Positions 1-64,000 of a DNA stretch of 64,000 nt are shown in pieces (positions within the stretch are counted from its first letter, which is position 1; each line of letters opens with the position of its first letter). A program made the position numbers and the translations under genes. Source of the stretch: Myxococcota bacterium (GTDB taxonomy: Bacteria > Myxococcota_A > UBA796 > UBA9615 > JAKLKC01). The stretch is from positions 1-64,000 of the forward strand of contig JAKLKC010000006.1 in the NCBI GenBank assembly GCA_023150875.1. Reading direction: 5' to 3'. The notes below the pieces were generated by a model, which made no database searches, was not told where the DNA came from, and saw nothing but the letters and a program-made list of their open reading frames with translations.

Positions 1-20
1 CAATCCAGACAGGGATTGGG

Positions 21-124
21 AGGGGGGCAGCGCCCCCCTGGAATCGCCAGGACGGCGATTCCCCCGCGGGGGGTGCGGACGGCCGGATTCACTCCGGCCG
101 TCCAGGGGGGCGCGTGCCCCCCCT
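21..124. repeat. array of five consecutive short hairpins
   Basis: Five inverted repeats follow one another. They are AGGGGGGC/GCCCCCCT (21-39), AATCGCC/GGCGATT (42-60), a C5/G6 stem (61-73), an 11-bp perfect stem GGACGGCCGGA/TCCGGCCGTCC (77-103), and a second AGGGGGGC-type hairpin (104-124) nearly identical to the first. No gene is visible in 1-228. The array could be a terminator cluster for a gene to the left or a structured repeat element; its function is unknown. Confidence 0.6.
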
Positions 125-228
125 GAACAGTTACGACTTCGACATGCCTTGAGCCCCCGCTCCCGCAGCCTCCCACGCCCTCCACCCGTGCCGCCGAACG
201 CCAGGTTCCCTCCGGTCGGAGACATTCG

Positions 229-257
229 TTGACAGCAAGCAAGTACTTACTTATCAT
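229..257 (+). promoter_or_regulatory. Sigma-70 promoter with embedded TetR-type operator
   Basis: TTGACA (229-234) and TATCAT (252-257) are separated by exactly 17 bp. The spacer holds the near-palindrome AAGCAAGTACTTACTT (237-252), with one mismatch between its 8-bp half-sites. A repressor bound there would block RNA polymerase. The TetR gene at 3283 is the last gene of the same efflux operon and is the obvious candidate. Its binding is inferred. Confidence 0.75.
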
Positions 258-285
258 GAGGGAGTCACAAGGAGCGCCGACGGCC

Positions 286-1413
286 ATGCCCCTCCCCCGG
301 TCCCTTCCCTTCGTCCTGATCCCGCTGGTCCTGGGGACGGCGTTCGCGGGGGTTCGTGCCTGGCCGGTGGAGACCCGCGCCGCGCGGGTCGAACGGGCGG
401 ACGTGGTCTCGGAGGTCCTGGGCGTCGGCGTCCTGGAGAGCGCCCGGGAGGTCCGGGTCTCGTTCGAGGCGTCGGGGAGGGTCACCGCCCTGCTGGTGGA
501 CGAGGGCGCGTTCGTGAACGAGGGGGACGTTCTGGGGACCCTCGACGTGTCGGACGCCTCCCGGGACCTGGCGGTCTCCGCCGCCGCCGAACAGGCCGCC
601 GCCGCCGCCGTCGAAAAGGCCCGGGCGGACCTGGAGAGGGCCCGGGCGTCGGCGGCTCGCGCCGCCTCGGACCGGGTCCGGGCGGACACCCTCTTCGCCG
701 CCGGCGACGTCCACGCCTCGGACCACGAGGCCGCCGTCGAGAGGGACGCCGGGGCCCGGGCCCAGGCGAGGGCGGCGGAGGCGGCGCTGCTCCAGGCCGA
801 GAGGAGCCGCGAGGTCGCCTCCCGCACCCGGGGGATCCGCACCGCGCAGGTCGCCGACGGCGAGCTGAGGAGCCCGCTGGCGGGGCTCGTGGTCTCCCGG
901 AAGGTGGAGGCCGGCCAGCTCGTCACGCCGGGCACCCCCGCGTTCACCGTCGTCTCCACCGACGCCATGCGAGTGAGCGCCTGGGTGGACGAGACCGCCC
1001 TCGGGCGCCTGGAGGTCGGCCAGCCGGCGCGGCTGGTGTTCCGCTCGGAGGGGGAGCGTTCCTTCGCGGGGAGGGTGGAGCGGATCGGCCGCGAGGTGGA
1101 CCGGCTGACCCACGAGCTGCGGGTGGACGTCGCCGTGCTCGAGCTCCCCCGGAACTTCGCCTTGGGCCAGCGCGCCGACGCCTGGATCGAGACGTCCCGC
1201 CGCGAGGGCGTGGCGAGCGTGCCCCGGGGGTGGTGCGAGGGGGGCTGCGCGGTGGTGGAGGACGGCCGGGTGGCGTCCCGGCGGGTGACCCTCGGGGTCG
1301 CGGGGCGGGAGCGGGTGGAGGTGGTGGAGGGGCTGACTCCGGACGACGTGGTGCTCGCCCCCGGGGCGCCCGCCGGAAGGCGCGTTCGCCCCCTGGTGGA
1401 GGACGGGAAGTGA
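286..1413 (+). CDS. Efflux periplasmic adaptor subunit (HlyD/MFP, MacA-like)
   Basis: Membrane-fusion protein of 375 aa that would link an inner-membrane ABC transporter to an outer-membrane channel. An N-terminal hydrophobic anchor (about residues 5-22) is followed by a biotinyl-lipoyl-like half (EGAFVNEGDVLG), an Ala/Arg-rich coiled-coil hairpin (about 90-165), the second lipoyl half (LRSPLAGLVVS) and beta-barrel domains. The ATG at 286 is chosen because AAGGAG lies 11 nt upstream and the start of transcription falls just before it. A TTG further upstream is part of the -35 box itself. The permease start codon overlaps its stop. The substrate is unknown. Confidence 0.85.
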   Translation: MPLPRSLPFVLIPLVLGTAFAGVRAWPVETRAARVERADVVSEVLGVGVLESAREVRVSFEASGRVTALLVDEGAFVNEGDVLGTLDVSDASRDLAVSAAAEQAAAAAVEKARADLERARASAARAASDRVRADTLFAAGDVHASDHEAAVERDAGARAQARAAEAALLQAERSREVASRTRGIRTAQVADGELRSPLAGLVVSRKVEAGQLVTPGTPAFTVVSTDAMRVSAWVDETALGRLEVGQPARLVFRSEGERSFAGRVERIGREVDRLTHELRVDVAVLELPRNFALGQRADAWIETSRREGVASVPRGWCEGGCAVVEDGRVASRRVTLGVAGRERVEVVEGLTPDDVVLAPGAPAGRRVRPLVEDGK

Positions 1414-2534
1414 ACCTCGCCTGGAAGGACATCCGACGGCAGGGGCTGCGCTTCGTGTTCACGGGGCTCGGGCTCGGCCTCCTCTTCGCCATCGTCCTCG
1501 CCATGGGGGGGATCTACCGGGGCATGGTCGCCGACGCGACGATGCTGGTGGACTCGGTGGGTGCCGATCTCTGGGTCGTCCAGCGGGACACCCGGGGCCC
1601 GTTCGCCGAGAGGTCCACCGTCCCCCGGAACCTGGAGGACCGGCTCCGGGTCGTGGAGGGGGTCGCCTCCGCCGAGACCTTCACCTACGCCACCATCCAG
1701 CGCGGCGACGTCGCCCGCCCCGTCCGGATCGGGCTTGTGGGGCTGTCGTGGCCGTCCAATCGGGGGCAGGGCATCCCCCTTGCCTCCGGCCGCGCCCTCG
1801 GACAGGCCCACCGCGAGATGATCGTGGACCGCACCCTGGGCCTGGACGTCGGCGCCCGCCTGCCCCTGGGGGACGACGTGTACGAGGTGGTGGGGGTCAC
1901 CACGGGCTTCGTCTCCTCGGGCGGGGACGCCTTGGCCTTCGTGACCGATCGGGACGCCGACGCCATCCTCGGGTGGATGGCCCCCGAGTCCCGCCGCCTG
2001 GCCGGCGGAGCGCGGGCCGACGTGCTGCCGAGCGCCATCGTGGTGAAGCTGCTGCCGGGCGTCCCGCCCGAGGAGGTGAAAGCCCGCCTCTCCGACTGGT
2101 CCGACGTGACGGTGTGGACGGGGGACGAGCAGCGGCACCTGCTGCTGCGGGGCGTCATCGACAAGGCGCGCAAGCAGATCGGCCTCTTCCGCACCCTCCT
2201 GTCGGTGGTCTCGGCGATCATCGTCGCCCTGATCCTCTACAACATGACCGTCGCCAAGAGCCACGAGATCGCGCTGCTCAAGCTGCTGGGGGGGCGCACC
2301 CGGGTCATCGTGGGGATGATCCTCCAACAGGCCCTGCTGCTGGGCGCCATCGGCTACGCCATGGCCGTCGCCATCGGCAGCGTCGCGTTCGAGCACTTCC
2401 CGCGGCGGGTGGTGGTCACCCCCGTCGAGCTGGGGGGCCTGGCCGTCCTGGTGGTGGCGATCTGCGTCGTGGCGAGCGTCGCCGGGATCGTCCGCGCCCT
2501 CCGCGTCCCCCCCACCCTCGTCCTGGCGAGCTGA
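1410..2534 (+). CDS. ABC transporter permease (FtsX/MacB type)
   Basis: Inner-membrane permease of 374 aa with the FtsX layout. One TM helix lies near residues 13-35, a periplasmic MacB-PCD-like domain spans about 36-250, and three TM helices lie in the last 120 residues (LLSVVSAIIVALILY and following). The start is a GTG overlapping the adaptor stop (GTGA), so translation is coupled. Only the permease half is present; the ATPase is a separate gene 2 bp downstream, as in DevC/LolCDE-type systems rather than fused MacB. The role is export of a small molecule, peptide or lipid; the substrate cannot be read from the sequence. Confidence 0.85.
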   Translation: MNLAWKDIRRQGLRFVFTGLGLGLLFAIVLAMGGIYRGMVADATMLVDSVGADLWVVQRDTRGPFAERSTVPRNLEDRLRVVEGVASAETFTYATIQRGDVARPVRIGLVGLSWPSNRGQGIPLASGRALGQAHREMIVDRTLGLDVGARLPLGDDVYEVVGVTTGFVSSGGDALAFVTDRDADAILGWMAPESRRLAGGARADVLPSAIVVKLLPGVPPEEVKARLSDWSDVTVWTGDEQRHLLLRGVIDKARKQIGLFRTLLSVVSAIIVALILYNMTVAKSHEIALLKLLGGRTRVIVGMILQQALLLGAIGYAMAVAIGSVAFEHFPRRVVVTPVELGGLAVLVVAICVVASVAGIVRALRVPPTLVLAS

Positions 2535-2536
2535 CC

Positions 2537-3286
2537 ATGCACCACGCCGTGATCCGCGCCGAGTCCCTCCGCAAGGTGTACGGAGAGGGGGACACCGAGG
2601 TCGTCGCCCTCCGCGACGTGTCGATCTCCACCGAGAGGGGCGAGGTCGCCGCCCTGCTGGGCCCCAGCGGCTCGGGGAAGTCCACGCTGCTCACCGCCCT
2701 GGGGCTGCTCAACCTCCCGGAGAGAGGCAGGATCTGGCTGGCTGGCCGCCCCGTGGTCGCGGACGGCGTGGCCCTGACCGACCTGGCCGCCGTGCGCCGG
2801 TCCATGATCGGCTTCGTGTTCCAGAAGGCCAACCTGATCCCCTTCCTCACGGCCCGCGAGAACGTCCTTCTGGCGCTGCAGCTCAACGACCGGGTGGGGA
2901 GGTCCGCGGGCGCCCGCGCCCAGGAGCTGCTGGGCTACCTCGGGGTCGGGGGCCGCGCCGACCACTACCCGGAGCAGCTCTCCGGCGGCCAGCAGCAGCG
3001 CGTCGCCATCGCCCGCGCCCTCGCCAACCGGCCGCCCCTGATCCTGGCGGACGAGCCCACCGCCGCCCTGGACAGCCACCGGGGGAGGGACGTGATGGAG
3101 CTGTTCAAGCGCATCGCCCACGAGCAGGGGGCGGCCGTGGTGGTGGTGACCCACGACCACCGCACCCTCGACGTGTTCGATACCATCCACGAGATGGAGG
3201 ACGGCGTGCTCACCCGCGCCGCGGCGCCCCCGCCGGCCCACGCCCCCCCTCGCACCGCCGACCCCAACCCGGAGGCGTCCCCGTGA
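2537..3286 (+). CDS. ABC transporter ATP-binding protein (LolD/MacB class)
   Basis: Cytoplasmic ATPase of 249 aa. It shows Walker A GPSGSGKST (about residue 43), a Q-loop in FVFQKANL, the signature LSGGQQQRVAIARAL, Walker B LILADEPTAALD and the H-loop VVTHD. The ATG follows the permease stop by 2 bp, and the 3' end overlaps the TetR start by 4 bp, so four genes form one operon. The last 25 residues are a Pro/Ala-rich tail outside the usual family length. This subunit energises the FtsX-type permease; the MacB/LolD class typically drives extrusion across the periplasm. Confidence 0.9.
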   Translation: MHHAVIRAESLRKVYGEGDTEVVALRDVSISTERGEVAALLGPSGSGKSTLLTALGLLNLPERGRIWLAGRPVVADGVALTDLAAVRRSMIGFVFQKANLIPFLTARENVLLALQLNDRVGRSAGARAQELLGYLGVGGRADHYPEQLSGGQQQRVAIARALANRPPLILADEPTAALDSHRGRDVMELFKRIAHEQGAAVVVVTHDHRTLDVFDTIHEMEDGVLTRAAAPPPAHAPPRTADPNPEASP

Positions 3287-3858
3287 CCCCCCGCCAGCCC
3301 ACCGAGGAGCGCCGCCGGCAGATCGCCGACGCGGCGCTGAAGGTCATCGCCGAGCAGGGCCTCGGCCGGTTCACCACCCAGGCCATCGCCGCCGAGGTGG
3401 GGATCACCGACGGCAGCCTCTTCCGTCACTTCGCCAGCAAGCAGGAGATCGTCCTGGCGGCGCTGGACCGGGTGGAGGGGCGGCTCTTCGAGGGCTTCCC
3501 CCCGGTGGACCCCGATCCCCTGGCGCGCCTGGAGCGGTTCTTCCGCGCCCGGGCGGCCCTGGTGTCGGCGAACCCGGTGATCGCCCGCCTGGCCTTCTCC
3601 GAGGAGCTCCCCCACGCCGCGGGCGACGCGGGCGCGGCCCAGGTGCGGCGCTGGAAGGAGCGGTCCCTGGACTTCGTGGTCGCGTGCGTCGAGGAGGGGG
3701 CGGAACAGGGCAGGGTCCCCCGGGGCCTGCCGGCCCGGGAGATCGGCGTGATGATCGTCGGCACCCTGATGGCCCTGGTGGTCCTCGGGGAGCTGGCCAC
3801 GGGGACGACGACGGTGGACCGGACCTGGTCCGCGGTGCGGCGGCTGTTGGGGCGGTAG
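3283..3858 (+). CDS. TetR/AcrR family transcriptional regulator
   Basis: A 191-aa regulator with an N-terminal helix-turn-helix (about residues 25-56, containing TTQAIAAEVGITDGSLFRHF) typical of TetR proteins, and a variable ligand-binding C-terminal domain. It starts at a GTG that overlaps the ATPase stop, which makes it the fourth gene of the efflux operon. A near-palindromic site sits in the operon promoter at 237-252, so negative autoregulation relieved by an effector is the simplest model. The effector is unknown. Confidence 0.9.
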   Translation: MTPRQPTEERRRQIADAALKVIAEQGLGRFTTQAIAAEVGITDGSLFRHFASKQEIVLAALDRVEGRLFEGFPPVDPDPLARLERFFRARAALVSANPVIARLAFSEELPHAAGDAGAAQVRRWKERSLDFVVACVEEGAEQGRVPRGLPAREIGVMIVGTLMALVVLGELATGTTTVDRTWSAVRRLLGR

Positions 3859-3973
3859 GCCGCGATCCGGGACCCCGGGACCATGAAGAGGGACCCCGCC
3901 CCGCCACCCGGCGGACTCCGCCGGGCCGGCCGGGCTCCATCCGGGCTTGCTGCCCGCGCAGGAAGGAAGAGAC

Positions 3974-4546
3974 ATGTCGTCTGGACGTTTCACCCTCGCC
4001 GTCGGGCTGATGGCCTTCGCCGGAGGGATCGCCCTGGGGATCTTCCACGCCACCGGCCACGGCGGAGGGCACGGCGAGGGGCACACCGACGCCTCCGCCG
4101 ATCCCCACGCCGCCCACTCCACCGCGGCCCACGCGCCGCCCGCCCACACCCCCGAGGACCACTCCGCCCACGGGGAGCCCTCCCCCCCGGGCCCTCCCTC
4201 GGCCACCGCGATCCGGGACGAGATGATCGCCCTCCAGGCCGCCTACGACACCCTGAACCGCGCCGTGGTCCTGGGCGATCCCCGCGGCGTGGCGGAGGCG
4301 TTCCACCGGGTCCACGCCCGCAAGCAGGACACCGACGCGGCCCTCGCCGCGGGGGTGGCGCGCCCCCCCAAGAACGGGGACCGCATCGAAGCATTCGTGG
4401 CCCGGGACAAGGCGTTCCACGACCTGCTGGAGACCACCGTGGGCGCGGCCGGCCGCGGCGACCTGGAGACCCTCCGGCGCATGACCACCGAACTGCGGGA
4501 CGGATGCATCGCCTGCCACGAGGAGTTCCGCGGGGATCCGCGGTAG
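3974..4546 (+). CDS. His-rich cytochrome c'-like monohaem protein
   Basis: Exported protein of 190 aa. A hydrophobic N-terminal segment (about residues 6-22) precedes a segment with some 14 histidines in 50 residues (about 25-75), then a helical domain ending in a CIACH haem-attachment motif at 178-182. A CxxCH at the extreme C-terminus is the hallmark of the four-helix cytochrome c' fold, which binds NO in some bacteria. The His-rich part suggests metal binding and is not usual in that family. The ATG at 3974 has GGAAGGAAG just upstream. It follows the efflux operon after about 115 bp. Its link to the nos genes is only thematic. Confidence 0.7.
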   Translation: MSSGRFTLAVGLMAFAGGIALGIFHATGHGGGHGEGHTDASADPHAAHSTAAHAPPAHTPEDHSAHGEPSPPGPPSATAIRDEMIALQAAYDTLNRAVVLGDPRGVAEAFHRVHARKQDTDAALAAGVARPPKNGDRIEAFVARDKAFHDLLETTVGAAGRGDLETLRRMTTELRDGCIACHEEFRGDPR

Positions 4547-4559
4547 CAGGAGGTCCCTA

Positions 4560-4760
4560 ACCCGCCTCAGGCGATGAGCTGGAGGGGAACGACCTCGGAG
4601 CGGATGCGTACCGCGTTTCCTCGAGCCCGAGCCCAGGCCGAAGGCCGGTGCCCGTGCCCGTGCCCGGCGGGGACATCCAGTCACGGTGCCGTTGCCCACC
4701 ACGGATCGGGCACGGGCTCGGGCACGCGAGGAACGTTCGGTGGATTGCCTGAGGATGGTT
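4560..4760. repeat. ~200-bp element with inverted termini, copy 1
   Basis: This ~201-bp unit has termini that are inverted repeats: the left end begins AACCCGCCTCAGGCGAT and the reverse complement of the right end reads AACCATCCTCAGGCAAT (14 of 17 identical). Inside are CCCGTG/GGGCACGGGCTC tracts that form an imperfect long hairpin. No ORF of its own is convincing. It is followed immediately by copy 2 in direct orientation, and a third copy lies at 8990. The structure resembles a MITE or large palindromic element. Confidence 0.75.
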
Positions 4761-4761
4761 G

Positions 4762-4974
4762 ACCCGCCTCAGGCGATGAGCTGGAGGGGAACGGCCTTGG
4801 AGCGGATCCGTACCGCGTTTCCTCGAGCCCGAGCCCAGGCCGAAGGCCGGTGCCCGTGCCCGTGCCCGGCGGGGACATCCAGTCACGGTGCCGTTGCCCA
4901 CCACGGATCGGGCACGGGCTCGGGCACGGGCTCGGGCACGCGAGGAACGTTCGGTGGATTGCCTGAGGATGGTT
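4762..4974. repeat. ~200-bp element with inverted termini, copy 2
   Basis: Nearly identical to copy 1 with a period of 202 bp. It is 12 bp longer because the internal GGGCTCGGGCAC unit is duplicated, which points to slippage. Its right terminus supplies the last bases before the TAA stop of the minus-strand radical-SAM gene at 4973, so element and gene touch. Confidence 0.75.
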
Positions 4975-6415
4975 AGAGCAGCGACGGGAAGTGAGCCGTC
5001 CTGCTCTGGGGGAGACCTCCGTGCCAGGCATACCTCATGCCTTCCAACACACCGATCCCGTGGAGGGCCCTCTCGGTCAGCGCGTTGGAGAGTCCAAGGA
5101 CCGGCCGGAGGGGGCCGATGGGGAGGCGGGCCAGGGTGGGGATCGCCCTGCCCAGCGCCGGGAAGCGCACCCCCAGGCGGAAGAGGTGGAAGACGTTGAG
5201 GACCTCCTCCTCCCTCTCCACCCGGAAGGACAGCCCCGCGCCCAGGGGCGCCTGCCGGGCGGGATCCCCCTCCCCCAACAGGCTGCCGGCGGCCTCGGCC
5301 GTGGTCCGCAGGGGCGTTCCGTGGAGCGCGCCCACCAGCGTCACCCGGGCGTAGCGCGCCCCCAGCTCCCACGAGAGCCTCATCGCCTGCATGGCCGACT
5401 CCGGGGAGTCTCCCGGTCCCCCCACCATGTTGAGGGTGACGAGGTGGATCCGGTGGCGGCGCAGGCGCTCGGCGACCTCACGGAGCAGGGCGTCGGTGGT
5501 GCCCTTGCGGTACGTCACCCGGCGGGCCTCCTCGTCCCCGACCTCGACGCCGACGCACACGGCGCGGCAGCCGGCGGTGGCGAGGGAGGCGACAGTGCCC
5601 TCGGAGAGGCACTCGGCGAGGGTGTTGCACGTGAAGGGGATGCCGATCTCCCCCGGCCACCGCTCCGCCAGCTCCCGGGCCCACTCGGGGTGGGCGGCGA
5701 AGGCGTCGTCCACGAAGTGGAGCTGGCGCAGGGGCCAGCGGCGGCGGACCTCGCCCACCTCGGCGATCACGCGGCCCACCGACTTGGCCCGGATCCGGCG
5801 CATCCCCCGGCCGTAGAGGGCCTGCACCCCCGCCAGGTAGCAGTGGCCGCAGCCCCGGGAGCACCCGCGGCTGGACAGGAACTTCTTCCAGGAGAGGCCG
5901 GAGAGCCAGGGCCTTCCCTCGTAGTACACGTCCCTGGCCGGCAGGGGCAGGGAGTCCAGATCCTCCGGCGCGGCGGGCGGGGGGGCGTTCACCAGGGCGC
6001 CGTCCCGGAAGGCTACGATGCCGTCGGTCCCCGCCAGGGCCGCGGGATCCTCGCCGCGGTCCATGCCCCGGACCAGGGCGAGGAGGGGGAGCTCCGCCTC
6101 CCCCCGCACGGCGGCGTCGGCGGGGACGAACGACAGCGCCTGGGGCCAGAGGGTGGGGAGGGAGCCCGCCAGCACCACCGGCACCCGGAGGCGGCTCCGA
6201 AGGCGGGGGACGGCCCGGGCCGGGAAGGCGGGGTCCGTCACCGACGAGGGGACGACCACCAGGTCTGGCCGCGCGGCGCGGGCTCCGCGGGCGCCGGGGT
6301 CCTCGGACTCCAGGGCGAGGGAGACATGGTGGCCGTCCGCCCGCAGCACGGCGGCGGCCTCGGCGAGGGCCGGGGACTCGTTGATTCCGTGGTCCTGGAA
6401 GAAGAGGACGCGCAC
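4973..6415 (-). CDS. Radical SAM protein with N-terminal B12-binding-like domain
   Basis: A 480-aa protein. The N-terminal ~130 residues look like the Rossmann fold of cobalamin-binding radical-SAM enzymes, but the classical DxHxxG motif is not evident. The radical-SAM motif is C185-x3-C189-x2-C192 (within RGCSRGCGHCYL). Later segments such as FVDDAF and VTLNMVGGPGDS fit the rest of the SAM barrel. The GTG start at 6415 is preceded by GGGAGG. It follows the second radical-SAM gene after 59 bp on the same strand, so both may be co-transcribed. Reaction and substrate are unknown. Its stop codon abuts the inverted-terminus repeat. Confidence 0.75.
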   Translation of the reverse strand: MRVLFFQDHGINESPALAEAAAVLRADGHHVSLALESEDPGARGARAARPDLVVVPSSVTDPAFPARAVPRLRSRLRVPVVLAGSLPTLWPQALSFVPADAAVRGEAELPLLALVRGMDRGEDPAALAGTDGIVAFRDGALVNAPPPAAPEDLDSLPLPARDVYYEGRPWLSGLSWKKFLSSRGCSRGCGHCYLAGVQALYGRGMRRIRAKSVGRVIAEVGEVRRRWPLRQLHFVDDAFAAHPEWARELAERWPGEIGIPFTCNTLAECLSEGTVASLATAGCRAVCVGVEVGDEEARRVTYRKGTTDALLREVAERLRRHRIHLVTLNMVGGPGDSPESAMQAMRLSWELGARYARVTLVGALHGTPLRTTAEAAGSLLGEGDPARQAPLGAGLSFRVEREEEVLNVFHLFRLGVRFPALGRAIPTLARLPIGPLRPVLGLSNALTERALHGIGVLEGMRYAWHGGLPQSRTAHFPSLL

Positions 6416-6474
6416 CGGTGGGAGATCCTCCCTCGGCCCGGGGGCGCGCAGGGGCCCCGGGGGCGAGGGCCCGG

Positions 6475-8175
6475 TCAGTCCGCCGGGACGAAGTTGTGCT
6501 CGTAGAACGTGGGCGGCTCGTAGGTCCAACCGGCCCGCTGCCGGGCGTCCTCCAGGCGGAGGCGGTGATGGACGTACAGCCCCCCCAAGGTCCCCATCAG
6601 CCGGCTGACGGCGCCGAACTCGGCGTAGACGTCCTTCAACACGGCGTCGATGCGCTGGCGCAGGTCCGGACGGCTGGCGAACCACTTCCGGGCGGCCCAG
6701 AGCGCCGGGGCGTAGGTCGTCGACAGCTCCCGTCCCTCCCAGAGGTAGCGGGCGCGCACCCGCAGGTCGGCGAAGTCCCGGTAGCGGCGCCAGCCCGCCA
6801 GGGTGGTGCGGGCGACCCGGACGATGCTGGGCCCGTTGACCTCGAAGTCCCGCTGGAACGCCCTCTTGAGGAGATCGGTCTCCATGCCCTCGGGGATGTG
6901 GGGGTGGCGGTAGTTGAACCGGAGCTGCCCGTGGGTGTCGGCCAGCCGCCCCCAGTCCTCGCAGTCCGGGTCCTCCAGGGTGCCGTCCCGCCGGTGCTGG
7001 GCGTGGAGGGCGGTGCCCGGGATGGGCGTGTAGAGCATGAACTGGTGGAACTCGGTGTCGTGGCGGACGGCGTGCTCGATGGCCTCGCCGACGTTCTCGG
7101 GGGTGTGGTCTTCCAACCCGATGATGGACGACCCCAGCACGCGGATCCCGTGGGACTGGAGGGTGCGGACCAGGGCCACGGTGTCGGTGCCCTTGAGCTT
7201 GGAGTACTGGCTCTCCTTCCCCTCCAAGCCGATCCAGACCCACGAGATCCCGAGGCGCACGAGCTGGTCGATGCTGTAGGATCGCAGCACCTTCCCCGAC
7301 GAGAAGACGTACAGGGCCCAGGGCTTGCCGTGCTCCTCCATCAGCTCCAGGAGCCGCAGCGCCCTTTTGCGGTGGAGCAGGAAGTTCTCGTCCGCCATGA
7401 AGAACGAGCGGACCTTCATGTCGGCCTCGAGGCCCCGCATGATCTCGAAGAGCTCGTCCCCGGTCTGGTAGAAGTTCACGTAGCTGCCCTTGCCGCCGAA
7501 CATCGCGCTCGTCGCGCAGAAGTTGCAGCCGACGGGGCACCCCACCGAGGGGATCACCGTCGCGGCGACGTCCCCGGGCTTCTCCCGGGCGGTGACTCCC
7601 AGGGCGCGGGTGCCGCTCCCCGAGACGATCCGCGGGTGGCGCACCGGGGCGTCCTCCGCCTCGCCCAGGAAGGAGCGGAACCACCTCACCCCCTCGCCCC
7701 GGACGACGTGGTCGGCGTCGATCCGCCTCTCGATGCCGGGGACGTTGGCGACGTGGCCGCCCACGACGATGGTGGCGTGGGGCTGGTGCTCCCGCACGAG
7801 GCGACACATGTGCTCGACCTTCGCCACGTTGGGGATGATGGCGCCGATCCCGACGATGTCGTATCGGCACGTCTTGAGCTCGTGGACGAAACGGTCCAGG
7901 GTGGGGAAGTCCAGCAGGGTGCAGGGCGCGGCGATGTTCTCCTGGATCATCATCAGGCCCCAGGAGCGGTGAAACATCCGCAGCGAGAACGGCCCCTGCT
8001 CCCGGGTGACCTGGTTGTGATACAGCTCCATGGGGTTCGCGCGCCGGCTCCCGAACTCGTCGTCCTGGGCGTAGGGCCCGAACACGCTGCTCAGCAGCAC
8101 CCGCGCCCGCGTCCCCAGGGGGTGGCGGGACGTCGCGGAGGGGGAGGACCGATCGTCGGCTTCGACGTGGCGCAC
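6475..8175 (-). CDS. B12-binding-domain radical SAM protein
   Basis: A 566-aa protein with a cobalamin-binding-like domain over about residues 60-165 (IVGIGAIIPNVAKVEHM and VVGGHVANVPG) and a radical-SAM core beginning at C213-x3-C217-x2-C220 (SVGCPVGCNFCA). Motifs GLEDHTPENV and YTPIPGTAL are typical of large B12-radical-SAM enzymes that methylate or rearrange lipids and natural products. A family-level function cannot be assigned. ATG start; promoter elements lie at 8229-8256. It is paired with the 4973 gene and with the benzoyl-CoA operon beyond, but no functional link is proven. Confidence 0.8.
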   Translation of the reverse strand: MRHVEADDRSSPSATSRHPLGTRARVLLSSVFGPYAQDDEFGSRRANPMELYHNQVTREQGPFSLRMFHRSWGLMMIQENIAAPCTLLDFPTLDRFVHELKTCRYDIVGIGAIIPNVAKVEHMCRLVREHQPHATIVVGGHVANVPGIERRIDADHVVRGEGVRWFRSFLGEAEDAPVRHPRIVSGSGTRALGVTAREKPGDVAATVIPSVGCPVGCNFCATSAMFGGKGSYVNFYQTGDELFEIMRGLEADMKVRSFFMADENFLLHRKRALRLLELMEEHGKPWALYVFSSGKVLRSYSIDQLVRLGISWVWIGLEGKESQYSKLKGTDTVALVRTLQSHGIRVLGSSIIGLEDHTPENVGEAIEHAVRHDTEFHQFMLYTPIPGTALHAQHRRDGTLEDPDCEDWGRLADTHGQLRFNYRHPHIPEGMETDLLKRAFQRDFEVNGPSIVRVARTTLAGWRRYRDFADLRVRARYLWEGRELSTTYAPALWAARKWFASRPDLRQRIDAVLKDVYAEFGAVSRLMGTLGGLYVHHRLRLEDARQRAGWTYEPPTFYEHNFVPAD

Positions 8176-8228
8176 AGCGGGGCTCCAAGCGGGAGGGGGC
8201 CGCCCGGCTCGCTCGGGCGCGGCGGCTC

Positions 8229-8256
8229 AGCATACTCGCTCCCGCGCCGATGGCAA
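8229..8256 (-). promoter_or_regulatory. Probable promoter of radical-SAM gene pair
   Basis: Read on the minus strand, TTGCCA (8256-8251), a 16-bp spacer and TATGCT (8234-8229) lie about 50 bp upstream of the start at 8175. Both hexamers are close to consensus. No operator was recognised. Confidence 0.45.
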
Positions 8257-8299
8257 GGAGGCCCTGGAGGCGGCCCCGCCGGAGCCGGGCTGGCGGGGG

Positions 8300-8428
8300 A
8301 AATGTAAAACTGTAGGTGCCTGACACCCTCGGGACACTGACACCCTCGGAACACACCCTCGGGACACCCTCGGTACACAAGGCCCGCCGGGAATGTAAAT
8401 GTAAATGTGTAGGTGCCTGACACCCACG
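8300..8428. repeat. REP-like motif pair (TGTAGGTGCCTGACACCC)
   Basis: The 18-base motif occurs at 8311-8328 and again near 8409-8426. Each copy is preceded by an AT-richer AATGTAAA segment that is striking in this GC-rich DNA. GGTG...CACC forms a short stem. Between the copies are degenerate ACACCCTCGG units. The motif resembles palindromic REP sequences mobilised by Y1/RAYT transposases; that comparison is from memory and unchecked. Confidence 0.5.
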
Positions 8429-8556
8429 GCCTGCACCCACGGCGCGCACCCACGGCGTGCCACCACGGCGCGCTTGTGCCTGGGGGGGCCGGGGGGTATC
8501 TTCGGGGGGCGCCGGGCCGGGCGGTGGGCCGGGTGGCCGGAGCCGCTGGACCGCAC

Positions 8557-8931
8557 ATGGCCGAGGCGACGCTCCCCCTGGTCTACTCCTGCTCGGGCTG
8601 CTCGAACGCCGCGCAGCTCTGCAACGCGTTGGCGCTCCGCCTCGACCGGCGGGGGCTCGCCGAGATGTCGTGCATCGCGGGAGTCGGGGGCGGGGTCAAA
8701 CCCCTGGTGCGGCTGGCGAAGAAGGGGCGGCCCATCCTCGCCCTGGACGGTTGCCCGCTGCGCTGCGTGGCCGCCTGCCTGGAGAGGGCGGGAGTCCGCG
8801 CCGACCGGCACGTCCTGCTGTCGGACCTCGGGGTGACCCGGGAGGCCCACGCCGACGTCGATCCCCAGGACGTGGAGAGGCTGTGGCCCGGCGTGGCCGC
8901 GGCGGCGGAGGAGCTGGCGGGGCGGCGGTGA
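8557..8931 (+). CDS. DGC-type Cys-rich putative zinc-binding protein
   Basis: A 124-aa protein with cysteines C12, C15, C22, C39, C66, C70 and C74. The central LDGCPLRC contains the Asp-Gly-Cys signature of the DGC putative zinc-binding family. Cytoplasmic; no signal peptide or TM helix. The ATG at 8557 starts the recognisable domain; a longer reading from 8413 would extend into the repeat-rich intergenic region and is rejected. It lies divergently from the radical-SAM pair, and repeat copy 3 follows 58 bp downstream. The function of the family is not established; metal or Fe-S handling is possible. Confidence 0.7.
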   Translation: MAEATLPLVYSCSGCSNAAQLCNALALRLDRRGLAEMSCIAGVGGGVKPLVRLAKKGRPILALDGCPLRCVAACLERAGVRADRHVLLSDLGVTREAHADVDPQDVERLWPGVAAAAEELAGRR

Positions 8932-8989
8932 GCGGAATCCCGGGGGGAGGGCTCGGCGGGAAGAGGTCGGGAGCGCTCTCGCCCCGCCA

Positions 8990-9184
8990 ACCCTCCTCAG
9001 GCGATGAGCTGGAGGGGGACGGCCTCGGAGCGGATCCGTACCGCGTTTCCTCGTGCCCGAGCCCAGGCCGAAGGCCGGTGCCCGCGCCCGTGCCCGGCTG
9101 GGGCGTCCGATCACGGTGCCGTTGCCCACCACGGATCGGGCACGGGCTCGGAAGGAACCTTCAGTGGATTGCCCGACGATGGGT
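8990..9184. repeat. ~200-bp element with inverted termini, copy 3
   Basis: Same family and orientation as the copies at 4560 and 4762, with about 85-90 % identity by eye and a deletion near the GGGCTCGGGCAC unit. It lies between the DGC gene and the end of bcrD, so the three copies bracket the radical-SAM/DGC block in direct orientation. Confidence 0.7.
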
Positions 9185-9187
9185 ACC

Positions 9188-10087
9188 CTACCCCGTCATC
9201 AGCATGTCCAGGCGGCCCGAGCGGCGGAGCTGCTCCCGGCGGTAGGACCCCAGGAGCGCGGCGCCGATGGCTCCGGCGTGGATCGCCTGGGGGTGGGACA
9301 GGAACTCCAGCGGCGAGTGGGCCACCGCCAGGCGCTTGCGCTTGGGGCCCGCCTCCGCCGCCTCCGCCAGGCAGGCCAGCAGGCCCTCGTCCCGGGAGAG
9401 GCCCCCCGTCACCAGCACCGATCCCTCCACGCCGATGGCCCGCACCAGTTGGACCAGGCGGCCGGCGATGCTGGCGTGGATCCCCTTCAGGATGTCCGGC
9501 GGGCCGATCCCCCGGCTCACCATGTTGATCACATCGGTCTCCGCCAGCACCGCGCAGATGCTGGAGACCGTCTCGGGGGCGCGGGACTCCTCCTTGGAGA
9601 GGCGCCCCACGTCCTCCTGGGGAACGCCCAGGTAGCGGGCGATGTTCTCCAGGAACTGGCCGGTCCCGCTGGCGCACTGGCTGGTCATGCGGTGGGCCGC
9701 CACCCGCCCCCCCGGCAGGATCCGGATCGCCCGGGCGTGGAGGGCCCCCACGTCCAGCACCCCCGACGCCCCCGGCGCCAGCAGGGCGCAGCCCCGGGCG
9801 TGGGTGGTCATGCTGTAGAAGTGCCCGGTCCGGAAGGCCACCGAGTCCGCCTCCCCCGTCGTCGCCACGTAGTCCAGCGACTCCGGATCGCCGACCCCCG
9901 CCGCCGCGAGCCCCTCCTGCCAGGCGGACTCCACCACCTCGCTCAGGTCCCGGCGGCGGATCCTCTGGGCCACCACCGCGAGGATCTCCGCCTCCTCGCC
10001 GCCGCGGCTCCGCACCACCGCGACCTTCACCCCCGAGGAGCCGACGTCGACTCCCGCCGTCAGCGAGACCGGCACGTCCATGCTCAT
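9188..10087 (-). CDS. bcrD: Benzoyl-CoA reductase, ATPase subunit D
   Basis: A 299-aa ASKHA-fold ATPase that, with BcrA, forms the electron-activating half of class I benzoyl-CoA reductase. ATP hydrolysis there drives low-potential electrons from ferredoxin onto the aromatic ring. The phosphate-binding GVDVGSSGVKV is at about residues 12-22. Cysteines C138 (QCASGTGQF) and C178 (SSICAVLAETDV) match the conserved pair that holds the intersubunit 4Fe-4S cluster. The length fits BcrD (about 280 aa). It is the last gene of had-oah-dch-bcrCBAD; the ATG at 10087 overlaps the bcrA stop (ATGA). Confidence 0.9.
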   Translation of the reverse strand: MSMDVPVSLTAGVDVGSSGVKVAVVRSRGGEEAEILAVVAQRIRRRDLSEVVESAWQEGLAAAGVGDPESLDYVATTGEADSVAFRTGHFYSMTTHARGCALLAPGASGVLDVGALHARAIRILPGGRVAAHRMTSQCASGTGQFLENIARYLGVPQEDVGRLSKEESRAPETVSSICAVLAETDVINMVSRGIGPPDILKGIHASIAGRLVQLVRAIGVEGSVLVTGGLSRDEGLLACLAEAAEAGPKRKRLAVAHSPLEFLSHPQAIHAGAIGAALLGSYRREQLRRSGRLDMLMTG

Positions 10088-11508
10088 GCTCCCGTCCCTC
10101 CCACGTCCGCCGCCGGCCTCGGGGGCGGGGGATCGGCGCCGTCCCGGAGCGCCGGAGGCACCACCGCCCGGCCCGCCCGGTGGTCGTCCCACGCGAACAG
10201 CGCCGCGCCCAGCGCCCCCATGTAGATGGAGTCCGCGTGGATGTTCAGGTGGATCCCCTCGCCGTAGGTGTCCTTCACCAGCGCGCGCAGCTCCCGCGTC
10301 GCCGCCGGGTTCTTGCACACCCCGCCCGTGAAGGTGAACTCGTTCCTCACCCCGCCCGAGCGGGCCAGGAGCGCCATCGCCCGGAGCAGGATCGCCCGGT
10401 GGAGGCCGGCGAGGATGTCCTCCCGCCTCTCCCCGAGCGCCAGCCGCTCCCGGAGCTCCGCCCCCGCGAACACCGTGCAGGTGGAGTTCACCCGGACCAC
10501 CTTCCGGGCGCGGAGCGCCAGGGGCCCCAGCTCGTGCAGGCCCAGGTTCAGCTCGTCGGCGATGTAGCCCAGGTACCGGCCGCAGCCCGCCGCGCAGCGG
10601 TCGTTCATCTGGAACGACGTCACCACGCCCCCCTCGTCCACCTGGATCGCCTTGGTGTCCTGGCCGCCGATGTCCAGCACCGTCCGCGTCCCGGGGAAGA
10701 TCCGGTTGGCCCCCCGGCCGTGACACAGGATCTCGCTCCGAACCGCCTCCTTGGGGAAGGGGAGGGTCTGGCGGCCGTAGCCGGTCCCGGCGAAGGCGAC
10801 CTCCTCGATCTCCTCCGCCCCCACCTGGCGCGCCACCTCGGGGAGCACCCGGGCGACGGCGTCCCGCCTCTCCGCGGGGACCCGGGCGATCACGCGGTCC
10901 GCCGCCTCCCCCAGCAGCCTCGGGAAGTCCACCACCTGGACCCGCCGCTCCACCTCCAGGATCGCCCGGTCGAAGAGGGCGAGCAGCCTCTCGAAGGTGG
11001 GCCCTCCCCGGGCCGCGACGTCCTCCGCCCCCCGCACGTACGCCTCGGCCGCCACGTCCCGGAAGAAGTCGCTGCGCCGGCTCGCCCCCGGCTCGAACAG
11101 GGCCGCGGCCTCACCCCGCGTGCGGGCCAGGACCTCCTCCACCGCCTCCCGCAGCGCCCCCCTCCCGTCCACGGGGAACGAGGCGTCCACCGCCAGGGCG
11201 ATCTCCACGTCCAGCTCGTCGAGCTGGGACATGTAGAGGCCCAGCCGGAACGCCTCGGGGAGGCGCGCCTCCACGTCCCGGACGGTCTCCTCGGGGACCT
11301 CGCCCCCGGCGGCGAAGCGCTCGTGGAGCGCCCGCCGCAGCGCCTCGAAGCGGGCCGCCGTGTGGGCCTCCTGGCGGGCCACGGCGCTGGCCACGTGGTA
11401 GTTGCTGCGGCTGTTGGTGATCCCCTGCCCCACCACCCGCCCGTTCTCGTCCAGCAGGACCGCCTTGGTGGTGGTGGAACCGAGGTCGATGCCGACGACG
11501 CACCTCAC
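10084..11508 (-). CDS. bcrA: Benzoyl-CoA reductase, ATPase subunit A
   Basis: A 474-aa ASKHA ATPase that is partner of BcrD in the electron-activating module. GIDLGSTTTKAVLLD (residues 6-20) is the phosphate loop. GTGYGR, VLDIGGQDTKAI, CAAGCGRYLG (C305, C309) and NSTCTVFA (C344) follow in the family order. A ~220-residue segment between the first motif and GTGYGR distinguishes BcrA/BadF from the shorter BcrD. The length is slightly above the usual ~440. The GTG at 11508 overlaps the bcrB stop (GTGA), and the 3' end overlaps bcrD. Confidence 0.92.
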   Translation of the reverse strand: MRCVVGIDLGSTTTKAVLLDENGRVVGQGITNSRSNYHVASAVARQEAHTAARFEALRRALHERFAAGGEVPEETVRDVEARLPEAFRLGLYMSQLDELDVEIALAVDASFPVDGRGALREAVEEVLARTRGEAAALFEPGASRRSDFFRDVAAEAYVRGAEDVAARGGPTFERLLALFDRAILEVERRVQVVDFPRLLGEAADRVIARVPAERRDAVARVLPEVARQVGAEEIEEVAFAGTGYGRQTLPFPKEAVRSEILCHGRGANRIFPGTRTVLDIGGQDTKAIQVDEGGVVTSFQMNDRCAAGCGRYLGYIADELNLGLHELGPLALRARKVVRVNSTCTVFAGAELRERLALGERREDILAGLHRAILLRAMALLARSGGVRNEFTFTGGVCKNPAATRELRALVKDTYGEGIHLNIHADSIYMGALGAALFAWDDHRAGRAVVPPALRDGADPPPPRPAADVGGTGA

Positions 11509-12812
11509 GCGTACCCCCTGTTCCGCCGAGCGTCCAACATTTGGAAGTAGCTCTGAAGGCGGTTCTCGATGTTGGCCTTGCCGAAGTAGCGGGGATCGAC
11601 GAGGTCCGACTCCACGAAGCCGCCCGGGACTCCCGTGCGGCGCTCCAGCTCCCGCATCATCAGGAGCTGCCCGGCGCTGAAGGAGTTGCACGACTTCACG
11701 CTGTTCACCAGGAAGCCGTCGGCGCTGTAGTTCCGGATGGCCCGCTCCAGCATGTCGATGCGGGAGGGCAGGCCGAGGTTCGTGTAACAGCCCATGCAGT
11801 AGTCCGCCAGGGACTCGAAGGGGGCCTCCGGCGAGTGGCGGAACCCGTCGTCGTACAGCCCGCCCACCCGGGTGTAGGAGCTGCTGACCACCACCGCCCC
11901 CTCGCGGCTGAACATGCGCCAGAAGTCGAAGAAGCTGGTCCAGTTGGGGGGGCCCTCCACCACCAGGCGGTAGCGCTCCTCGGGGATCGGCCCGTCCGGG
12001 CCCGTCGGCCCCTCGCCCCGGCGCACCCTCTCCTCCACCTCGGACCGCAGCTCCCGGTAATACAGGACCGCGTCCTCGGTGCCCCGGAACGCCGTGAAGA
12101 TCGGTCCGATGTAGTAGACGCCCCCGAAGTAGCCGTCGATGGGCGACGGGCGGTTCCGGGCCGACTCCCACACCGCCACCAGGTCGTCCTCGGCCAGGGC
12201 GGAGAGGGCCAGACGGTGGCGGAGGTCGTCCATGTCCAGGCGGCGGCCCGCCACCTTCTCCAGCGCGGGGACCACCTCGTCCCGGAGCTGCTTCACCACG
12301 TACTCCCTCGCCTCGGGGGTGATGATCCCCGTCGGCTGGTAGGGGACGTGGAGCATCACCACCGGGCAGCGGTACGCCTCCTTCAGGAGCTCGAACCACT
12401 TCATGAAGGTGAAGCAGCCCGTGTAGGAGAGCAGGAGCAGGTCGGGCTCGGGCAGGGTCTCCCCCGTGGGCCCGACGTTGCCCCCCAGCATCATCCCGAT
12501 GTCGCACTTGACGTAGGTGCAGACGTCCTCGGAGTGCCCCATGCGCTCGGCCTCGGCGATGTAGGCGGCGGAGCGGCCCCGCATCCCCGACTGGAGCGCG
12601 TTGATCTCGGGGAGCACGGGCAGCATGCCCAGGGCGTCGATGACCTCGACGAGGTTCCCCGGGACGAAGGTGTAGACCACCTTCTTCCCCTCCTCCTTGG
12701 CCCGGGAGAGGCGCGTGTAGTGTCGCGCGATCATCTCCTTCTGCCGGCCCTGGGAGGCGTCCTTCGCCGCCTTGCCCGCCTGTGCGGCCCGTGACTCGCC
12801 CACCGTGCTCAT
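11505..12812 (-). CDS. bcrB: Benzoyl-CoA reductase, subunit B
   Basis: A 435-aa protein of the 2-hydroxyacyl-CoA dehydratase/BcrB fold, the same length as described BcrB proteins. With BcrC it makes the substrate-reducing module, which carries 4Fe-4S clusters. Cysteines likely to bind a cluster occur in DVCTYVKCDIG, SYTGCFTF, DYCMGCYTN and VKSCNSFS. KVVYTFVPGNLVEVIDALGMLPVLPEI is the family N-terminal motif, here given only to locate it. The ATG at 12812 overlaps the bcrC stop. An upstream extension seen as an open frame is antisense-type noise and was excluded. Confidence 0.92.
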   Translation of the reverse strand: MSTVGESRAAQAGKAAKDASQGRQKEMIARHYTRLSRAKEEGKKVVYTFVPGNLVEVIDALGMLPVLPEINALQSGMRGRSAAYIAEAERMGHSEDVCTYVKCDIGMMLGGNVGPTGETLPEPDLLLLSYTGCFTFMKWFELLKEAYRCPVVMLHVPYQPTGIITPEAREYVVKQLRDEVVPALEKVAGRRLDMDDLRHRLALSALAEDDLVAVWESARNRPSPIDGYFGGVYYIGPIFTAFRGTEDAVLYYRELRSEVEERVRRGEGPTGPDGPIPEERYRLVVEGPPNWTSFFDFWRMFSREGAVVVSSSYTRVGGLYDDGFRHSPEAPFESLADYCMGCYTNLGLPSRIDMLERAIRNYSADGFLVNSVKSCNSFSAGQLLMMRELERRTGVPGGFVESDLVDPRYFGKANIENRLQSYFQMLDARRNRGYA

Positions 12813-14035
12813 GGCGCGCCTCCCCACAGCTTGACCGCGTCGGAGAAGGCTCCCGCCTGCTCCCGGATCGTCTGGTGTTGGGCCGAGTTCTCGGAGTACT
12901 TGAACCCGGTATGCGGGATCCCCGCCTCGTCCAGGGCCTTCTCCAGCATCGGCTGGTCCAGGAGGGCCGGATCGCAGAACGAGGCCGCGGCGAATACCAC
13001 CCCGTCGGCCTTCACCTTCCGCACTCGCTCCACCAGGTCCCTCCCCTTCTCGTCGGCGCCGATGTAGCGGGTCGCCGTCGGCGCCCCCCACTTCAGGAAG
13101 GCGATGGCCAGGGCGTCCACCGGGTCGTCGGCGTCCAGAGCGCCCCCCCCTGCGTCCCCCGCCTCCTCCCGGGAGAGGGGGATGGGCCCCGAGACCGTCT
13201 TGAAGCCGAGTTGGAAGTCGTCGTCCACCAGGTCGCAGCCCGCCTTCTCCAAGGTGCGGATCAGGCCCACCGGGGGCTGCTCGCAGAAGGCCCCCAGCAC
13301 CACCACCCGCACGTTGTCGTAGGCCCGCACCCGCCGTTCCCGCGCCCCCGCGAGGTACTCGCGGATCAGGGCGGTGTGTTCCTCGGCCGACAGCACGGAG
13401 CCCGCCCGGGCCACCCGGTAGGCTTCCGAGGCCGGCACCCGGGAGGGCTCCCGGCGCCTCATGTCGTCCATCTCGGCGAGGGCCGCCCGCCGGGTGTTCT
13501 CGCGCCGGATCGCCTCCCGCAGCGCGTCCCGGTCCAGGGGGAGGGCGCCCCGCCCGTGGATCTCGCCGGCGATCCGCCGCAGCTCCCCGGCGTAGAAGCG
13601 CCCCCCCAGGGCGGGATCGAAGTTCTGGGGGAGGTCCAGGTAGGCGGTGTAGCGGTCCGGGAAGAGGAGGCGCCACATGCCTCCGAGGTTCCGGATCACG
13701 TCGCAGGTGGAGGGGAAGATCATCCCGTCCAGGGGGTCCAGGCCGCCGTCCAGGCCCAGCTCCACCACGCTCCGCGGGATGTGGCAGATGTAGGATTGGA
13801 AGTACGAGTCGCCCCGGATGATGTCGAGCTGGTCTCCACCCCCCTGGACCCCCACGGCCAGGCAGCCCAGGGCCTCCAGGAGGGGCCGGGGGGCGTAGAC
13901 GGGGAGGATCCCGATGGCCAGGGAGCCCGGGTGCGCCTCCTTCCAGCGCCTCACCGCGTCCAGGCGCAGGTCGTCGGTCAGGGTCGTCGCCCGCTCCAGC
14001 GCGGCGCCGGCGGGATCGCCGATCTCGGAGTTCAC
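12809..14035 (-). CDS. bcrC: Benzoyl-CoA reductase, subunit C
   Basis: A 408-aa protein of the BcrC/2-hydroxyacyl-CoA dehydratase fold, second half of the ring-reducing module. Motifs include LAIGILPVYAPRPLLEALG, FPSTCDVIRNLGGMW and FCEQPPVGLIRTLEKAGC, the last with a probable cluster cysteine. The start is the GTG at 14035. It lies 6 nt after GGGAGG and overlaps the dch stop as GTGA, the same coupling seen at the other bcr junctions. A GTG four codons upstream is less likely. Order dch-bcrC-bcrB-bcrA-bcrD follows the Thauera/Rhodopseudomonas arrangement. Confidence 0.92.
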   Translation of the reverse strand: MNSEIGDPAGAALERATTLTDDLRLDAVRRWKEAHPGSLAIGILPVYAPRPLLEALGCLAVGVQGGGDQLDIIRGDSYFQSYICHIPRSVVELGLDGGLDPLDGMIFPSTCDVIRNLGGMWRLLFPDRYTAYLDLPQNFDPALGGRFYAGELRRIAGEIHGRGALPLDRDALREAIRRENTRRAALAEMDDMRRREPSRVPASEAYRVARAGSVLSAEEHTALIREYLAGARERRVRAYDNVRVVVLGAFCEQPPVGLIRTLEKAGCDLVDDDFQLGFKTVSGPIPLSREEAGDAGGGALDADDPVDALAIAFLKWGAPTATRYIGADEKGRDLVERVRKVKADGVVFAAASFCDPALLDQPMLEKALDEAGIPHTGFKYSENSAQHQTIREQAGAFSDAVKLWGGAP

Positions 14036-14826
14036 GAGTCCTCCCACTTCGGGGGGCGGCGCTCCAGGAAGGCCGCGATCCCCTCGTTTCCGTCATGGCT
14101 GGGGAGGACCTCCCGGAGGTAGAGGGCCTCCACGTCGTCCAGGCGCCGGCCCAGGGCCTCCAGCGCGCCCGAGCCCAGCCGGGACGCCCCGCTGGCGTTG
14201 CGGAGCGCCGCCGCCGACAGGGGCGCCAGGTGCTCCCGGTACCACGCCAGCAGACCGTCGAAGGGGGCCTCCCCCAGCCGGCCGGTGAGGGCCCCCGCCC
14301 CTTCCAGCGCCTCGGGCCCGACGGTGGCGCCGGTGAGGACCAGGCGCTCCGCGAGCGCCCCCCCGAGGCGCAGGGGACCCAACGCCGCCAGCACCGGCGG
14401 GAACACCCCCAGGCGGACCTCGGGGCAGCCGAAGCGGGCCGACGGGGTGGCGAAGACGAAGTGGCAGGCGAGGACGACCTCGAAGGCCCCCCCGAGGCAG
14501 CGCCCCTCCACCAGCGCCGCCAGCGGCACCGGGCAGGACGCCAGCGCGCGGGTGAGGGCGTGGAAGCGGGCCAGCATCCCCGGCGCCTGCTCCCGCCGGT
14601 GCTCCTCCACCGAGGCGCCGTAAGAGAAGTGCGATCCCGCTCCCTGGAGGACGACCAGCTTCAGGTGGCGGTCCTCCCGGGCGGCGGCGATCTCCCCCGA
14701 GAGGGCCTCCATCATCGCCGAGTCCAGGACGTTGGCCGGGGCGCGGTCCAGCAGGAGGCGGAGGACCCGGCCGTCCTCGAACCGCTCCGCCCGGACGGCC
14801 GGGCGTTCCGGGAGGGGAGCCGTCAC
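14032..14826 (-). CDS. dch: Cyclohexa-1,5-diene-1-carbonyl-CoA hydratase
   Basis: A 264-aa crotonase-fold enzyme expected to hydrate the dienoyl-CoA made by benzoyl-CoA reductase to 6-hydroxycyclohex-1-ene-1-carbonyl-CoA. The N-terminal half contains LLLDRAPANVLDSAMM, the oxyanion-hole segment FSYGASVEEH and GRCLGGAFEVVLACHF, which is typical of Dch. The assignment rests on these motifs and on its position between oah and bcrC. The GTG start is 1 bp after the oah stop. It could be another crotonase by fold alone, but the operon makes Dch much the best call. Confidence 0.9.
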   Translation of the reverse strand: MTAPLPERPAVRAERFEDGRVLRLLLDRAPANVLDSAMMEALSGEIAAAREDRHLKLVVLQGAGSHFSYGASVEEHRREQAPGMLARFHALTRALASCPVPLAALVEGRCLGGAFEVVLACHFVFATPSARFGCPEVRLGVFPPVLAALGPLRLGGALAERLVLTGATVGPEALEGAGALTGRLGEAPFDGLLAWYREHLAPLSAAALRNASGASRLGSGALEALGRRLDDVEALYLREVLPSHDGNEGIAAFLERRPPKWEDS

Positions 14827-14827
14827 C

Positions 14828-15964
14828 TCAGGCCCCCTCGCCGGAGCGGTGCCGGAGCCAGCCCTCCCGGGCGGAGGGGAGCAGGACCTCTTGGACGAGC
14901 TGGGCGTCGAAGCGCGCCCCCTCGGCGAGGCGCTGCCGGAGGAGGACGAAGTCGATCTCCCGCTCGGCTCGGTCGCCGAAGTGGAAGGCGGGGAAGCCGG
15001 CGGATGCCTCGGTGTTCATGTTCAGGGCGAGCCAGGAGCGGTTGGTCTCGCTGTTGCGGTTCCAGTGCTCCAGCTTCTTCTTCCGCAGGCTCTCCAGCGT
15101 TTTGCGGGTGCAGTCGGGGAAGGTGTAGAGCAGGCGGCCCACCAGGCGGTCGACGGCCTCGTCCAGGGGGGCGAGGTCGATGGTGCAGCGCTTCTGGAGG
15201 TCCCGGGCGGCGGCGGCCTCCGCCCCGGTCTTCCAGTCGCCGTACACGATCCTGCCGGTCTCGTCCGAGAACCGGTCGGTGACCACCAGGGGGTTGGGGA
15301 TCCAGGCCCCCTCGGGGGAGCGGTGGACGGGCACCACCTCGTTGAGCAGGCCCAGGCGCATGGCCCGGTGGGCGGACCAGGGCTCGCAGAGCACCAGGGA
15401 CTCGGCGGCGTGGGCGTAGCCGACGTACAGGTCCAGGAAGTCGGTGGAGCCGCCGTCGGGGGCCGAGCCGTGGACCGGGCCCGCCTGGCCGAACCGCGCG
15501 TGATCGCCGGCGATGGAGAAGTCGCAGGCCATCCCGATCTCTTGCCCTCCCCCGATCCTCATGCCGTTCACCCGGCAGATCACCGGCTTGTCGCACAGGA
15601 GGATTCCCGTGACCATGTCGTTGAACAGGCGCATGTACTGGAGGTACTCGAGGGGCCTGCCGGAGTAGTAGGTCGCGTACTCCGCGGTGTTGCCCCCCGT
15701 GCAGAAGGACCGGTTCCCCGCGCCGGTGAGCACCACCGCCACGGCGCGCCGGTCCGCCGAGGCGCGGCGCAGGGCCAGGATCACGTCCTTGACCGCCGCG
15801 GTGGTGTAGGAGTTGAGCTGGGCCTCGTTGTCGAGGGTGATCCAGACCTGGTGCAGGCCCGGCACCTCGCGGCCGTCCTTGCCCTTGACGGGGCGCCGCT
15901 CGTAGCCGACGTGGCGGATCTCGTGGTCGGGGACGAGGTCGTGGTCGATGGGGGACGAGGACAC
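14828..15964 (-). CDS. oah: 6-oxocyclohex-1-ene-1-carbonyl-CoA hydrolase
   Basis: A 378-aa crotonase-superfamily ring-cleaving hydrolase that adds water to 6-oxocyclohex-1-ene-1-carbonyl-CoA to give 3-hydroxypimelyl-CoA. The size (crotonases are usually ~260 aa) and sequences FCTGGNTAEYATYYSG, MRIGGGQEIGMACDFSIAGD and GPVHGSAPDGGSTDFL are characteristic of Oah/BadI-neighbour enzymes. The GTG start at 15964 has GGAGGAG 4-5 nt upstream and is 1 bp from the had stop. It is the second gene of the benzoyl-CoA operon. Confidence 0.93.
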   Translation of the reverse strand: MSSSPIDHDLVPDHEIRHVGYERRPVKGKDGREVPGLHQVWITLDNEAQLNSYTTAAVKDVILALRRASADRRAVAVVLTGAGNRSFCTGGNTAEYATYYSGRPLEYLQYMRLFNDMVTGILLCDKPVICRVNGMRIGGGQEIGMACDFSIAGDHARFGQAGPVHGSAPDGGSTDFLDLYVGYAHAAESLVLCEPWSAHRAMRLGLLNEVVPVHRSPEGAWIPNPLVVTDRFSDETGRIVYGDWKTGAEAAAARDLQKRCTIDLAPLDEAVDRLVGRLLYTFPDCTRKTLESLRKKKLEHWNRNSETNRSWLALNMNTEASAGFPAFHFGDRAEREIDFVLLRQRLAEGARFDAQLVQEVLLPSAREGWLRHRSGEGA

Positions 15965-15965
15965 T

Positions 15966-17027
15966 TCACTCCTCCGGGAGCAGGACCATGCGGCGCTCGA
16001 GCCGGTGGTCGGCCATGCGGCCGAGGTAGTCGTTGATCTCGGCCATGGGCCCCTCCTCGACGAAGGGGTCGAGCTTCACCTTGCCCGTCCTCACCATGTC
16101 CAGGACCGAGGGGTACGCCTCCAGCGGGCACCCCCAGGTGCCGTGGGCGGTGGCGTCGTAGGCCATCAGGTTCGAGAGGCGGACCGACACCCGGTCGATG
16201 GTGTAGCCCACGAAGACCACCTGGGACGCCGGTCCCAGGATCCCGTAGGCCAGCGTCTGTCCGGCCGCCGTCCCGCTGCACTCCAGGATCACGTGGCGGA
16301 AGGAGGGGATCCCCCACTCCCGACCCAGCGCGCCCACCGTGGAGCGGACGGTGCGGGTGTCGTCGCCGGCGACCTGGATCACGGTGTCGGCGCCATAGGC
16401 CTGGGCCAGGGCCAGGGGGCCCTCCCGCACGTCGCACGCGATCACCCTCGCCCCGAGGGCCGAGGCGATCTGGACGGCGAAGCCGCCGACGCCGCCCGCG
16501 CCCACCACCACCACCAGGTCCCCCTCCCGGACCCCGGCCCGGGCCACCGCCTGCCAGGCGGTGGAGACGGCGTCGGCGACCACCGAGAGGGCGAGGATGG
16601 AGCCGGAGGCGAAGCCCTCCAGGCGGACGAGGGGGGCACCGGGCAGAAGGACGTGGGTGGCGAAGCCGCCGTGGATGTCGTTGCCAGGCATCTTCTGGCG
16701 GGGGCAGGCGTTGCCGCGCCCGGCGGCGCAGAACGCGCAGCGCCCGCAGGGCATGACCGCGGGCACCAGCACCGACGTCCCCAGGAGGTCGGCGCAGCCT
16801 TCCCCCACCTCGACGACGGTGCCGACGATCTCGTGGCCCAGGACCAGCGGGAGGGGGTGCCGCGGCGCCACCTTGCCCGAGGCGTAGCCCAGGTCGGTGT
16901 GGCAGAGGCCACAGGCGAGGGTCTTCAGGACGACCTCGCCGGGCCCCGGCGAGGGGATGGGAAGGGCGCCGCGCTCCAGGGAAGTCGAGCCCTGGTGCGC
17001 GTACCAGCCCACGGCTTCGATGGCCAA
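15966..17027 (-). CDS. had: 6-hydroxycyclohex-1-ene-1-carbonyl-CoA dehydrogenase
   Basis: A 353-aa zinc-dependent medium-chain alcohol dehydrogenase. Catalytic zinc residues are in CGLCHTD and GHE, and the structural-zinc loop is CGRCAFC-x7-C. The NAD-binding motif is VVGAGGVGGFAVQIA. In this operon it would oxidise the Dch product to the 6-oxo compound. The start is a TTG, supported by GGAGG 5 nt upstream. First gene of the operon, about 23 nt after the predicted transcription start. Confidence 0.92.
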   Translation of the reverse strand: MAIEAVGWYAHQGSTSLERGALPIPSPGPGEVVLKTLACGLCHTDLGYASGKVAPRHPLPLVLGHEIVGTVVEVGEGCADLLGTSVLVPAVMPCGRCAFCAAGRGNACPRQKMPGNDIHGGFATHVLLPGAPLVRLEGFASGSILALSVVADAVSTAWQAVARAGVREGDLVVVVGAGGVGGFAVQIASALGARVIACDVREGPLALAQAYGADTVIQVAGDDTRTVRSTVGALGREWGIPSFRHVILECSGTAAGQTLAYGILGPASQVVFVGYTIDRVSVRLSNLMAYDATAHGTWGCPLEAYPSVLDMVRTGKVKLDPFVEEGPMAEINDYLGRMADHRLERRMVLLPEE

Positions 17028-17056
17028 GTCGACCTCCGTCCGGCAAGGGCGGGCAC

Positions 17057-17085
17057 AGCCTAGGCGAGCCGACCCCCTGCGTCAA
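17057..17085 (-). promoter_or_regulatory. Promoter of had-oah-dch-bcrCBAD operon
   Basis: On the minus strand TTGACG (17085-17080), a 17-bp spacer and TAGGCT (17062-17057) precede the had start by 29 bp. The -35 region reads TGACGTTGACG, a short direct repeat that could also be an activator half-site. The promoter lies 2 bp beyond the stop codon of the upstream U32 gene, so the aromatic operon has its own start. Confidence 0.6.
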
Positions 17086-17087
17086 CG

Positions 17088-18143
17088 TCAGCGGACGTGT
17101 TCGTCGTCTGTTCGGGCCACCGCCGGATCCCTGGCGTCGGGGTAGCAGCAGAAGCGGCCCTCCCGGCAGCTCTCGGGGCTCTCCCGGACCCGGACGGCCA
17201 GCGCCTTCGCCTCGGTGTCGGGGAGGCCGGCGCGGGCGGCGTCCAGGACCGCGCGGACGAGCTGGACCGACCGGACCTTGCGGTAGGGGTTGGCCTCGCG
17301 GCCGACGACCTTCCCGCCGCGGATCCCCATCCGGTCCAGGGCGGGGATGGCGCACAGGCCGCACGGCCCCAGGGGCACCCGCGCCGGGCCCGAGGAGTAC
17401 CCGCAGGGGCCGATGGCGTCGGTGAAGGAGTCCCAGGCCCCGAGCGCCCCCTCCCACGCCGCGAGGGTCGCCGCGTCGGGCTCCCGCGGCCCCGCGGCGT
17501 CGTCCAGCACCAGCCGGCGCCCCCAGCGGGACGTGCAGTAGACGCCGAAGCCCGGCAGGAGGTGGGCGGTGGAGCACAGCCCCTCCTCGAAGGCGCAAGC
17601 GTCGTTGAGGATCAGCACCTCCAGGTCCACCCCCGGCGCGGCGGCGGCGATGGCGGCGATCTCCCGGAGGCTTAGGTGGCGTGACAGGATCACGCGCCGG
17701 GCGCCGATGTCTCTATAGAAGAGCACCGACTCGGCGTTGAGGGCGATCCCCACCGTGGAGACGAACACCGGCAGGTCGGGGACCCGCTCCCCCAGGGCGA
17801 GGAGGAGGCCGGGATCGGCGACGATGACCGCCGCGACGCCGGCCTCGTCCCCCAGGCGACGGGCGAGGTCCACCTGGAAGTCCGCCTGGTCGTCGGTGTG
17901 GTAGGGGGCGTTGAGGGCGACGTAGACCGGCCGCCCCGCCGCCCCCGCCCGCTCGCACACCGCCCGCACGTCCTCCACCCGGGCGAGGTTTGCGGGGCCG
18001 GGGCCCCGGCGGTTGGGAGGGCAGGCCCTCCCCCAGCGCCGGTACCACTCCTCGGGGAAGAGGCCGCAGTAGAACTCCCCGGCGCCGGCGGCCACCAGGG
18101 CGTCGACCTCGTCGGGATGGGAGATGGGGGCGAGGATCTCCAT
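17088..18143 (-). CDS. U32-family protein, UbiU-like
   Basis: A 351-aa protein of the U32 (peptidase-like) family. N-terminal MEILAPI and GAGEFYCGL are typical of the family barrel. Cysteines C183-x6-C190-x12-C203 and a further C247 or C261/C264 parallel the four ligands that hold the 4Fe-4S cluster in UbiU. UbiU-UbiV are known to hydroxylate ubiquinone precursors without oxygen, using prephenate as oxygen donor. The start chosen is ATG 18143; a GTG at 18161 overlapping the upstream stop is an alternative. It pairs with the next gene upstream. RlhA/TrhP-type RNA hydroxylation is the main alternative. Confidence 0.7.
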   Translation of the reverse strand: MEILAPISHPDEVDALVAAGAGEFYCGLFPEEWYRRWGRACPPNRRGPGPANLARVEDVRAVCERAGAAGRPVYVALNAPYHTDDQADFQVDLARRLGDEAGVAAVIVADPGLLLALGERVPDLPVFVSTVGIALNAESVLFYRDIGARRVILSRHLSLREIAAIAAAAPGVDLEVLILNDACAFEEGLCSTAHLLPGFGVYCTSRWGRRLVLDDAAGPREPDAATLAAWEGALGAWDSFTDAIGPCGYSSGPARVPLGPCGLCAIPALDRMGIRGGKVVGREANPYRKVRSVQLVRAVLDAARAGLPDTEAKALAVRVRESPESCREGRFCCYPDARDPAVARTDDEHVR

Positions 18144-18157
18144 GGCACCTCGGTGGG

Positions 18158-19045
18158 TCACATGGGCACCCAGGGAGCGTAGACCCACCGGTCGACTCCG
18201 GAAGCCTCGGCCCAGGCGCGGGCTGCCGCCAGTCCTCCCTCGCCGAGCCGGTAGAAGCGGGTGTTGCCCTTCTGGAAGAACGTGGTGTCGCCGCCGCCGG
18301 GGCGCTCCGCCGACCACGGCGGGGTCAGCTCCAGGGTGGCGAGGCGGCAGGGGGCGGAGCACTCCGAGGGGGGCGCCCAGGGGGAGGCGCCGGGGCGGCC
18401 CACGGCGTGGACGGCGCAGAGACGACCCGAGGCGATCACCCCGTAGGGAGCGTGGACGGCGAGCCGCAGGTCCCCCCGCTCGGAGCGGGGATGGACCTCG
18501 AGGCCGTGGGGGGGGTGGTCGACCTCGGCGCGACGGATCCCGAGGCCCGAGAGGAGCTGGCGGAAGGACGCCGCCCCGACGCTGGACGCTCGCCAGGAGG
18601 GGGGCACCGGCTCCCCCATCAGGTCCGCGGGCTCCAGGGCGGGGATCCGGGGGTCCCGCATGGTCCGCACCAGCAGGCGCCCCACCACGGGAACGAGGGG
18701 GGCACCCAGCTCCCGCACCACCCGCAGCACCCCCCAGTCGTTGACCACCACCTCGGCGTCGGGCCGCGCGCGGGCGAGGCGCCGGAGCAGGGCGCGCAGG
18801 CGCAGGACGGTGCGGTCGGTGGCGTAGGGGGTGAGCAGGGTGAAGGCGAGGCCCCGGGCGTCGGCGAGGGCCAGGGCGCGGTCGAGGCCTGCCGGGGAGG
18901 GCAGGAGGTGGGTACACACCTCGGTCCCGAAATAAAGTCGCCCGTAGGCTTCACCCGGGATCCCGGCCCCCGGGGCGGGCAGGGGCGAGGCGGCCTGGGG
19001 GAGGCGACCGGCGTGGGGGACGTGGAGGGCGAGCTCGACCGGCAT
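18158..19045 (-). CDS. U32-family protein, UbiV-like
   Basis: A 295-aa protein whose size and cysteine map (C44, C210, C229-x3-C233) match UbiV (about 290 aa; one early cysteine, then a late group ending C-x3-C). LYFGTEVC aligns with the LGE.VC segment of UbiV, and ECSAPCRL with its last two ligands. The gene lies directly upstream of the UbiU-like gene with overlap or 14-bp spacing, as expected for a two-subunit complex. Substrate may be a quinone or another aromatic compound. Assignment is by pattern, not alignment; overall similarity looks low. Confidence 0.6.
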   Translation of the reverse strand: MPVELALHVPHAGRLPQAASPLPAPGAGIPGEAYGRLYFGTEVCTHLLPSPAGLDRALALADARGLAFTLLTPYATDRTVLRLRALLRRLARARPDAEVVVNDWGVLRVVRELGAPLVPVVGRLLVRTMRDPRIPALEPADLMGEPVPPSWRASSVGAASFRQLLSGLGIRRAEVDHPPHGLEVHPRSERGDLRLAVHAPYGVIASGRLCAVHAVGRPGASPWAPPSECSAPCRLATLELTPPWSAERPGGGDTTFFQKGNTRFYRLGEGGLAAARAWAEASGVDRWVYAPWVPM

Positions 19046-19489
19046 CGGGGGCTCCGGAGCGCCCGGCCGTGCCCGGCCGGTCCGCTCCCCGGCTCCGAGG
19101 GTGGGGGCGGCGCAGGGCAGGCTAGCACATACCGCCCGGTGTCCCGGAAGGACGTCCGGAGGGCACCGTCATCGGGGCCCAGGGGCGGGGCACCGGCGGG
19201 GCGGACGACGCGGGCGCGTCCACCGCGGCATAGGTGCAATCGCGGGGGAGCGGGCGCGATCACGAGGCACGGGCACGATCACGGGGCACGGACACGATCA
19301 CGAGGCACGGGCACGATCACGGGGCAACGGCACGATCACGAGGCACGGGCACGACCACGGGGGCGCGATCACGATCACGAAAAACAGGTCGTGATCGCTT
19401 CCTCGTGCATCGGGCTCGTGCCCCCTTCGCCCTCCTTCCGCCCACCAGGACCCCGCCACCCAGGATGGTGGAGCCCCGGCGGCGTCCGC
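19046..19489. other. non-coding region between UbiV-like and FG-GAP genes
   Basis: This 444-bp gap carries a possible -10 (TAGCCT on the minus strand at 19124-19119) for the U32 pair, then the 19-bp minisatellite at 19257-19380. The rest, up to the stop of the FG-GAP gene at 19490, shows no gene. The reading frames across the minisatellite are repeat artefacts. Confidence 0.6.
19257..19380. repeat. Minisatellite, 19-bp unit
   Basis: Five consecutive 19-bp units (19257-19351) of the form CGATCACGAGGCACGGGCA alternate with a CGATCACGGGGCACGGACA variant, giving a 38-bp higher-order period. Two degenerate units follow to 19380. The GGGCGCGATCACGAG core recurs in the gap at 36840-36880. Unit identity is high, which suggests recent expansion or gene conversion. 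Confidence 0.8.
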
Positions 19490-21451
19490 TCACCCACCCT
19501 CGCCCAGCACCAGGTAGGCCGAGCCGGAGTCCGTTCCGCCGAAGTCGGCGTACCGGGAGTTGAGGAGCCAGTCGTCGTAGCCGTCGCCGTCGACGTCGCC
19601 CGCCGGGGCGACGTAGCCGCCGAGCGCGTCCCCGTCCCCCTCGCCGACGAAGAGCAAGTCGCAGTCCGAGACATCGTAGGTGCCGGACAGGCGGGTGCTG
19701 GTCCCGTACAGGGTGCACACGCCACCCGCGTTGTTCAACACCGTGTCGTGTCCGGACACGTTCATCACGAGTTCCTTCAGGCCGTCGCCGTCATGGTCCC
19801 CCCTGAGGCTCCCGCCGACGCCGACCCCGCCACCCCCAGGGGTCCCCAGGAAGCGGGCCGCCGCCTCCCCCACACCCATCATCCCGGAGATCGGGCCGTA
19901 GAAGATCCAAGCGGCGCCCGCGTCCGCGCCGCCGAGATCGCTCAGCTCGCTGCCGACCAGGAGGTCCGTCCAGCCATCGCCGTCCAGGTCACCGGATGCG
20001 ACGAGCCAGCTGCCCAGGCCATCCCCGGGGCTGGCGCCATCGATCCACGCGAACGCGTCCTCGGTACCGAGAGTCCCCGCCAGCACCCGATCCCCGAAGA
20101 TGTCCGTCCCACCGAGGAAGACCGTCACCGCGCCCGCGTCCTCGCCGGCCCGGTCCGCGCCGGGAGCCCCCAGTGCCAGGTCGGCCACTCCGTCGCCGTC
20201 AAGGTCGGTATCGCAGGAGATCCTGCGGCCGAGGCGCTCGCCCCCATCGGTGCCCACCACGAACGCGTCCGCCGCGCCGGCGGAGATCGTGCCCCCGATC
20301 CGCGGGGCCCCGGCCACGTCCGGCCCCCCGTAGAACACGTACACCGTGCCCGCGCCCCGGGGACCGTCACCGTCCAGTCCGGCGACCACGTCGTCGTACC
20401 CGTCGCCGTCGACGTCTCCGAGGCACACCGAGCGGCCCAGCACGTCCAGCTCCGTTTCCCCCAGGATCCTGGCGTCCGCGGTCGCCAGCGAGCCGCCGGA
20501 GACGGGGCCGTACAGGAGGTAGGCGGCACCGGAGTCGGTGCCGGCGGCGTCGCTCCAGGGAGCGGCGACCAGCAGGTCCGCGAGCCCGTCGCCGTTGACG
20601 TCCCCCGAGGCCAGCTCCACCCCCGCGCGGTCGCCCGATGCCTCGCCGGCGAGCGCGATGGAGGCCGTCCCCAACCCGCCGTCTCCCGGAACGGGGCTCG
20701 GCAGGACGTACACCGCCCCCGAGTCCGTCCCCCCCGCGCCCGCCCGGTAGGCGCCGACCACCGCGTCGTCGAGCCCGTCCCCGTCGACGTCCACGAGGAG
20801 CTGTCCGGTACCCGCCCGGTCATCGGCATCCTCGCCGTCGAGGCGGGCGTACCGCACCGAGAGATCCTGGACACCCGCGAGGCGGCAGGAGCCCGAAGAC
20901 CCGTCGCAGTCGTTGTCGAGGTGGTCGCCGCACAGCTCTGCAGCTCCGGGGTGGACCGCCGGGAGAGAGTCGTCGCAGTCGCCGGCGCAGGTCGCGTACC
21001 CGTCGGAATCGGCGTCGAAGTCCTCGTCCACGAAGCCGTCGCAGTCCTCGTCTCGCCCGTCGCACCCCTCGACCGCGACGGGGTTCACGGCGGGATCGGT
21101 GTCGTCGCAGTCGGCGGGAGGCGAGAAGCCGTCACCGTCGGAGTCCCCGGCCGCGGTGTCGTCGTCGGTGGTGGTGTCGTCGTCGGGCGAGGTGTCGTCG
21201 TCGGGCGCGGTATCGTCGTCCGGGACCGTGTCGTCGTCGGGCGAGTTGTCGTCGTCGGGCGAGGTGTCGTCGTCGGGCGAGGTGTCGTCGTCGGGCGAGG
21301 CATCGTCGTCGGGGACCGTGTCGTCGTCGGGCGCGGCATCGTCGTCCGGGACCGTGTCGTCGTCCGACGGCGCTACGTCGGGAGGTGCCAGGCACCCACC
21401 TCCCAGCACGAGCATGGCCAGAGCCGTTGCCGCCGCAGGCCGCATCCTCAC
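19490..21451 (-). CDS. Surface lipoprotein: Asp-rich linker, MopE motif and FG-GAP repeats
   Basis: A 653-aa protein. A signal peptide ends at a GGGC lipobox (about C20). Residues ~28-105 are a hexapeptide array of x-P-D-D-D-T/S/A. Two MopE-type putative metal-binding motifs follow (CDD..P...PG..E.CDG.D.DCDG, about 110-190). The rest is about seven FG-GAP/EF-hand-like blades containing DVDGDGYDD. Together these suggest an outer-surface, calcium-loaded beta-propeller. The GTG start is preceded by GAGG at 7 nt. It is a paralogue of the next two genes on the same strand. The ligand is unknown. Confidence 0.8.
   Translation of the reverse strand: MRMRPAAATALAMLVLGGGCLAPPDVAPSDDDTVPDDDAAPDDDTVPDDDASPDDDTSPDDDTSPDDDNSPDDDTVPDDDTAPDDDTSPDDDTTTDDDTAAGDSDGDGFSPPADCDDTDPAVNPVAVEGCDGRDEDCDGFVDEDFDADSDGYATCAGDCDDSLPAVHPGAAELCGDHLDNDCDGSSGSCRLAGVQDLSVRYARLDGEDADDRAGTGQLLVDVDGDGLDDAVVGAYRAGAGGTDSGAVYVLPSPVPGDGGLGTASIALAGEASGDRAGVELASGDVNGDGLADLLVAAPWSDAAGTDSGAAYLLYGPVSGGSLATADARILGETELDVLGRSVCLGDVDGDGYDDVVAGLDGDGPRGAGTVYVFYGGPDVAGAPRIGGTISAGAADAFVVGTDGGERLGRRISCDTDLDGDGVADLALGAPGADRAGEDAGAVTVFLGGTDIFGDRVLAGTLGTEDAFAWIDGASPGDGLGSWLVASGDLDGDGWTDLLVGSELSDLGGADAGAAWIFYGPISGMMGVGEAAARFLGTPGGGGVGVGGSLRGDHDGDGLKELVMNVSGHDTVLNNAGGVCTLYGTSTRLSGTYDVSDCDLLFVGEGDGDALGGYVAPAGDVDGDGYDDWLLNSRYADFGGTDSGSAYLVLGEGG
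21152..21366. repeat. In-frame 18-bp tandem repeat (Asp-rich linker)
   Basis: About twelve 18-bp units of the form GTGTCGTCGTCGGGCGAG encode x-P-D-D-D-T/S/A in the lipoprotein at 19490-21451. Three consecutive units near 21240-21300 are virtually identical, so length changes by slippage would keep the frame. Confidence 0.75.
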
Positions 21452-21723
21452 AGCACTGCCTCGCCGCCTTCGAAGTGACTCCCGGCATCTTGCGGGTGGC
21501 GGCCGTGGAGTGTCAACGATGGCCTGGCCCGAGGAATGTGGAGGGATCCTCGCGCTCCGGACCGCCTCGCAAGCCTCTGATCTCCCACGCCGGAGCCCCT
21601 TCGGTCGCGCTCGGTCGCCCTTGCGGCTCGCCGACTTGGACTCGACGCCCGCCCCCCCGGCCAGACCGTGGCGGGTGGACGCCCCCCACGCCCCTGCCGG
21701 CGCGGCGCCGCCCTCGGCGCGCT

Positions 21724-23571
21724 TCAGTGGGCACCACCTCGGACCACGTATGCCGCGCCAGCGTCGGTGCCGCTGGAATCGTCGCCGGGCGCACCCACCA
21801 GGACGTCGTCCGCCCCGTCTCCATCCACATCTCCGACGCCCGCGACGGCGTGCCCGGCGGAGTCGCCCAGCGACCGGCCGCCGAGGCGGGCGTCGGCCGA
21901 CTCCACGTCCCGCGATCCCGAGAAAGGCCCCAGGAACACGTAGGTCGCGCCGCCCCCCAAGGTCTCGCCGTCCGCGCCGGGCGCGCCGATGAGGACGTCG
22001 CCGTGACCGTCCCCGTCGAGGTCACCGGCTGCGGCCAGGGACCTCCCCGCGTGGTCGTACTCCGTGTGCCCGGTGCGCTTTGCCTCCGCGTCCGCGAGGG
22101 AGATCTCCCCCGAGACCGGTCCCAGCACCAGGTAGGCGGCCCCGGCGTCCACCTCCACGACGTCCTTCCACGCCGCTCCGACGAGGACGTCCGCATACCC
22201 GTCGCCGTTCACGTCGCCCGCCGCGGAGACGGCATCGCCGGCGCGGTCCCCGGCGGCCTCCCCCACCAGCTTGGCACCGGCGTCTTCCAGGTCCAGCGTC
22301 CCGGTCACGGGCCCGTAGACGACGTACACCGCCCCCGAGTCGGCGCCTGACGGCTCCGCCATCGGTGCGCCGACGAGGACGTCGTCGTACCCGTCGCCGT
22401 CCACGTCGCCCGCCCCCGCTACCGCCCAACCCGCGCCGTCCCGTTCGTCTCCGGCGAGGAGGGTCGCGTCGGCGAAGGCGACGTCGAGCACGCCCTCCAC
22501 GGGACCGTGCAATACGTAGGCGGCACCGGCGGCGACGCCCGCCGTTTCGTCCAGGTAGGCGCCCACCAGGACGTCGTCGAAGCCGTCCCCGTTCACATCA
22601 CCGGCGCCGGCCACCGAGTACCCCAGCCGCGCGCCGTCCCGTGCGGTGGTCAAACGGGCGGTGGCGTCCCCCAGCGCCAGGTCCCCGCCCACCGGCCCGG
22701 TGAACACGTATGCGGCGCCGGAGGATGCCCCGCGCCCCCATGCCCCTAGGACGAAGTCGTCGTAACCATCCGCGTCCAGGTCTCCGGCCCCCGAGACGGC
22801 CCACCCCAGGAAGTCGGAGGAGTCCTCCCCCCGGAACCGGACGTCCGCCTCCGCCAGCGGCAGCGCGCCCCCGACGGGCCCCAGCACGAGGTAGGCCGCT
22901 CCGGCATGGGTCCCCCCGGCCGCGTCGTAGGGCGCCCCGACGAGGAGGTCCGGGTCTCCGTCTCCGTCCACGTCCCCGGCACCCGCGACCGCGTAGCCCG
23001 CTTGAGCACCGCCGGACTCGCCCGTGAGGACCGCGTCCGCCCCGCTCAGGCCCATGTCCCCGGCGATCCTGCATGTGGGGTCGCCACCCCCGCAGTCGCC
23101 ATCGACCCCGTCCCCGCAGGCATCCGCCGCCCCGGGGTGGACGGACGCCTCCCCGTCGTCGCAGTCACCCCCAGCGTCTCCCGGGCTGGTGCAGGGGGCA
23201 GACTCGCAGTAGCCGTCGCCGTCGTCGTCGTAGGCCGTGGTCTCCTCGTCCACCACCCCGTCGCAGTCGTTGTCCCGCCCGTCCGCCGCCCCCGACCCCG
23301 CGCCACCATCCTCGGGCGCTCCGGGGTGGGCGGTGGCGTCGGAGTCGTTGCAGTCCTCGGACGCGTCGTACCCGTCACCGTCCAGGTCTGGCGTGGACGC
23401 GGAATCGTCGTCCGCCGGCGTCGTGTCGTCGTCGGGTGGGGCGGTGTCGTCGTCCGTCGCGGTCGCGTCGTCGTCGCCGGACGGCGCCGGGCCGGGCGAT
23501 CCCGGGGCGACCAGGCAGCCACAGACGCCGCCCGCGAAGACCAGGACCCTCACGCAGCGATAGAGCGGCAT
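21724..23571 (-). CDS. Surface lipoprotein: Asp-rich linker, MopE motifs and FG-GAP propeller
   Basis: A 615-aa paralogue of the flanking genes. The signal peptide has a CGC lipobox near residue 19. A DDD linker with four D-D-D-T blocks is shorter than in the neighbour. Two MopE-type motifs span about residues 62-165. Seven FG-GAP repeats (GAGDVDGDGYDDVLVGAP type) make up the C-terminal 430 residues, the number of blades in an integrin-like propeller. The ATG at 23571 follows GGGGGAG. No protease or enzyme motif is visible. Probably an adhesin or surface scaffold. Confidence 0.8.
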   Translation of the reverse strand: MPLYRCVRVLVFAGGVCGCLVAPGSPGPAPSGDDDATATDDDTAPPDDDTTPADDDSASTPDLDGDGYDASEDCNDSDATAHPGAPEDGGAGSGAADGRDNDCDGVVDEETTAYDDDGDGYCESAPCTSPGDAGGDCDDGEASVHPGAADACGDGVDGDCGGGDPTCRIAGDMGLSGADAVLTGESGGAQAGYAVAGAGDVDGDGDPDLLVGAPYDAAGGTHAGAAYLVLGPVGGALPLAEADVRFRGEDSSDFLGWAVSGAGDLDADGYDDFVLGAWGRGASSGAAYVFTGPVGGDLALGDATARLTTARDGARLGYSVAGAGDVNGDGFDDVLVGAYLDETAGVAAGAAYVLHGPVEGVLDVAFADATLLAGDERDGAGWAVAGAGDVDGDGYDDVLVGAPMAEPSGADSGAVYVVYGPVTGTLDLEDAGAKLVGEAAGDRAGDAVSAAGDVNGDGYADVLVGAAWKDVVEVDAGAAYLVLGPVSGEISLADAEAKRTGHTEYDHAGRSLAAAGDLDGDGHGDVLIGAPGADGETLGGGATYVFLGPFSGSRDVESADARLGGRSLGDSAGHAVAGVGDVDGDGADDVLVGAPGDDSSGTDAGAAYVVRGGAH

Positions 23572-23669
23572 CGCTCCCCCCAGCTCGTGACGCCCCCGCC
23601 GTGGACCGACGAGAAGCCGCGGGCGCGGGAGATCCGACGCCGCCGCGGTCCCGGGACCCCGGCCTAGGT

Positions 23670-25367
23670 TCATCCCGCGCCGCCTCCGACCATGTAGACG
23701 ACGCCGGCGTCCGTCCCCCCCAGGTCCGCCCAAGGCGCGCCGACGAGGACATCGTCCGCCCCGTCCCCGTCGACGTCGCCCACGCCCGCCACGGCGGCAC
23801 CCGCGCGGTCGTTCATGGACTGACCCACGAGCCGGGCGTCGGCGGTGGTCACGTCGGCGGTGCCTCCGAACGGGCCCCGCACGAGGTAGGCGACGCCGGT
23901 GGAGAACGTCTCCCCGTCGGCGCCGATGGCCCCGATCAGGACGTCGCCGTAGCCGTCCCCGTCCAGGTCGCCCGCGGCCGCCACCGAGGTCCCCGCCTGG
24001 TCGCTCTCGGCGTGGCCGACCCGCTTCGCATCGGCCCCCGCCAGGGAGACCGCCCCGTACACCGGGCCGAGGACGAGGTAGGCGCATCCGGTGTTGGTCG
24101 CCCCGTCGTCCCTAGATGGGCTCCCCACGAGGATGTCGTCGTACCCGTCGTCGTTCACGTCCCCCGCGGGGGCCAGGGCCGCCCCCGCCCGATCCCCTTC
24201 GGACTCCCCCGAGAGGATCGCGTCGGCTTCCGCCAGGTCCAGGTCGCCCGAGACGGGCCCCAGGACGAGGTATGCCGCGCCCGTCTGCGCTCCTCCCGGA
24301 TCGGCGTAGGGCGCTGACACCAGCAGATCGTCGAAGCCGTCGCCGTCCACGTCGCCGGCACCTGCGACCGCCCAGCCGGCGTTGTCCATCTCGCCTGCCG
24401 CGTAGAGTCGCGCGTCCGCGGCGGCCAGGTCCAGGACGCCTTCCACCGGACCGCGGACCAGGTAGGCCGCCCCGCCGGACGCGCCCGCGGTGTCATCCGC
24501 ATAGGCGCCCACCAGGACGTCCCCGAAGCCGTCGTCGTCGACGTCGCCGACCCCCGCCACCGAGTACCCGAGGCGGTCATAGGGGGAAGCCGTGGCCAGC
24601 CGGGCCGTCGCGTCCACCAGGCCCAGGTCCCCACCGACCGGTCCGGAGAACACGAGGACCGCCCCGTTGTACGACCCGTATCCCCACGCGCCGATGACGA
24701 CGTCGTCGTACCCGTCCGCGTCGAGGTCCCCCGCCCCGGCGACCGCGCTTCCCAGCAGGTCGCCCCCGTCCTCGCCGTAGAAGCGTGCGCCCGCCAGGCC
24801 CAGGTCCACATCCCCTGCGACGGGTCCCGACACGAGGTATGCGGCGCCCGCGCTCGTCCCGAATGTCCCATCGTAGGGCGCCCCGACCAGGACGTCGCGG
24901 GACCCGTCGCCGTCCACGTCCCCCGCGGCGGCGACCGAGTAACCCGCCTGCCCGCCGGCGGTCGGGCCGGTCAGGATGGCGTCGGCGTCGCTCAGGTCGA
25001 ACTCCCCCTCGAAGCCACACGTCGCGTCGGACCCGTCGCAGTCGTCGTCGACCCCGTCTCCGCAGACCTCCTTCGCTCCCGGGTGGACGCCGGCCGCCCC
25101 GTCGTCGCAGTCGCCCGCCGCCGTGGACCACCCGTCGCCGTCCGCGTCCTGGGCGGCGCTGTCGTCGTCCGCCGGGGTGCTGTCGTCGTCCGACGGCTCG
25201 GTGTCGTCGTCCGCCGGGGTGCTGTCGTCGTCCGGCACGCCGGTGTCGTCGTCCGCCGCCGTGGTGTCGTCGTCGCTGGGCGGCTCGTGGACCACGCCGG
25301 GCGCGCTCAGGCAGCCGTGCAGCGCGAGCAGCCACGGTAGTGCGGCGACGGTCGGCGCTCTAGGCAT
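23670..25367 (-). CDS. Surface lipoprotein: Asp-rich linker, MopE motif and FG-GAP propeller
   Basis: A 565-aa protein, third of the tandem family. The signal peptide (MPRAPTVAALPWLLALHGC) has its lipobox cysteine at residue 19. Five D-D-D blocks follow, then one MopE-type motif (CDDGAAGVHPGAKEVCGD) and seven FG-GAP repeats. It is closest to the 21724 gene, sharing segments such as GAAYLVLGPV and AGWAVAGAGDVDGDGF. A -10-like TATCAT lies on the minus strand at 25422-25417. The 98-bp gap to the next gene may allow co-transcription. Confidence 0.8.
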   Translation of the reverse strand: MPRAPTVAALPWLLALHGCLSAPGVVHEPPSDDDTTAADDDTGVPDDDSTPADDDTEPSDDDSTPADDDSAAQDADGDGWSTAAGDCDDGAAGVHPGAKEVCGDGVDDDCDGSDATCGFEGEFDLSDADAILTGPTAGGQAGYSVAAAGDVDGDGSRDVLVGAPYDGTFGTSAGAAYLVSGPVAGDVDLGLAGARFYGEDGGDLLGSAVAGAGDLDADGYDDVVIGAWGYGSYNGAVLVFSGPVGGDLGLVDATARLATASPYDRLGYSVAGVGDVDDDGFGDVLVGAYADDTAGASGGAAYLVRGPVEGVLDLAAADARLYAAGEMDNAGWAVAGAGDVDGDGFDDLLVSAPYADPGGAQTGAAYLVLGPVSGDLDLAEADAILSGESEGDRAGAALAPAGDVNDDGYDDILVGSPSRDDGATNTGCAYLVLGPVYGAVSLAGADAKRVGHAESDQAGTSVAAAGDLDGDGYGDVLIGAIGADGETFSTGVAYLVRGPFGGTADVTTADARLVGQSMNDRAGAAVAGVGDVDGDGADDVLVGAPWADLGGTDAGVVYMVGGGAG

Positions 25368-25486
25368 CCGTCTTCCCCACGGCAACGCCGGTCCGGGCGG
25401 CGTGGATCGTCCCGGGATGATACCCCAGCCGTCGGCCATCGGGCCTCCGGTCCGAAGGCCGGGAAGAACGGCCCTCGGCTGCGCCG

Positions 25487-25825
25487 TCACTCCTCCTCGG
25501 GAGCTGCCCCGATGGGATGAAGCAGGACCAGGCGCTCCGCCCAGTAACCTGGCCGCCGGCTGCAATGGGCGACCGCCACGACCTGGCACTCTCCCGCCAC
25601 GAGGCGGAAGAAGACCACGAACGGGAACCGCGCGAGCAACAGGCGGCGATAGAGTGGGTTCCCCGGCCAGGTGGGGTAGCGGTCCGGCATTTCACCGACG
25701 CCGGTGAGGGCGACGTCCACGGCGGCCAGGAACTCGATTCCCAGCCCGGCACGCTGGTCCTCGTACCAATCGATCGCCTCACGAAGCTCCTGCTCCGCTG
25801 CGGGAAGGAGCCTGGGCCTGCTCAC
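25487..25825 (-). CDS. ParE/RelE-family toxin
   Basis: A 112-aa protein with the compact RelE/ParE fold signature. The N-terminal helix contains AEQELREAIDWYEDQRAGLGIEFL; the middle GEMPDRYP..P and strand RRLLLARFPFVVFFRL follow; the C-terminus has VAVAHCSRRPGYW. ParE members poison gyrase, while RelE members cut mRNA. This sequence, with its WYE..R.GLG motif, is of the ParE-like plasmid-stabilisation type. The GTG start overlaps the antitoxin stop (GTGA), so antitoxin is made first. Confidence 0.85.
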   Translation of the reverse strand: MSRPRLLPAAEQELREAIDWYEDQRAGLGIEFLAAVDVALTGVGEMPDRYPTWPGNPLYRRLLLARFPFVVFFRLVAGECQVVAVAHCSRRPGYWAERLVLLHPIGAAPEEE

Positions 25826-26061
25826 CGTCCTGCCAGCCGTCGCAGGAGGTCCGCTCGGACCTCCTCCCACGGCCGGCCCTGGTCCCCGACGCGGTCGGCT
25901 TCGTCCGCCCGCCGATCCAGCTCGACGGACCACGATGCGGACCAAGCCGGATCCGGCGTGCATCCTTCCACGCTGTCGATGAGATCGGCGGCAAGGCGCA
26001 GCCGGTCCGCGGGATCCAAGGCGAAGGCCCGGGCGGCGATGTCGTAGAAGGGGTTTGCCAT
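25822..26061 (-). CDS. Addiction-module antitoxin component
   Basis: A 79-aa protein resembling the short putative addiction-module family whose members pair with ParE-type toxins. It has an N-terminal helix with ALDPADRLRLAADLIDSVEG and a C-terminal toxin-wrapping region with SVELDRRADEADR and WEEVRADLLRRL. No DNA-binding fold is obvious, so autoregulation may depend on the complex. The ATG at 26061 is followed through to a 4-bp overlap with the toxin. A TATCCT-like -10 lies just upstream. Confidence 0.8.
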   Translation of the reverse strand: MANPFYDIAARAFALDPADRLRLAADLIDSVEGCTPDPAWSASWSVELDRRADEADRVGDQGRPWEEVRADLLRRLAGR

Positions 26062-26274
26062 GGAGATAGGATAGGCGACCGCCGAGGAGCCTGCCACTCC
26101 GCGGACACGGCAGGCAGGACCCCCGCCAATCGACCCGCGCACGGGCGCCGGCGCGGGCACGGGCACGCGAGGGCGACGAGGGCGGGGTTCGGCGGAGCGC
26201 CCGGCCGTGCTAGGATCCCTCGCCCTCGGCGCCGGTCCCCCCGCCGCCGGCCCCCCACCTCCCCAAGGCCGCCC

Positions 26275-26784
26275 ATGGAACGTCCCCCTCCCACCGCGTC
26301 CCTCCACCGCGTGCGCCTCGCCGTGAATGGGGAGGAGCACCTCTTGGAGGTGCCCGGCACCCGGACCCTGCTGGAGGTGCTGAGGGAGGACCTGGGCCTC
26401 CCCGGCACCCGCCACGGCTGCGACCTGGGGGAGTGCGGGGCCTGCACGGTGCTCGTCGGCGGGGAGCCCACCCTGTCCTGCCTCACCCTGGCGGCGACCC
26501 TGGACGGGGCGTCGATTTCGACGGTGGAGGGGCTCGCCGGCGGGCCCGGGCTCAACCGGCTCCAGCGGGCCTTCGCCGAGGCGGGGGCCAGCCAGTGCGG
26601 CTACTGCACCCCGGGGCTGCTGATGGGGCTGGAGTCTCTGCTGGCCCGGGTCCCCAGCCCCTCCCGCGAGCAGGTGAGGGAGGCGATCTCGGGGAACCTG
26701 TGCCGGTGCACGGGGTACGCGGCGGTGGTCCGGGCCGTCGAGGACGCGGTGGCCGCCGGCGGCGGCGCCGGAGGGGAGGGGTGA
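26275..26784 (+). CDS. hcrC: 4-hydroxybenzoyl-CoA reductase, gamma (2Fe-2S) subunit
   Basis: A 169-aa small subunit of a xanthine-oxidase-family molybdenum enzyme. The plant-type 2Fe-2S motif is C-x4-C-x2-C (HGCDLGECGACTVL) with a fourth Cys in LSCLTL. The second cluster motif is QCGYC...CRCTGY in the helical domain. It passes electrons between the flavin/4Fe-4S subunit and the Mo site. First gene of hcrCAB; a TGC-TAGGAT extended -10 lies at 26208-26216. Its stop overlaps the hcrA ATG. Confidence 0.88.
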   Translation: MERPPPTASLHRVRLAVNGEEHLLEVPGTRTLLEVLREDLGLPGTRHGCDLGECGACTVLVGGEPTLSCLTLAATLDGASISTVEGLAGGPGLNRLQRAFAEAGASQCGYCTPGLLMGLESLLARVPSPSREQVREAISGNLCRCTGYAAVVRAVEDAVAAGGGAGGEG

Positions 26785-29213
26785 TGGGAGGCCACACGAG
26801 CCGGCGAGGACCCATCGGCACCCCCCGCCCCCGGGTGGGGGCGGCGGACCGGGCAACGGGGAGGACGCGCTACGCCGACGACCTGTCCTTCCCCGGTGCC
26901 CTCCACTGCCGGATGGTCCGCTCGCCTTACGCCCACGCGGAGATCGTGGGGATCGACCCCCGGGAGGCCCTGGCGCTGCCGGGGGTGAGGCTGGTGGTCA
27001 CCGGGGCGGACCTGCCCACCCGCTACGGGATCCTCCCCGTCAGCCAGGACGAGACGGCCCTGGCGGTGGGGGAGGTCCGCCACGTCGGGGAGGCGGTGGC
27101 GGCGGTGGTGGCCCGGGATGAAGAGACGGCGGCCCGGGGAGCCGCCCTGGTGCGCGTCCAGTACGCGCCGCGGCCGGTGATCGCCGAGCCCGAGGACGCC
27201 CTGGCCCAGGCCCCCTCCCCCATCGCCCGGGGCGGGGCGATCCACCGGGTCGCCCACGTGGAGTTCGGCGACGTGGACGCGGGCATGGCCGAGGCGGACC
27301 TGGTGGTGGAGGGCTTCTACCGGTACGGCGGGAGCACGCACCTGCCCCTGGAGACCCACGCCAGCGTGGCGGACGTGGACGGGGACGGCCGGGTGACCCT
27401 GTGGTCCTCCACCCAGGTGCCCCACTACCTCCACCGGGTGGTGGCCGAGGTGCTGGGGATCGATCCCGCGGAGGTGCGGGTGGTGGCGACCCCCAACGGG
27501 GGCGGGTTCGGGGCCCGGAGCGACGTCTTCGGCCACGAGGTCGTCGTCGCCCATGCCGCCCGGGTCCTGGGCCGCCCCGTGCGGATCTGCCTGAGCCGCG
27601 AGGAGGTCTTCGAGTGCCACCGGGGGCGCCACCCGGTGGACATGCGCCTGGTGACGGGGGTGAAGAGGGACGGCACCCTCACCGCCGTGGACCTGGAGGC
27701 GGTGATCGACGGGGGAGCCTACGGGTCCTACGGCGCCGCCAGCACCCTCTACGTGGGGGCCCTCCAGCCCGTCACCTACCGGGTGAGCCGCTACCGCTAC
27801 CGCGGGGTGCGGGTGCTGACCCACAAGCCCGCGTGCGGGCCCAAGCGGGGCCACGGCACCCCCCAGGGCCGCTTCGCCCTGGAGGTCCAGCTCGACCGGA
27901 TCGCCGAGGCGCTGGGCCGGGACCCCGCGGACCTGCGGCTGGGGATCCTGGAGTCCGAGGGGGTCCGCACCGTCAACGGGCTGGTGGCGGGGACCAACGG
28001 CCTCGCCGAGTGCATCCGGGAGGTGACGAGGCGGTCGGGCTTCTCGGAGCGGCGGGGGCGCCTCCCCCGGGGGCGGGGGCTGGGGATCGCCGCGTCCACC
28101 TACATCTCCGGCGCGGCGCTGCCCCTGTGGAGGAACGACCTGCCCCACTCCGCCGTCCAGGTGCGGGTCGACCGCACCGGCGCCGTCACCGCCTTCTCGG
28201 GGGCGACGGACATCGGCCAGGGCTCCGACGACGTCCTGGCCGCCTGCGTGGCCGAGGTGCTGGGGATCGGCCTCCAGCGGGTGCGGGTGGTCACCGCCGA
28301 CACCGGGATGACCCCGGTGGACCTGGGGACCTACTCCAGCCGCGTCACCCTGATGATGGGCAACGCCGCGGTGCAGGCGGCGGAGCGGGTCCGGGACCTG
28401 ATCCTCCGGGGAGCCGCCGAGGAGCTGGAGGTCCCGGTGGAGCGGCTGGCGATGGCCGGGGAGCGGGTCTTCGACACCGGCGGGTCCAGCGCGGGCATGA
28501 GCTTCGCCGAGGCCGCCCGCGCCGCCGAGGCCCGCTTCGGGGCCCTCGGGACGGTGGGCTCTTACACGCCGCCGGACGCGGAGGTGGGCTTCCGGGGAGG
28601 GGGCGTCGGACCCTCCCCCGCGTACTCGTTCACCGCGGCGGTGGTGGAGGTGGACGTGTGCCCGGACACCGGCTGGATCGGGGTCGAGAAGGTGTGGATC
28701 GCCCACGACCTGGGCCGGGCCCTGAACCCCACCCTGGCGGTGGGACAGGTGGAGGGGAGCGTCTACATGGCCCTGGGGGAGGCCCTGATGGAGGACCACT
28801 CCTTCCGGGTGCCCCCCGGCACTCCCTCGGCCCTCCTCCACCGCGGACCCTCGATGCTGGACTACAAGAGCCCCACCGCCCTGGACATGCCGGAGGTCGA
28901 CGTCGCCCTGGTGGAGCGCCCCGATCCCGCGGGGCCATTCGGCGCCAAGGAGGTGGGCCAGGGGCCCCTGCTCCCGGTGCCGCCGGCCCTGGCCAACGCC
29001 GTCTTCGACGCCGTGGGGGTGCGGATCGACGAGGTCCCCATCACCCCCGAGAAGGTGCTGCGGGCGCTGCGGTCCGGGGCGCGGAGCGGGAGGGGGCGGT
29101 ACGGGCCCGATCGCCTCCCACCGGTGGCGTGGCCGCCCCCCGTGCGGGTGGCCCGGGATCCCACCCCCGAGCAGGCGCCGGGCCGCGCGGCGGCCGGGGA
29201 GGGCCCGTGCTGA
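26784..29213 (+). CDS. hcrA: 4-hydroxybenzoyl-CoA reductase, alpha (molybdopterin) subunit
   Basis: An 809-aa large subunit that holds the molybdopterin cytosine dinucleotide cofactor and substrate site. In the characterised enzyme it removes the phenolic hydroxyl of 4-hydroxybenzoyl-CoA to yield benzoyl-CoA. The aldehyde-oxidase a/b hammerhead (about residues 20-130), TPNGGGFGARSD, TDIGQGSDDV and the C-terminal GPFGAKEVGQG loop with the family glutamate are visible. The start is ATG 26784 with GGGGAGG upstream. Its end overlaps hcrB by 7 bp. The identity as HCR rather than xanthine dehydrogenase rests on hcrB. Confidence 0.85.
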   Translation: MGGHTSRRGPIGTPRPRVGAADRATGRTRYADDLSFPGALHCRMVRSPYAHAEIVGIDPREALALPGVRLVVTGADLPTRYGILPVSQDETALAVGEVRHVGEAVAAVVARDEETAARGAALVRVQYAPRPVIAEPEDALAQAPSPIARGGAIHRVAHVEFGDVDAGMAEADLVVEGFYRYGGSTHLPLETHASVADVDGDGRVTLWSSTQVPHYLHRVVAEVLGIDPAEVRVVATPNGGGFGARSDVFGHEVVVAHAARVLGRPVRICLSREEVFECHRGRHPVDMRLVTGVKRDGTLTAVDLEAVIDGGAYGSYGAASTLYVGALQPVTYRVSRYRYRGVRVLTHKPACGPKRGHGTPQGRFALEVQLDRIAEALGRDPADLRLGILESEGVRTVNGLVAGTNGLAECIREVTRRSGFSERRGRLPRGRGLGIAASTYISGAALPLWRNDLPHSAVQVRVDRTGAVTAFSGATDIGQGSDDVLAACVAEVLGIGLQRVRVVTADTGMTPVDLGTYSSRVTLMMGNAAVQAAERVRDLILRGAAEELEVPVERLAMAGERVFDTGGSSAGMSFAEAARAAEARFGALGTVGSYTPPDAEVGFRGGGVGPSPAYSFTAAVVEVDVCPDTGWIGVEKVWIAHDLGRALNPTLAVGQVEGSVYMALGEALMEDHSFRVPPGTPSALLHRGPSMLDYKSPTALDMPEVDVALVERPDPAGPFGAKEVGQGPLLPVPPALANAVFDAVGVRIDEVPITPEKVLRALRSGARSGRGRYGPDRLPPVAWPPPVRVARDPTPEQAPGRAAAGEGPC

Positions 29214-30241
29214 GGCTCCCGCGGATCCGCCTGCTGGCGGCCAGGACCTACGGCGAGGCCGCCGCCCTCCTGGCGGGCGAGGAGGGCGCGGTGCCCCTCG
29301 CCGGGGGGACCGACCTGGTCCCCCGCATGAAGCGCGGGCAGCAGGTCCCCTCGGCCCTGGTGTCCCTGGCGGGGGTCGCCGGGGCGAGGGAGGTCCGGGC
29401 CGATGGCGAGGGGGACACGGTACTAGGCGCGGGCGTGTCCCTGGCCGCGGTGGTGCGGGACGGGCGCCTGCGGGCGCGGCACCCCGCCCTGTGGCAGGCG
29501 GCGGCCCAGGTGGCCTCGCCCCCCATCCGGACGGCGGCGACGGTGGGAGGGAACCTCTGCCTGGCGACCCGCTGCGCCTGGAACGACCAGAGCGACGTCT
29601 GGCGCGAGGCGGCGGGGCCCTGCCTGAAGGAGGGTGGGCTCGTGTGCCACGTCGCCCCGGGGACCTCCACCTGCGTCGCCACCTCCTCCACCGACCTCGC
29701 CCCCGCCCTGGTGGCGCTGGGGGCCCGGGCCCGCCTGGTGTCCCCCGAGGGGGAGCGGGAGGTGGACCTCGCGGACCTCCACACCTCCGACGGGATCGCC
29801 CACCTGGCGCTGGGGCCGGCGGAGCTGATCTCGGGGGTGGCCATCCCGGCGGGGGGCCAGAGCACGTACTGGAAGGCGAGGCGCCGGGGGAGCATCGACT
29901 TCCCGGTCCTGGGGGTCGCCGCCTGGGTCCGGACCGGGGAGGACGGGAGGGTGCTGGAGGCCCGGGTGGTGCTGGGGGCGTCGGCGCCGCGGCCGCTGCC
30001 GGTCCCCGAGGCGGGACGGGTCCTGCTGGGCACCCGCCTGGAGGACGACGCGGTGGAGGAGGCGGCGCGCCGGGCGAGCCGGGCGTCGGCGGCGATGGAG
30101 AACGTCGACCTCCCCGTGAGCTGGCGCCGGAAGGTCACCGCCCCCTTCGTCCGATACGCCCTCGGGGAGCTGCGGGGCGACGACGTGGGGGAGGCCCGCC
30201 GGCGCACCGCCCGCGGCCTCCTGGCGCTCATGGAGTCCTGA
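29207..30241 (+). CDS. hcrB: 4-hydroxybenzoyl-CoA reductase, beta (FAD/4Fe-4S) subunit
   Basis: A 344-aa FAD-binding subunit. PLAGGTDLVPRMKRG and the ATVGGNLC motif bind flavin. Right after it comes an insert with C123-x15-C139-x7-C147-x8-C156, the extra 4Fe-4S site that sets 4-hydroxybenzoyl-CoA reductase apart from other xanthine-oxidase-family enzymes and lets it run in the reductive direction from ferredoxin. GTG start at 29207 after GGGGAGG. It supplies benzoyl-CoA to the bcr operon from phenolic precursors. Confidence 0.9.
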   Translation: MLRLPRIRLLAARTYGEAAALLAGEEGAVPLAGGTDLVPRMKRGQQVPSALVSLAGVAGAREVRADGEGDTVLGAGVSLAAVVRDGRLRARHPALWQAAAQVASPPIRTAATVGGNLCLATRCAWNDQSDVWREAAGPCLKEGGLVCHVAPGTSTCVATSSTDLAPALVALGARARLVSPEGEREVDLADLHTSDGIAHLALGPAELISGVAIPAGGQSTYWKARRRGSIDFPVLGVAAWVRTGEDGRVLEARVVLGASAPRPLPVPEAGRVLLGTRLEDDAVEEAARRASRASAAMENVDLPVSWRRKVTAPFVRYALGELRGDDVGEARRRTARGLLALMES

Positions 30242-30358
30242 GACTGGCACGGGTGTTGCCGCCGTCCTGGGGCGTCGCGCCCACCGGCCGTCCCCCGCCC
30301 CGCCCTCCGGCGCCGGCGAGGGTCCGCCCTCCCCCGTGAGGGGCGACAGGGGGGATCC

Positions 30359-32344
30359 ATGCGTGCAGCAAGTCGCCGCGCCGCCGCCATCGGCCTCGCG
30401 GCGTGCGCGGCGTCCGCGTGCGGCCAGAACGGCGGGAACGGCAGGAACGGCGGGAACGGGGTGGAGGACGCGGCCACCGTCCAGGAGGTGATGGCCGCCC
30501 GGGGGTTGAGCGAGGAGGACCTCCTCGCCGCCGCCAAGACCTACCTGCCCTCGGGCAAGCTGGATGAGTACGTGATGCTCACCTCCGGGGGACAGAGTGG
30601 GCACCTCCTGGTCATCGGGGTGCCCAGCATGAGGATCATCAAGTACGTGGCGGTGTTCTCGCCCGAGCCCTGGCAGGGCTACGGGTACGGCGGGCTCGGG
30701 GACGAGGTGCTCTACGGCCAGGGCCAGAGGGGGAAGAAGAGGCTGGCCTGGGGCGACACCCACCACCCGGCCCTCTCCGAGACCGGCGGCGACTACGACG
30801 GAGAGTTCGTCTTCCTCAACGACAAGGCCAACGCCCGGATCGCCGTCATCGACCTGCGGGACTTCGTCACCCGCCAGATCGTCGCCAACCCCCTCATCGT
30901 CAGCAACCACGGGGCGACCTTCGTCACCCCGGGCACCGAGTACGTCGTCGAGGGCGGCCAGTACCCCGCTCCCCTCGGCGGAGGGTACGCGCCCCTCTCC
31001 GCGTACGAAGACGAGTACCGGAGCGCCGTGACCTTCTGGAAGTTCGACCGGGCCAAGGGGCGGATCGACGAGGACGCCTCCTTCGCCATCGAGCTCCCCC
31101 CCTACATGCAGGACCTGGCGGACGCCGGGAAGCTGGCGTCGGACGGCTGGGTCTTCCTGAACTCCTTCAACACCGAGCTCTACCCCGGCACCCGGGGAAT
31201 CGAGGGCCAGCCGCCGTTGGAGAGCGGCGCCAGCCAGAACGACATGGACTACCTCCACGTGATCGATTGGAGGAAGGCGGAGCGGCTGGTCCAGGAGGGC
31301 CGGGCCCGGGAGATCGCAGGGATCCGCGTCCTGCCCCTCGAGGTCGCAGCGCGGGAGCGCGTGCTGACGTTCGTGCCCGAGCCCAAGAGTCCCCACGGCG
31401 TGGACGTCACCCCCGACGGGACGGCCATCGTCGTGTCCGGCAAGCTGGACACCCACTGCACGATCTACGAGATGTCCAAGATCAAGGACCTGATCGAGCG
31501 GGGGCAGTTCGCCGGCAAGGACCGTTACGGGGTCGACGTGCTGGACTTCCCGAGCACGATCCGCGGCCAGGTGCAGGTGGGCCTGGGCCCCCTCCACACG
31601 GTGTTCGACGACAAGGGCAACGCCTACACCTCGGTGTTCCTCGACAGCACCGTGAACCGATGGAGCTACGAGCGCCTGGACCAGCCGGTGGAGGCGATCC
31701 CGGTGCACTACAACGTCGGCCACATCACCGCGGTCGAGGGCGACACCGTCAGTCCCGGCGGCCGCTTCGTGGTGGCGATGAACAAGCTGTCCCAGGACCG
31801 GTTCGTGGAGGTGGGTCCCCTCTACCCCCAGAACTTCCAGCTCATCGACATCAGCGGCCCGAAGATGCGCCTGCTCTACGACATGCCCCTGCCCCTGGGG
31901 GAGCCCCACTACGCCCAGATCATGCGCGCCGACCGGCTGGAGACGGTCCAGGTGTACTCGCCCCCCGGCGTGAACTCCTACACCGGCGAGCTCGTCCCCG
32001 GCGCCCCCACGGCGGGCGAGGAGCGCATCGAGCGCAACGGCCGCAAGGTCGACGTGTACATGACGGTGATCCGCAGCCACTACACCCCCGACACCATCGA
32101 GGTGAACGAGGGGGACGAGGTCACCTTGCACATCACCAACATCGAGCAGGCGACGGACCAGACCCACGGGTTCACGGTGGACATGTACAACATCAACCTC
32201 TCCCTGGAGCCCGGGAAGTACGAGGAGGTGAGGTTCATCGCCGACACGCCGGGGGTCTTCCCGATGTACTGCACGGAGTTCTGCTCCGCGCTGCACCTGG
32301 AGATGGCCGGCTACTTCCTGGTCAAGCCGAAGGGGGCGCGATGA
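30359..32344 (+). CDS. nosZ: Nitrous-oxide reductase, clade II (Sec-type)
   Basis: A 661-aa copper enzyme reducing N2O to N2 in the periplasm or at the outer face of the membrane. The N-terminus is a Sec/lipoprotein signal with a lipobox ending at C21; no functional Tat motif, as in clade II. A Cu-Z ligand motif DTHH is at 133-136. The C-terminal cupredoxin has the Cu-A motif C638-x3-C642-x3-H646-x2-M649. An Asn/Gly-rich tether joins lipid anchor and enzyme. The ATG has AGGGGGG upstream. Head of the nos operon, 117 bp after hcrB. Confidence 0.95.
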   Translation: MRAASRRAAAIGLAACAASACGQNGGNGRNGGNGVEDAATVQEVMAARGLSEEDLLAAAKTYLPSGKLDEYVMLTSGGQSGHLLVIGVPSMRIIKYVAVFSPEPWQGYGYGGLGDEVLYGQGQRGKKRLAWGDTHHPALSETGGDYDGEFVFLNDKANARIAVIDLRDFVTRQIVANPLIVSNHGATFVTPGTEYVVEGGQYPAPLGGGYAPLSAYEDEYRSAVTFWKFDRAKGRIDEDASFAIELPPYMQDLADAGKLASDGWVFLNSFNTELYPGTRGIEGQPPLESGASQNDMDYLHVIDWRKAERLVQEGRAREIAGIRVLPLEVAARERVLTFVPEPKSPHGVDVTPDGTAIVVSGKLDTHCTIYEMSKIKDLIERGQFAGKDRYGVDVLDFPSTIRGQVQVGLGPLHTVFDDKGNAYTSVFLDSTVNRWSYERLDQPVEAIPVHYNVGHITAVEGDTVSPGGRFVVAMNKLSQDRFVEVGPLYPQNFQLIDISGPKMRLLYDMPLPLGEPHYAQIMRADRLETVQVYSPPGVNSYTGELVPGAPTAGEERIERNGRKVDVYMTVIRSHYTPDTIEVNEGDEVTLHITNIEQATDQTHGFTVDMYNINLSLEPGKYEEVRFIADTPGVFPMYCTEFCSALHLEMAGYFLVKPKGAR

Positions 32345-32820
32345 GGGGCCGAAGGCTCCGCTCGGCGGCGGCGGCGCTGATCCCCTGGGCGTTCCTGGCC
32401 GGGGCCTGCGGGAGGGACGAGGCGCCGCCGCCGGTGACCGCGCCCGAGGAGCCGGCCGTCCCCCCCGTCGTGGAGGTCGGTCCCGACGGTCCCCCGGGAC
32501 TGGACGTGCCCGAGATCGCCGCCATCCCCACCGATCCCGCCGCCGTGGCCCGGGGCGAGCAGGTCTTCCGGCAGCGGGGCTGCGGGGCCTGCCACGCCTT
32601 CGGCTCGCGGCTGGTGGGTCCCGACCTGGCCGGCGTCACCGGGAGGCGGACCGTGCCGTGGCTGTCGAAGATGATCCTCCACCCCGAGGATATGACCAAG
32701 CAGGACCCTGTCGCGCGCCAGCTCCTGCAGACCTACCTCGTCCAGATGACGTACCAGGGGGTGACCGCTGAGGAGCTGCCGGCCCTGCTGGCCTACCTGA
32801 AGGCCGAGGGGAAGGACTGA
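32341..32820 (+). CDS. Nos-associated lipoprotein cytochrome c
   Basis: A 159-aa lipoprotein (lipobox LAGAC, C23) with a Pro-rich tether and a single class I cytochrome c domain. The haem motif CGACH is at 81-85, with a candidate Met ligand in HPEDMTKQ. Clade II nos clusters regularly carry such cytochromes (NosC1/C2-like) that feed electrons to NosZ. The ATG overlaps the nosZ stop (ATGA), so the two are translated together. It is probably the direct donor. Confidence 0.85.
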   Translation: MRGRRLRSAAAALIPWAFLAGACGRDEAPPPVTAPEEPAVPPVVEVGPDGPPGLDVPEIAAIPTDPAAVARGEQVFRQRGCGACHAFGSRLVGPDLAGVTGRRTVPWLSKMILHPEDMTKQDPVARQLLQTYLVQMTYQGVTAEELPALLAYLKAEGKD

Positions 32821-32821
32821 C

Positions 32822-34891
32822 GTGGCGATCTCCGCAGGCTCCCGGGGGCGGACCCACCACCGAGCGTCGCGCCACACCGTGGTGTCCCTGGCGGTCCTGG
32901 CGGCCATCCTGTTGGTGGTCCCCTACTTCCTGCCCTTCTGGCGGTTCGACCTCTTCGCCCCCCAATACCCGGCGGGGCTCTCGCTGGTGGCGGGCTTCTC
33001 GGGGATCGCCGGCGACGTGCGGGAGGTCAACATCCTCAACCGTTTCATCGGCATGGGGGACCTGACGGAGGCGGCCCGGCTCGAGCTCGCCCTCGCGCCC
33101 TACGGGGTGCTGGGTGCCGCGCTGGCCGCCCTCGCCGTGGTCCTCCTGGCCCCGCCGCGGGTCGCCTGGCTCGCGGTGCTGGTCGCCCTGGCCCTCCCCA
33201 TCGGCTTCCTCCTGGACCTCCAGTACTGGCTGGCCCGCTTCGGCCGGGACCTGGACCCCCGGGCTCCCTTCCGGGTCGCCCCCTTCACGCCACCGATCCT
33301 GGGGCCGGGCCAGGTGGGCCAGTTCCGGACCCTGGCCACGCCCATGGTGGGGTTCTGGGTCTCGCTGGCCTCGGCGGTCCTCTTCGGAGTGACGGCGAGG
33401 CTGCGGCACCGGGGGGTGAGGCCCCGTCCCCCCTCCCGGCGGCGGGTGCTGCGGCCGTCCCACCAGCCCCGGCGGCCCACGCGGCGCGGGGGAGCGGAGA
33501 TCGGGGCGGTGCTCCTGACGGCGATCCTCGGGGCGGCCGCGCCCCGGGCGGTCGCCGGCGGCGAGCCCTCCGCCGAGCCCGGCGGAGGGGCCCGTGTGGT
33601 GGTCCGACCCGGCCAGGACGTGGCGGCGAGCCTCGCGGGCGCCCCGGCGGGCGCGGAGGTGGTGCTGGCGGCGGGGGTCCACCGGGGTCCCCTGCGGGTG
33701 GACCGGACGGTGGCGCTCCGGGGGGAGGCGGGGGCGGTCCTGCGGGGCGCGGGGCGGGGCACGGTGCTGACCGTCGCCGCCCCCGGGGCGGTGGTGCGGG
33801 ACCTGGGGGTCGAGGGGGGAGGCGCCGATCCGGTCGCCGGGGACGCGGGGGTGCGGGTGGAGGCCGACGGCGTGGTCCTGGAGGGGCTGGAGATCCGCGA
33901 CGTCTTCATCGGCATCGAGGCGCGACGGGCGGAGGGCACGGAGATCCGTGGCTGCACGGTCCGGGGGCGCACGGGGCTCCCCCTGGGGATGCGGGGGGAC
34001 GGGATCCGGCTGTGGGAGGTGAAGGGCGCGCGGGTGGAGGGCAACCGGCTCCTGGGCGTCCGGGACGTGCTGGTGTGGTTCACCACCGGCAGCGTCCTGG
34101 CGGGGAACGAGGCGGTGGGGTCCCGCTACGGCGTCCACCTGATGTACGCCGACGGGAACCGCGTGGAGGACAACGTCTTCCGGGACCCGGTGGTGGGCGT
34201 CTTCGTGATGTACAGCCGCGACGTGACGCTGCGGGGCAACCGGGTGACGGGCGCGGCGGGGCCGGCGGGGGTGGGTCTCGGGTTCAAGGAGAGCGATGGC
34301 ATCGTGGCGACGGGCAACCGCGTGGTGGCCTGCACCACCGGGATCTACCTGGACGGGACGCCGCGGAAGGTGGGCGGCTCGGCCCGCTTCGAGGGCAACC
34401 TCCTGGCCTACGACGACGTGGGCGCGCGGCTCCATGGCCAGCCGGCGGGGGCGGTGTTCACCCGCAACTCCTTCCACGAGACCGGCACGCCGGTGGTGGT
34501 GGACTCCGCGGGCGAGGCCCGGGGCACCGTCTTCGTCGGGAACCACTGGGGCGACTATGCCGGCTTCGACCTGGACGGGGACGGGATCGGGGACGTGCCC
34601 TACGAGCTGCGCTCCACGACGGGGGCGCTCCGGGACCGCCGCCCCACCCTCCAGTTCTTCACGGGCACGCCGGCGGCGCGCCTGCTGGACCTGCTGGGTG
34701 CGGCGTTCCCGATGTTCGGCCCGCGTCCGGTGCTGAAGGACGAGCGGCCCCTGGTGGGGAGCCCGATCCCGCGTGCGGCGCGGGCGGTGGAGAGGGGGGA
34801 GTGGGGGGATGATCCACGTCCGAGGGCTCCGCAAGTCCTACGGGGGCCGTGCGGTCCTCGCAGGGATCGACCTGGACGTGGGGCCGGGTGA
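32822..34891 (+). CDS. nosD: Membrane domain fused to NosD copper-maturation protein
   Basis: A 689-aa protein joining two normally separate parts. Residues 1-205 hold about four or five TM helices (starting VVSLAVLAAILLVVPYFLPFW), like the small membrane proteins of clade II nos clusters. Residues ~250-660 are the right-handed parallel beta-helix of NosD (repeats such as VEGNRLLGVRDVLVW and EGNLLAYDDVGARL), the periplasmic factor needed for the Cu-Z cluster. A second signal-like helix lies between them (about 228-247). No stop separates the halves. An internal GTG at 33446 could allow separate NosD but has no clear ribosome site. The last 83 bp overlap nosF. Confidence 0.8.
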   Translation: MAISAGSRGRTHHRASRHTVVSLAVLAAILLVVPYFLPFWRFDLFAPQYPAGLSLVAGFSGIAGDVREVNILNRFIGMGDLTEAARLELALAPYGVLGAALAALAVVLLAPPRVAWLAVLVALALPIGFLLDLQYWLARFGRDLDPRAPFRVAPFTPPILGPGQVGQFRTLATPMVGFWVSLASAVLFGVTARLRHRGVRPRPPSRRRVLRPSHQPRRPTRRGGAEIGAVLLTAILGAAAPRAVAGGEPSAEPGGGARVVVRPGQDVAASLAGAPAGAEVVLAAGVHRGPLRVDRTVALRGEAGAVLRGAGRGTVLTVAAPGAVVRDLGVEGGGADPVAGDAGVRVEADGVVLEGLEIRDVFIGIEARRAEGTEIRGCTVRGRTGLPLGMRGDGIRLWEVKGARVEGNRLLGVRDVLVWFTTGSVLAGNEAVGSRYGVHLMYADGNRVEDNVFRDPVVGVFVMYSRDVTLRGNRVTGAAGPAGVGLGFKESDGIVATGNRVVACTTGIYLDGTPRKVGGSARFEGNLLAYDDVGARLHGQPAGAVFTRNSFHETGTPVVVDSAGEARGTVFVGNHWGDYAGFDLDGDGIGDVPYELRSTTGALRDRRPTLQFFTGTPAARLLDLLGAAFPMFGPRPVLKDERPLVGSPIPRAARAVERGEWGDDPRPRAPQVLRGPCGPRRDRPGRGAG

Positions 34892-35537
34892 GAGGATCGC
34901 CCTCGTCGGCCCCAACGGCTCCGGCAAGACGACCCTGATGCGCTCCCTGATGGGCCTGCTGCGGGTCCGGGGGGAGGTGCGCGTGGGCGGCCACGATCCC
35001 CGGGTGGAGTCCACGGCCGCCCTCTCGCTGGTGGCGTACGTCCCCCAGCGGGCCCCCGCCCTGGCGGCGACGGTGGCCCAGGTCGTGGACTTCTGGTGCC
35101 GGACGCGGGGGCGGCCCGCGGGGGACCTCTCGGACCTGGCGGCCCGCTTCGACCTGGCGACGGCGGACCTCGCCCGGCTCCCCTTCCAGCGCCTGTCGGG
35201 GGGGATGCAGCAGAAGCTGCTGGTCTCCATGGCCCTGGCGTCCCGCTGCCCGGCCCTGCTCTTCGACGAGCCGACGGCCAACCTCGACCCCCATGCCCGG
35301 CGGACCTTCCTGGGGCTTCTGGCGGAGGCCCGCCCCGCCCCGACCCTGGTGCTGTCCTCCCACCGGCTGGAGGAGGTGCGCGCCCTGGTCCGCCGGGTGG
35401 TGGTGCTGGTGGACGGGGCCCTCCTCCACGACGCGCCCCTGGACGTCTTCCTCGCCGATCCCGAGCTCGCCGCGGCGGCGGGGATGGACCCGGACGAGCG
35501 GGGGGCCTGCGCCCACCCCACGAGGAGCGGACCGTGA
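34809..35537 (+). CDS. nosF: NosF ABC ATPase
   Basis: A 242-aa ATPase of the NosDFY assembly complex. Walker A is GPNGSGKTTL, signature LSGGMQQKLL, Walker B ALLFDEPTANLD, H-loop SSHRLEEV. It powers delivery of sulfur or copper species for the NosZ Cu-Z site together with NosY and NosD. The start is ATG 34809, which begins the conserved fold (MIHVRGLRKSYGG). Its first 83 bp lie within the nosD frame, an unusually long overlap. The GTGA overlap with nosL follows. Confidence 0.92.
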   Translation: MIHVRGLRKSYGGRAVLAGIDLDVGPGERIALVGPNGSGKTTLMRSLMGLLRVRGEVRVGGHDPRVESTAALSLVAYVPQRAPALAATVAQVVDFWCRTRGRPAGDLSDLAARFDLATADLARLPFQRLSGGMQQKLLVSMALASRCPALLFDEPTANLDPHARRTFLGLLAEARPAPTLVLSSHRLEEVRALVRRVVVLVDGALLHDAPLDVFLADPELAAAAGMDPDERGACAHPTRSGP

Positions 35538-35956
35538 GGCCCGACGTGCCCCGGGCCCTGGTCTGCGCCGCGCTGCTGTCCTGGGCCTGCGGCCCCGATC
35601 CGGAGCGGCCCGCCCGGGTCGCCTACGACTTCGTCGCCTGCGCCGAGTGCGGCATGCTGGTGAGCGACCCCCGTTACGCCTCCCAGGCGGCCCCCCGGGC
35701 CGGGGGGCGCCGGTTCTACGACGATCCCGCCTGCCTCTTCCGGGACGTGGCCGGCGAGCCGGTCCCGGTGGAGAGGGCCTGGTTCCACGACGCCAGGACC
35801 ACCGACGACGTGTGGATCGCCGAGGGGGACGCAGCGTTCCTGACGGGCTTCGAGACCCCCATGGGCAGCGGCCTGGGCGCCGTCCCCCGGGGCACCCCCG
35901 GAGCGATCTCCTTGGAGGAGGCGAGGGCGGTTGCCCTCGGGGAGAGGCCGCGGTGA
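35534..35956 (+). CDS. nosL: NosL copper-chaperone lipoprotein
   Basis: A 140-aa outer-membrane-type lipoprotein (lipobox LSWAC, C19). The Cu(I)-binding CAECGM is at residues 36-41, followed by the conserved RRFYDDPACLF and MGSGLGA segments. NosL hands copper to apo-NosZ or NosD. GTG start overlapping the nosF stop, and GTGA overlap with nosY. The order nosF-nosL-nosY differs from the more common nosDFYL. Confidence 0.92.
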   Translation: MRPDVPRALVCAALLSWACGPDPERPARVAYDFVACAECGMLVSDPRYASQAAPRAGGRRFYDDPACLFRDVAGEPVPVERAWFHDARTTDDVWIAEGDAAFLTGFETPMGSGLGAVPRGTPGAISLEEARAVALGERPR

Positions 35957-36783
35957 GGGTCCTGGACAACCCGGTGGGACGGCTCCAGGTGCGGGAGGTC
36001 CTACGCGCCCGCTGGTTCGCGGGGGCGGTGGTCCTGGCGGCGCTCCTGGTGGGCTTCTTCGGCCTGGTGGCGGCGCGGGAGTCGCTGGTGGTGGGGTTCA
36101 CCGGCTTCGGGCGGGTCATGTCCGGGGTGGTGCTGGCGTCGCTGGTCTTCCAGCCGCTGCTGGCGGTGTTCTCCACCACCCAGGCGGTCACCGGAGCGCG
36201 GCAGCAGGGGGCCCTGGAGTGGTACCTGAGCCACCCGGTTTCCCCGGCCCGGTGCTTCTGGGGGTTGTACCTGCCCCGGGTGGCGGCGGTGGGGCTTCCG
36301 GCGGTGGTGGCGGTGGCGGTGCTCCAGGGCCTCGCCGCGGCCCTGGGCGCCCCGGTGGGGGCCGGGCTCCTGGGCCAGTTCCTGGCCCTCCTCGTGGGCC
36401 AGACCCTCTGTTTCTCGGCCCTGGGCATGGGGATCGGCGTGCTCGCCCGGTCGCCGGAGCAGGCGCTGATGGGGGGGCTGTCCCTCTGGGCGGCGAGCGC
36501 CGCCCTGGTGGACTTCGTGCTCCTGGGTCTCCTCCTGAGGTGGGACATACCCCCCCAGGCGGTCTTCCTCCTCGCCGTGCTCAACCCCATGCAGTCCGGC
36601 CGGGTCGCGCTCCTGGCGGGCCTGGACCCGGGCCTGGGCACCCTCGGCCCCGTGGGCACCTGGGCGGCCACGACCCTCGGCCCCACGGCGACCATCACCT
36701 ATGGGCTCCTGTGGCCAGTGGCGGTCGGCGCCGCCGCCCTCGCCGCCTCCCGTTGGGTCTTCCTGCGGAGCGACGCGACCTGA
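35953..36783 (+). CDS. nosY: NosY ABC permease
   Basis: A 276-aa polytopic membrane protein with about six TM helices (first AGAVVLAALLVGFFGLVAA). The family coupling motif GARQQGALEWYLSHPVS follows TM2. It forms the permease of NosDFY. GTG start overlapping the nosL stop. Last gene of the operon; no nosR or nosX homologue is in the window, consistent with a clade II system that uses cytochromes instead. Confidence 0.9.
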   Translation: MRVLDNPVGRLQVREVLRARWFAGAVVLAALLVGFFGLVAARESLVVGFTGFGRVMSGVVLASLVFQPLLAVFSTTQAVTGARQQGALEWYLSHPVSPARCFWGLYLPRVAAVGLPAVVAVAVLQGLAAALGAPVGAGLLGQFLALLVGQTLCFSALGMGIGVLARSPEQALMGGLSLWAASAALVDFVLLGLLLRWDIPPQAVFLLAVLNPMQSGRVALLAGLDPGLGTLGPVGTWAATTLGPTATITYGLLWPVAVGAAALAASRWVFLRSDAT

Positions 36784-37029
36784 GGGGGACGCCCAAACCG
36801 CACGATCCACGAAAACGTGAACGCATACGTGGACTTGCACGTGATCGCGCCCTCGTGATCGCGCCCTTGTCATCGCGCCCGCACCCTCCACGCCACGACG
36901 ACCCGCCTCTCCCCCCCGCCGACCCCCGCCGCGACGCGGCCTGCCACCTCCCGAGACCGTCCCCCACGCCTTCTGCTATCCTCCCTGCCCGAGGCTGCGG
37001 CCTCCCCCATCGATCCCCTGGAGGTCCCT
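36784..37029. other. intergenic: degenerate CGTGATCGCGCC repeats and promoter
   Basis: About 246 bp after nosY. At 36838-36880 are three degenerate CGTGATCGCGCCCT units, whose reverse complement matches the core of the 19-bp minisatellite at 19257. A TGC-TATCCT extended -10 (36974-36982) precedes the next gene. No ORF is supported. Confidence 0.55.
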
Positions 37030-38004
37030 GTGCGCCCTTCGCCCATCGGCCCATCCCTGTCCGTCCTGCTCCTCGCCCTCGCCGCCACCTTCCCGACAGC
37101 CTGCGAGCCCCAACGGCCGGACCAGGACGACGACGACGACGACGCCACCGGGGACGACGACGCGGCCGATGACGACGCCTCCGACGACGACGCCGCCGAC
37201 GACGACGCCGCCGACGACGACGCCGCCGACGACGACGCCGCCGACGACGACAGCGTCCCCGCCGAGGACCTGCACGGCGGGGCCTACGTGGTCTGGTATT
37301 CCGGCGACTACGGCGTCCACGTCGAGGGCTACATGGCTTCGGCGGCGTTCTACGACGAGGTGGATCCCGGCGACGCCAGCGGGCCCGACGAGATCGACCC
37401 CCTGGAGGGCGAGGACGACTGCGGGCTCTGGGAGCAGGCCGCGGGCGGCACCGCCGCGGAGCTGGAGTACCTCTCCGTGGGCGCCCTCACGGTCCGCTCC
37501 GGGTCCCAGGAGGTGGAGATCGCCCCCCAGACGGCCGCAGGGACCATCTACTACACGGCGGATCTCCGCGCCCTCGGGTACACGCCGCGGTTCGGAGAGG
37601 CGTACGCTTTCGTCGCCGAGGGCGATGACGTCCCGGGCTTCTCCGTCGATCCCGGCCCGATCCTGCCCGATGCGCCCCAGGTCTCCTCCCCCGACATGGG
37701 CTACCTCCAGCCCCTCCCCCGCGACGGCGCGCGCTTCCAGTGGGTCGGCGGCGGTGGCGGGGTGACGGCGATCCACGTCAGCGCCTCCAACCCCGCCGGG
37801 AACATGACGTGGACGATCACCTGCACCGTCGCCGACGACGGCGACTTCACCGTGCCCGAGGAGTTGATGATGGAGCTGCCCGCGGGCCAGGCGGCGGCGG
37901 TGACGATGGTGCGGGCGGACAACCAGTTCGTGGACCTCGGCGGGTCCTACTGGATCGTCGTCGGCGCCTCCTCGGCGACCTACGCCCAGCTCATGCTGGA
38001 GTGA
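37030..38004 (+). CDS. Lipoprotein with DDDAA-repeat linker, unknown ectodomain
   Basis: A 324-aa protein. The signal peptide ends at a FPTAC lipobox (about C25). Residues ~33-75 are almost only Asp and Ala in D-D-D-A-A steps. The remaining ~245 residues form a beta-rich ectodomain (EYLSVGALTVRSGSQEVEIA and GYLQPLPRDGARFQWVGG) that I do not recognise. One WTITCTV strand carries a lone Cys. GTG start with GGAGG 6 nt upstream. It belongs with the other DDD-linker lipoproteins by its N-terminus only. Confidence 0.75.
   Translation: MRPSPIGPSLSVLLLALAATFPTACEPQRPDQDDDDDDATGDDDAADDDASDDDAADDDAADDDAADDDAADDDSVPAEDLHGGAYVVWYSGDYGVHVEGYMASAAFYDEVDPGDASGPDEIDPLEGEDDCGLWEQAAGGTAAELEYLSVGALTVRSGSQEVEIAPQTAAGTIYYTADLRALGYTPRFGEAYAFVAEGDDVPGFSVDPGPILPDAPQVSSPDMGYLQPLPRDGARFQWVGGGGGVTAIHVSASNPAGNMTWTITCTVADDGDFTVPEELMMELPAGQAAAVTMVRADNQFVDLGGSYWIVVGASSATYAQLMLE
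37183..37242. repeat. Four perfect 15-bp in-frame repeats
   Basis: GACGACGACGCCGCC is repeated four times without mismatch, flanked by degenerate units from 37155 and after 37243. Each unit adds D-D-D-A-A to the linker of the lipoprotein at 37030. Perfect identity suggests recent slippage. Confidence 0.85.
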
Positions 38005-38196
38005 TCCCGCCGGAGGGCCACCCGCCCCGGCACCCGTCCGATCCCTCGATGCCGGCAGCACCGGCTGCGCCGCGGTCCTCCAGCGCTTCCGCCCCGTCCG
38101 TGCGGGCCGGGTGTCCATCGCAGCGGAGGCGCCCATCATCGCCGGATGCGGCCGCTGCGACGCCGACGAAGGCCAGACTCCCGGCCCCGCCCGAGG

Positions 38197-38655
38197 CTAT
38201 CGGATCTCCCCGCAGCTTATGGGGATCTCCATCGCCCCCTCCTTCTGGACGGGGCGGAAGGCGATCACGTAGTCGCCCTCCACCAGCTCTTGCAGAGGCA
38301 TCGCCACCACGGCGCTGCCCGACAGGGACCCGTCCGGCTGCTCGGTGATCGTCGGCAGGGGCGCGACGATCTCCCCGATCTCCGCGCAGGAGCCCCGGTT
38401 GACGTACCCCCTCGCCCCCAGCGCCACGGGGCCCGCGAGCCAGGCCGTCACTCGGGTGTCCCTTCCCTCGGCGACCAGGACCGCGCGCCCCCGGGTCTCG
38501 GAGCCGGAGGCGGGCTGGAGGGCCACCTCCAACTCCTTCCGCCCGCCGCGCTCGGGCTCCTCCTCCGGCGCTCCGATGGCCCCCTGGCCCGTCACGCCCA
38601 TCGCCAACGCCAGCGAGACCGCCACCGCCACCCTGCCCTTGTCCGTCTTGGACAT
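38197..38655 (-). CDS. Small secreted protein, CHRD-like beta domain
   Basis: A 152-aa protein with a cleavable signal peptide (about residues 7-28, GRVAVAVSLALAMGVTG). The mature part reads like the small secreted beta-sandwich proteins with the pattern SGS..RG.A.L...G..T.V....AG, GSCAEIG, PL, LSGSAVV, LQEL..GDYVIAF and a final CGEI. The two Cys (in GSC and SCGE) could form a disulfide. The usual HIH.G.C motif is reduced to NRGSC. Function unknown. Confidence 0.6.
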   Translation of the reverse strand: MSKTDKGRVAVAVSLALAMGVTGQGAIGAPEEEPERGGRKELEVALQPASGSETRGRAVLVAEGRDTRVTAWLAGPVALGARGYVNRGSCAEIGEIVAPLPTITEQPDGSLSGSAVVAMPLQELVEGDYVIAFRPVQKEGAMEIPISCGEIR

Positions 38656-38806
38656 CCCACGCCCTCCGGCGGGGCCGCCGCGTCACCCGCGGGCCACGGG
38701 CACCCCGCGATTCCACATCGGACGTCCCAGGACGCAAGGGCCGGGCCACCCCCTCACCCCACCCGGGGGGCTCGCCCTCGCTCCCTCCCCGCCCGCCGCG
38801 GAGGAA

Positions 38807-38834
38807 TTGCTCAACGGGCGCCCCGCCCTATACT
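38807..38834 (+). promoter_or_regulatory. Promoter of SGNH hydrolase gene
   Basis: TTGCTC (38807-38812) and TATACT (38829-38834) with a 16-bp spacer precede the ATG at 38856. The transcript leader would be about 15-20 nt, just enough for the GGAG site at 6 nt from the start. Confidence 0.45.
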
Positions 38835-38855
38835 GGCCGGGCCCCGGAGCCCACG

Positions 38856-39578
38856 ATGACCGCCCACCCGACGTTGCCCGCCGTCGCTGCCGCCCTCGCC
38901 GCCCCGTTCGTCGGGGCGGGCTGCGCGAACCTCTGCGGCGAGGTCGACGCCCTCCCCGACGCCGGGACTCCGTCGATCCTCGCCATCGGCGACTCCATCC
39001 TGGCCTGGCACGGGGCCACCTGCCAGTCCATCCCCGACCAGGCCTCCCTGGCCATGGGTCGGGCGGTCCTGAACCGGGCGCTGAGCGGGCGGCGCCTGAG
39101 CGACGAGGGCAGCACCGACGACATCCCCCACCAGTACGTCCAGGGCGGCGGGTGGGACTGGGTGATCGTCACCGGTGGCGGCAACGACGTCGCCGAGGAG
39201 TGCGGCTGCAACGGAGGGGGCGGCTCGGCCTCGTGCGAGGCCAAGGTGGACGAGGTGCTCGGCGAGGACGGCGAGGGGGAGCTGGCGGACCTCCTGGACG
39301 TCATCGCCGCCGACGGCCCGAAGGTGCTGCTCGTCGGCTACTACGCCTTCCCCCAGGACTCCGCGTGGTCGGGATGCTCGCCGTACTTCCTGACCCTAGC
39401 GGAGCGGCAGTCCGCCCTGGCCGCTTCCCGGGATGAGGTGGAGTTCCTGGACCTCTCGGCCCTGGTCTACCCGGGTGCGGACCCGGACCCGTACTTCCTG
39501 GACCGCGTCCACCCCTCCACCGACGCCGCCGCCCGGATCGGGGCCGAGATCGCCGGGATCATCGGGGGACGGGGCTGA
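38856..39578 (+). CDS. SGNH/GDSL-family hydrolase, lipoprotein
   Basis: A 240-aa exported hydrolase. The signal peptide ends in a GAGC lipobox (about C23). Block I is AIGDSILAWHG with the nucleophile Ser47. Block III is GGGNDV. The C-terminal DRVHPS supplies the catalytic Asp and His. Such enzymes de-esterify lipids, acetylated sugars or thioesters at the cell surface. Extra Cys (CGCNGGG..SC) may form disulfides. The ATG has GGAG at 6 nt. Its 3' end overlaps the convergent gene by 20 bp. Confidence 0.8.
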   Translation: MTAHPTLPAVAAALAAPFVGAGCANLCGEVDALPDAGTPSILAIGDSILAWHGATCQSIPDQASLAMGRAVLNRALSGRRLSDEGSTDDIPHQYVQGGGWDWVIVTGGGNDVAEECGCNGGGGSASCEAKVDEVLGEDGEGELADLLDVIAADGPKVLLVGYYAFPQDSAWSGCSPYFLTLAERQSALAASRDEVEFLDLSALVYPGADPDPYFLDRVHPSTDAAARIGAEIAGIIGGRG

Positions 39579-40602
39579 CTTCCGCGCCCTCCTGCTCTCC
39601 CGCCGCGGCGTGCTGGGCCTCCACGAGGGTGAGGAAGGGGGGCGCGGGGTTGGCGCAGGTCGTACACTGGAGCGCGAGCACCCAGGTCCCCGCGGAGTCG
39701 AAGCCCGGGAAGGGGGCGTCGCCCGCGGCCTGTCCCAGCGCAGCCTCGGTCCCGCCCGACACGTCCAGGCGCCACAGGGAGTCGGCGAGGATCTCCAGGT
39801 CCAGGAACTGTTCCTCCAGGTCCGCCGGCGCCAGCGACGTGTACTGGCCGACCATGACCCGGTCGATGGAGTCGGCCTGGAACGCGTTCCCCAGCCCGTC
39901 GGTGCCCACCCCCGACCAGTCCACCGTCAGCTCCTCGACCCCCGCGGGGGCCGGGAGGGGATCGAGGGAGGCGAGGTCCACCGTGAAGTCCAGCACCGTG
40001 CTGTCCGCGGCGAAGGTCAGGGTGGTCTCCGCCTCGGAAGGCAGGGGGCGGGCGAAGGCCGCCATGCGGGTGCCCACCCCCGGCGTGCTCCCCGTCGCCA
40101 GGGACACGAGCCAGGTCCCGTAACCCTCGACGAAGTACTGCTCCACGTCGATGTCGTTGCCCATCAGCGTCAGCTCGCTCAGCCGAACCGACGTCGCGTC
40201 CCCGGGGTCCACCGAGGCGAAGAGCCCGACGTCCACCTGTTCCAGGGTGTTGGAGGAGAGCTTCTCCTCGACTTCGCCCTCGGAGAGGTAGCGGAAGACC
40301 ACGATCGTCACCTGGTCCACGTCGGTGACGGGGTCGAGGGGGTGGCCCTGGAGGTCCGTGTCGAGGCCGCTCCAGTCGAAGAGGGGATCGCTCCCGTCCG
40401 CCAGGTCGTAGGGGCGGATGTCCAGGGTGCCTTCGAAGTCGTAGTTCTGGGAGTCCGACAGGGTCAGGGTGGACGCGACGTCGTCGTCGGCAGCGTCGTC
40501 GTCGGCGGCGTCGTCGTCCGCGGTGTCGTCGTCTTCGGGATCCCCCGAGCAGGCGGGGATCGCCGCCAAGAGCCACAGGTAGACCGCTCCGCGGAGTCTC
40601 AT
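39559..40602 (-). CDS. Lipoprotein with DDD linker, unknown two-repeat ectodomain
   Basis: A 347-aa protein. The signal peptide ends at IPAC (C18), followed by a 20-residue D-D-D-A-A/T linker. The ectodomain seems to contain two related halves: YDFEGTLDI...DWSGLDTDLQGHPLDPVTDVDQV near residue 50-95 and LDFTVDLAS...DWSGVGTDGLGNAFQADSIDRV near 205-250. This suggests an internal duplication. A CTTCANP motif lies near the C-terminus; it is C-x2-C without the haem His. The ATG overlaps the stop of the upstream gene (ATGA), so it is co-translated with the arylsulfotransferase-like gene. Confidence 0.72.
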   Translation of the reverse strand: MRLRGAVYLWLLAAIPACSGDPEDDDTADDDAADDDAADDDVASTLTLSDSQNYDFEGTLDIRPYDLADGSDPLFDWSGLDTDLQGHPLDPVTDVDQVTIVVFRYLSEGEVEEKLSSNTLEQVDVGLFASVDPGDATSVRLSELTLMGNDIDVEQYFVEGYGTWLVSLATGSTPGVGTRMAAFARPLPSEAETTLTFAADSTVLDFTVDLASLDPLPAPAGVEELTVDWSGVGTDGLGNAFQADSIDRVMVGQYTSLAPADLEEQFLDLEILADSLWRLDVSGGTEAALGQAAGDAPFPGFDSAGTWVLALQCTTCANPAPPFLTLVEAQHAAAGEQEGAEVSPVPR

Positions 40603-42074
40603 GGCAGGCTCTCCAGGTACGTCGTGTAGCCGAAAGCGGCGCCCAGGTCCAGGTTGATGCGCCAGAGCACCTCGCCGTCCTCGTCCACCTCGTCGAGCTG
40701 GCCGAGGACGCCGAAGTTGACCAGGGTGTGGCCATCCTCCATCCGGAAGACGTCCCCGAGGTTGTAGCAGTACAGGGGCGGAGTGGCGCCGTAGGACCAC
40801 ACCAGATCCGCCGTGCCGGTGGAGTCGTCCAGCAGGTACTCCCGGGCCCGGGAGTCCAGGGACGACGGCGTGCCGTTGTCGAACACCCGCAGGACGTCCC
40901 CGTCGATCTCGAACTGGTGCTGGTTCTCGAAGAGGCGGGTCTCGCCGCCGGGGGTGGCGAAGTCGCTCAGGCGGCCGCCGACGATCCGGAACGACTCGCC
41001 GGTGGCGCGGTCGACACGCACGATGGCGTCGAGGCCCAACAGCGAGACGGAGTAGGCGTCCTCGTCCTCGTCGTAGTCCAGGGCGTTGGCGTGGGACCAC
41101 GTGGTGCCGGCGAGGTGGTCGGAGGCTTCCGAGAACTCGAACGTGTCCCAGACCGACCAGATCGCCGTCTGCTCGCCCCCCGGCCCGAACTCCACGATCC
41201 GGTCGCCGTCCACCGTCTTCCCCTCGACCTCTCGCGGGTCGGTGACGAGGGCGGCGTATGTGCCGCCGGGAAGCTCCACGAAGTCGTGGTGCGCCCCGGG
41301 CGTGGGCGTGGCCTCCACATCGGCGCCGTCGAAGGAGACCCGCACGATGGCCTGATCCGGCACCTCCAGGACGCCCCGGATGAACAGGATGGAACGCCCG
41401 TCCCGGGAAGGCACGGCCCGGCTGATCAGCTCCGTGCCTCCCGGGCCGTACCACCACACGGGCTCGGCGTCACGGTCGAGGATCACCGCCGTGGAGGGCT
41501 CGCCCATGAACGAGGTGACGATGAACCCCTCGTGGGCCGCCGCGGGATCGGAGCCCGAGAGGCCGAGCCCCGCCAGGGTGCCGGGAGGCGAGCCCGTCTC
41601 GACCACCTGGTCGGCGCTGGCCCTCTCCTCCCCCTCCACCACGGCGACGGCCCGGAGGTGCCACGTCCGCGAGGGCTTCAGCCCCAGGATCCAGGTGGAC
41701 CAGGGGGCAGGACCCGAGACGTCCAACGGGACCGTCCGCCCGTAGCCCTCGTCGGGGCCGATCTCGATCCACGCCTGCTGGGCGCTGCCGCCGTCGACCG
41801 ACACCTCGGCGGTGACGACGGTGGGGATCACCGGGCTCACCGTGGCCGAGACGGACACGCCCGGCGCCGCGTCGTCGTCCCCCGGAGCGGTGTCGTCGTC
41901 CGGCGGCGTCGTGTCGTCGTCGGGATCCTCCGCCCCGGGCGGCTTCCCGCAGCCGGCGGCGAACAGGGCGGCGAGGAGGGCGGCCGTGGACCCGGCCCTC
42001 GCGGTCGCCTTCGGGCGCCGCCGCGGTGGTTGGGGCCGAGGCTTGCGGAGGGGGGGGGTCCTCGACTCGCTCAT
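40599..42074 (-). CDS. Arylsulfotransferase (ASST)-like lipoprotein with DDD linker
   Basis: A 491-aa protein. A long basic N-terminus precedes the signal helix and an AAGC lipobox (about C42), then a P-D-D-D-T linker. A fibronectin-like domain (about 75-165) is followed by a six-bladed ASST-type propeller. HHDFVELPGGTYAAL, WSHANALDYDEDEDAYSVSL, ENQHQFEIDG and FDNGTPSS are the typical blade motifs with the conserved histidines. ASST enzymes move sulfate between phenolic compounds in the periplasm. Activity is not certain. It is translationally coupled to the 39559 gene, so the two may form a complex. Confidence 0.78.
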   Translation of the reverse strand: MSESRTPPLRKPRPQPPRRRPKATARAGSTAALLAALFAAGCGKPPGAEDPDDDTTPPDDDTAPGDDDAAPGVSVSATVSPVIPTVVTAEVSVDGGSAQQAWIEIGPDEGYGRTVPLDVSGPAPWSTWILGLKPSRTWHLRAVAVVEGEERASADQVVETGSPPGTLAGLGLSGSDPAAAHEGFIVTSFMGEPSTAVILDRDAEPVWWYGPGGTELISRAVPSRDGRSILFIRGVLEVPDQAIVRVSFDGADVEATPTPGAHHDFVELPGGTYAALVTDPREVEGKTVDGDRIVEFGPGGEQTAIWSVWDTFEFSEASDHLAGTTWSHANALDYDEDEDAYSVSLLGLDAIVRVDRATGESFRIVGGRLSDFATPGGETRLFENQHQFEIDGDVLRVFDNGTPSSLDSRAREYLLDDSTGTADLVWSYGATPPLYCYNLGDVFRMEDGHTLVNFGVLGQLDEVDEDGEVLWRINLDLGAAFGYTTYLESLP

Positions 42075-42325
42075 GCCACCTCGGGCCGCTCGCGCGAGCG
42101 GGACCGCCGGCCCGCCCCATTCGACTCGAGCGGCCCGCCGGGAGCAGGACGGAGCCTACCGCAAGTCGGGCAAGGTGCCCACCCCTGCCCCCCGACTTCC
42201 GCGGCGGTGCCCGGCTGGGACGCGGCCGCCGGTACAACGGGCCTGCTGGAGCACGTGGGCGGGCGGGGCGCGCCGGATCCCCCACCGCAGAGGACCGGTC
42301 GCGCTCCCAGGCGGCCGGGGCCGTC

Positions 42326-43453
42326 TCAGGCGTCCCCGGCCTCCCCCTCCTCCGCCGCCATCTCCTCGTGGAACCTCAGCAGGGCGAGGATCATCGCCAC
42401 CAGCACCGGCCCGACGAGCACGCCCACCAGGCCGAACCAGCGCAGGCCCCCGAAGACCCCCAGGAAGACGAGCAGCGTCGGTACGTGGGACTGCCCCCGT
42501 ACCAGGAGCGGCTTGACGACGTTGTCGATGGAGGTGGTCACCAGCAGCGACCAGGCGAGGAGGAAGGCGGCACCGCCCGCCTGCCCACCCGCGAGGAGCA
42601 CGATGGACAGGGGTACCCAGACCAGCGCCGTCCCCACGATGGGGACGTAGGCGAGCACGGCGGTCACCACCGCGAAGAGGCCCGCGGACTCGACCCCGGC
42701 CAACGAGTAGCCGATCCCGGCCACCACTCCCTGGAGCAGCCCCGTGACCAGCCCGGCCAGGACCACGTTCCGGGCGAACTCCGCGAAGACCGCGAAGAGG
42801 CGCGAGGTGTGCCGGGTCTCCAGCGGGCTGACCCGGAGGGCCCACGACAGCAGGTCACCGCCCCGATAGAAGAGGGTGGCGAGGGCGATCACGAAGACGG
42901 TGACGTGGAGGGCCGCCCCCGCGGTCAACGACAGGAGGCCCGGCACGCTCCCGGTCACCGAGCGGGCCACCATCGCCGCCACCTCGTGCAGGGCGGCGGG
43001 GACCAGGTCCGCCAGCGCGTCCCCATCCACCCGGCGCGCCAGCCAGGGGTGCTCGGCGAGCCTCCTCGCCCCCTCGCCCCATCCCTCGCTGGAGGCGGCG
43101 CGCTGGAGCAGGTCCGCCAGGTGCCGGCCCACCACGGCCAGCACCAGGAACGCGGGCACCAGCGTGCCGGCCACGCACAGGGCCGAGACGGCGGCGGCGA
43201 CCAGCACCGGGTGACCCGGCAGGCGCGCGCACAGCCGCTCGCGCACGGGCCAGGCCAGCACCGCGACCACCGCCGCGGCCGTCAGGGCGTCCAGGAAGGG
43301 GTGGACCAGGTAGATCCCCGCGGCCAGCGCCGCGAGCAGCACCCAGCGGAAGGCGGCGTCCGACCGGGCGCGGGCCCGGCGGGACGGGGCGCGGGCCGGC
43401 GCGGCGACGGCCGGCGGGCTCCGGTGGAGGGTCGAGGAGGGATCGACGGACAC
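42326..43453 (-). CDS. AI-2E family transporter
   Basis: A 375-aa inner-membrane protein with about eight TM helices in the AI-2E/TqsA/YdiK layout. A pair of helices comes first (LLAALAAGIYLVHPFLDALTAA), then a helical cytoplasmic insert (about 105-190), then the conserved C-terminal block VLAYVPIVGTALVWVP and DNVVKPLLVRG and VFGGLRWFGLVGVLVGP. The family exports diverse small molecules or acts as Na+/H+ antiporter. The start chosen is GTG 43453, where AGGGAG lies 5 nt upstream; a GTG 13 codons earlier is possible. Confidence 0.88.
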   Translation of the reverse strand: MSVDPSSTLHRSPPAVAAPARAPSRRARARSDAAFRWVLLAALAAGIYLVHPFLDALTAAAVVAVLAWPVRERLCARLPGHPVLVAAAVSALCVAGTLVPAFLVLAVVGRHLADLLQRAASSEGWGEGARRLAEHPWLARRVDGDALADLVPAALHEVAAMVARSVTGSVPGLLSLTAGAALHVTVFVIALATLFYRGGDLLSWALRVSPLETRHTSRLFAVFAEFARNVVLAGLVTGLLQGVVAGIGYSLAGVESAGLFAVVTAVLAYVPIVGTALVWVPLSIVLLAGGQAGGAAFLLAWSLLVTTSIDNVVKPLLVRGQSHVPTLLVFLGVFGGLRWFGLVGVLVGPVLVAMILALLRFHEEMAAEEGEAGDA

Positions 43454-46219
<2,766 letters not shown>

Positions 46220-46299
46220 CGGACCGGGCTTCCGGGGGGGCTCGCCATCGCGGCCGCCCCCGGAAGCCCGGCGCCATCCGACCCGGGTCTCCGAGGAGG

Positions 46300-46788
46300 T
46301 CAGCGCTCGGCGCGGACCCGGAGCTTGTCGGTCTCGGTCTCGACGAGGTTCACGACCTTCTGGAGCTCCTGGAGCTTGGCGTGGAGCTCGGCCGCCTTGG
46401 CCTGGAGCTGCCGGGACTGCCCCTCCATCTGCCGCACCGAAGCGTTGTTGCCCGGCTGGAGGGTGGCGGCCTTGGCGGCCACGTCGGCGGCCTCCTTGTC
46501 GAGCTGCTTGAGGAGGGCGGAGGTCTCGTTCGCGAGGTTCCTCATGCGGTCGGTGTGCTGCTTGACCTTGATGGTCAGCACGGCGCCGGCGGGAGCCGGG
46601 CCACCGGCCTTCGGCCCGTCGGCGATCACCGGAGGCGGATCGGCGGGACGGACGGGGGGCGGAGGCTCGGGGGCCTTCGTCACCACGGCGGGCGCCTCGG
46701 GCGTTGCGGGCGCCTCTTCGCCGCCGCAGGCGGAAACGGCGAGGATCAGCGCGGAAAGGGTCACGAGCATCGTCGGGCGGCCAGGCAT
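46300..46788 (-). CDS. Coiled-coil lipoprotein
   Basis: A 162-aa protein. The signal peptide ends at AVSAC (C21). Residues 22-75 are a Pro/Ala/Glu-rich tether. Residues ~80-160 form a long amphipathic helix (HTDRMRNLANETSALLKQL ... AKLQELQKVV), probably a coiled coil that oligomerises in the periplasm. No enzyme motif. ATG with GAGGAG upstream; promoter at 46843-46872. Function unknown; a structural or Lpp-like role is possible. Confidence 0.75.
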   Translation of the reverse strand: MPGRPTMLVTLSALILAVSACGGEEAPATPEAPAVVTKAPEPPPPVRPADPPPVIADGPKAGGPAPAGAVLTIKVKQHTDRMRNLANETSALLKQLDKEAADVAAKAATLQPGNNASVRQMEGQSRQLQAKAAELHAKLQELQKVVNLVETETDKLRVRAER

Positions 46789-46842
46789 CGGCTCTCCTCA
46801 CTGCCGGGTGCGGACGACCGCGTCGCGACCCGACGAACGGGG

Positions 46843-46872
46843 ACTATAGGACCGCCCCGCCCCCGGCGTCAA
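46843..46872 (-). promoter_or_regulatory. Promoter of coiled-coil lipoprotein gene
   Basis: On the minus strand TTGACG (46872-46867), an 18-bp spacer and TATAGT (46848-46843) precede the ATG at 46788. The -35 hexamer is the same as in the benzoyl-CoA operon promoter. Confidence 0.5.
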
Positions 46873-46930
46873 CGCGCCCCCGCGCTCGTTCCCCATCGGG
46901 GCGGCGGAGTCAACCGCCGTACGCTCCGTC

Positions 46931-46939
46931 TGCTATACT
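46931..46939 (+). promoter_or_regulatory. Extended -10 element (TGC-TATACT)
   Basis: TGC at 46931-46933 directly precedes TATACT at 46934-46939, an extended -10 that needs no -35 box, and none is seen. It lies 24 bp upstream of the ATG at 46964. Confidence 0.45.
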
Positions 46940-46963
46940 CGCGGCGTCCCGGTGGAGTGGCGT

Positions 46964-48724
46964 ATGTCCCCAGCAGCATCTCGTCCCGGTCCGAGGTCCG
47001 TGGCGGCGTTCGCGTCGGCGGCCGCCGCCCTCGCGTGCCTGGGGTGCAACGCGCCCTCGGGCGAACCCCCGAGCGGGGACGACGACCCGGTCCTCTCCCC
47101 CGTGGTCGGGCTCCGCATCGAGCCCGAAGCCCCCACGGTCAGCGTCGGGCCCGGCGCCCCCCAGGAAGTGGACTTCACCGCGGTGATCCTGCGGGAGGAC
47201 GGCAGCGAGGAGCCGACGAACGTGGTGACCTGGACGGCCTCGAATGCCTCCCTCGGCACCCTGTCGGACCGGGGGGTCTTCACCACCTTCGACGACCGCG
47301 GCGGCACCAGCAACGTGACCGCGCAGTACTTCGGCCAGGAGGCCACCACCCGGCTCACCGTCATCTACACGGACGCCATCGACGGCGTGGAGCTCCCGAC
47401 TGGCGCCCACGAGCTCTTCACCGACGCTCCGGGTGCGGCGCCGGTGGACGGCCCCCACATGATCTACCCCGAGGACGGGGTGGTGATCCCCAAGAACCAG
47501 CCGGAGATCCTCTTCATGTGGAACCCCGGCAGCGGGGTCGACCAGGCGAACCTGTTCCGGCTCACCTTCGGCAGCCCCATCCTCTCCGTCTCCATCTACA
47601 CCGAGGGCACCTCCTACAGCCCCAGTCCCGAGCTGTGGGGCATCGTGTCGGGCAGCAACGCCGGCGGCGAGATCCAGGTGGGCCTGGAGGCGGTCCGCTA
47701 CCACGTGGAGGGCGGCGTCCCGGTCGCCGACACCGCCCCGGTGCAGGCGCCGACCATCGGCGTGTGGGTCGATCGCCTGGACGCCACCGGGTCCATCTAC
47801 TACTTCTCGGCCAGCGACAGCGGCATCAAGCGCATCGATCTCGATCGCCGGGGTGCCGAGGACTTCCTGCTCCCCCTCAACGTGGGCGCGGGCTGCGTGA
47901 GCTGCCACGTCCTGAGCCCCGACAGCACCCAGATGGGGATCAACTACCGGAGCGACAACACCGGGTACGTCGGCGTGTGGGACATCACCGGCGGCGCGCA
48001 GGACACCCAGGCCGTGTTGCAGGGCGAACCGGGGGATCTCCTGACCTTCTCCCCGGACGGCGAGTGGCTGCTCGCCAACGACATGGGGAGCCTCACCCTG
48101 TACTCCACCGCGGACTGGAGCAGCTACGAGGTCCCCCTGGAACGGATGGTTGCCCAGCCCGAGTGGTCCCCCGACGGCGACCGCATCGTCGTGGCGCTCC
48201 CCGCCAACGAGTCCTTCACCGACGACGTCGTCTTCCGGTGGGCCTCCATCGCGTACCTGAGGGTCGTCGGCCCGGGGGAGATCGACCCCGAGCCGGTGGT
48301 GATCGTGGAGAGCGACGGGGTGAACAACAACTACTTCCCCACCTTCAGCCCCGACGGGGAGTGGGTCGCCTTCACCCGCGCCCAGGACGAGACGAGCTAC
48401 TTCGCCAGCACCGCCGACATCTGGCTCGTGGACAAGGACGGCGCCCAGGCGCCGGTGGCCCTGGGCGCCGCCAACCAGGGGGCGGGCCTCAAGAACTCCT
48501 GGCCCCGCTGGGCGCCCCTCTCGGACTCCGACTTCCTCTGGCTGACCTTCAGCTCGATCCGCCCCTACGGCTACTTCAACGTGGGCCGATCCACCCCCCA
48601 GATCTGGGTGACCGCCATCGACGAGCAGGCCGCCCGCGCCGGCGAGGACCCCTCGGCCCCGGCCTTCTGGCTGGTGGATCAGTCCCTCGACAGCCACAAC
48701 CACATCCCGGTCTGGGGTCAGTGA
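46964..48724 (+). CDS. Lipoprotein: Ig-like domain, CxxCH site and TolB-type propeller
   Basis: A 586-aa protein. The signal peptide has an ACLGC lipobox (about C28), followed by a short SGDDD tether. Residues ~45-130 are a bacterial Ig-like (Big) domain (VTWTASNASLGTLSDRGVFT). A haem-attachment motif GCVSCHVLSPD lies near residue 310, then PD40/TolB-type blades (FSPDGEWLLA, WSPDGDRIVVA, FSPDGEWVAF). Mixing a possible c-haem with a propeller suggests a surface electron-transfer or sensor protein. ATG 46964 is preferred over GTG 46952 because GGTGGAG stands 6 nt upstream of it. Confidence 0.75.
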   Translation: MSPAASRPGPRSVAAFASAAAALACLGCNAPSGEPPSGDDDPVLSPVVGLRIEPEAPTVSVGPGAPQEVDFTAVILREDGSEEPTNVVTWTASNASLGTLSDRGVFTTFDDRGGTSNVTAQYFGQEATTRLTVIYTDAIDGVELPTGAHELFTDAPGAAPVDGPHMIYPEDGVVIPKNQPEILFMWNPGSGVDQANLFRLTFGSPILSVSIYTEGTSYSPSPELWGIVSGSNAGGEIQVGLEAVRYHVEGGVPVADTAPVQAPTIGVWVDRLDATGSIYYFSASDSGIKRIDLDRRGAEDFLLPLNVGAGCVSCHVLSPDSTQMGINYRSDNTGYVGVWDITGGAQDTQAVLQGEPGDLLTFSPDGEWLLANDMGSLTLYSTADWSSYEVPLERMVAQPEWSPDGDRIVVALPANESFTDDVVFRWASIAYLRVVGPGEIDPEPVVIVESDGVNNNYFPTFSPDGEWVAFTRAQDETSYFASTADIWLVDKDGAQAPVALGAANQGAGLKNSWPRWAPLSDSDFLWLTFSSIRPYGYFNVGRSTPQIWVTAIDEQAARAGEDPSAPAFWLVDQSLDSHNHIPVWGQ

Positions 48725-49401
48725 TGCGCCCTCACCCGTCCCTCCGCCCTCGCCGCCTCCCGGGGGTGCTCGCCCCCCTCCTCGCCACCCTCGCCCCCCT
48801 CGCCGGGTGCGCCTCCGAGACGCCGTCCTCGGTCGTGGACGAGATCGACGCCTCCCTCTACTTCCCCATCGACCCGGGACGGATGTGGCAGTTCCGGGTG
48901 GAGGGTGCCGGCGACGAGCTGGGCTACACCTTCTTCATGCTGGGGGAGGAGGAGATCCTCGACGGTGGCGCGTCGGCGGTGCCCATGGCCATCGCCCAGG
49001 GCACCGACGAGAGGACCGCCGAGATCGACGCCATCGTCCTCCTCAGCCAGGGCGGAGGGTGGGTCAACCTGCTGGGGGAGCGGGACGTCGAGACCGGCGA
49101 GGACTCCCTCTACGACGTCCCCGTCGCCCTGGGGCGGGGGCAGTGGAAGGTGGGCGAGACCGTCAGCACCGCCGCCGCGTCCGACGGCAGCCTGGAGTTC
49201 ACCGCGACCCTGACGGAGATCGCCGACCACCCCGTGTACTACGGGACCTTCGAGGACGCCGCCCGGGTGGAGCTGGCCGGCACCCAGGACGCCTCCCCCC
49301 TGGCCGGGACGTGGTGGTGGGGCAACGGGGTCGGCCCCTGCCACTTCACCCCCGCCGCCGAGGGCTCTCTGGCCATCGAGCTGGTGTACTACGAGCCCTG
49401 A
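48724..49401 (+). CDS. Lipoprotein of unknown function
   Basis: A 225-aa protein with an LAGC lipobox (about C28) and a beta-rich ectodomain beginning YFPIDPGRMWQFRV, an opening common in lipoproteins of unknown function with an up-down beta domain. A GNGVGPCHF segment near the C-terminus holds the only mature Cys besides the lipid anchor. The ATG overlaps the stop of the preceding gene by one base, so the two are co-translated and may act together on the cell surface. Confidence 0.7.
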   Translation: MRPHPSLRPRRLPGVLAPLLATLAPLAGCASETPSSVVDEIDASLYFPIDPGRMWQFRVEGAGDELGYTFFMLGEEEILDGGASAVPMAIAQGTDERTAEIDAIVLLSQGGGWVNLLGERDVETGEDSLYDVPVALGRGQWKVGETVSTAAASDGSLEFTATLTEIADHPVYYGTFEDAARVELAGTQDASPLAGTWWWGNGVGPCHFTPAAEGSLAIELVYYEP

Positions 49402-49426
49402 GCCCCTCCCCGCCCCTCCGCTCCCC

Positions 49427-50623
49427 TTGACCTTCTCGCGCCGGATCCCCCAGGACCTCTCGCCCAATCCGCTGGCCGCGTCCGTGGCGGCCCTGCTCGC
49501 CCGGGGGGGCGAGGTCCACGACCTCACCGAGTCGAACCCCACCCGGGTCGGCCTCCCCTACCCCCGCGACGAGATCCTCGCCGCCCTGGCGGACCCCGAG
49601 GTCCTGTCGTACGCGCCGGATCCCCGGGGCAGGCACGAGGCCCGGGAGGCCGTCGCCGCCCGTTCCCTCGCCCTGGGCGTCCGGACCTCCCCCGACGACG
49701 TCGTCCTGACGGCCAGCACCAGCGAGGCATACTCCTGGCTGTTCAAGGTCCTCTGCGACCCCGGGGATCGGGTGCTGGTGCCCCGGCCGGGATACCCCCT
49801 GCTGGACCTGCTGGCCCGGGTCGAGGGGGTGGACCTCGTCCCCTACCCCCTGCGCTACGACGGCACCTGGCACCTGGACCTGCCCGCCCTGCGGGCGGTG
49901 GCGGCGGATCCCCGGACACGGGCGGTGGTGGTGGTGAACCCCAACAACCCGACGGGATCGTTCCTGAAGCGGGACGAGCTGGCCGCCCTGGAGTCTCTCG
50001 CGGCCGGGAGGGATCTGGCCATCGTCTCCGACGAGGTCTTCGCCGAGTACGCCTGGGGGGACGACCCCGACCGCGTGACCACGGTGGCCGGGGAGCGGGG
50101 AGCCCTGGCCTTCTCGCTGGGAGGCCTGTCCAAGACCGCCGGCCTTCCCCAGCTCAAGCTGGGCTGGATCGTCGCCTCCGGCCCCGGGCCGGCCAAGGAA
50201 GAGGCGCTCCGCCGGCTGGAGCTCGTCGCCGACACCTTCCTGTCGGTGGGCGCTCCGGTGCAGGTCGCGGCCCCTCGCCTCCTGGAGCTGACGGCGCCGG
50301 TGCGGGACGCCATCGCCTCGCGGGTACGGCGGAACCGCTCCGCCCTGGAGGCGGCCCTGGCGGGGGCGCCCGGCGCCGCGACGCTCCGGGGCGAGGGGGG
50401 CTGGTACGCGGTCGTGCGGGTCCCCGCCGTGGGGGCCGAGGACGACCTGGTCACCACCCTGCTCCGGGACGACCGGGTCCACGTCCACCCGGGCTGGTTC
50501 TTCGACTTCCCCGGCGGGGTCCACCTGGTGGTGTCCCTGCTTCCCTGCCCCGATCGCTTCGCCGAGGCCGCCTCCCGTCTCGCCGCTCGCCTGGCGGAGT
50601 GGATCGCGGGGGGCGGCCGCTGA
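49427..50623 (+). CDS. PLP-dependent class I aminotransferase
   Basis: A 398-aa fold-type I aminotransferase of the aspartate/alanine family. NPNNPTGS binds cofactor and substrate; the Asp of SDEVFAEY holds the pyridine ring; Schiff-base Lys is in SLGGLSKTAGLPQLKLGW. An Arg near the C-terminus for the substrate carboxylate is not obvious (VVSLLPCPDRF). TTG start with a poor ribosome site; the first conserved residues follow within 15. Substrate unresolved. It sits 25 bp after the lipoprotein gene and convergently to the deiminase gene. Confidence 0.82.
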   Translation: MTFSRRIPQDLSPNPLAASVAALLARGGEVHDLTESNPTRVGLPYPRDEILAALADPEVLSYAPDPRGRHEAREAVAARSLALGVRTSPDDVVLTASTSEAYSWLFKVLCDPGDRVLVPRPGYPLLDLLARVEGVDLVPYPLRYDGTWHLDLPALRAVAADPRTRAVVVVNPNNPTGSFLKRDELAALESLAAGRDLAIVSDEVFAEYAWGDDPDRVTTVAGERGALAFSLGGLSKTAGLPQLKLGWIVASGPGPAKEEALRRLELVADTFLSVGAPVQVAAPRLLELTAPVRDAIASRVRRNRSALEAALAGAPGAATLRGEGGWYAVVRVPAVGAEDDLVTTLLRDDRVHVHPGWFFDFPGGVHLVVSLLPCPDRFAEAASRLAARLAEWIAGGGR

Positions 50624-50640
50624 TCCCGAAGTCCCGGCCC

Positions 50641-52203
50641 TCAGCTCCCTTCGCGGTACAGCGCCATGGTCATGCAGTGGGGGCCGCCCCGGGCGCGCCC
50701 GAGCTCGCTGCCGTCGATGCAGGCGGCGATCCGCTCCCCCGCCGCCACCGCCTCCCGCGCAGACTCTTCGTCGATCTCCTCCGAGGGCCAGACCCGGAAG
50801 GGCCGGAGGTGCTCCTCGTCGGCCCGCCCCATGACCGCCACACGGGCGGGATCCCGAGCCGCCACGGGTAGTTCCGCCAGGGCGGCATTGGTGAGGCGGT
50901 TGCGCTGGTAGACCACGGCGACACCGGGACCGACGGCGACGGCGTTGCACCCGTCGCACCACTGCTCCCGGTGCTGGTGGGGCCGCCGCGCGCCGCCGCC
51001 CGCCACGAGGGTCAGAGGACGCCCGGGGGTCGACAGGCGCGCCGCCATGGCCCGGCTGAATGGCCCCTCCCACGTCCACCGGACCGGGGCCTCGAAGGGC
51101 GCCGTGAGGTCGCAGGAGACGACGTCCATCTCCTCCCGGGCGCCGGGGAAGGTCAGGGGCGGGAAAGCGAGGGCCAGGCCCCGGTCCACCAGCGTGAACA
51201 CGGTGTCGAGGTGCATCATCGCCCGCCGCCGGGGCAGCTCCACGGCCACCAGCTCGCGGAAGGGGAAGGACTCCGGGTCCAGGCCCCGCAGCAGGCGCAG
51301 CCCCAGGGCCAGGGACTCGGCCCCCCGCCACGTCGTCCTCTCGCCGATCCCGATGGCGACACAGTCGGGGGACAGGGCCATGACGTCGCCCCCCTCGATC
51401 CACGCCGCGCCCCCCGCAGGCGGCATCCGCGCCCCCCCCGTGGGGACTCCGGCGGCGCCCCCACCGGCGTCTTCCCGAGCCACCGGCCGGGGCGCGGGGG
51501 GCGAGAACGCGCCCGGCGCCGCGCCGTCGAAGGGCACCCCCCGGGGCCTCAGCGTGGGCCGCACCGCGAACAGGAAGCGGGCGATGGCGGGCTCGCGCCA
51601 CCGCGCCTCCTTGGCCATGGCGCCGATCACCGCCCCGGCGCCCAGCACCGCCTGGTAGTCCCGGGCGAATATGGCGTTGGGGGCGGGCCCGAGCAGGAAG
51701 AGGGGCTGCTCCGGGTGGGGGCGCTCCGCCGGGAGGCCGCCGATCACCCGCTCCACCAGGGCGTCGACGTCCCCGGAGTCCAGCGACGCCTGGAGCGCCC
51801 CCCGCACCTCCTGGAAGGGGAAGCGGGCGTGGCCGGCGTAGATGGCCTGCTCCGCCTCGCAGATCTGGTCCAGGAGGAGGCCCGCGGCGCCGGTCGCGGC
51901 GGGATCGGCGAACGCGGCCCGCAGCTCATCCCGGACGTCCAGGACCCGGGCCGCCCCACCCGCCGGCCCCGCCCGCATCAGGGTCCCGAGCACCCGCGCG
52001 AACTCCCGGTGCTGGGCGATGGCCCGCTCGGGGCAGAGCACGTCCTCGACCAGGTAGCGATCCCTCTCGTTGGGGGGGACGAGGCTCAGCTCCCGCCCCG
52101 GCGAGCACACCAGGACCCGGTGCAGCCAAGAGACCTCGTCCCGGACGCGCAGCGCTGGGACCTCCCCCTCCGCGCCCGGCCCCGCCCACCCCGCGCCGCT
52201 CAC
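50641..52203 (-). CDS. Arginine deiminase-family enzyme
   Basis: A 520-aa member of the guanidino-group-modifying superfamily. Expected active-site parts are in order: PNAIFARD (substrate Asp), WIEGGDVM (Glu/Asp), MHLDTVFT (His and Asp) and GGPHCMTM with the nucleophile Cys510. WCDGCNAVAVGPGVAVVYQRN precedes the last motif. It would convert arginine to citrulline and ammonia. It is ~110 aa longer than usual ADI, partly from a Pro/Ala/Gly-rich insert near residues 240-275. The GTG start overlaps the stop of its paralogue. Confidence 0.85.
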   Translation of the reverse strand: MSGAGWAGPGAEGEVPALRVRDEVSWLHRVLVCSPGRELSLVPPNERDRYLVEDVLCPERAIAQHREFARVLGTLMRAGPAGGAARVLDVRDELRAAFADPAATGAAGLLLDQICEAEQAIYAGHARFPFQEVRGALQASLDSGDVDALVERVIGGLPAERPHPEQPLFLLGPAPNAIFARDYQAVLGAGAVIGAMAKEARWREPAIARFLFAVRPTLRPRGVPFDGAAPGAFSPPAPRPVAREDAGGGAAGVPTGGARMPPAGGAAWIEGGDVMALSPDCVAIGIGERTTWRGAESLALGLRLLRGLDPESFPFRELVAVELPRRRAMMHLDTVFTLVDRGLALAFPPLTFPGAREEMDVVSCDLTAPFEAPVRWTWEGPFSRAMAARLSTPGRPLTLVAGGGARRPHQHREQWCDGCNAVAVGPGVAVVYQRNRLTNAALAELPVAARDPARVAVMGRADEEHLRPFRVWPSEEIDEESAREAVAAGERIAACIDGSELGRARGGPHCMTMALYREGS

Positions 52204-53924
52204 GGGTACCCCCCCTCGGGGGTGCGGACCAGGGGCATCACCAGGCTCCCAGGACCTCCCCTCGCCCGGCTCAGCTCGTCGCCGGGGAGGAGCAGGGCGA
52301 CGTTCCGGCCGGGAGCGGCCCGGCGCAGCGCCCCGAGGAGGGCGCAGCACGTCAGCCCGTGGAAGCGGCCCCCGGCGTCCAGGATCTCGGCGGCCCCGAC
52401 GCACACCGCCCCCGGGCCCGCCGTGGCGTCCTCGTAGAAGCGCCGGTGCCTCTCGAAGCCCACCAGCACCCCGGGCGCGATCACCAGGGCGTTGAGGGCG
52501 TTGGCCCACACGAGCTGCTGGAGGGCGATCCACCGCTCCGTGGGGTGGGTCCCCGGCGGAACGTCGGACGAGCCGGGGGGAGGCCCGGTCCAAAGGTCCC
52601 ACCCCGGCACCCAGCGCACCTCGGGGGGCGGCGAGGCGATCCCCGCGGCCCGCCATGCCGCCGTGAGGGCCTCGCCGAGCCCGGGACAGGCCCGCAGGCG
52701 CAGCTTGGGCAGGACCTCCACCTCGCCGCCGTCGTCGGGCCCCTCGGGCGGATCCGCCGTGCGTTCCGGCGGGAGGTCGAACACGTAGAAACGGGCACCG
52801 GGGCCGTCGGGGGGCTCCACGAGGGTGCGGTCCACCAGCAGGGTCCGGGGGTCCACCAGCAGCACGCGGGTGTCGAGGTGGCCCGCGTCCTCGCTGGGGT
52901 CCTGGAAGTCCACCACCACCACGGCCCCCACCCCGCTGGGGCGGGGTCCCTCGTCCCCCCCTTCGGGACGGAGGAGGCGGTAGCTCAGCTCGTCGATGGC
53001 GTCCGCCGTGCTCCGGGCGTTGTGGCCGATCAGCACGACGGTCGCGTACCCCCCCTTCCCGTCGGGCCCGGAGACGGGAAGGAGGTTCCCCCCTTCGAGG
53101 GTGAAGTGCCGCCCGGCGGCGACGTGGGCGTTCTCCAGCTCCAGCACGACGCGCTCCGCCTGGGCGGGCCACCCCTCCATCGCCTCGCCCCCGCGGCCCA
53201 ACTCGGCGTGTCCCAGGCGCAGCGCCAGGCGCTCCGCCTCCACCCGGAGGTAGTCGTGGACCCGGCGGTCCATGCGGTGCCGCGCCCGGAAGTCGGGGTC
53301 GAGCCAGAACTTCGCCGAGCCCGACGGTCCGAACGCCTCGTGGCGCTGGAGCACCTCCTCCAGGACCACCTCCTCCTGCAGGCGGACGAGACGGCTCATG
53401 TACCCCTGGACGATGCGGTCCCGCACCACCACGGCGGCGTCCTGCATGAAGATCACGTTGCCCATGGGCGCCAGGTGGAACAGGGCGTCCTCGACCTCGG
53501 CGGAGAAGGAGCCCGTCGCCTCCACCCCCTCGATCAGGGCCCGGGCCACCCGGCGGGGGCTGTCGGCGCGGGCGAGCCGCCCGAACACGTAGGCCGGGGC
53601 CCCGGGGTTCACGGCGTAGACCCGGTCCAGCAGGGCCTCCCGGTCCGGGCGGGAGAGGCGGCCATAGACCTCGGCGAGGAGATCCCCGAACCGGTACACG
53701 GCGATCCCGAAGGCCACCAGCAGCGCCTGGAGGCGCTCGTGCTCGCCCCGGGCCCTCCCGGGGTCCAGCAGGTCGTCGAAGAGGTGCCAGCGGTAGTTGG
53801 CGGGGGTGAGGCGCTCCAGCTCTCGGCCCGGGGTGTGGACCACGCAGGCCCGCAGGCGGTCGGTCTCGCCGGCGACGAAGGGGGCCGAGGGGGTCGGCGG
53901 GGGGCAGCAGGTCGGGGTGGTCAT
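52200..53924 (-). CDS. Arginine deiminase-like pseudoenzyme
   Basis: A 574-aa paralogue of the next gene. It keeps the overall fold signals (PMGNVIFMQD, TLEGGNLL, GHLDTRVLLVD, NALVIAPGVLVGFERHRRFYED) but the catalytic GGPHC reads GGPGS at residues 556-560, so both the His and the nucleophile Cys are gone. The Arg of the FxRD motif is Gln, and EGGD is EGGN. Hydrolysis by the standard mechanism is therefore unlikely. It is co-translated with the intact enzyme (GTGA overlap), which suggests a regulatory or structural partner. It has its own -10 at 53953. Confidence 0.75.
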   Translation of the reverse strand: MTTPTCCPPPTPSAPFVAGETDRLRACVVHTPGRELERLTPANYRWHLFDDLLDPGRARGEHERLQALLVAFGIAVYRFGDLLAEVYGRLSRPDREALLDRVYAVNPGAPAYVFGRLARADSPRRVARALIEGVEATGSFSAEVEDALFHLAPMGNVIFMQDAAVVVRDRIVQGYMSRLVRLQEEVVLEEVLQRHEAFGPSGSAKFWLDPDFRARHRMDRRVHDYLRVEAERLALRLGHAELGRGGEAMEGWPAQAERVVLELENAHVAAGRHFTLEGGNLLPVSGPDGKGGYATVVLIGHNARSTADAIDELSYRLLRPEGGDEGPRPSGVGAVVVVDFQDPSEDAGHLDTRVLLVDPRTLLVDRTLVEPPDGPGARFYVFDLPPERTADPPEGPDDGGEVEVLPKLRLRACPGLGEALTAAWRAAGIASPPPEVRWVPGWDLWTGPPPGSSDVPPGTHPTERWIALQQLVWANALNALVIAPGVLVGFERHRRFYEDATAGPGAVCVGAAEILDAGGRFHGLTCCALLGALRRAAPGRNVALLLPGDELSRARGGPGSLVMPLVRTPEGGYP

Positions 53925-53952
53925 CGTCTTGGGGCGAGGTGGCGGAGGCGGG

Positions 53953-53961
53953 ATTGTAGCA
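53953..53961 (-). promoter_or_regulatory. Extended -10 (TGC-TACAAT) of deiminase pair
   Basis: On the minus strand TGC (53961-53959) and TACAAT (53958-53953) lie ~29 bp upstream of the ATG at 53924, right at the end of phnX. No -35 is seen. It would let the deiminase pair be expressed apart from phnWX. Confidence 0.45.
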
Positions 53962-53962
53962 T

Positions 53963-54790
53963 CTAGGGCCTCTCCCCCCTCCCCATGCGGGCCTCGATGG
54001 CGTCGATGCAGGGGGGGAGGTCCCGCAGCGCGTCCACCACGAAGTGGGCGCCGGCCTCCCGCAGGCGGGCACGGGCGACGTGGGCCCTCCCCTCCCTCTC
54101 GACCCCGGGGAGGGCCGTCCATTCCGCCGCCGTCAGCCCGATCTCGTTGCCCGTCAGGGCCACGCCCACCGTCCACATGCCCGCCGCGAGGCCGGCCCGG
54201 ACGTCGACCTCGGTGTCCCCCACCGCCACGCACGCCGACGCCGGCCACGCGCCGAGGCGCATCGCCGCCGTCCAGTTCATGTAGGGGGCCGGGCGCCCCT
54301 CGGGGACCTCGCTGGCGGCGACCGCCACGTCCGGCGCGTAGCCCCGGGCCGCCGACGCGGCCCGCAGGACGTCCAGCATCTCGCGGTTGTAGCCCGTCGT
54401 GGACCCGATCCCGATCCCCCTGGCCCGCAGGCCCGCCACCGCCTCCACCACCCCCTCGATGGGCTCGGCGTGGTCCGGCAGGCAGGCGATCTGGAGCCCC
54501 GTGCCCTCGGCGTACATCGCGTCCACGTCGGCGCCCCCCGGCTCCCGGCCGTGGACCCGGGCGAAGGCCGCCCTCACCTCGGGCATGGCGCACATGAGCC
54601 GGACGTGCTCCCGCTTGTGGGTCCCCATGGGGGCCCGCGCCTGGTCCAGGGTGACCGCCACCCCCCGCCGCCGGAACAGCTCCACGAAGACCCCCACCGG
54701 CGCCATGCACCCGTGGTCCACCGTGGTGCCCGCCCAGTCCAGGATCGCCGCCCGCACCCGGGCCTCCCCGCCGTCCGCCCGCGTCCTCAT
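53963..54790 (-). CDS. phnX: Phosphonoacetaldehyde hydrolase
   Basis: A 275-aa HAD-superfamily phosphonatase that splits the C-P bond of phosphonoacetaldehyde to acetaldehyde and phosphate. The nucleophile Asp18 is in LDWAGTTVDHGC. The Schiff-base Lys59 in APMGTHKREHV is the mark of phosphonatase within HAD proteins. GSTTGYNREM and VGDTEVDV are motifs II-III. ATG 54790 is 1 bp after the phnW stop, so both steps of the 2-aminoethylphosphonate route are coupled. Confidence 0.93.
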   Translation of the reverse strand: MRTRADGGEARVRAAILDWAGTTVDHGCMAPVGVFVELFRRRGVAVTLDQARAPMGTHKREHVRLMCAMPEVRAAFARVHGREPGGADVDAMYAEGTGLQIACLPDHAEPIEGVVEAVAGLRARGIGIGSTTGYNREMLDVLRAASAARGYAPDVAVAASEVPEGRPAPYMNWTAAMRLGAWPASACVAVGDTEVDVRAGLAAGMWTVGVALTGNEIGLTAAEWTALPGVEREGRAHVARARLREAGAHFVVDALRDLPPCIDAIEARMGRGERP

Positions 54791-54791
54791 C

Positions 54792-55928
54792 TCAAGCTTC
54801 TCCCTCGCCCGTCCCGGGCGCGCCCGACGGGAGGCCCATGGCCTCCATCACCTCTGCCACGGCGCCGACGAAGCGCCGCAGGTCGTCCGGGAACACCTGG
54901 CCGATGCAGCCGACCCGGAAGGTGGGCGCCCGGGTGAGCTTGCCGGGGTAGATGGCGAAGCCCCTCTCCCTCAGCGCCCGGTAAAACACCTCGAAGGACC
55001 AGGGGCCACCGGGGGCCCGCCAGGTCACGATGATGGGGGCCTGGACCGACGGCGAGAGGAGGGGCACGAAGCCCAAGGCCCCCATCCCCTCCTGGAGCAC
55101 CCGCAGGTTCTCGCGGTAGCGCGCCCCCCTCCCCTCCACGCCCCCCTCGTCGGCGTGCCGTCGCAGGGCCTCGGCCAGGGCCGCCAGCACCTGGACCGGG
55201 GGAGTAAAGCGCCACTGCCCGTTGGCCTCGAACCCCCTCCACTGGTCGTGGAGGTCCAGCGCCAGGGACGGGGAGTTCCCCGCGGCGGCGGCCAGGGCCC
55301 GGGCGCGGGCCACCACGAAGCCCACCCCTGGGACCCCCTCCAGGCACTTGTTCGACGAGGCCACCACCGCCTCGAAGGGCACCGCCTCCGCCCGCAGGGG
55401 CAGGGCCCCGAAGGCGCTCATGGCGTCCACGATCAGGCGCCTCCCCCGGGCCGCCGCCACCGCGGCCACCGCCGGGACGGGGTTCAGGAGTCCGGTGGTG
55501 GTCTCGCAGTGCGCCAGGGCGACGTGGGTGATCCCGGGATCGCCCGCCAGGGCCCGGTCCACCGCCTCGGGGTCCACCGGCCGGTCCTCGGGGCACTCCA
55601 CCGCCGCCACGTCGCGGCCGATCCGCTGGCAGATCTGGCGGATCCGCGCCCCGTAGGCGCCGTTGACGCAGGCCAGCACCTTCCCGCTGCGGGGGACCAG
55701 GGTGCCCAGGGCGGCCTCGACGGCGAAGGTGCCGCTGCCCTGGACCGGCACGCAGGTGTACTCCGGCTCCGCCGCCACCACGGCCACCAGCCTGCGGCGT
55801 ACCTCGGCGTTCAGGGCGACGAACTCGGCGTCCCGGGAGCCCAGGTCCCGGTCCATGGCGCCCCGCACCCCGGCGGACGTGGTCAGGGGGCCGGGGGTCA
55901 GCAGGAGGGGGTCTCGGGAGGGGTCCAT
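54792..55928 (-). CDS. phnW: 2-aminoethylphosphonate--pyruvate aminotransferase
   Basis: A 378-aa class V aminotransferase that moves the amino group of 2-aminoethylphosphonate to pyruvate, giving phosphonoacetaldehyde and alanine. LLTPGPLTTS starts the fold; VQGSGTFAVEAAL binds phosphate; the PLP Lys194 is in SSNKCLEGVPGVGF. The ATG at 55928 has GGAG at the right spacing. An upstream extension of 44 codons is rejected. A TATCCT-like -10 lies ~25 bp upstream. First gene of phnWX, supplying phosphate, carbon and nitrogen. Confidence 0.93.
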   Translation of the reverse strand: MDPSRDPLLLTPGPLTTSAGVRGAMDRDLGSRDAEFVALNAEVRRRLVAVVAAEPEYTCVPVQGSGTFAVEAALGTLVPRSGKVLACVNGAYGARIRQICQRIGRDVAAVECPEDRPVDPEAVDRALAGDPGITHVALAHCETTTGLLNPVPAVAAVAAARGRRLIVDAMSAFGALPLRAEAVPFEAVVASSNKCLEGVPGVGFVVARARALAAAAGNSPSLALDLHDQWRGFEANGQWRFTPPVQVLAALAEALRRHADEGGVEGRGARYRENLRVLQEGMGALGFVPLLSPSVQAPIIVTWRAPGGPWSFEVFYRALRERGFAIYPGKLTRAPTFRVGCIGQVFPDDLRRFVGAVAEVMEAMGLPSGAPGTGEGEA

Positions 55929-56109
55929 GGGGGGCTCCGGGGTTCGGCGGGGACAGGATAGGCGCCCTGCGCTCCCAAGTGGGGCGATGGGGTGAACTCC
56001 TGGGGGCGGTCCGAGCCAGGGGCGCAACCGACCCGCCGGATCGGCGCAGGGGGACTCCATCCGGGCCGGCGGGGGTTATGATGCCCTCACCCCCTCCGAG
56101 GAGCACGAC

Positions 56110-56298
56110 TTGGCACAGAACCCCTCATTCGTGAAGCGCCAGAAGGAACTCGCCCGGCAGGACAAGCGGCGCGAGAAGGAGGCACGCCGCCAGCAGCGCA
56201 AGCTGGAGAAGGGCCAGGAGGGCCAGGAAGGCCAGGAAGGCCAGGAGTCGGGTCCCCCCGTAGACGGCGACCTCGAAGAGGGCGCTGCCCCGACGTAG
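56110..56298 (+). CDS. Small basic coiled protein
   Basis: A 62-aa protein. The first 36 residues are highly charged (NPSFVKRQKELARQDKRR and on) and predicted to be a single basic helix; a Gly-Gln-Glu tetrad repeat (GQEGQEGQEGQE) and an acidic tail follow. TTG start with GAGGAG 6 nt upstream and a -10 TATGAT at 56077-56082 argue that it is real. The NPSFVKRQ..L opening recalls small conserved hypothetical proteins of delta-type proteobacteria (from memory). Role unknown; RNA or ribosome binding is conceivable. Confidence 0.65.
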   Translation: MAQNPSFVKRQKELARQDKRREKEARRQQRKLEKGQEGQEGQEGQESGPPVDGDLEEGAAPT

Positions 56299-56369
56299 CG
56301 GAGGGCCGCCCCGGTGGCGCGGGGCGGCCCGGTGTGTCAGGCTGGTGCCCCGCGCCCCCGGAGCGCCCC

Positions 56370-57713
56370 GTGCCCCCAGCCCCGGCCGCCCTGCCCCGCG
56401 TCCCCTCCCCCACGACCCGCTGGCTCGCCTCCTCCGGCGACCTCGTCCTGTCGGCGTGGGCCATCGTGGCGGCGTTCTCGACGTACTTCTGCATGTACGC
56501 CTTCCGGAAGCCCTTCGCCGTCGCCACCTTCCCCGGCGCCGCCGACCTGCCCCTCCTGCCCCCCCTCGACCTGAAGATCCTGTTCATCCTGTCCCAGGTG
56601 GCGGGCTACTGCGTCTCCAAGTTCCTGGGGATCAAGGTCGTCTCCGAGGTCACCCCGGGGCGCCGGGCCCTGGCGATCCTGGGCTGCATCGGGATCGCCG
56701 AAGCGGCGCTGCTGCTCTTCGCCCTCGTCCCCCCGCCTTGGAACGCCGTGTGCCTGGTCTTGAACGGCCTGCCGCTGGGGATGGTGTGGGGGCTGGTCTT
56801 CGGCTTCCTGGAGGGGAGGCGAGTGACCGACCTGCTGGGGGCGGCCCTCTGCGGCAGCTTCATCGTCGCCAGCGGCTTCGTGAAGACCGTGGGCAAGTGG
56901 CTGCTGGGCCAGGGGATCTCCGAGTACTGGATGCCCGGGCTGACCGGCGCCCTCTTCGTGCCCCCCCTGCTCCTCAGCGTGTGGATGCTGGCGCGCCTGC
57001 CGGCCCCCACCGCCGAGGACGAGCGCCTGCGGGTCAAGCGGGTCCCCATGGACGCCCGGGCCCGCCGCGCCTTCGTCGCCGCCCACGCCCCCGGCCTGGT
57101 CCTGCTGACCGCCGCCTACGTCCTGCTGACCGCCTACCGCGACTTCCGGGACAACTTCGCCCGGGAGCTGTGGGACGCCCTGGGCTACTCCGAGAGCCCC
57201 GCCATCCTGACCACGGCCGAGCTCCCCGTCGCCTTCGGCTCCCTGCTGGCGGTGGCGTGGATGTTCCGGATCCGCAGCAACCGCCGCGCCCTCGCCGCGA
57301 TCCACGCGGTGATGGTGGGCGGCGCCCTGCTGGTGGGCGCCTCGACCCTCGCCTTCCAGGCGGGCCTCATCGGCCCCGCCCCGTGGATGGTGTCGGTGGG
57401 CCTGGGCCTCTACCTGGGCTACGTCCCCTACAACTGCGTGCTCTTCGACCGCCTCATCGCCGCCGTGGGCTCCGCCGCCACGGCAGGCTTCCTCATCACC
57501 TTCGCCGACGCCTTCGGCTACCTGGGCAGTTCCGCCCTGCTCCTCTACAAGAACTTCGGCCAGGCGGACCTGCCGTGGCTCCCCTTCTTCACCGCCTCCA
57601 GCTACGTCACCGCCGCCGGCTGCGCCGTCCTCCTGGTCGCCTCCGGGCTCTGGTTCCACCGCCGCACCCCGGATGCCGCGAAGACCGGCGGAGCGGCACG
57701 GGCGGCGGGCTGA
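56370..57713 (+). CDS. DUF5690-like MFS-type membrane protein
   Basis: A 447-aa polytopic protein with about 12 TM helices. AIVAAFSTYFCMYAFRKPF and SQVAGYCVSKFLGIKVVSEV are typical of DUF5690-type proteins related to the GlpT/UhpC organophosphate-antiporter group, where an Arg in TM1 binds phosphate. R after YAF fits that role. The GTG at 56370 is chosen because CGGAG lies 7 nt upstream; a GTG at 56334 is an alternative. It lies near phnWX but on the other strand, so import of a phosphonate is only a guess. Confidence 0.75.
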   Translation: MPPAPAALPRVPSPTTRWLASSGDLVLSAWAIVAAFSTYFCMYAFRKPFAVATFPGAADLPLLPPLDLKILFILSQVAGYCVSKFLGIKVVSEVTPGRRALAILGCIGIAEAALLLFALVPPPWNAVCLVLNGLPLGMVWGLVFGFLEGRRVTDLLGAALCGSFIVASGFVKTVGKWLLGQGISEYWMPGLTGALFVPPLLLSVWMLARLPAPTAEDERLRVKRVPMDARARRAFVAAHAPGLVLLTAAYVLLTAYRDFRDNFARELWDALGYSESPAILTTAELPVAFGSLLAVAWMFRIRSNRRALAAIHAVMVGGALLVGASTLAFQAGLIGPAPWMVSVGLGLYLGYVPYNCVLFDRLIAAVGSAATAGFLITFADAFGYLGSSALLLYKNFGQADLPWLPFFTASSYVTAAGCAVLLVASGLWFHRRTPDAAKTGGAARAAG

Positions 57714-57922
57714 GGCAGACGGAGCGCGGCGCCCCGGATCCCCCCGTCGTCCCCGCCGGCTCCCCGAGGGAGCGCGTCATCGGCTCCGGTTTGTGCAGTC
57801 CCCGTTCATTCTCCTCTTGCGATCGTCCGCTGGTGCGCGCTGGGCCGAAGTCCCCGGCCCGCAAACCCGCGCCACGTCTCGATGCTGACCCACGGAACCC
57901 GCCATTCATGTCGGCGGAACTG
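57714..57922. other. intergenic at left edge of the island
   Basis: About 210 bp after the transporter gene. From near 57780 the sequence becomes less GC-rich and less codon-biased, which probably marks the boundary of the acquired segment. No ORF or integrase site is recognised. Confidence 0.5.
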
Positions 57923-58531
57923 TCAAAGTGGGGCGTAGTGGCCGCTGTACTCGCTTCCCTCCTGGTGCCCTTCGACCGGGAAGGGGAAGGAGTCCACGTC
58001 AATGGTGGCGAACCGCAGGTGCTTGCCGCCGTTCATGGCGTGGATCCTCCGGCCCGCGGCGACCGTGAGCCCCTCCATCAGGGTGGCGCGGGTCTCGCCA
58101 GACGACAGCATCCGGACCAGTCGGGACAGGGTGGGCTGCGGGGCGAGGCCTCCGGGAACTCGGGGTTCATCGTCCCCATCGGGGCTCGGCTCCAGCGGTG
58201 CGATCCCCCGCCGGCCCGAAACGGCGACCCGAGGCGCGGGATCGTTGCGCAGCGTGTCGCCGCCGTCCTGGTCACGCCTCCCCATCGCAGCCAGCACCAC
58301 CGCCGTGGTCAGCAGCTCCGGGACCGGGTGCACGATCCTGTCCGGATCGCGCGGATCCTTCAAGCGCGCCACGAGTCAGGGCAGGATCTCGAGCCGATGC
58401 GCGACCTCCCTCAGGTATAGGGCCCCGGCTTCGGACGTGAGTCGCTCGGGTGGCGACTTGATCTTGATCGCGCTGTTGAACGTCGGGCCAGGGAGGGAGT
58501 AGGCTTCGCCCACGGCGGGCTCCTGCGGTTG
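57923..58531 (-). pseudogene. IS1380-type transposase remnant
   Basis: N-terminal part of a transposase that looks like the IS1380 family. ERLTSEAGALYLREVAHRLE, then an in-frame TGA stop (58376-58378), then ARLKDPRDPDRIVHPVPELL, QPTLSRLV and IDVDSFPFPVEGHQEGS..SGHY continue in the same frame. It ends where the family would still need more than 200 residues, so it is both nonsense-mutated and truncated. No intact IS ends were identified. Confidence 0.7.
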
Positions 58532-58593
58532 GGGTTGGACCGGATGCAAACGAACCATACCACACACTACAAGAGCCCGCCATCATTGAAGAA

Positions 58594-58797
58594 CTATGAA
58601 TGCCCCACCATATTCATGGCGCCGTCTTCAGGCGGCGCCATGAATATGGTGGGGTTACCACCCCCGCCGCCCCCACGAGGGAGGCCCCCCGAGGCGCCCA
58701 CAAGCGATTGCACGCGCTTGGCGTGAGGGGCATCGGCACACAAGCTCGTGAGGTACTCGTGGACCCAGGTCGGGGGAATCACAGCGCGCTTCTTCAT
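58594..58797 (-). pseudogene. IS4-like transposase N-terminal remnant
   Basis: About 40 recognisable residues (PPTWVHEYLTSLCADAPHAKRVQSL) resemble the start of IS4-group transposases with their HAKRV.SLA motif. The frame then runs into Gly-rich sequence and the 58603-58654 hairpin. Only a fragment remains. Family name is from motif memory. Confidence 0.45.
58603..58654. repeat. Perfect 22-bp inverted repeat
   Basis: Arms at 58603-58624 and 58633-58654 are perfectly complementary over 22 bp with an 8-nt loop (TCTTCAGG). The stem mixes AT-rich (CCATATTCATGG) and GC-rich parts. No T-tract follows, so a simple terminator is unlikely. It lies between two IS remnants and may be a fused pair of IS ends or a recombination site. 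Confidence 0.85.
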
Positions 58798-58995
58798 GGA
58801 CGCACCATCAGCACCTGCGGAAGTGAGAACAACCCCCATCGCGGTGCGGCTCGGCGCGATCTCAAGGATCATGTGGAAGCATCGGGGGGATCCCCCTGCG
58901 CTCCCCACCATGAAGCTGTTCGGGGCCGTTCGATGCCGAGTGGCACCACGACATCGAGTCCAGATCCGAGATGCTCAGCGGAGCCGAGAGGCGAG

Positions 58996-60663
58996 GTGTC
59001 CCTTAGCGCTCTCCAATCTCATCGGACGCCTCTCGAGAACCTGGTAATCCGTTTGTTGCTCATCCCCTGCGCCCTTTCTTGGGTCATCACTGTGATCGTA
59101 GCAACGCCACCCGCTTGGTTTCGGATCCAAGACACACTCGAACGCCGAGCGGACGTAGAGAGTTCCCCCGTCACGACCCGGGCGGCGGACCCTGCGGCGG
59201 CAGCGCGGAAACGGAGCGGTGGTGCGTTGGTGGGAGCCGGCGATCACCTCCTTGTTCGATTCCCGGATGGCGTTGACATTCCCTACGGCCAGGGCGCGGA
59301 GCGCAGTCTGCCAGGTGATGCGTATGACGCGTGGACAGCGCTGGTAGGACGTCTTGGGGAGGTGACTCTCGTCCCCATCATCCGCTCGATACCCCCGGAA
59401 CGTGTCATCGAGCTCGTGACCGTGGCGGCCGAGCGTGACCCAGGATACGCGGTGGAAGACCCACTGAGGTGGTTCCGCGTAACACATGGTCCCGGGGAAG
59501 ATGTCGAAGACGTCGCCGAGGCATTGCGCGCATGGGGGGAGCATGTGGGCATCCCACTCAGGGTCTGGATACAGCCGTCGCCCGCCCCGGGGCCGGATAC
59601 CCCCAGCGACCCCTACTGGCCCAAGCAGCGCTACCTCCGCGAGCCGATAGGGATGCACAAGGGGGTGGGCGCGGACGCAGTGCGGGGTGTCCGCGGTGCT
59701 GATGGCAGCGGTGTCCGCTTCGTAGATGTCGAGAAGGGATGGTTTCTCGGCCACGAGGACTTCTCTGGGGCAAGAATCGACTGGACCTGGGGTGCCAGCT
59801 TCGCGGAAGAGGGGCACGGGACGTCGACGCTCGGTGTCGTCATCGCCCAGCCCGGCATGACTGGCTGTATCGGGATCACGCCCGCCGCAACGACGGGACT
59901 CGCGTCAATCTATCCCAATGGCGCTACGGATCTGCACGACTACAGCTACGAAGACCCCATCTGGATGGGCATTGCTAGTATCGTCGATGCCGGTGAGTCC
60001 GGGGCCGTCCTGCTCCTTGAACTCCAGCGGCGATGGGGTCCGCAGGAAGCTGGACGTTACGTGCCGATCGAGGTCGAGCCTACTGTCTGGCTCGCCATTC
60101 GCACGGCGGTTGCCCTGGGCATCACCGTAGTTGAGGCCGCTGGGTCTTCTACCAGACGGACCGTGCTGGACGAGTTCGTCGATGAACGCGGACGCAGGGT
60201 ATTGGACCCCCTCGTATCCGGCGACTTCCGGGACTCGGGCGCCATCCTCGTTGGAGCCACGGACGCCGACCTCTCTCCGGACACGGTCGGAACATCCCGG
60301 GGCCGCCGCGTCGACTGCTTCGCTCGGGGCATCGGTGTACCGGTCCCAGGCCCTGACCCCCTCACGGGTGCGCTGGGGAGGAGCACGTACACGTATTACG
60401 GGGGGAGTTCCTCTGCGGCCGCGATCATCGCTGGGGTAGCAGTCGCGACACAGGGCATCTCCCTGGCTCGGACGGGTGAGCCGTTGACACCCGCGGCTCT
60501 GCGAGATCTCCTGAGAGACCAGACTCCGGGGGTGCACACCGAATCGGCGGAAGGCATACAGGTTGACCAGGTCGGTGTAATGCCTAACCTTGCAGGTATC
60601 CTAGCCGTCCTCGAAGCCGGGGGAAGCGGCAAGGCGATCCCGCGGCAGGGGCCGGGGCGTTGA
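58996..60663 (+). CDS. S8 subtilase, secreted, atypical
   Basis: A 555-aa subtilisin-like protease. A hydrophobic stretch near residues 17-38 should be the export signal. Residues ~45-230 are a pro-like region. The catalytic triad is D244 (RFVDVEKGW), H274 (GHGTSTLG) and S472 (YGGSSSAAAIIAG). The oxyanion-hole Asn expected in AAGN is Ser here (VEAAGSS), and the Pro after the Ser motif is missing. Codon use is less GC-rich than in the flanking core genes. The start is uncertain: GTG 58996 is used, ATG 58933 or TTG 59053 are alternatives. Confidence 0.72.
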   Translation: MSLSALQSHRTPLENLVIRLLLIPCALSWVITVIVATPPAWFRIQDTLERRADVESSPVTTRAADPAAAARKRSGGALVGAGDHLLVRFPDGVDIPYGQGAERSLPGDAYDAWTALVGRLGEVTLVPIIRSIPPERVIELVTVAAERDPGYAVEDPLRWFRVTHGPGEDVEDVAEALRAWGEHVGIPLRVWIQPSPAPGPDTPSDPYWPKQRYLREPIGMHKGVGADAVRGVRGADGSGVRFVDVEKGWFLGHEDFSGARIDWTWGASFAEEGHGTSTLGVVIAQPGMTGCIGITPAATTGLASIYPNGATDLHDYSYEDPIWMGIASIVDAGESGAVLLLELQRRWGPQEAGRYVPIEVEPTVWLAIRTAVALGITVVEAAGSSTRRTVLDEFVDERGRRVLDPLVSGDFRDSGAILVGATDADLSPDTVGTSRGRRVDCFARGIGVPVPGPDPLTGALGRSTYTYYGGSSSAAAIIAGVAVATQGISLARTGEPLTPAALRDLLRDQTPGVHTESAEGIQVDQVGVMPNLAGILAVLEAGGSGKAIPRQGPGR

Positions 60664-61046
60664 TGCCAAGCGCGAATCAGGCTCGCAGTGACCCTGATCG
60701 TCGGCTCTGACGGATGTTCCCTCCACGGGGCGGGCAGACGAGTGCCCTATGGCATTGTACTTGCTCTAGACACTGCGAGTCTAGGTTGAGCCCCCCCTCC
60801 GACGAGCGCCCGCAGCGCCCCGGATCCCCTTTCAGGCGCCCCCAAAATGCCAGACAACCCACAGACTCTCCTCGGGTTCCGCGCTCGTTCACCCCGAAGC
60901 CACCCAGGGGGTCCCTCCCGATACCCGGCGCCCCCATCGAGATCGCCGCTTTGTCCGTCCTATCCTCTTGACTTCCCCACGGCACGCGCGTACGCTGCGA
61001 GCAGTGGCGCTACCCCTGCGCTCCAAATGAGGAGGTCTAGAGTTCC
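60664..61046. other. intergenic between subtilase and small secreted protein
   Basis: About 383 bp. CTCTAGACACTGCGAGTCTAG near 60765 contains an imperfect inverted CTAGA/TCTAG pair. TTGACT (60968-60973), 17 bp, then TACGCT (60991-60996) is a weak promoter for the gene at 61047. No ORF is supported. Confidence 0.45.
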
Positions 61047-61565
61047 ATGGACAGGCTCGGTCGACTTTTCACGGCGGTCGCGTTCTTCATTACCGCAATC
61101 CTGGTCGGGTACTCCGCGGGAGCGGGGGCTTCCCCGGACTCGGCTCCCGTCGTCACCGCCCCGGATCTGGTACCCGCACCCGCACCTCAGCCCGGCCAGG
61201 GCGACTGGGGCATCCTGAAGAAGAACTCCAGCGGCGGCTACGACCCCATCGGGGTCTGGATCGAGTATCGGGCGCCTGAGAACAGCAACGAACCCAGCGT
61301 CAACCGGCTCTGGATCGTACACAAGGGTGCGAACCTCCCCGTGGACACGGACCTCAAGTTCCAGCAGTTCACCTTTACACCCGGGACGGGCTCCACCTGT
61401 AGCTCAACCGGCGAGGTCCAGCCGGGAACGACCCTCCAGCAGGATTCCTGTGCCGAGGAGGCCTTCAACTACTGGGTTCAGCAGGAGAATCCGGACCTCG
61501 GCAGCGCCCCCATCCAGCACAAGCTGGAGCAAACGGTTGACGCCCTCGGGTGGTACACCCCCTGA
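61047..61565 (+). CDS. Small secreted protein, unknown
   Basis: A 172-aa protein. The N-terminal hydrophobic segment (AVAFFITAILVGYSAGAGA, about residues 10-28) is a likely signal peptide or anchor. The mature part is a compact domain with two Cys (STCSSTG and QDSCAEEAF) fit for a disulfide, and no known motif. ATG with GGAGG upstream is clear. It lies downstream of the subtilase within the lower-GC island, so it could be its substrate or inhibitor, but nothing shows this directly. Confidence 0.65.
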   Translation: MDRLGRLFTAVAFFITAILVGYSAGAGASPDSAPVVTAPDLVPAPAPQPGQGDWGILKKNSSGGYDPIGVWIEYRAPENSNEPSVNRLWIVHKGANLPVDTDLKFQQFTFTPGTGSTCSSTGEVQPGTTLQQDSCAEEAFNYWVQQENPDLGSAPIQHKLEQTVDALGWYTP

Positions 61566-61661
61566 CACCCCCACCCCCTCGTAGGTCCTGCGATAGCCGC
61601 AAGATGCATCCGTGTTCGGTTAGGGTCGACAACCCCATGATCTAAGAAGAAAGGCCACCGT

Positions 61662-62105
61662 TCAGGGGGGGACCTTGGCCCCGTCCTGAACGGTAGGCGA
61701 GATGCCCGCCCGGGGGGGGGCCCAACGCCGACGCCGTTGGGGGAGGGGGATAAATCTGGTGTCGCAGACGCCAGAGAGGGCGGTCGCGAGACCCGTCTCG
61801 GCGATGCCCGGTTCGCGCGGCTCATGCTCCCGTACGATCCCGGCGACCCCCTCATCCTGCTCCTGGGTCAGCTTCCTTTGCGCCTCCGCACCCCCGTGGC
61901 GCAGCTTCGGGACGAAGCTCTCCTCGCCGTACTTGCGCCTCTCCGAGATCCAACGCTGCACCGTCCCGGGATGCACGTTCAGCAGCGCCGCGATCTTCTC
62001 GTGGGTCATTGTTGGGTCGGCCTCGTACATCCGACTCGCCAGGCGGCGCTGCTCTGCTCGAGCTTTAGGCCGCATTTTCCGGGGCTTCACCTCCGTTATG
62101 CACAC
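61662..62105 (-). pseudogene. IS630-type transposase fragment (HTH part)
   Basis: The first ~100 residues hold a helix-turn-helix (HEKIAALLNVHPGTVQRWISERR) and the segment REHEPREPGI, as in the N-terminal domain of IS630-group transposases. The frame then degrades into Arg/Pro-rich sequence with no DDE domain, so the gene is truncated. It lies at the right end of the island next to the broken kinase gene. Confidence 0.65.
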
Positions 62106-62138
62106 CCTCTACCCATTCCCGTGTCCCCTGGCGAGCGG

Positions 62139-64000
62139 TCACTTCCGAATTAGCCCGCGTTCCACTTCGCCTCGCCGCGGCCCTGGGAAGGGGAGTACGG
62201 CGGGGGAGAGGCGGGAAAAGGCGTCTTGGATCCAGCCCCCCAGGTCCTCGTCCCCCCCTCCGCCCGGGGAGGAGGCTTCGAGGCTCTCCTCCGGCACCTC
62301 GTGGAAACGTCGCGTCAGCGCCAGGCCCGACGGCGTCCTCCCCACGCAGCCGAGGCGGATCCAGCCCTCCACGACGGCCTCGGCCACCCTCGGCACTCCG
62401 GCCGAGGCGCGGTAGAGCAGGCCCGCCGCCCTCGCCCTCTCCTCGGCCACCGCCGGCTCCCGGTCGAAGGGCGCGGCGACCTCCTCCGGCGTCCACGGCC
62501 CGAGGGGGACGTGCCTCAGCCTGGGGGCCCCGCCGCCGCCACCTCCCGCGAGGCGGGGCGACTGGCGCGAACCCACCAGGAGGAGCACACGCGCGCTCCC
62601 CCCGGCCCCCGCGCCGAACGCATCCACCAGGTGCGCCAGGATCTCCGCCGCCACGGGATCCGCCAGGTGCAGCTCATCGGCGACGAGGGCGACCGGGCTC
62701 ATCTCCGCGACCTGGAGCAGCAGCCGGACGACGCCATCATAGGCGGCGAGCTTGCGCGCGGGCAGGCCCCTCGTGTCGGGGGGCGACATCCCACGCCCGT
62801 GCTCCGTCGACGACGGGCTCCCCGCGAGGGACGCGACCAGCTCCCCGTATGTTCCGGCGTCGCCCCGCCCCTCCACCGCCTCCAGGAGCCGCTCCACCGC
62901 CGGGCCGAAGGCGCCCGCGGGCCCGGGCAGGGGGACCAGTCCCGGCTGCCCCACCACCCGGAAGCCCCGCCTGCGGAGCGGCGCCAACCACGCCGACAGG
63001 AGCCAGGACTTCCCGATTCCAGGCTCGCCGCTGGTCCATAGGACCCAGGAGCGGCATCCCTCCACTTCGCGGGCGACGGGCTCCACCGCGGCGATCTCCT
63101 CCGCCCTCCCGATGGGGGGCAGTCGCCCGCCCGGGACGGGGCTCCTCCGCCGGGGTGCCCCCCCGCTCCCCGCCTCCGGCGCAAGGAGGCCCTCGTCCCG
63201 GAGCCCCGGGAGCACCGCCGCCGCGGACGCCGGGCGCCCCCGGGGGTCAAAGGCGAGGAGATCCGCGACGATCCGGTCCAGCGCCGGAGCGATCCCCGGG
63301 ACGCAGGCCCGGAGGGGGCGAGACGGCCCCCGCCGGCGGGCGGCGATCAGCTCCACCAGGTTCCGGGCGCGGAACGGGTGCACCTCGGCCAGGAGCAGGT
63401 GGAGCAGGACCCCGAAGGAGAACAGGTCGGCCCGGTGATCCGCGCGCCGCCCGAGCACCTGCTCCGGCGCCGCGTAACGCATCGTTCCCAGGATCACGCC
63501 GCTGCTGGTGGCGTCCTCCCCCACCTCGGGCACCAGGACCAGCCCGAAGTCCAGCAGCCGCACTTCGCCGGCCTCGTCCAACAGCACGTTGCCCGGCTTC
63601 AGGTCCCGATGGACCAGCCCCCGGTCGTGGAGCTCGGCCAGGGCGTCCAGGAGCTGCACGACGGGGCGGCGGACGCGGCACCAGGCTTCTCCCGGGCCCT
63701 CGTCACCGTCGGCGGGTCGCGCCTGGCGGACCGCGACGTCGATGCGCCGGCCCCGGACGAACTCCATGACCAGGTACTCGACTCCCCGCCACGTCCCCGA
63801 GCCGAGCCCCCGGACGACGTAGGGATGCCGCATGGACGCCAGGACCTGGAACTCCTGGCGGAACCTGCGGACCGCCCTGGGGGTGGCGGTGGTCAGGAGC
63901 TTGACGGCGACGTCGCGGTCCGAGTCCAGATCCCGGGCGCGGAACACCACTCCGTTCGCGCCCCTCCCCACCTCGGCGTCGAGTCGGTAGCGATCATCGA
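62139..64000 (-). CDS. Ser/Thr protein kinase with AAA ATPase domain (partial)
   Basis: The reading frame is open to the right edge, so the N-terminus lies outside the window. The kinase glycine loop EVGRGANGVVF, VAVKLL, HRDLKPGNVLL, DFGLVLVPE and YAAPEQVLG show an active eukaryotic-like kinase. After a short linker a STAND/AAA-type NTPase begins with Walker A GEPGIGKSWLL. Such proteins normally go on for several hundred residues with TPRs; here the frame ends about 300 residues into the NTPase, next to an IS fragment, which suggests 3' truncation. Cytoplasmic signalling role; partners unknown. Confidence 0.85.
   Translation of the reverse strand, partial: DDRYRLDAEVGRGANGVVFRARDLDSDRDVAVKLLTTATPRAVRRFRQEFQVLASMRHPYVVRGLGSGTWRGVEYLVMEFVRGRRIDVAVRQARPADGDEGPGEAWCRVRRPVVQLLDALAELHDRGLVHRDLKPGNVLLDEAGEVRLLDFGLVLVPEVGEDATSSGVILGTMRYAAPEQVLGRRADHRADLFSFGVLLHLLLAEVHPFRARNLVELIAARRRGPSRPLRACVPGIAPALDRIVADLLAFDPRGRPASAAAVLPGLRDEGLLAPEAGSGGAPRRRSPVPGGRLPPIGRAEEIAAVEPVAREVEGCRSWVLWTSGEPGIGKSWLLSAWLAPLRRRGFRVVGQPGLVPLPGPAGAFGPAVERLLEAVEGRGDAGTYGELVASLAGSPSSTEHGRGMSPPDTRGLPARKLAAYDGVVRLLLQVAEMSPVALVADELHLADPVAAEILAHLVDAFGAGAGGSARVLLLVGSRQSPRLAGGGGGGAPRLRHVPLGPWTPEEVAAPFDREPAVAEERARAAGLLYRASAGVPRVAEAVVEGWIRLGCVGRTPSGLALTRRFHEVPEESLEASSPGGGGDEDLGGWIQDAFSRLSPAVLPFPGPRRGEVERGLIRK

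Follow-up and report, generated by a model that had tools for sequence, protein, structure and literature searches.

An arginine deiminase (ADI) paralogue with Ser in place of the nucleophilic Cys, paired with an intact ADI, was confirmed as a real arrangement and not a chance event, as the same three substitutions occur in three orthologous pairs. We see about an even chance that the two genes, ADI_A and ADI_B, are an old module, inherited together, for an arginine deiminase of two components, in which ADI_A would be the regulatory or stabilising partner. The pair lies on the minus strand of the window, the 64,000-nt stretch of Myxococcota bacterium contig JAKLKC010000006.1 analysed here. ADI_A (52200..53924, ATG at 53924) encodes a pseudo-arginine deiminase of 574 aa, and ADI_B (50641..52203, GTG start) encodes a 520-aa arginine deiminase with a complete active site; the span of 50641-53924 given in a preliminary description of this DNA was exact. 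The stop of ADI_A and the start of ADI_B share the 4 bases GTGA (52200..52203, minus strand), and from this sequence the two genes are likely to be translationally coupled. Upstream on the same strand are phnX (phosphonoacetaldehyde hydrolase, 53963..54790; TIGR01422, 319.8 bits vs a cut-off of 220) and phnW (2-aminoethylphosphonate:pyruvate transaminase, 54792..56060; TIGR02326, 457.7 bits vs a cut-off of 400.8), the true start of the latter being probably near 55928. The four genes run head to tail in the order phnW, phnX, ADI_A, ADI_B, with gaps of 1, 38 and -4 bases. phnW would be the first gene of this putative operon, and phnX, 38 bases upstream of ADI_A, is probably on the same transcript as ADI_A. 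A class I/II aminotransferase gene (49427-50623, plus strand) is convergent with ADI_B; its best NCBIfam match is GntC (gamma-hydroxyarginine cyclodehydratase), well below cut-off.

ADI_A and ADI_B are the only PF02274 genes in the 6.9 Mb source genome (E=5e-20 and E=5e-52, respectively). ADI_B passed the PF02274 cut-off, matched solved ADIs by phmmer with E=4e-32, and missed the TIGR01078 equivalog cut-off (198.6 vs 489.1 bits); by sequence it is assigned to the PF02274 family, with an equivalog status that the TIGR01078 score does not certify. The TIGR01078 score of ADI_A was 92 bits against the same cut-off of 489.1. Structure models were built with AlphaFold2 from six sequences, a small input that kept their confidence modest (mean pLDDT 61.7 for ADI_A and 63.6 for ADI_B), and were used for reading the fold only. 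The top PDB matches of the ADI_A model in Foldseek were ADIs (E 2.6e-17, probability 1.00, TM 0.73 normalised by target), and an ADI was likewise the top match of ADI_B (E 2.2e-21, TM 0.66). Judged by PF02274 and the modelled structure, ADI_A is a protein of the pentein/guanidino-modifying fold, with the ADI form of it. Both proteins had been described as exceeding 500 aa, which is true of ADI_A in all three species, whereas the ADI_B orthologues in Byssovorax and Minicystis are shorter than that, at 488 and 485 aa; the surplus length of ADI_B in the window is largely a low-confidence stretch of the model (residues 222-265).

We compared active-site residues in an alignment of ADI_A, ADI_B, about 30 Myxococcota ADI-family proteins and three annotated proteobacterial arc-operon ADIs. 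In PaADI numbering, ADI_B keeps N160, R165, D166, R185, E224, D227, R243, H278, D280, R401, H405 and C406. This set includes all the arginine ligands (Asn160, Arg185, Arg243, Arg401) and the catalytic Cys406, His278, Glu224, Asp166 and Asp280, the last five having equivalents in the window ADI_B and both of its orthologues. The predicted nucleophile of ADI_B, Cys510 (TGC, 50676-50674, minus strand), is intact as previously claimed, and the position of PaADI Cys406 in ADI_A is indeed occupied by Ser560 (AGC, 52247-52245, minus strand). ADI_A keeps N160, D166, R185, E224, R243, H278, D280 and R401 and is altered at R165 (Gln), D227 (Asn) and C406 (Ser). At the H405 position, Gly is found in the window ADI_A and Arg in most other ADIs. 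The nucleophilic Cys of GGxxC, kept in ADI_B and every other ADI compared, is replaced by Ser in all three ADI_A orthologues, which also have in common the changes EGGD>EGGN and FxRD>FMQD. In Byssovorax and Minicystis, the motifs read FMQD, EGGN and GGARS in ADI_A, and FARD, EGGD and GGPHC in ADI_B. The earlier statement that FxRD and EGGD are altered thus applies to the Arg before the Asp and to the last Asp of EGGD, but not to the catalytic Asp and Glu, which are intact.

Among the 52 columns in which the other ADIs do not vary, the three ADI_A proteins all keep 31. Against this background, retention of eight of nine catalytic/substrate residues (P about 0.05 in a hypergeometric calculation done by hand) is only suggestive of preferential conservation of catalytic and ligand residues. 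The family motif HREQW is lost in ADI_A (QQxxW in the window copy), so that the protein may have moved to another ligand or chemistry. All three ADI_A genes encode the Ser by AGC, so that it may have been inherited without selection for Ser itself. On these residues, with the nucleophilic Cys missing in 3/3 orthologues, ADI_A is predicted not to be a catalytic ADI, and as an essential catalytic residue is lost and the loss is conserved across species, we classify it as a pseudoenzyme. The term "catalytically dead" used in the preliminary description is appropriate for ADI chemistry, where the nucleophile is gone, but less so for the arginine site, whose residues look intact. By analogy, ADI_A may be a natural counterpart of the laboratory Cys>Ser/Ala substrate-binding mutants, which its sequence resembles.

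A scan of a 379-genome Myxococcota sample returned one true ADI_A orthologue (E 1.6e-167, with 56% identity in a full-length match), located in the Byssovorax sp. MAG JANYGI010000046 with an ADI directly downstream. A second orthologous pair is present in the complete genome of Minicystis rosea DSM 24000 (CP016211). A genome collection was scanned by two exact peptide patterns only, a procedure by which more distant pairs may be missed; ADI_A alone gave no match in that collection, and plasmids yielded only ordinary ADI-like partial matches. The known pairs are therefore three, from three genera and two Myxococcota classes, and in all of them ADI_A and ADI_B are adjacent with an identical GTGA overlap. 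The check proposed in the preliminary description, a search for the tandem pair with the same substitutions elsewhere, was thus positive in two genomes, and the upstream relatives, in which an intact Cys would have pointed to a merely local mutation, both carry Ser. The pair is rare: the order to which Byssovorax belongs has it in 2 of 184 genomes, the corresponding class in those two alone out of 318, and the class of the window genome in 1 of 71.

ADI_A identity is 54.4% between the window and Byssovorax, 50.8% between the window and Minicystis, and 68.0% between Byssovorax and Minicystis; the corresponding values for ADI_B are 54.1, 55.2, and 65.4%. ADI_A is conserved as well as ADI_B across the same species, which indicates that the pseudo-member is as constrained as the enzyme. 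NG86 dN/dS is approximately 0.4-0.5 for both genes, a value that is uninformative because fourfold sites are near saturation. In the tree, ADI_A and ADI_B are each monophyletic (100/100 support) and both branch as window,(Byssovorax, Minicystis), the pattern that would be expected for joint inheritance. The stem branch of ADI_A is long (2.21 changes per column), and the AU test (p=0.157) spoke neither for nor against ADI_A and ADI_B being sister groups. The split between them is deep, with 24-26% identity within each genome, a level of divergence that rules out recent tandem duplication.

The genomic surroundings of the three pairs differ. The order in Byssovorax is a 300-aa pentein, a 262-aa protein, ADI_A and ADI_B, and in Minicystis the 262-aa protein, ADI_A and ADI_B. 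The former has ArgZ/AgrE and DDAH as relatives (E 1.4e-11) and contains the E, H and C motifs; the 262-aa protein has no Pfam match. The two corresponding genes form a conserved pair at L062 9556-11239 (Byssovorax), L122 6049-7709, L123 5592-7266 and L124 5211-6894, and also occur without ADI_A and ADI_B in other genomes of the Byssovorax family. Elsewhere in its genome, Byssovorax has one more short DDAH-like pentein, in which the Cys is intact (L140, G374 contig C206, about 5680-6555). An arginase-family gene is found approximately 3 kb from the pair in Byssovorax (L062 14070-15185) and approximately 1.6 kb from it in Minicystis (L079 14746-15864); in the window, no such gene was observed next to the pair. 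We found no phnWX near the Byssovorax and Minicystis pairs, and the six same-class genomes examined have phnW-phnX without the ADI pair there. In the window, phnW-phnX (53963-56060, minus strand) is divergent from a gene for a DUF5690 membrane protein (56334-57713, plus strand). The same divergence is seen in two same-class genomes (L127 1450-2748, L128 10227-11600), making DUF5690 a candidate aminoethylphosphonate transporter. No arcC (carbamate kinase) over cut-off was detected in the three pair genomes; among 14 control genomes with matches, two were over cut-off. This argues against the fermentative ADI pathway (arcABC), and membership in an arc fermentation operon was ruled out on this basis. 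The sole constant element across the three contexts is the ADI_A-ADI_B pair itself.

In the mechanism that we propose, ADI_B would be the catalytic subunit, predicted to convert L-arginine to L-citrulline and NH3 via Cys510, His331, Glu270, Asp182 and Asp333. ADI_A shares the fold of ADI_B and retains the residues of the arginine pocket, but its Ser560 would not act as a nucleophile. The catalytic Cys of ADI forms a thiouronium intermediate (PMC11659421). Given that crystals of P. aeruginosa ADI C406A and DDAH C249S hold arginine and citrulline, respectively (PMC11659421), ADI_A may be expected to bind arginine (or citrulline) without turnover. It would most likely join ADI_B in a complex, in a regulatory or stabilising role through which the arginine level could tune ADI_B activity. 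Inactive homologues are known to activate a paralogue via heteromer formation in AdoMetDC and TbPRMT1 (PMC10211241), and by analogy an obligate ADI_A-ADI_B heteromer is plausible. The more specific proposal, a heteromeric arginine deiminase whose catalytic subunit is controlled by a conserved pseudo-ADI that senses arginine through its intact, non-hydrolysing pocket, is tentative, and we hold it to be somewhat more doubtful than not.

Alternatively, ADI_A may be a separate arginine-binding or scaffolding protein (a sensor, a buffer or a moonlighting protein) that shares an operon with ADI_B without forming a complex. The intact arginine-binding residues of ADI_A and its long stem branch are compatible with such a role, and RESC5, which has the DDAH fold without the catalytic Cys and His, performs an unrelated job while keeping substrate-site residues (PMC9980740). 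However, ADI_A has been seen only directly upstream of ADI_B, with the 4-base overlap, in three different contexts, and oligomerisation is known in the family whose fold both proteins share; we regard independent function as unlikely, while giving it more weight than any of the other alternatives. One of these is that ADI_A is an active enzyme with altered chemistry, acting with Ser560 or another nucleophile on a different guanidino or amidino substrate, so that the two proteins would catalyze successive or parallel steps. We know of no pentein with a Ser nucleophile. The residue is Ser, never Ala or Gly, in all three ADI_A proteins, the equivalents of Asp166, Glu224, His278 and Asp280 are retained, and the Byssovorax operon includes a further pentein; in addition, the pentein NnhA has a non-guanidine substrate (PMC11659421). 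Nevertheless, the reaction proceeds via an S-alkylthiouronium and so requires Cys, and engineered Cys>Ser/Ala members of the family serve as inactive, ligand-bound forms (PMC11659421), which makes a change in chemistry distinctly improbable.

The tight packing of phnW, phnX, ADI_A and ADI_B on one strand could instead reflect a role of the pair in 2-aminoethylphosphonate use, for example in guanidino-phosphonate processing. The six phnWX relatives without the pair and the two pairs without phnWX nearby argue otherwise, as does the retention in ADI_B of the ligands for the arginine alpha-carboxylate. We consider this reading very unlikely, and a phosphonate role was discarded as the phnW-phnX linkage is not conserved. 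The missing nucleophile of the window ADI_A could also be taken as a sign of a decaying pseudogene, a local mutation or an assembly error. This has a negligible probability, as full-length genes with the same changes, conserved like ADI_B, are present both in a complete genome and in a MAG obtained independently; the two orthologous pairs rule out local mutation or assembly error. The reading that we prefer is that of a putative two-component arginine deiminase.

ADI is a simple homo-oligomeric enzyme and an arginine-depleting drug candidate. If the proposal is correct, the pair would demonstrate that allosteric control through a pseudo-subunit can arise in this family, and Minicystis rosea DSM 24000, as a strain with a complete genome, makes it directly testable. 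Automatic annotation may label ADI_A as an arginine deiminase despite the missing nucleophile. Our searches of the literature returned no work joining arginine deiminase with phosphonoacetaldehyde hydrolase and nothing relevant joining it with a pseudoenzyme. The arrangement had been put forward as new in the guanidino-modifying family; pseudoenzymes with the pentein fold are in fact known (PADI6, RESC5), whereas the open literature searched yielded no bacterial ADI partnered by a pseudo-ADI.

ArcA structures have been solved from Pseudomonas aeruginosa, Mycoplasma and group A Streptococcus. ADI_A and ADI_B have the fold of ArcA (PF02274/TIGR01078), ADI_B with all the catalytic and arginine-binding residues and ADI_A with all but the nucleophile. 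They differ from ArcA in their large insertions, in scoring below the TIGR01078 cut-off, in the lack of a detected carbamate kinase gene in the three pair genomes, and in the putative use of two different subunits instead of one. Human PADI6 is, like ADI_A, a guanidino-modifying member that no longer has the catalytic Cys and is regarded as enzymatically dead (PMC9174705), but it is eukaryotic, has a role in oocyte structure and is not encoded together with a free-arginine deiminase as a two-gene unit. In Trypanosoma brucei, RESC5 also lost the nucleophile and kept substrate-site residues (PMC9980740); unlike ADI_A, it is an RNA-editing component that lost both Cys and His, and no catalytic pentein partner is noted for it. 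A functional parallel to the proposed pair may be found in trypanosomal AdoMetDC and TbPRMT1, in which the active protein is switched on by a heteromeric association with its inactive homologue (PMC10211241), although the folds are unrelated and the complex, predicted here, is experimental there. Finally, the ArgZ/AgrE arginine dihydrolase and DDAH have the pentein fold in common with the pair and count the Byssovorax 300-aa protein among their relatives, but they constitute a separate branch, and ADI_A and ADI_B are closest to ADI.
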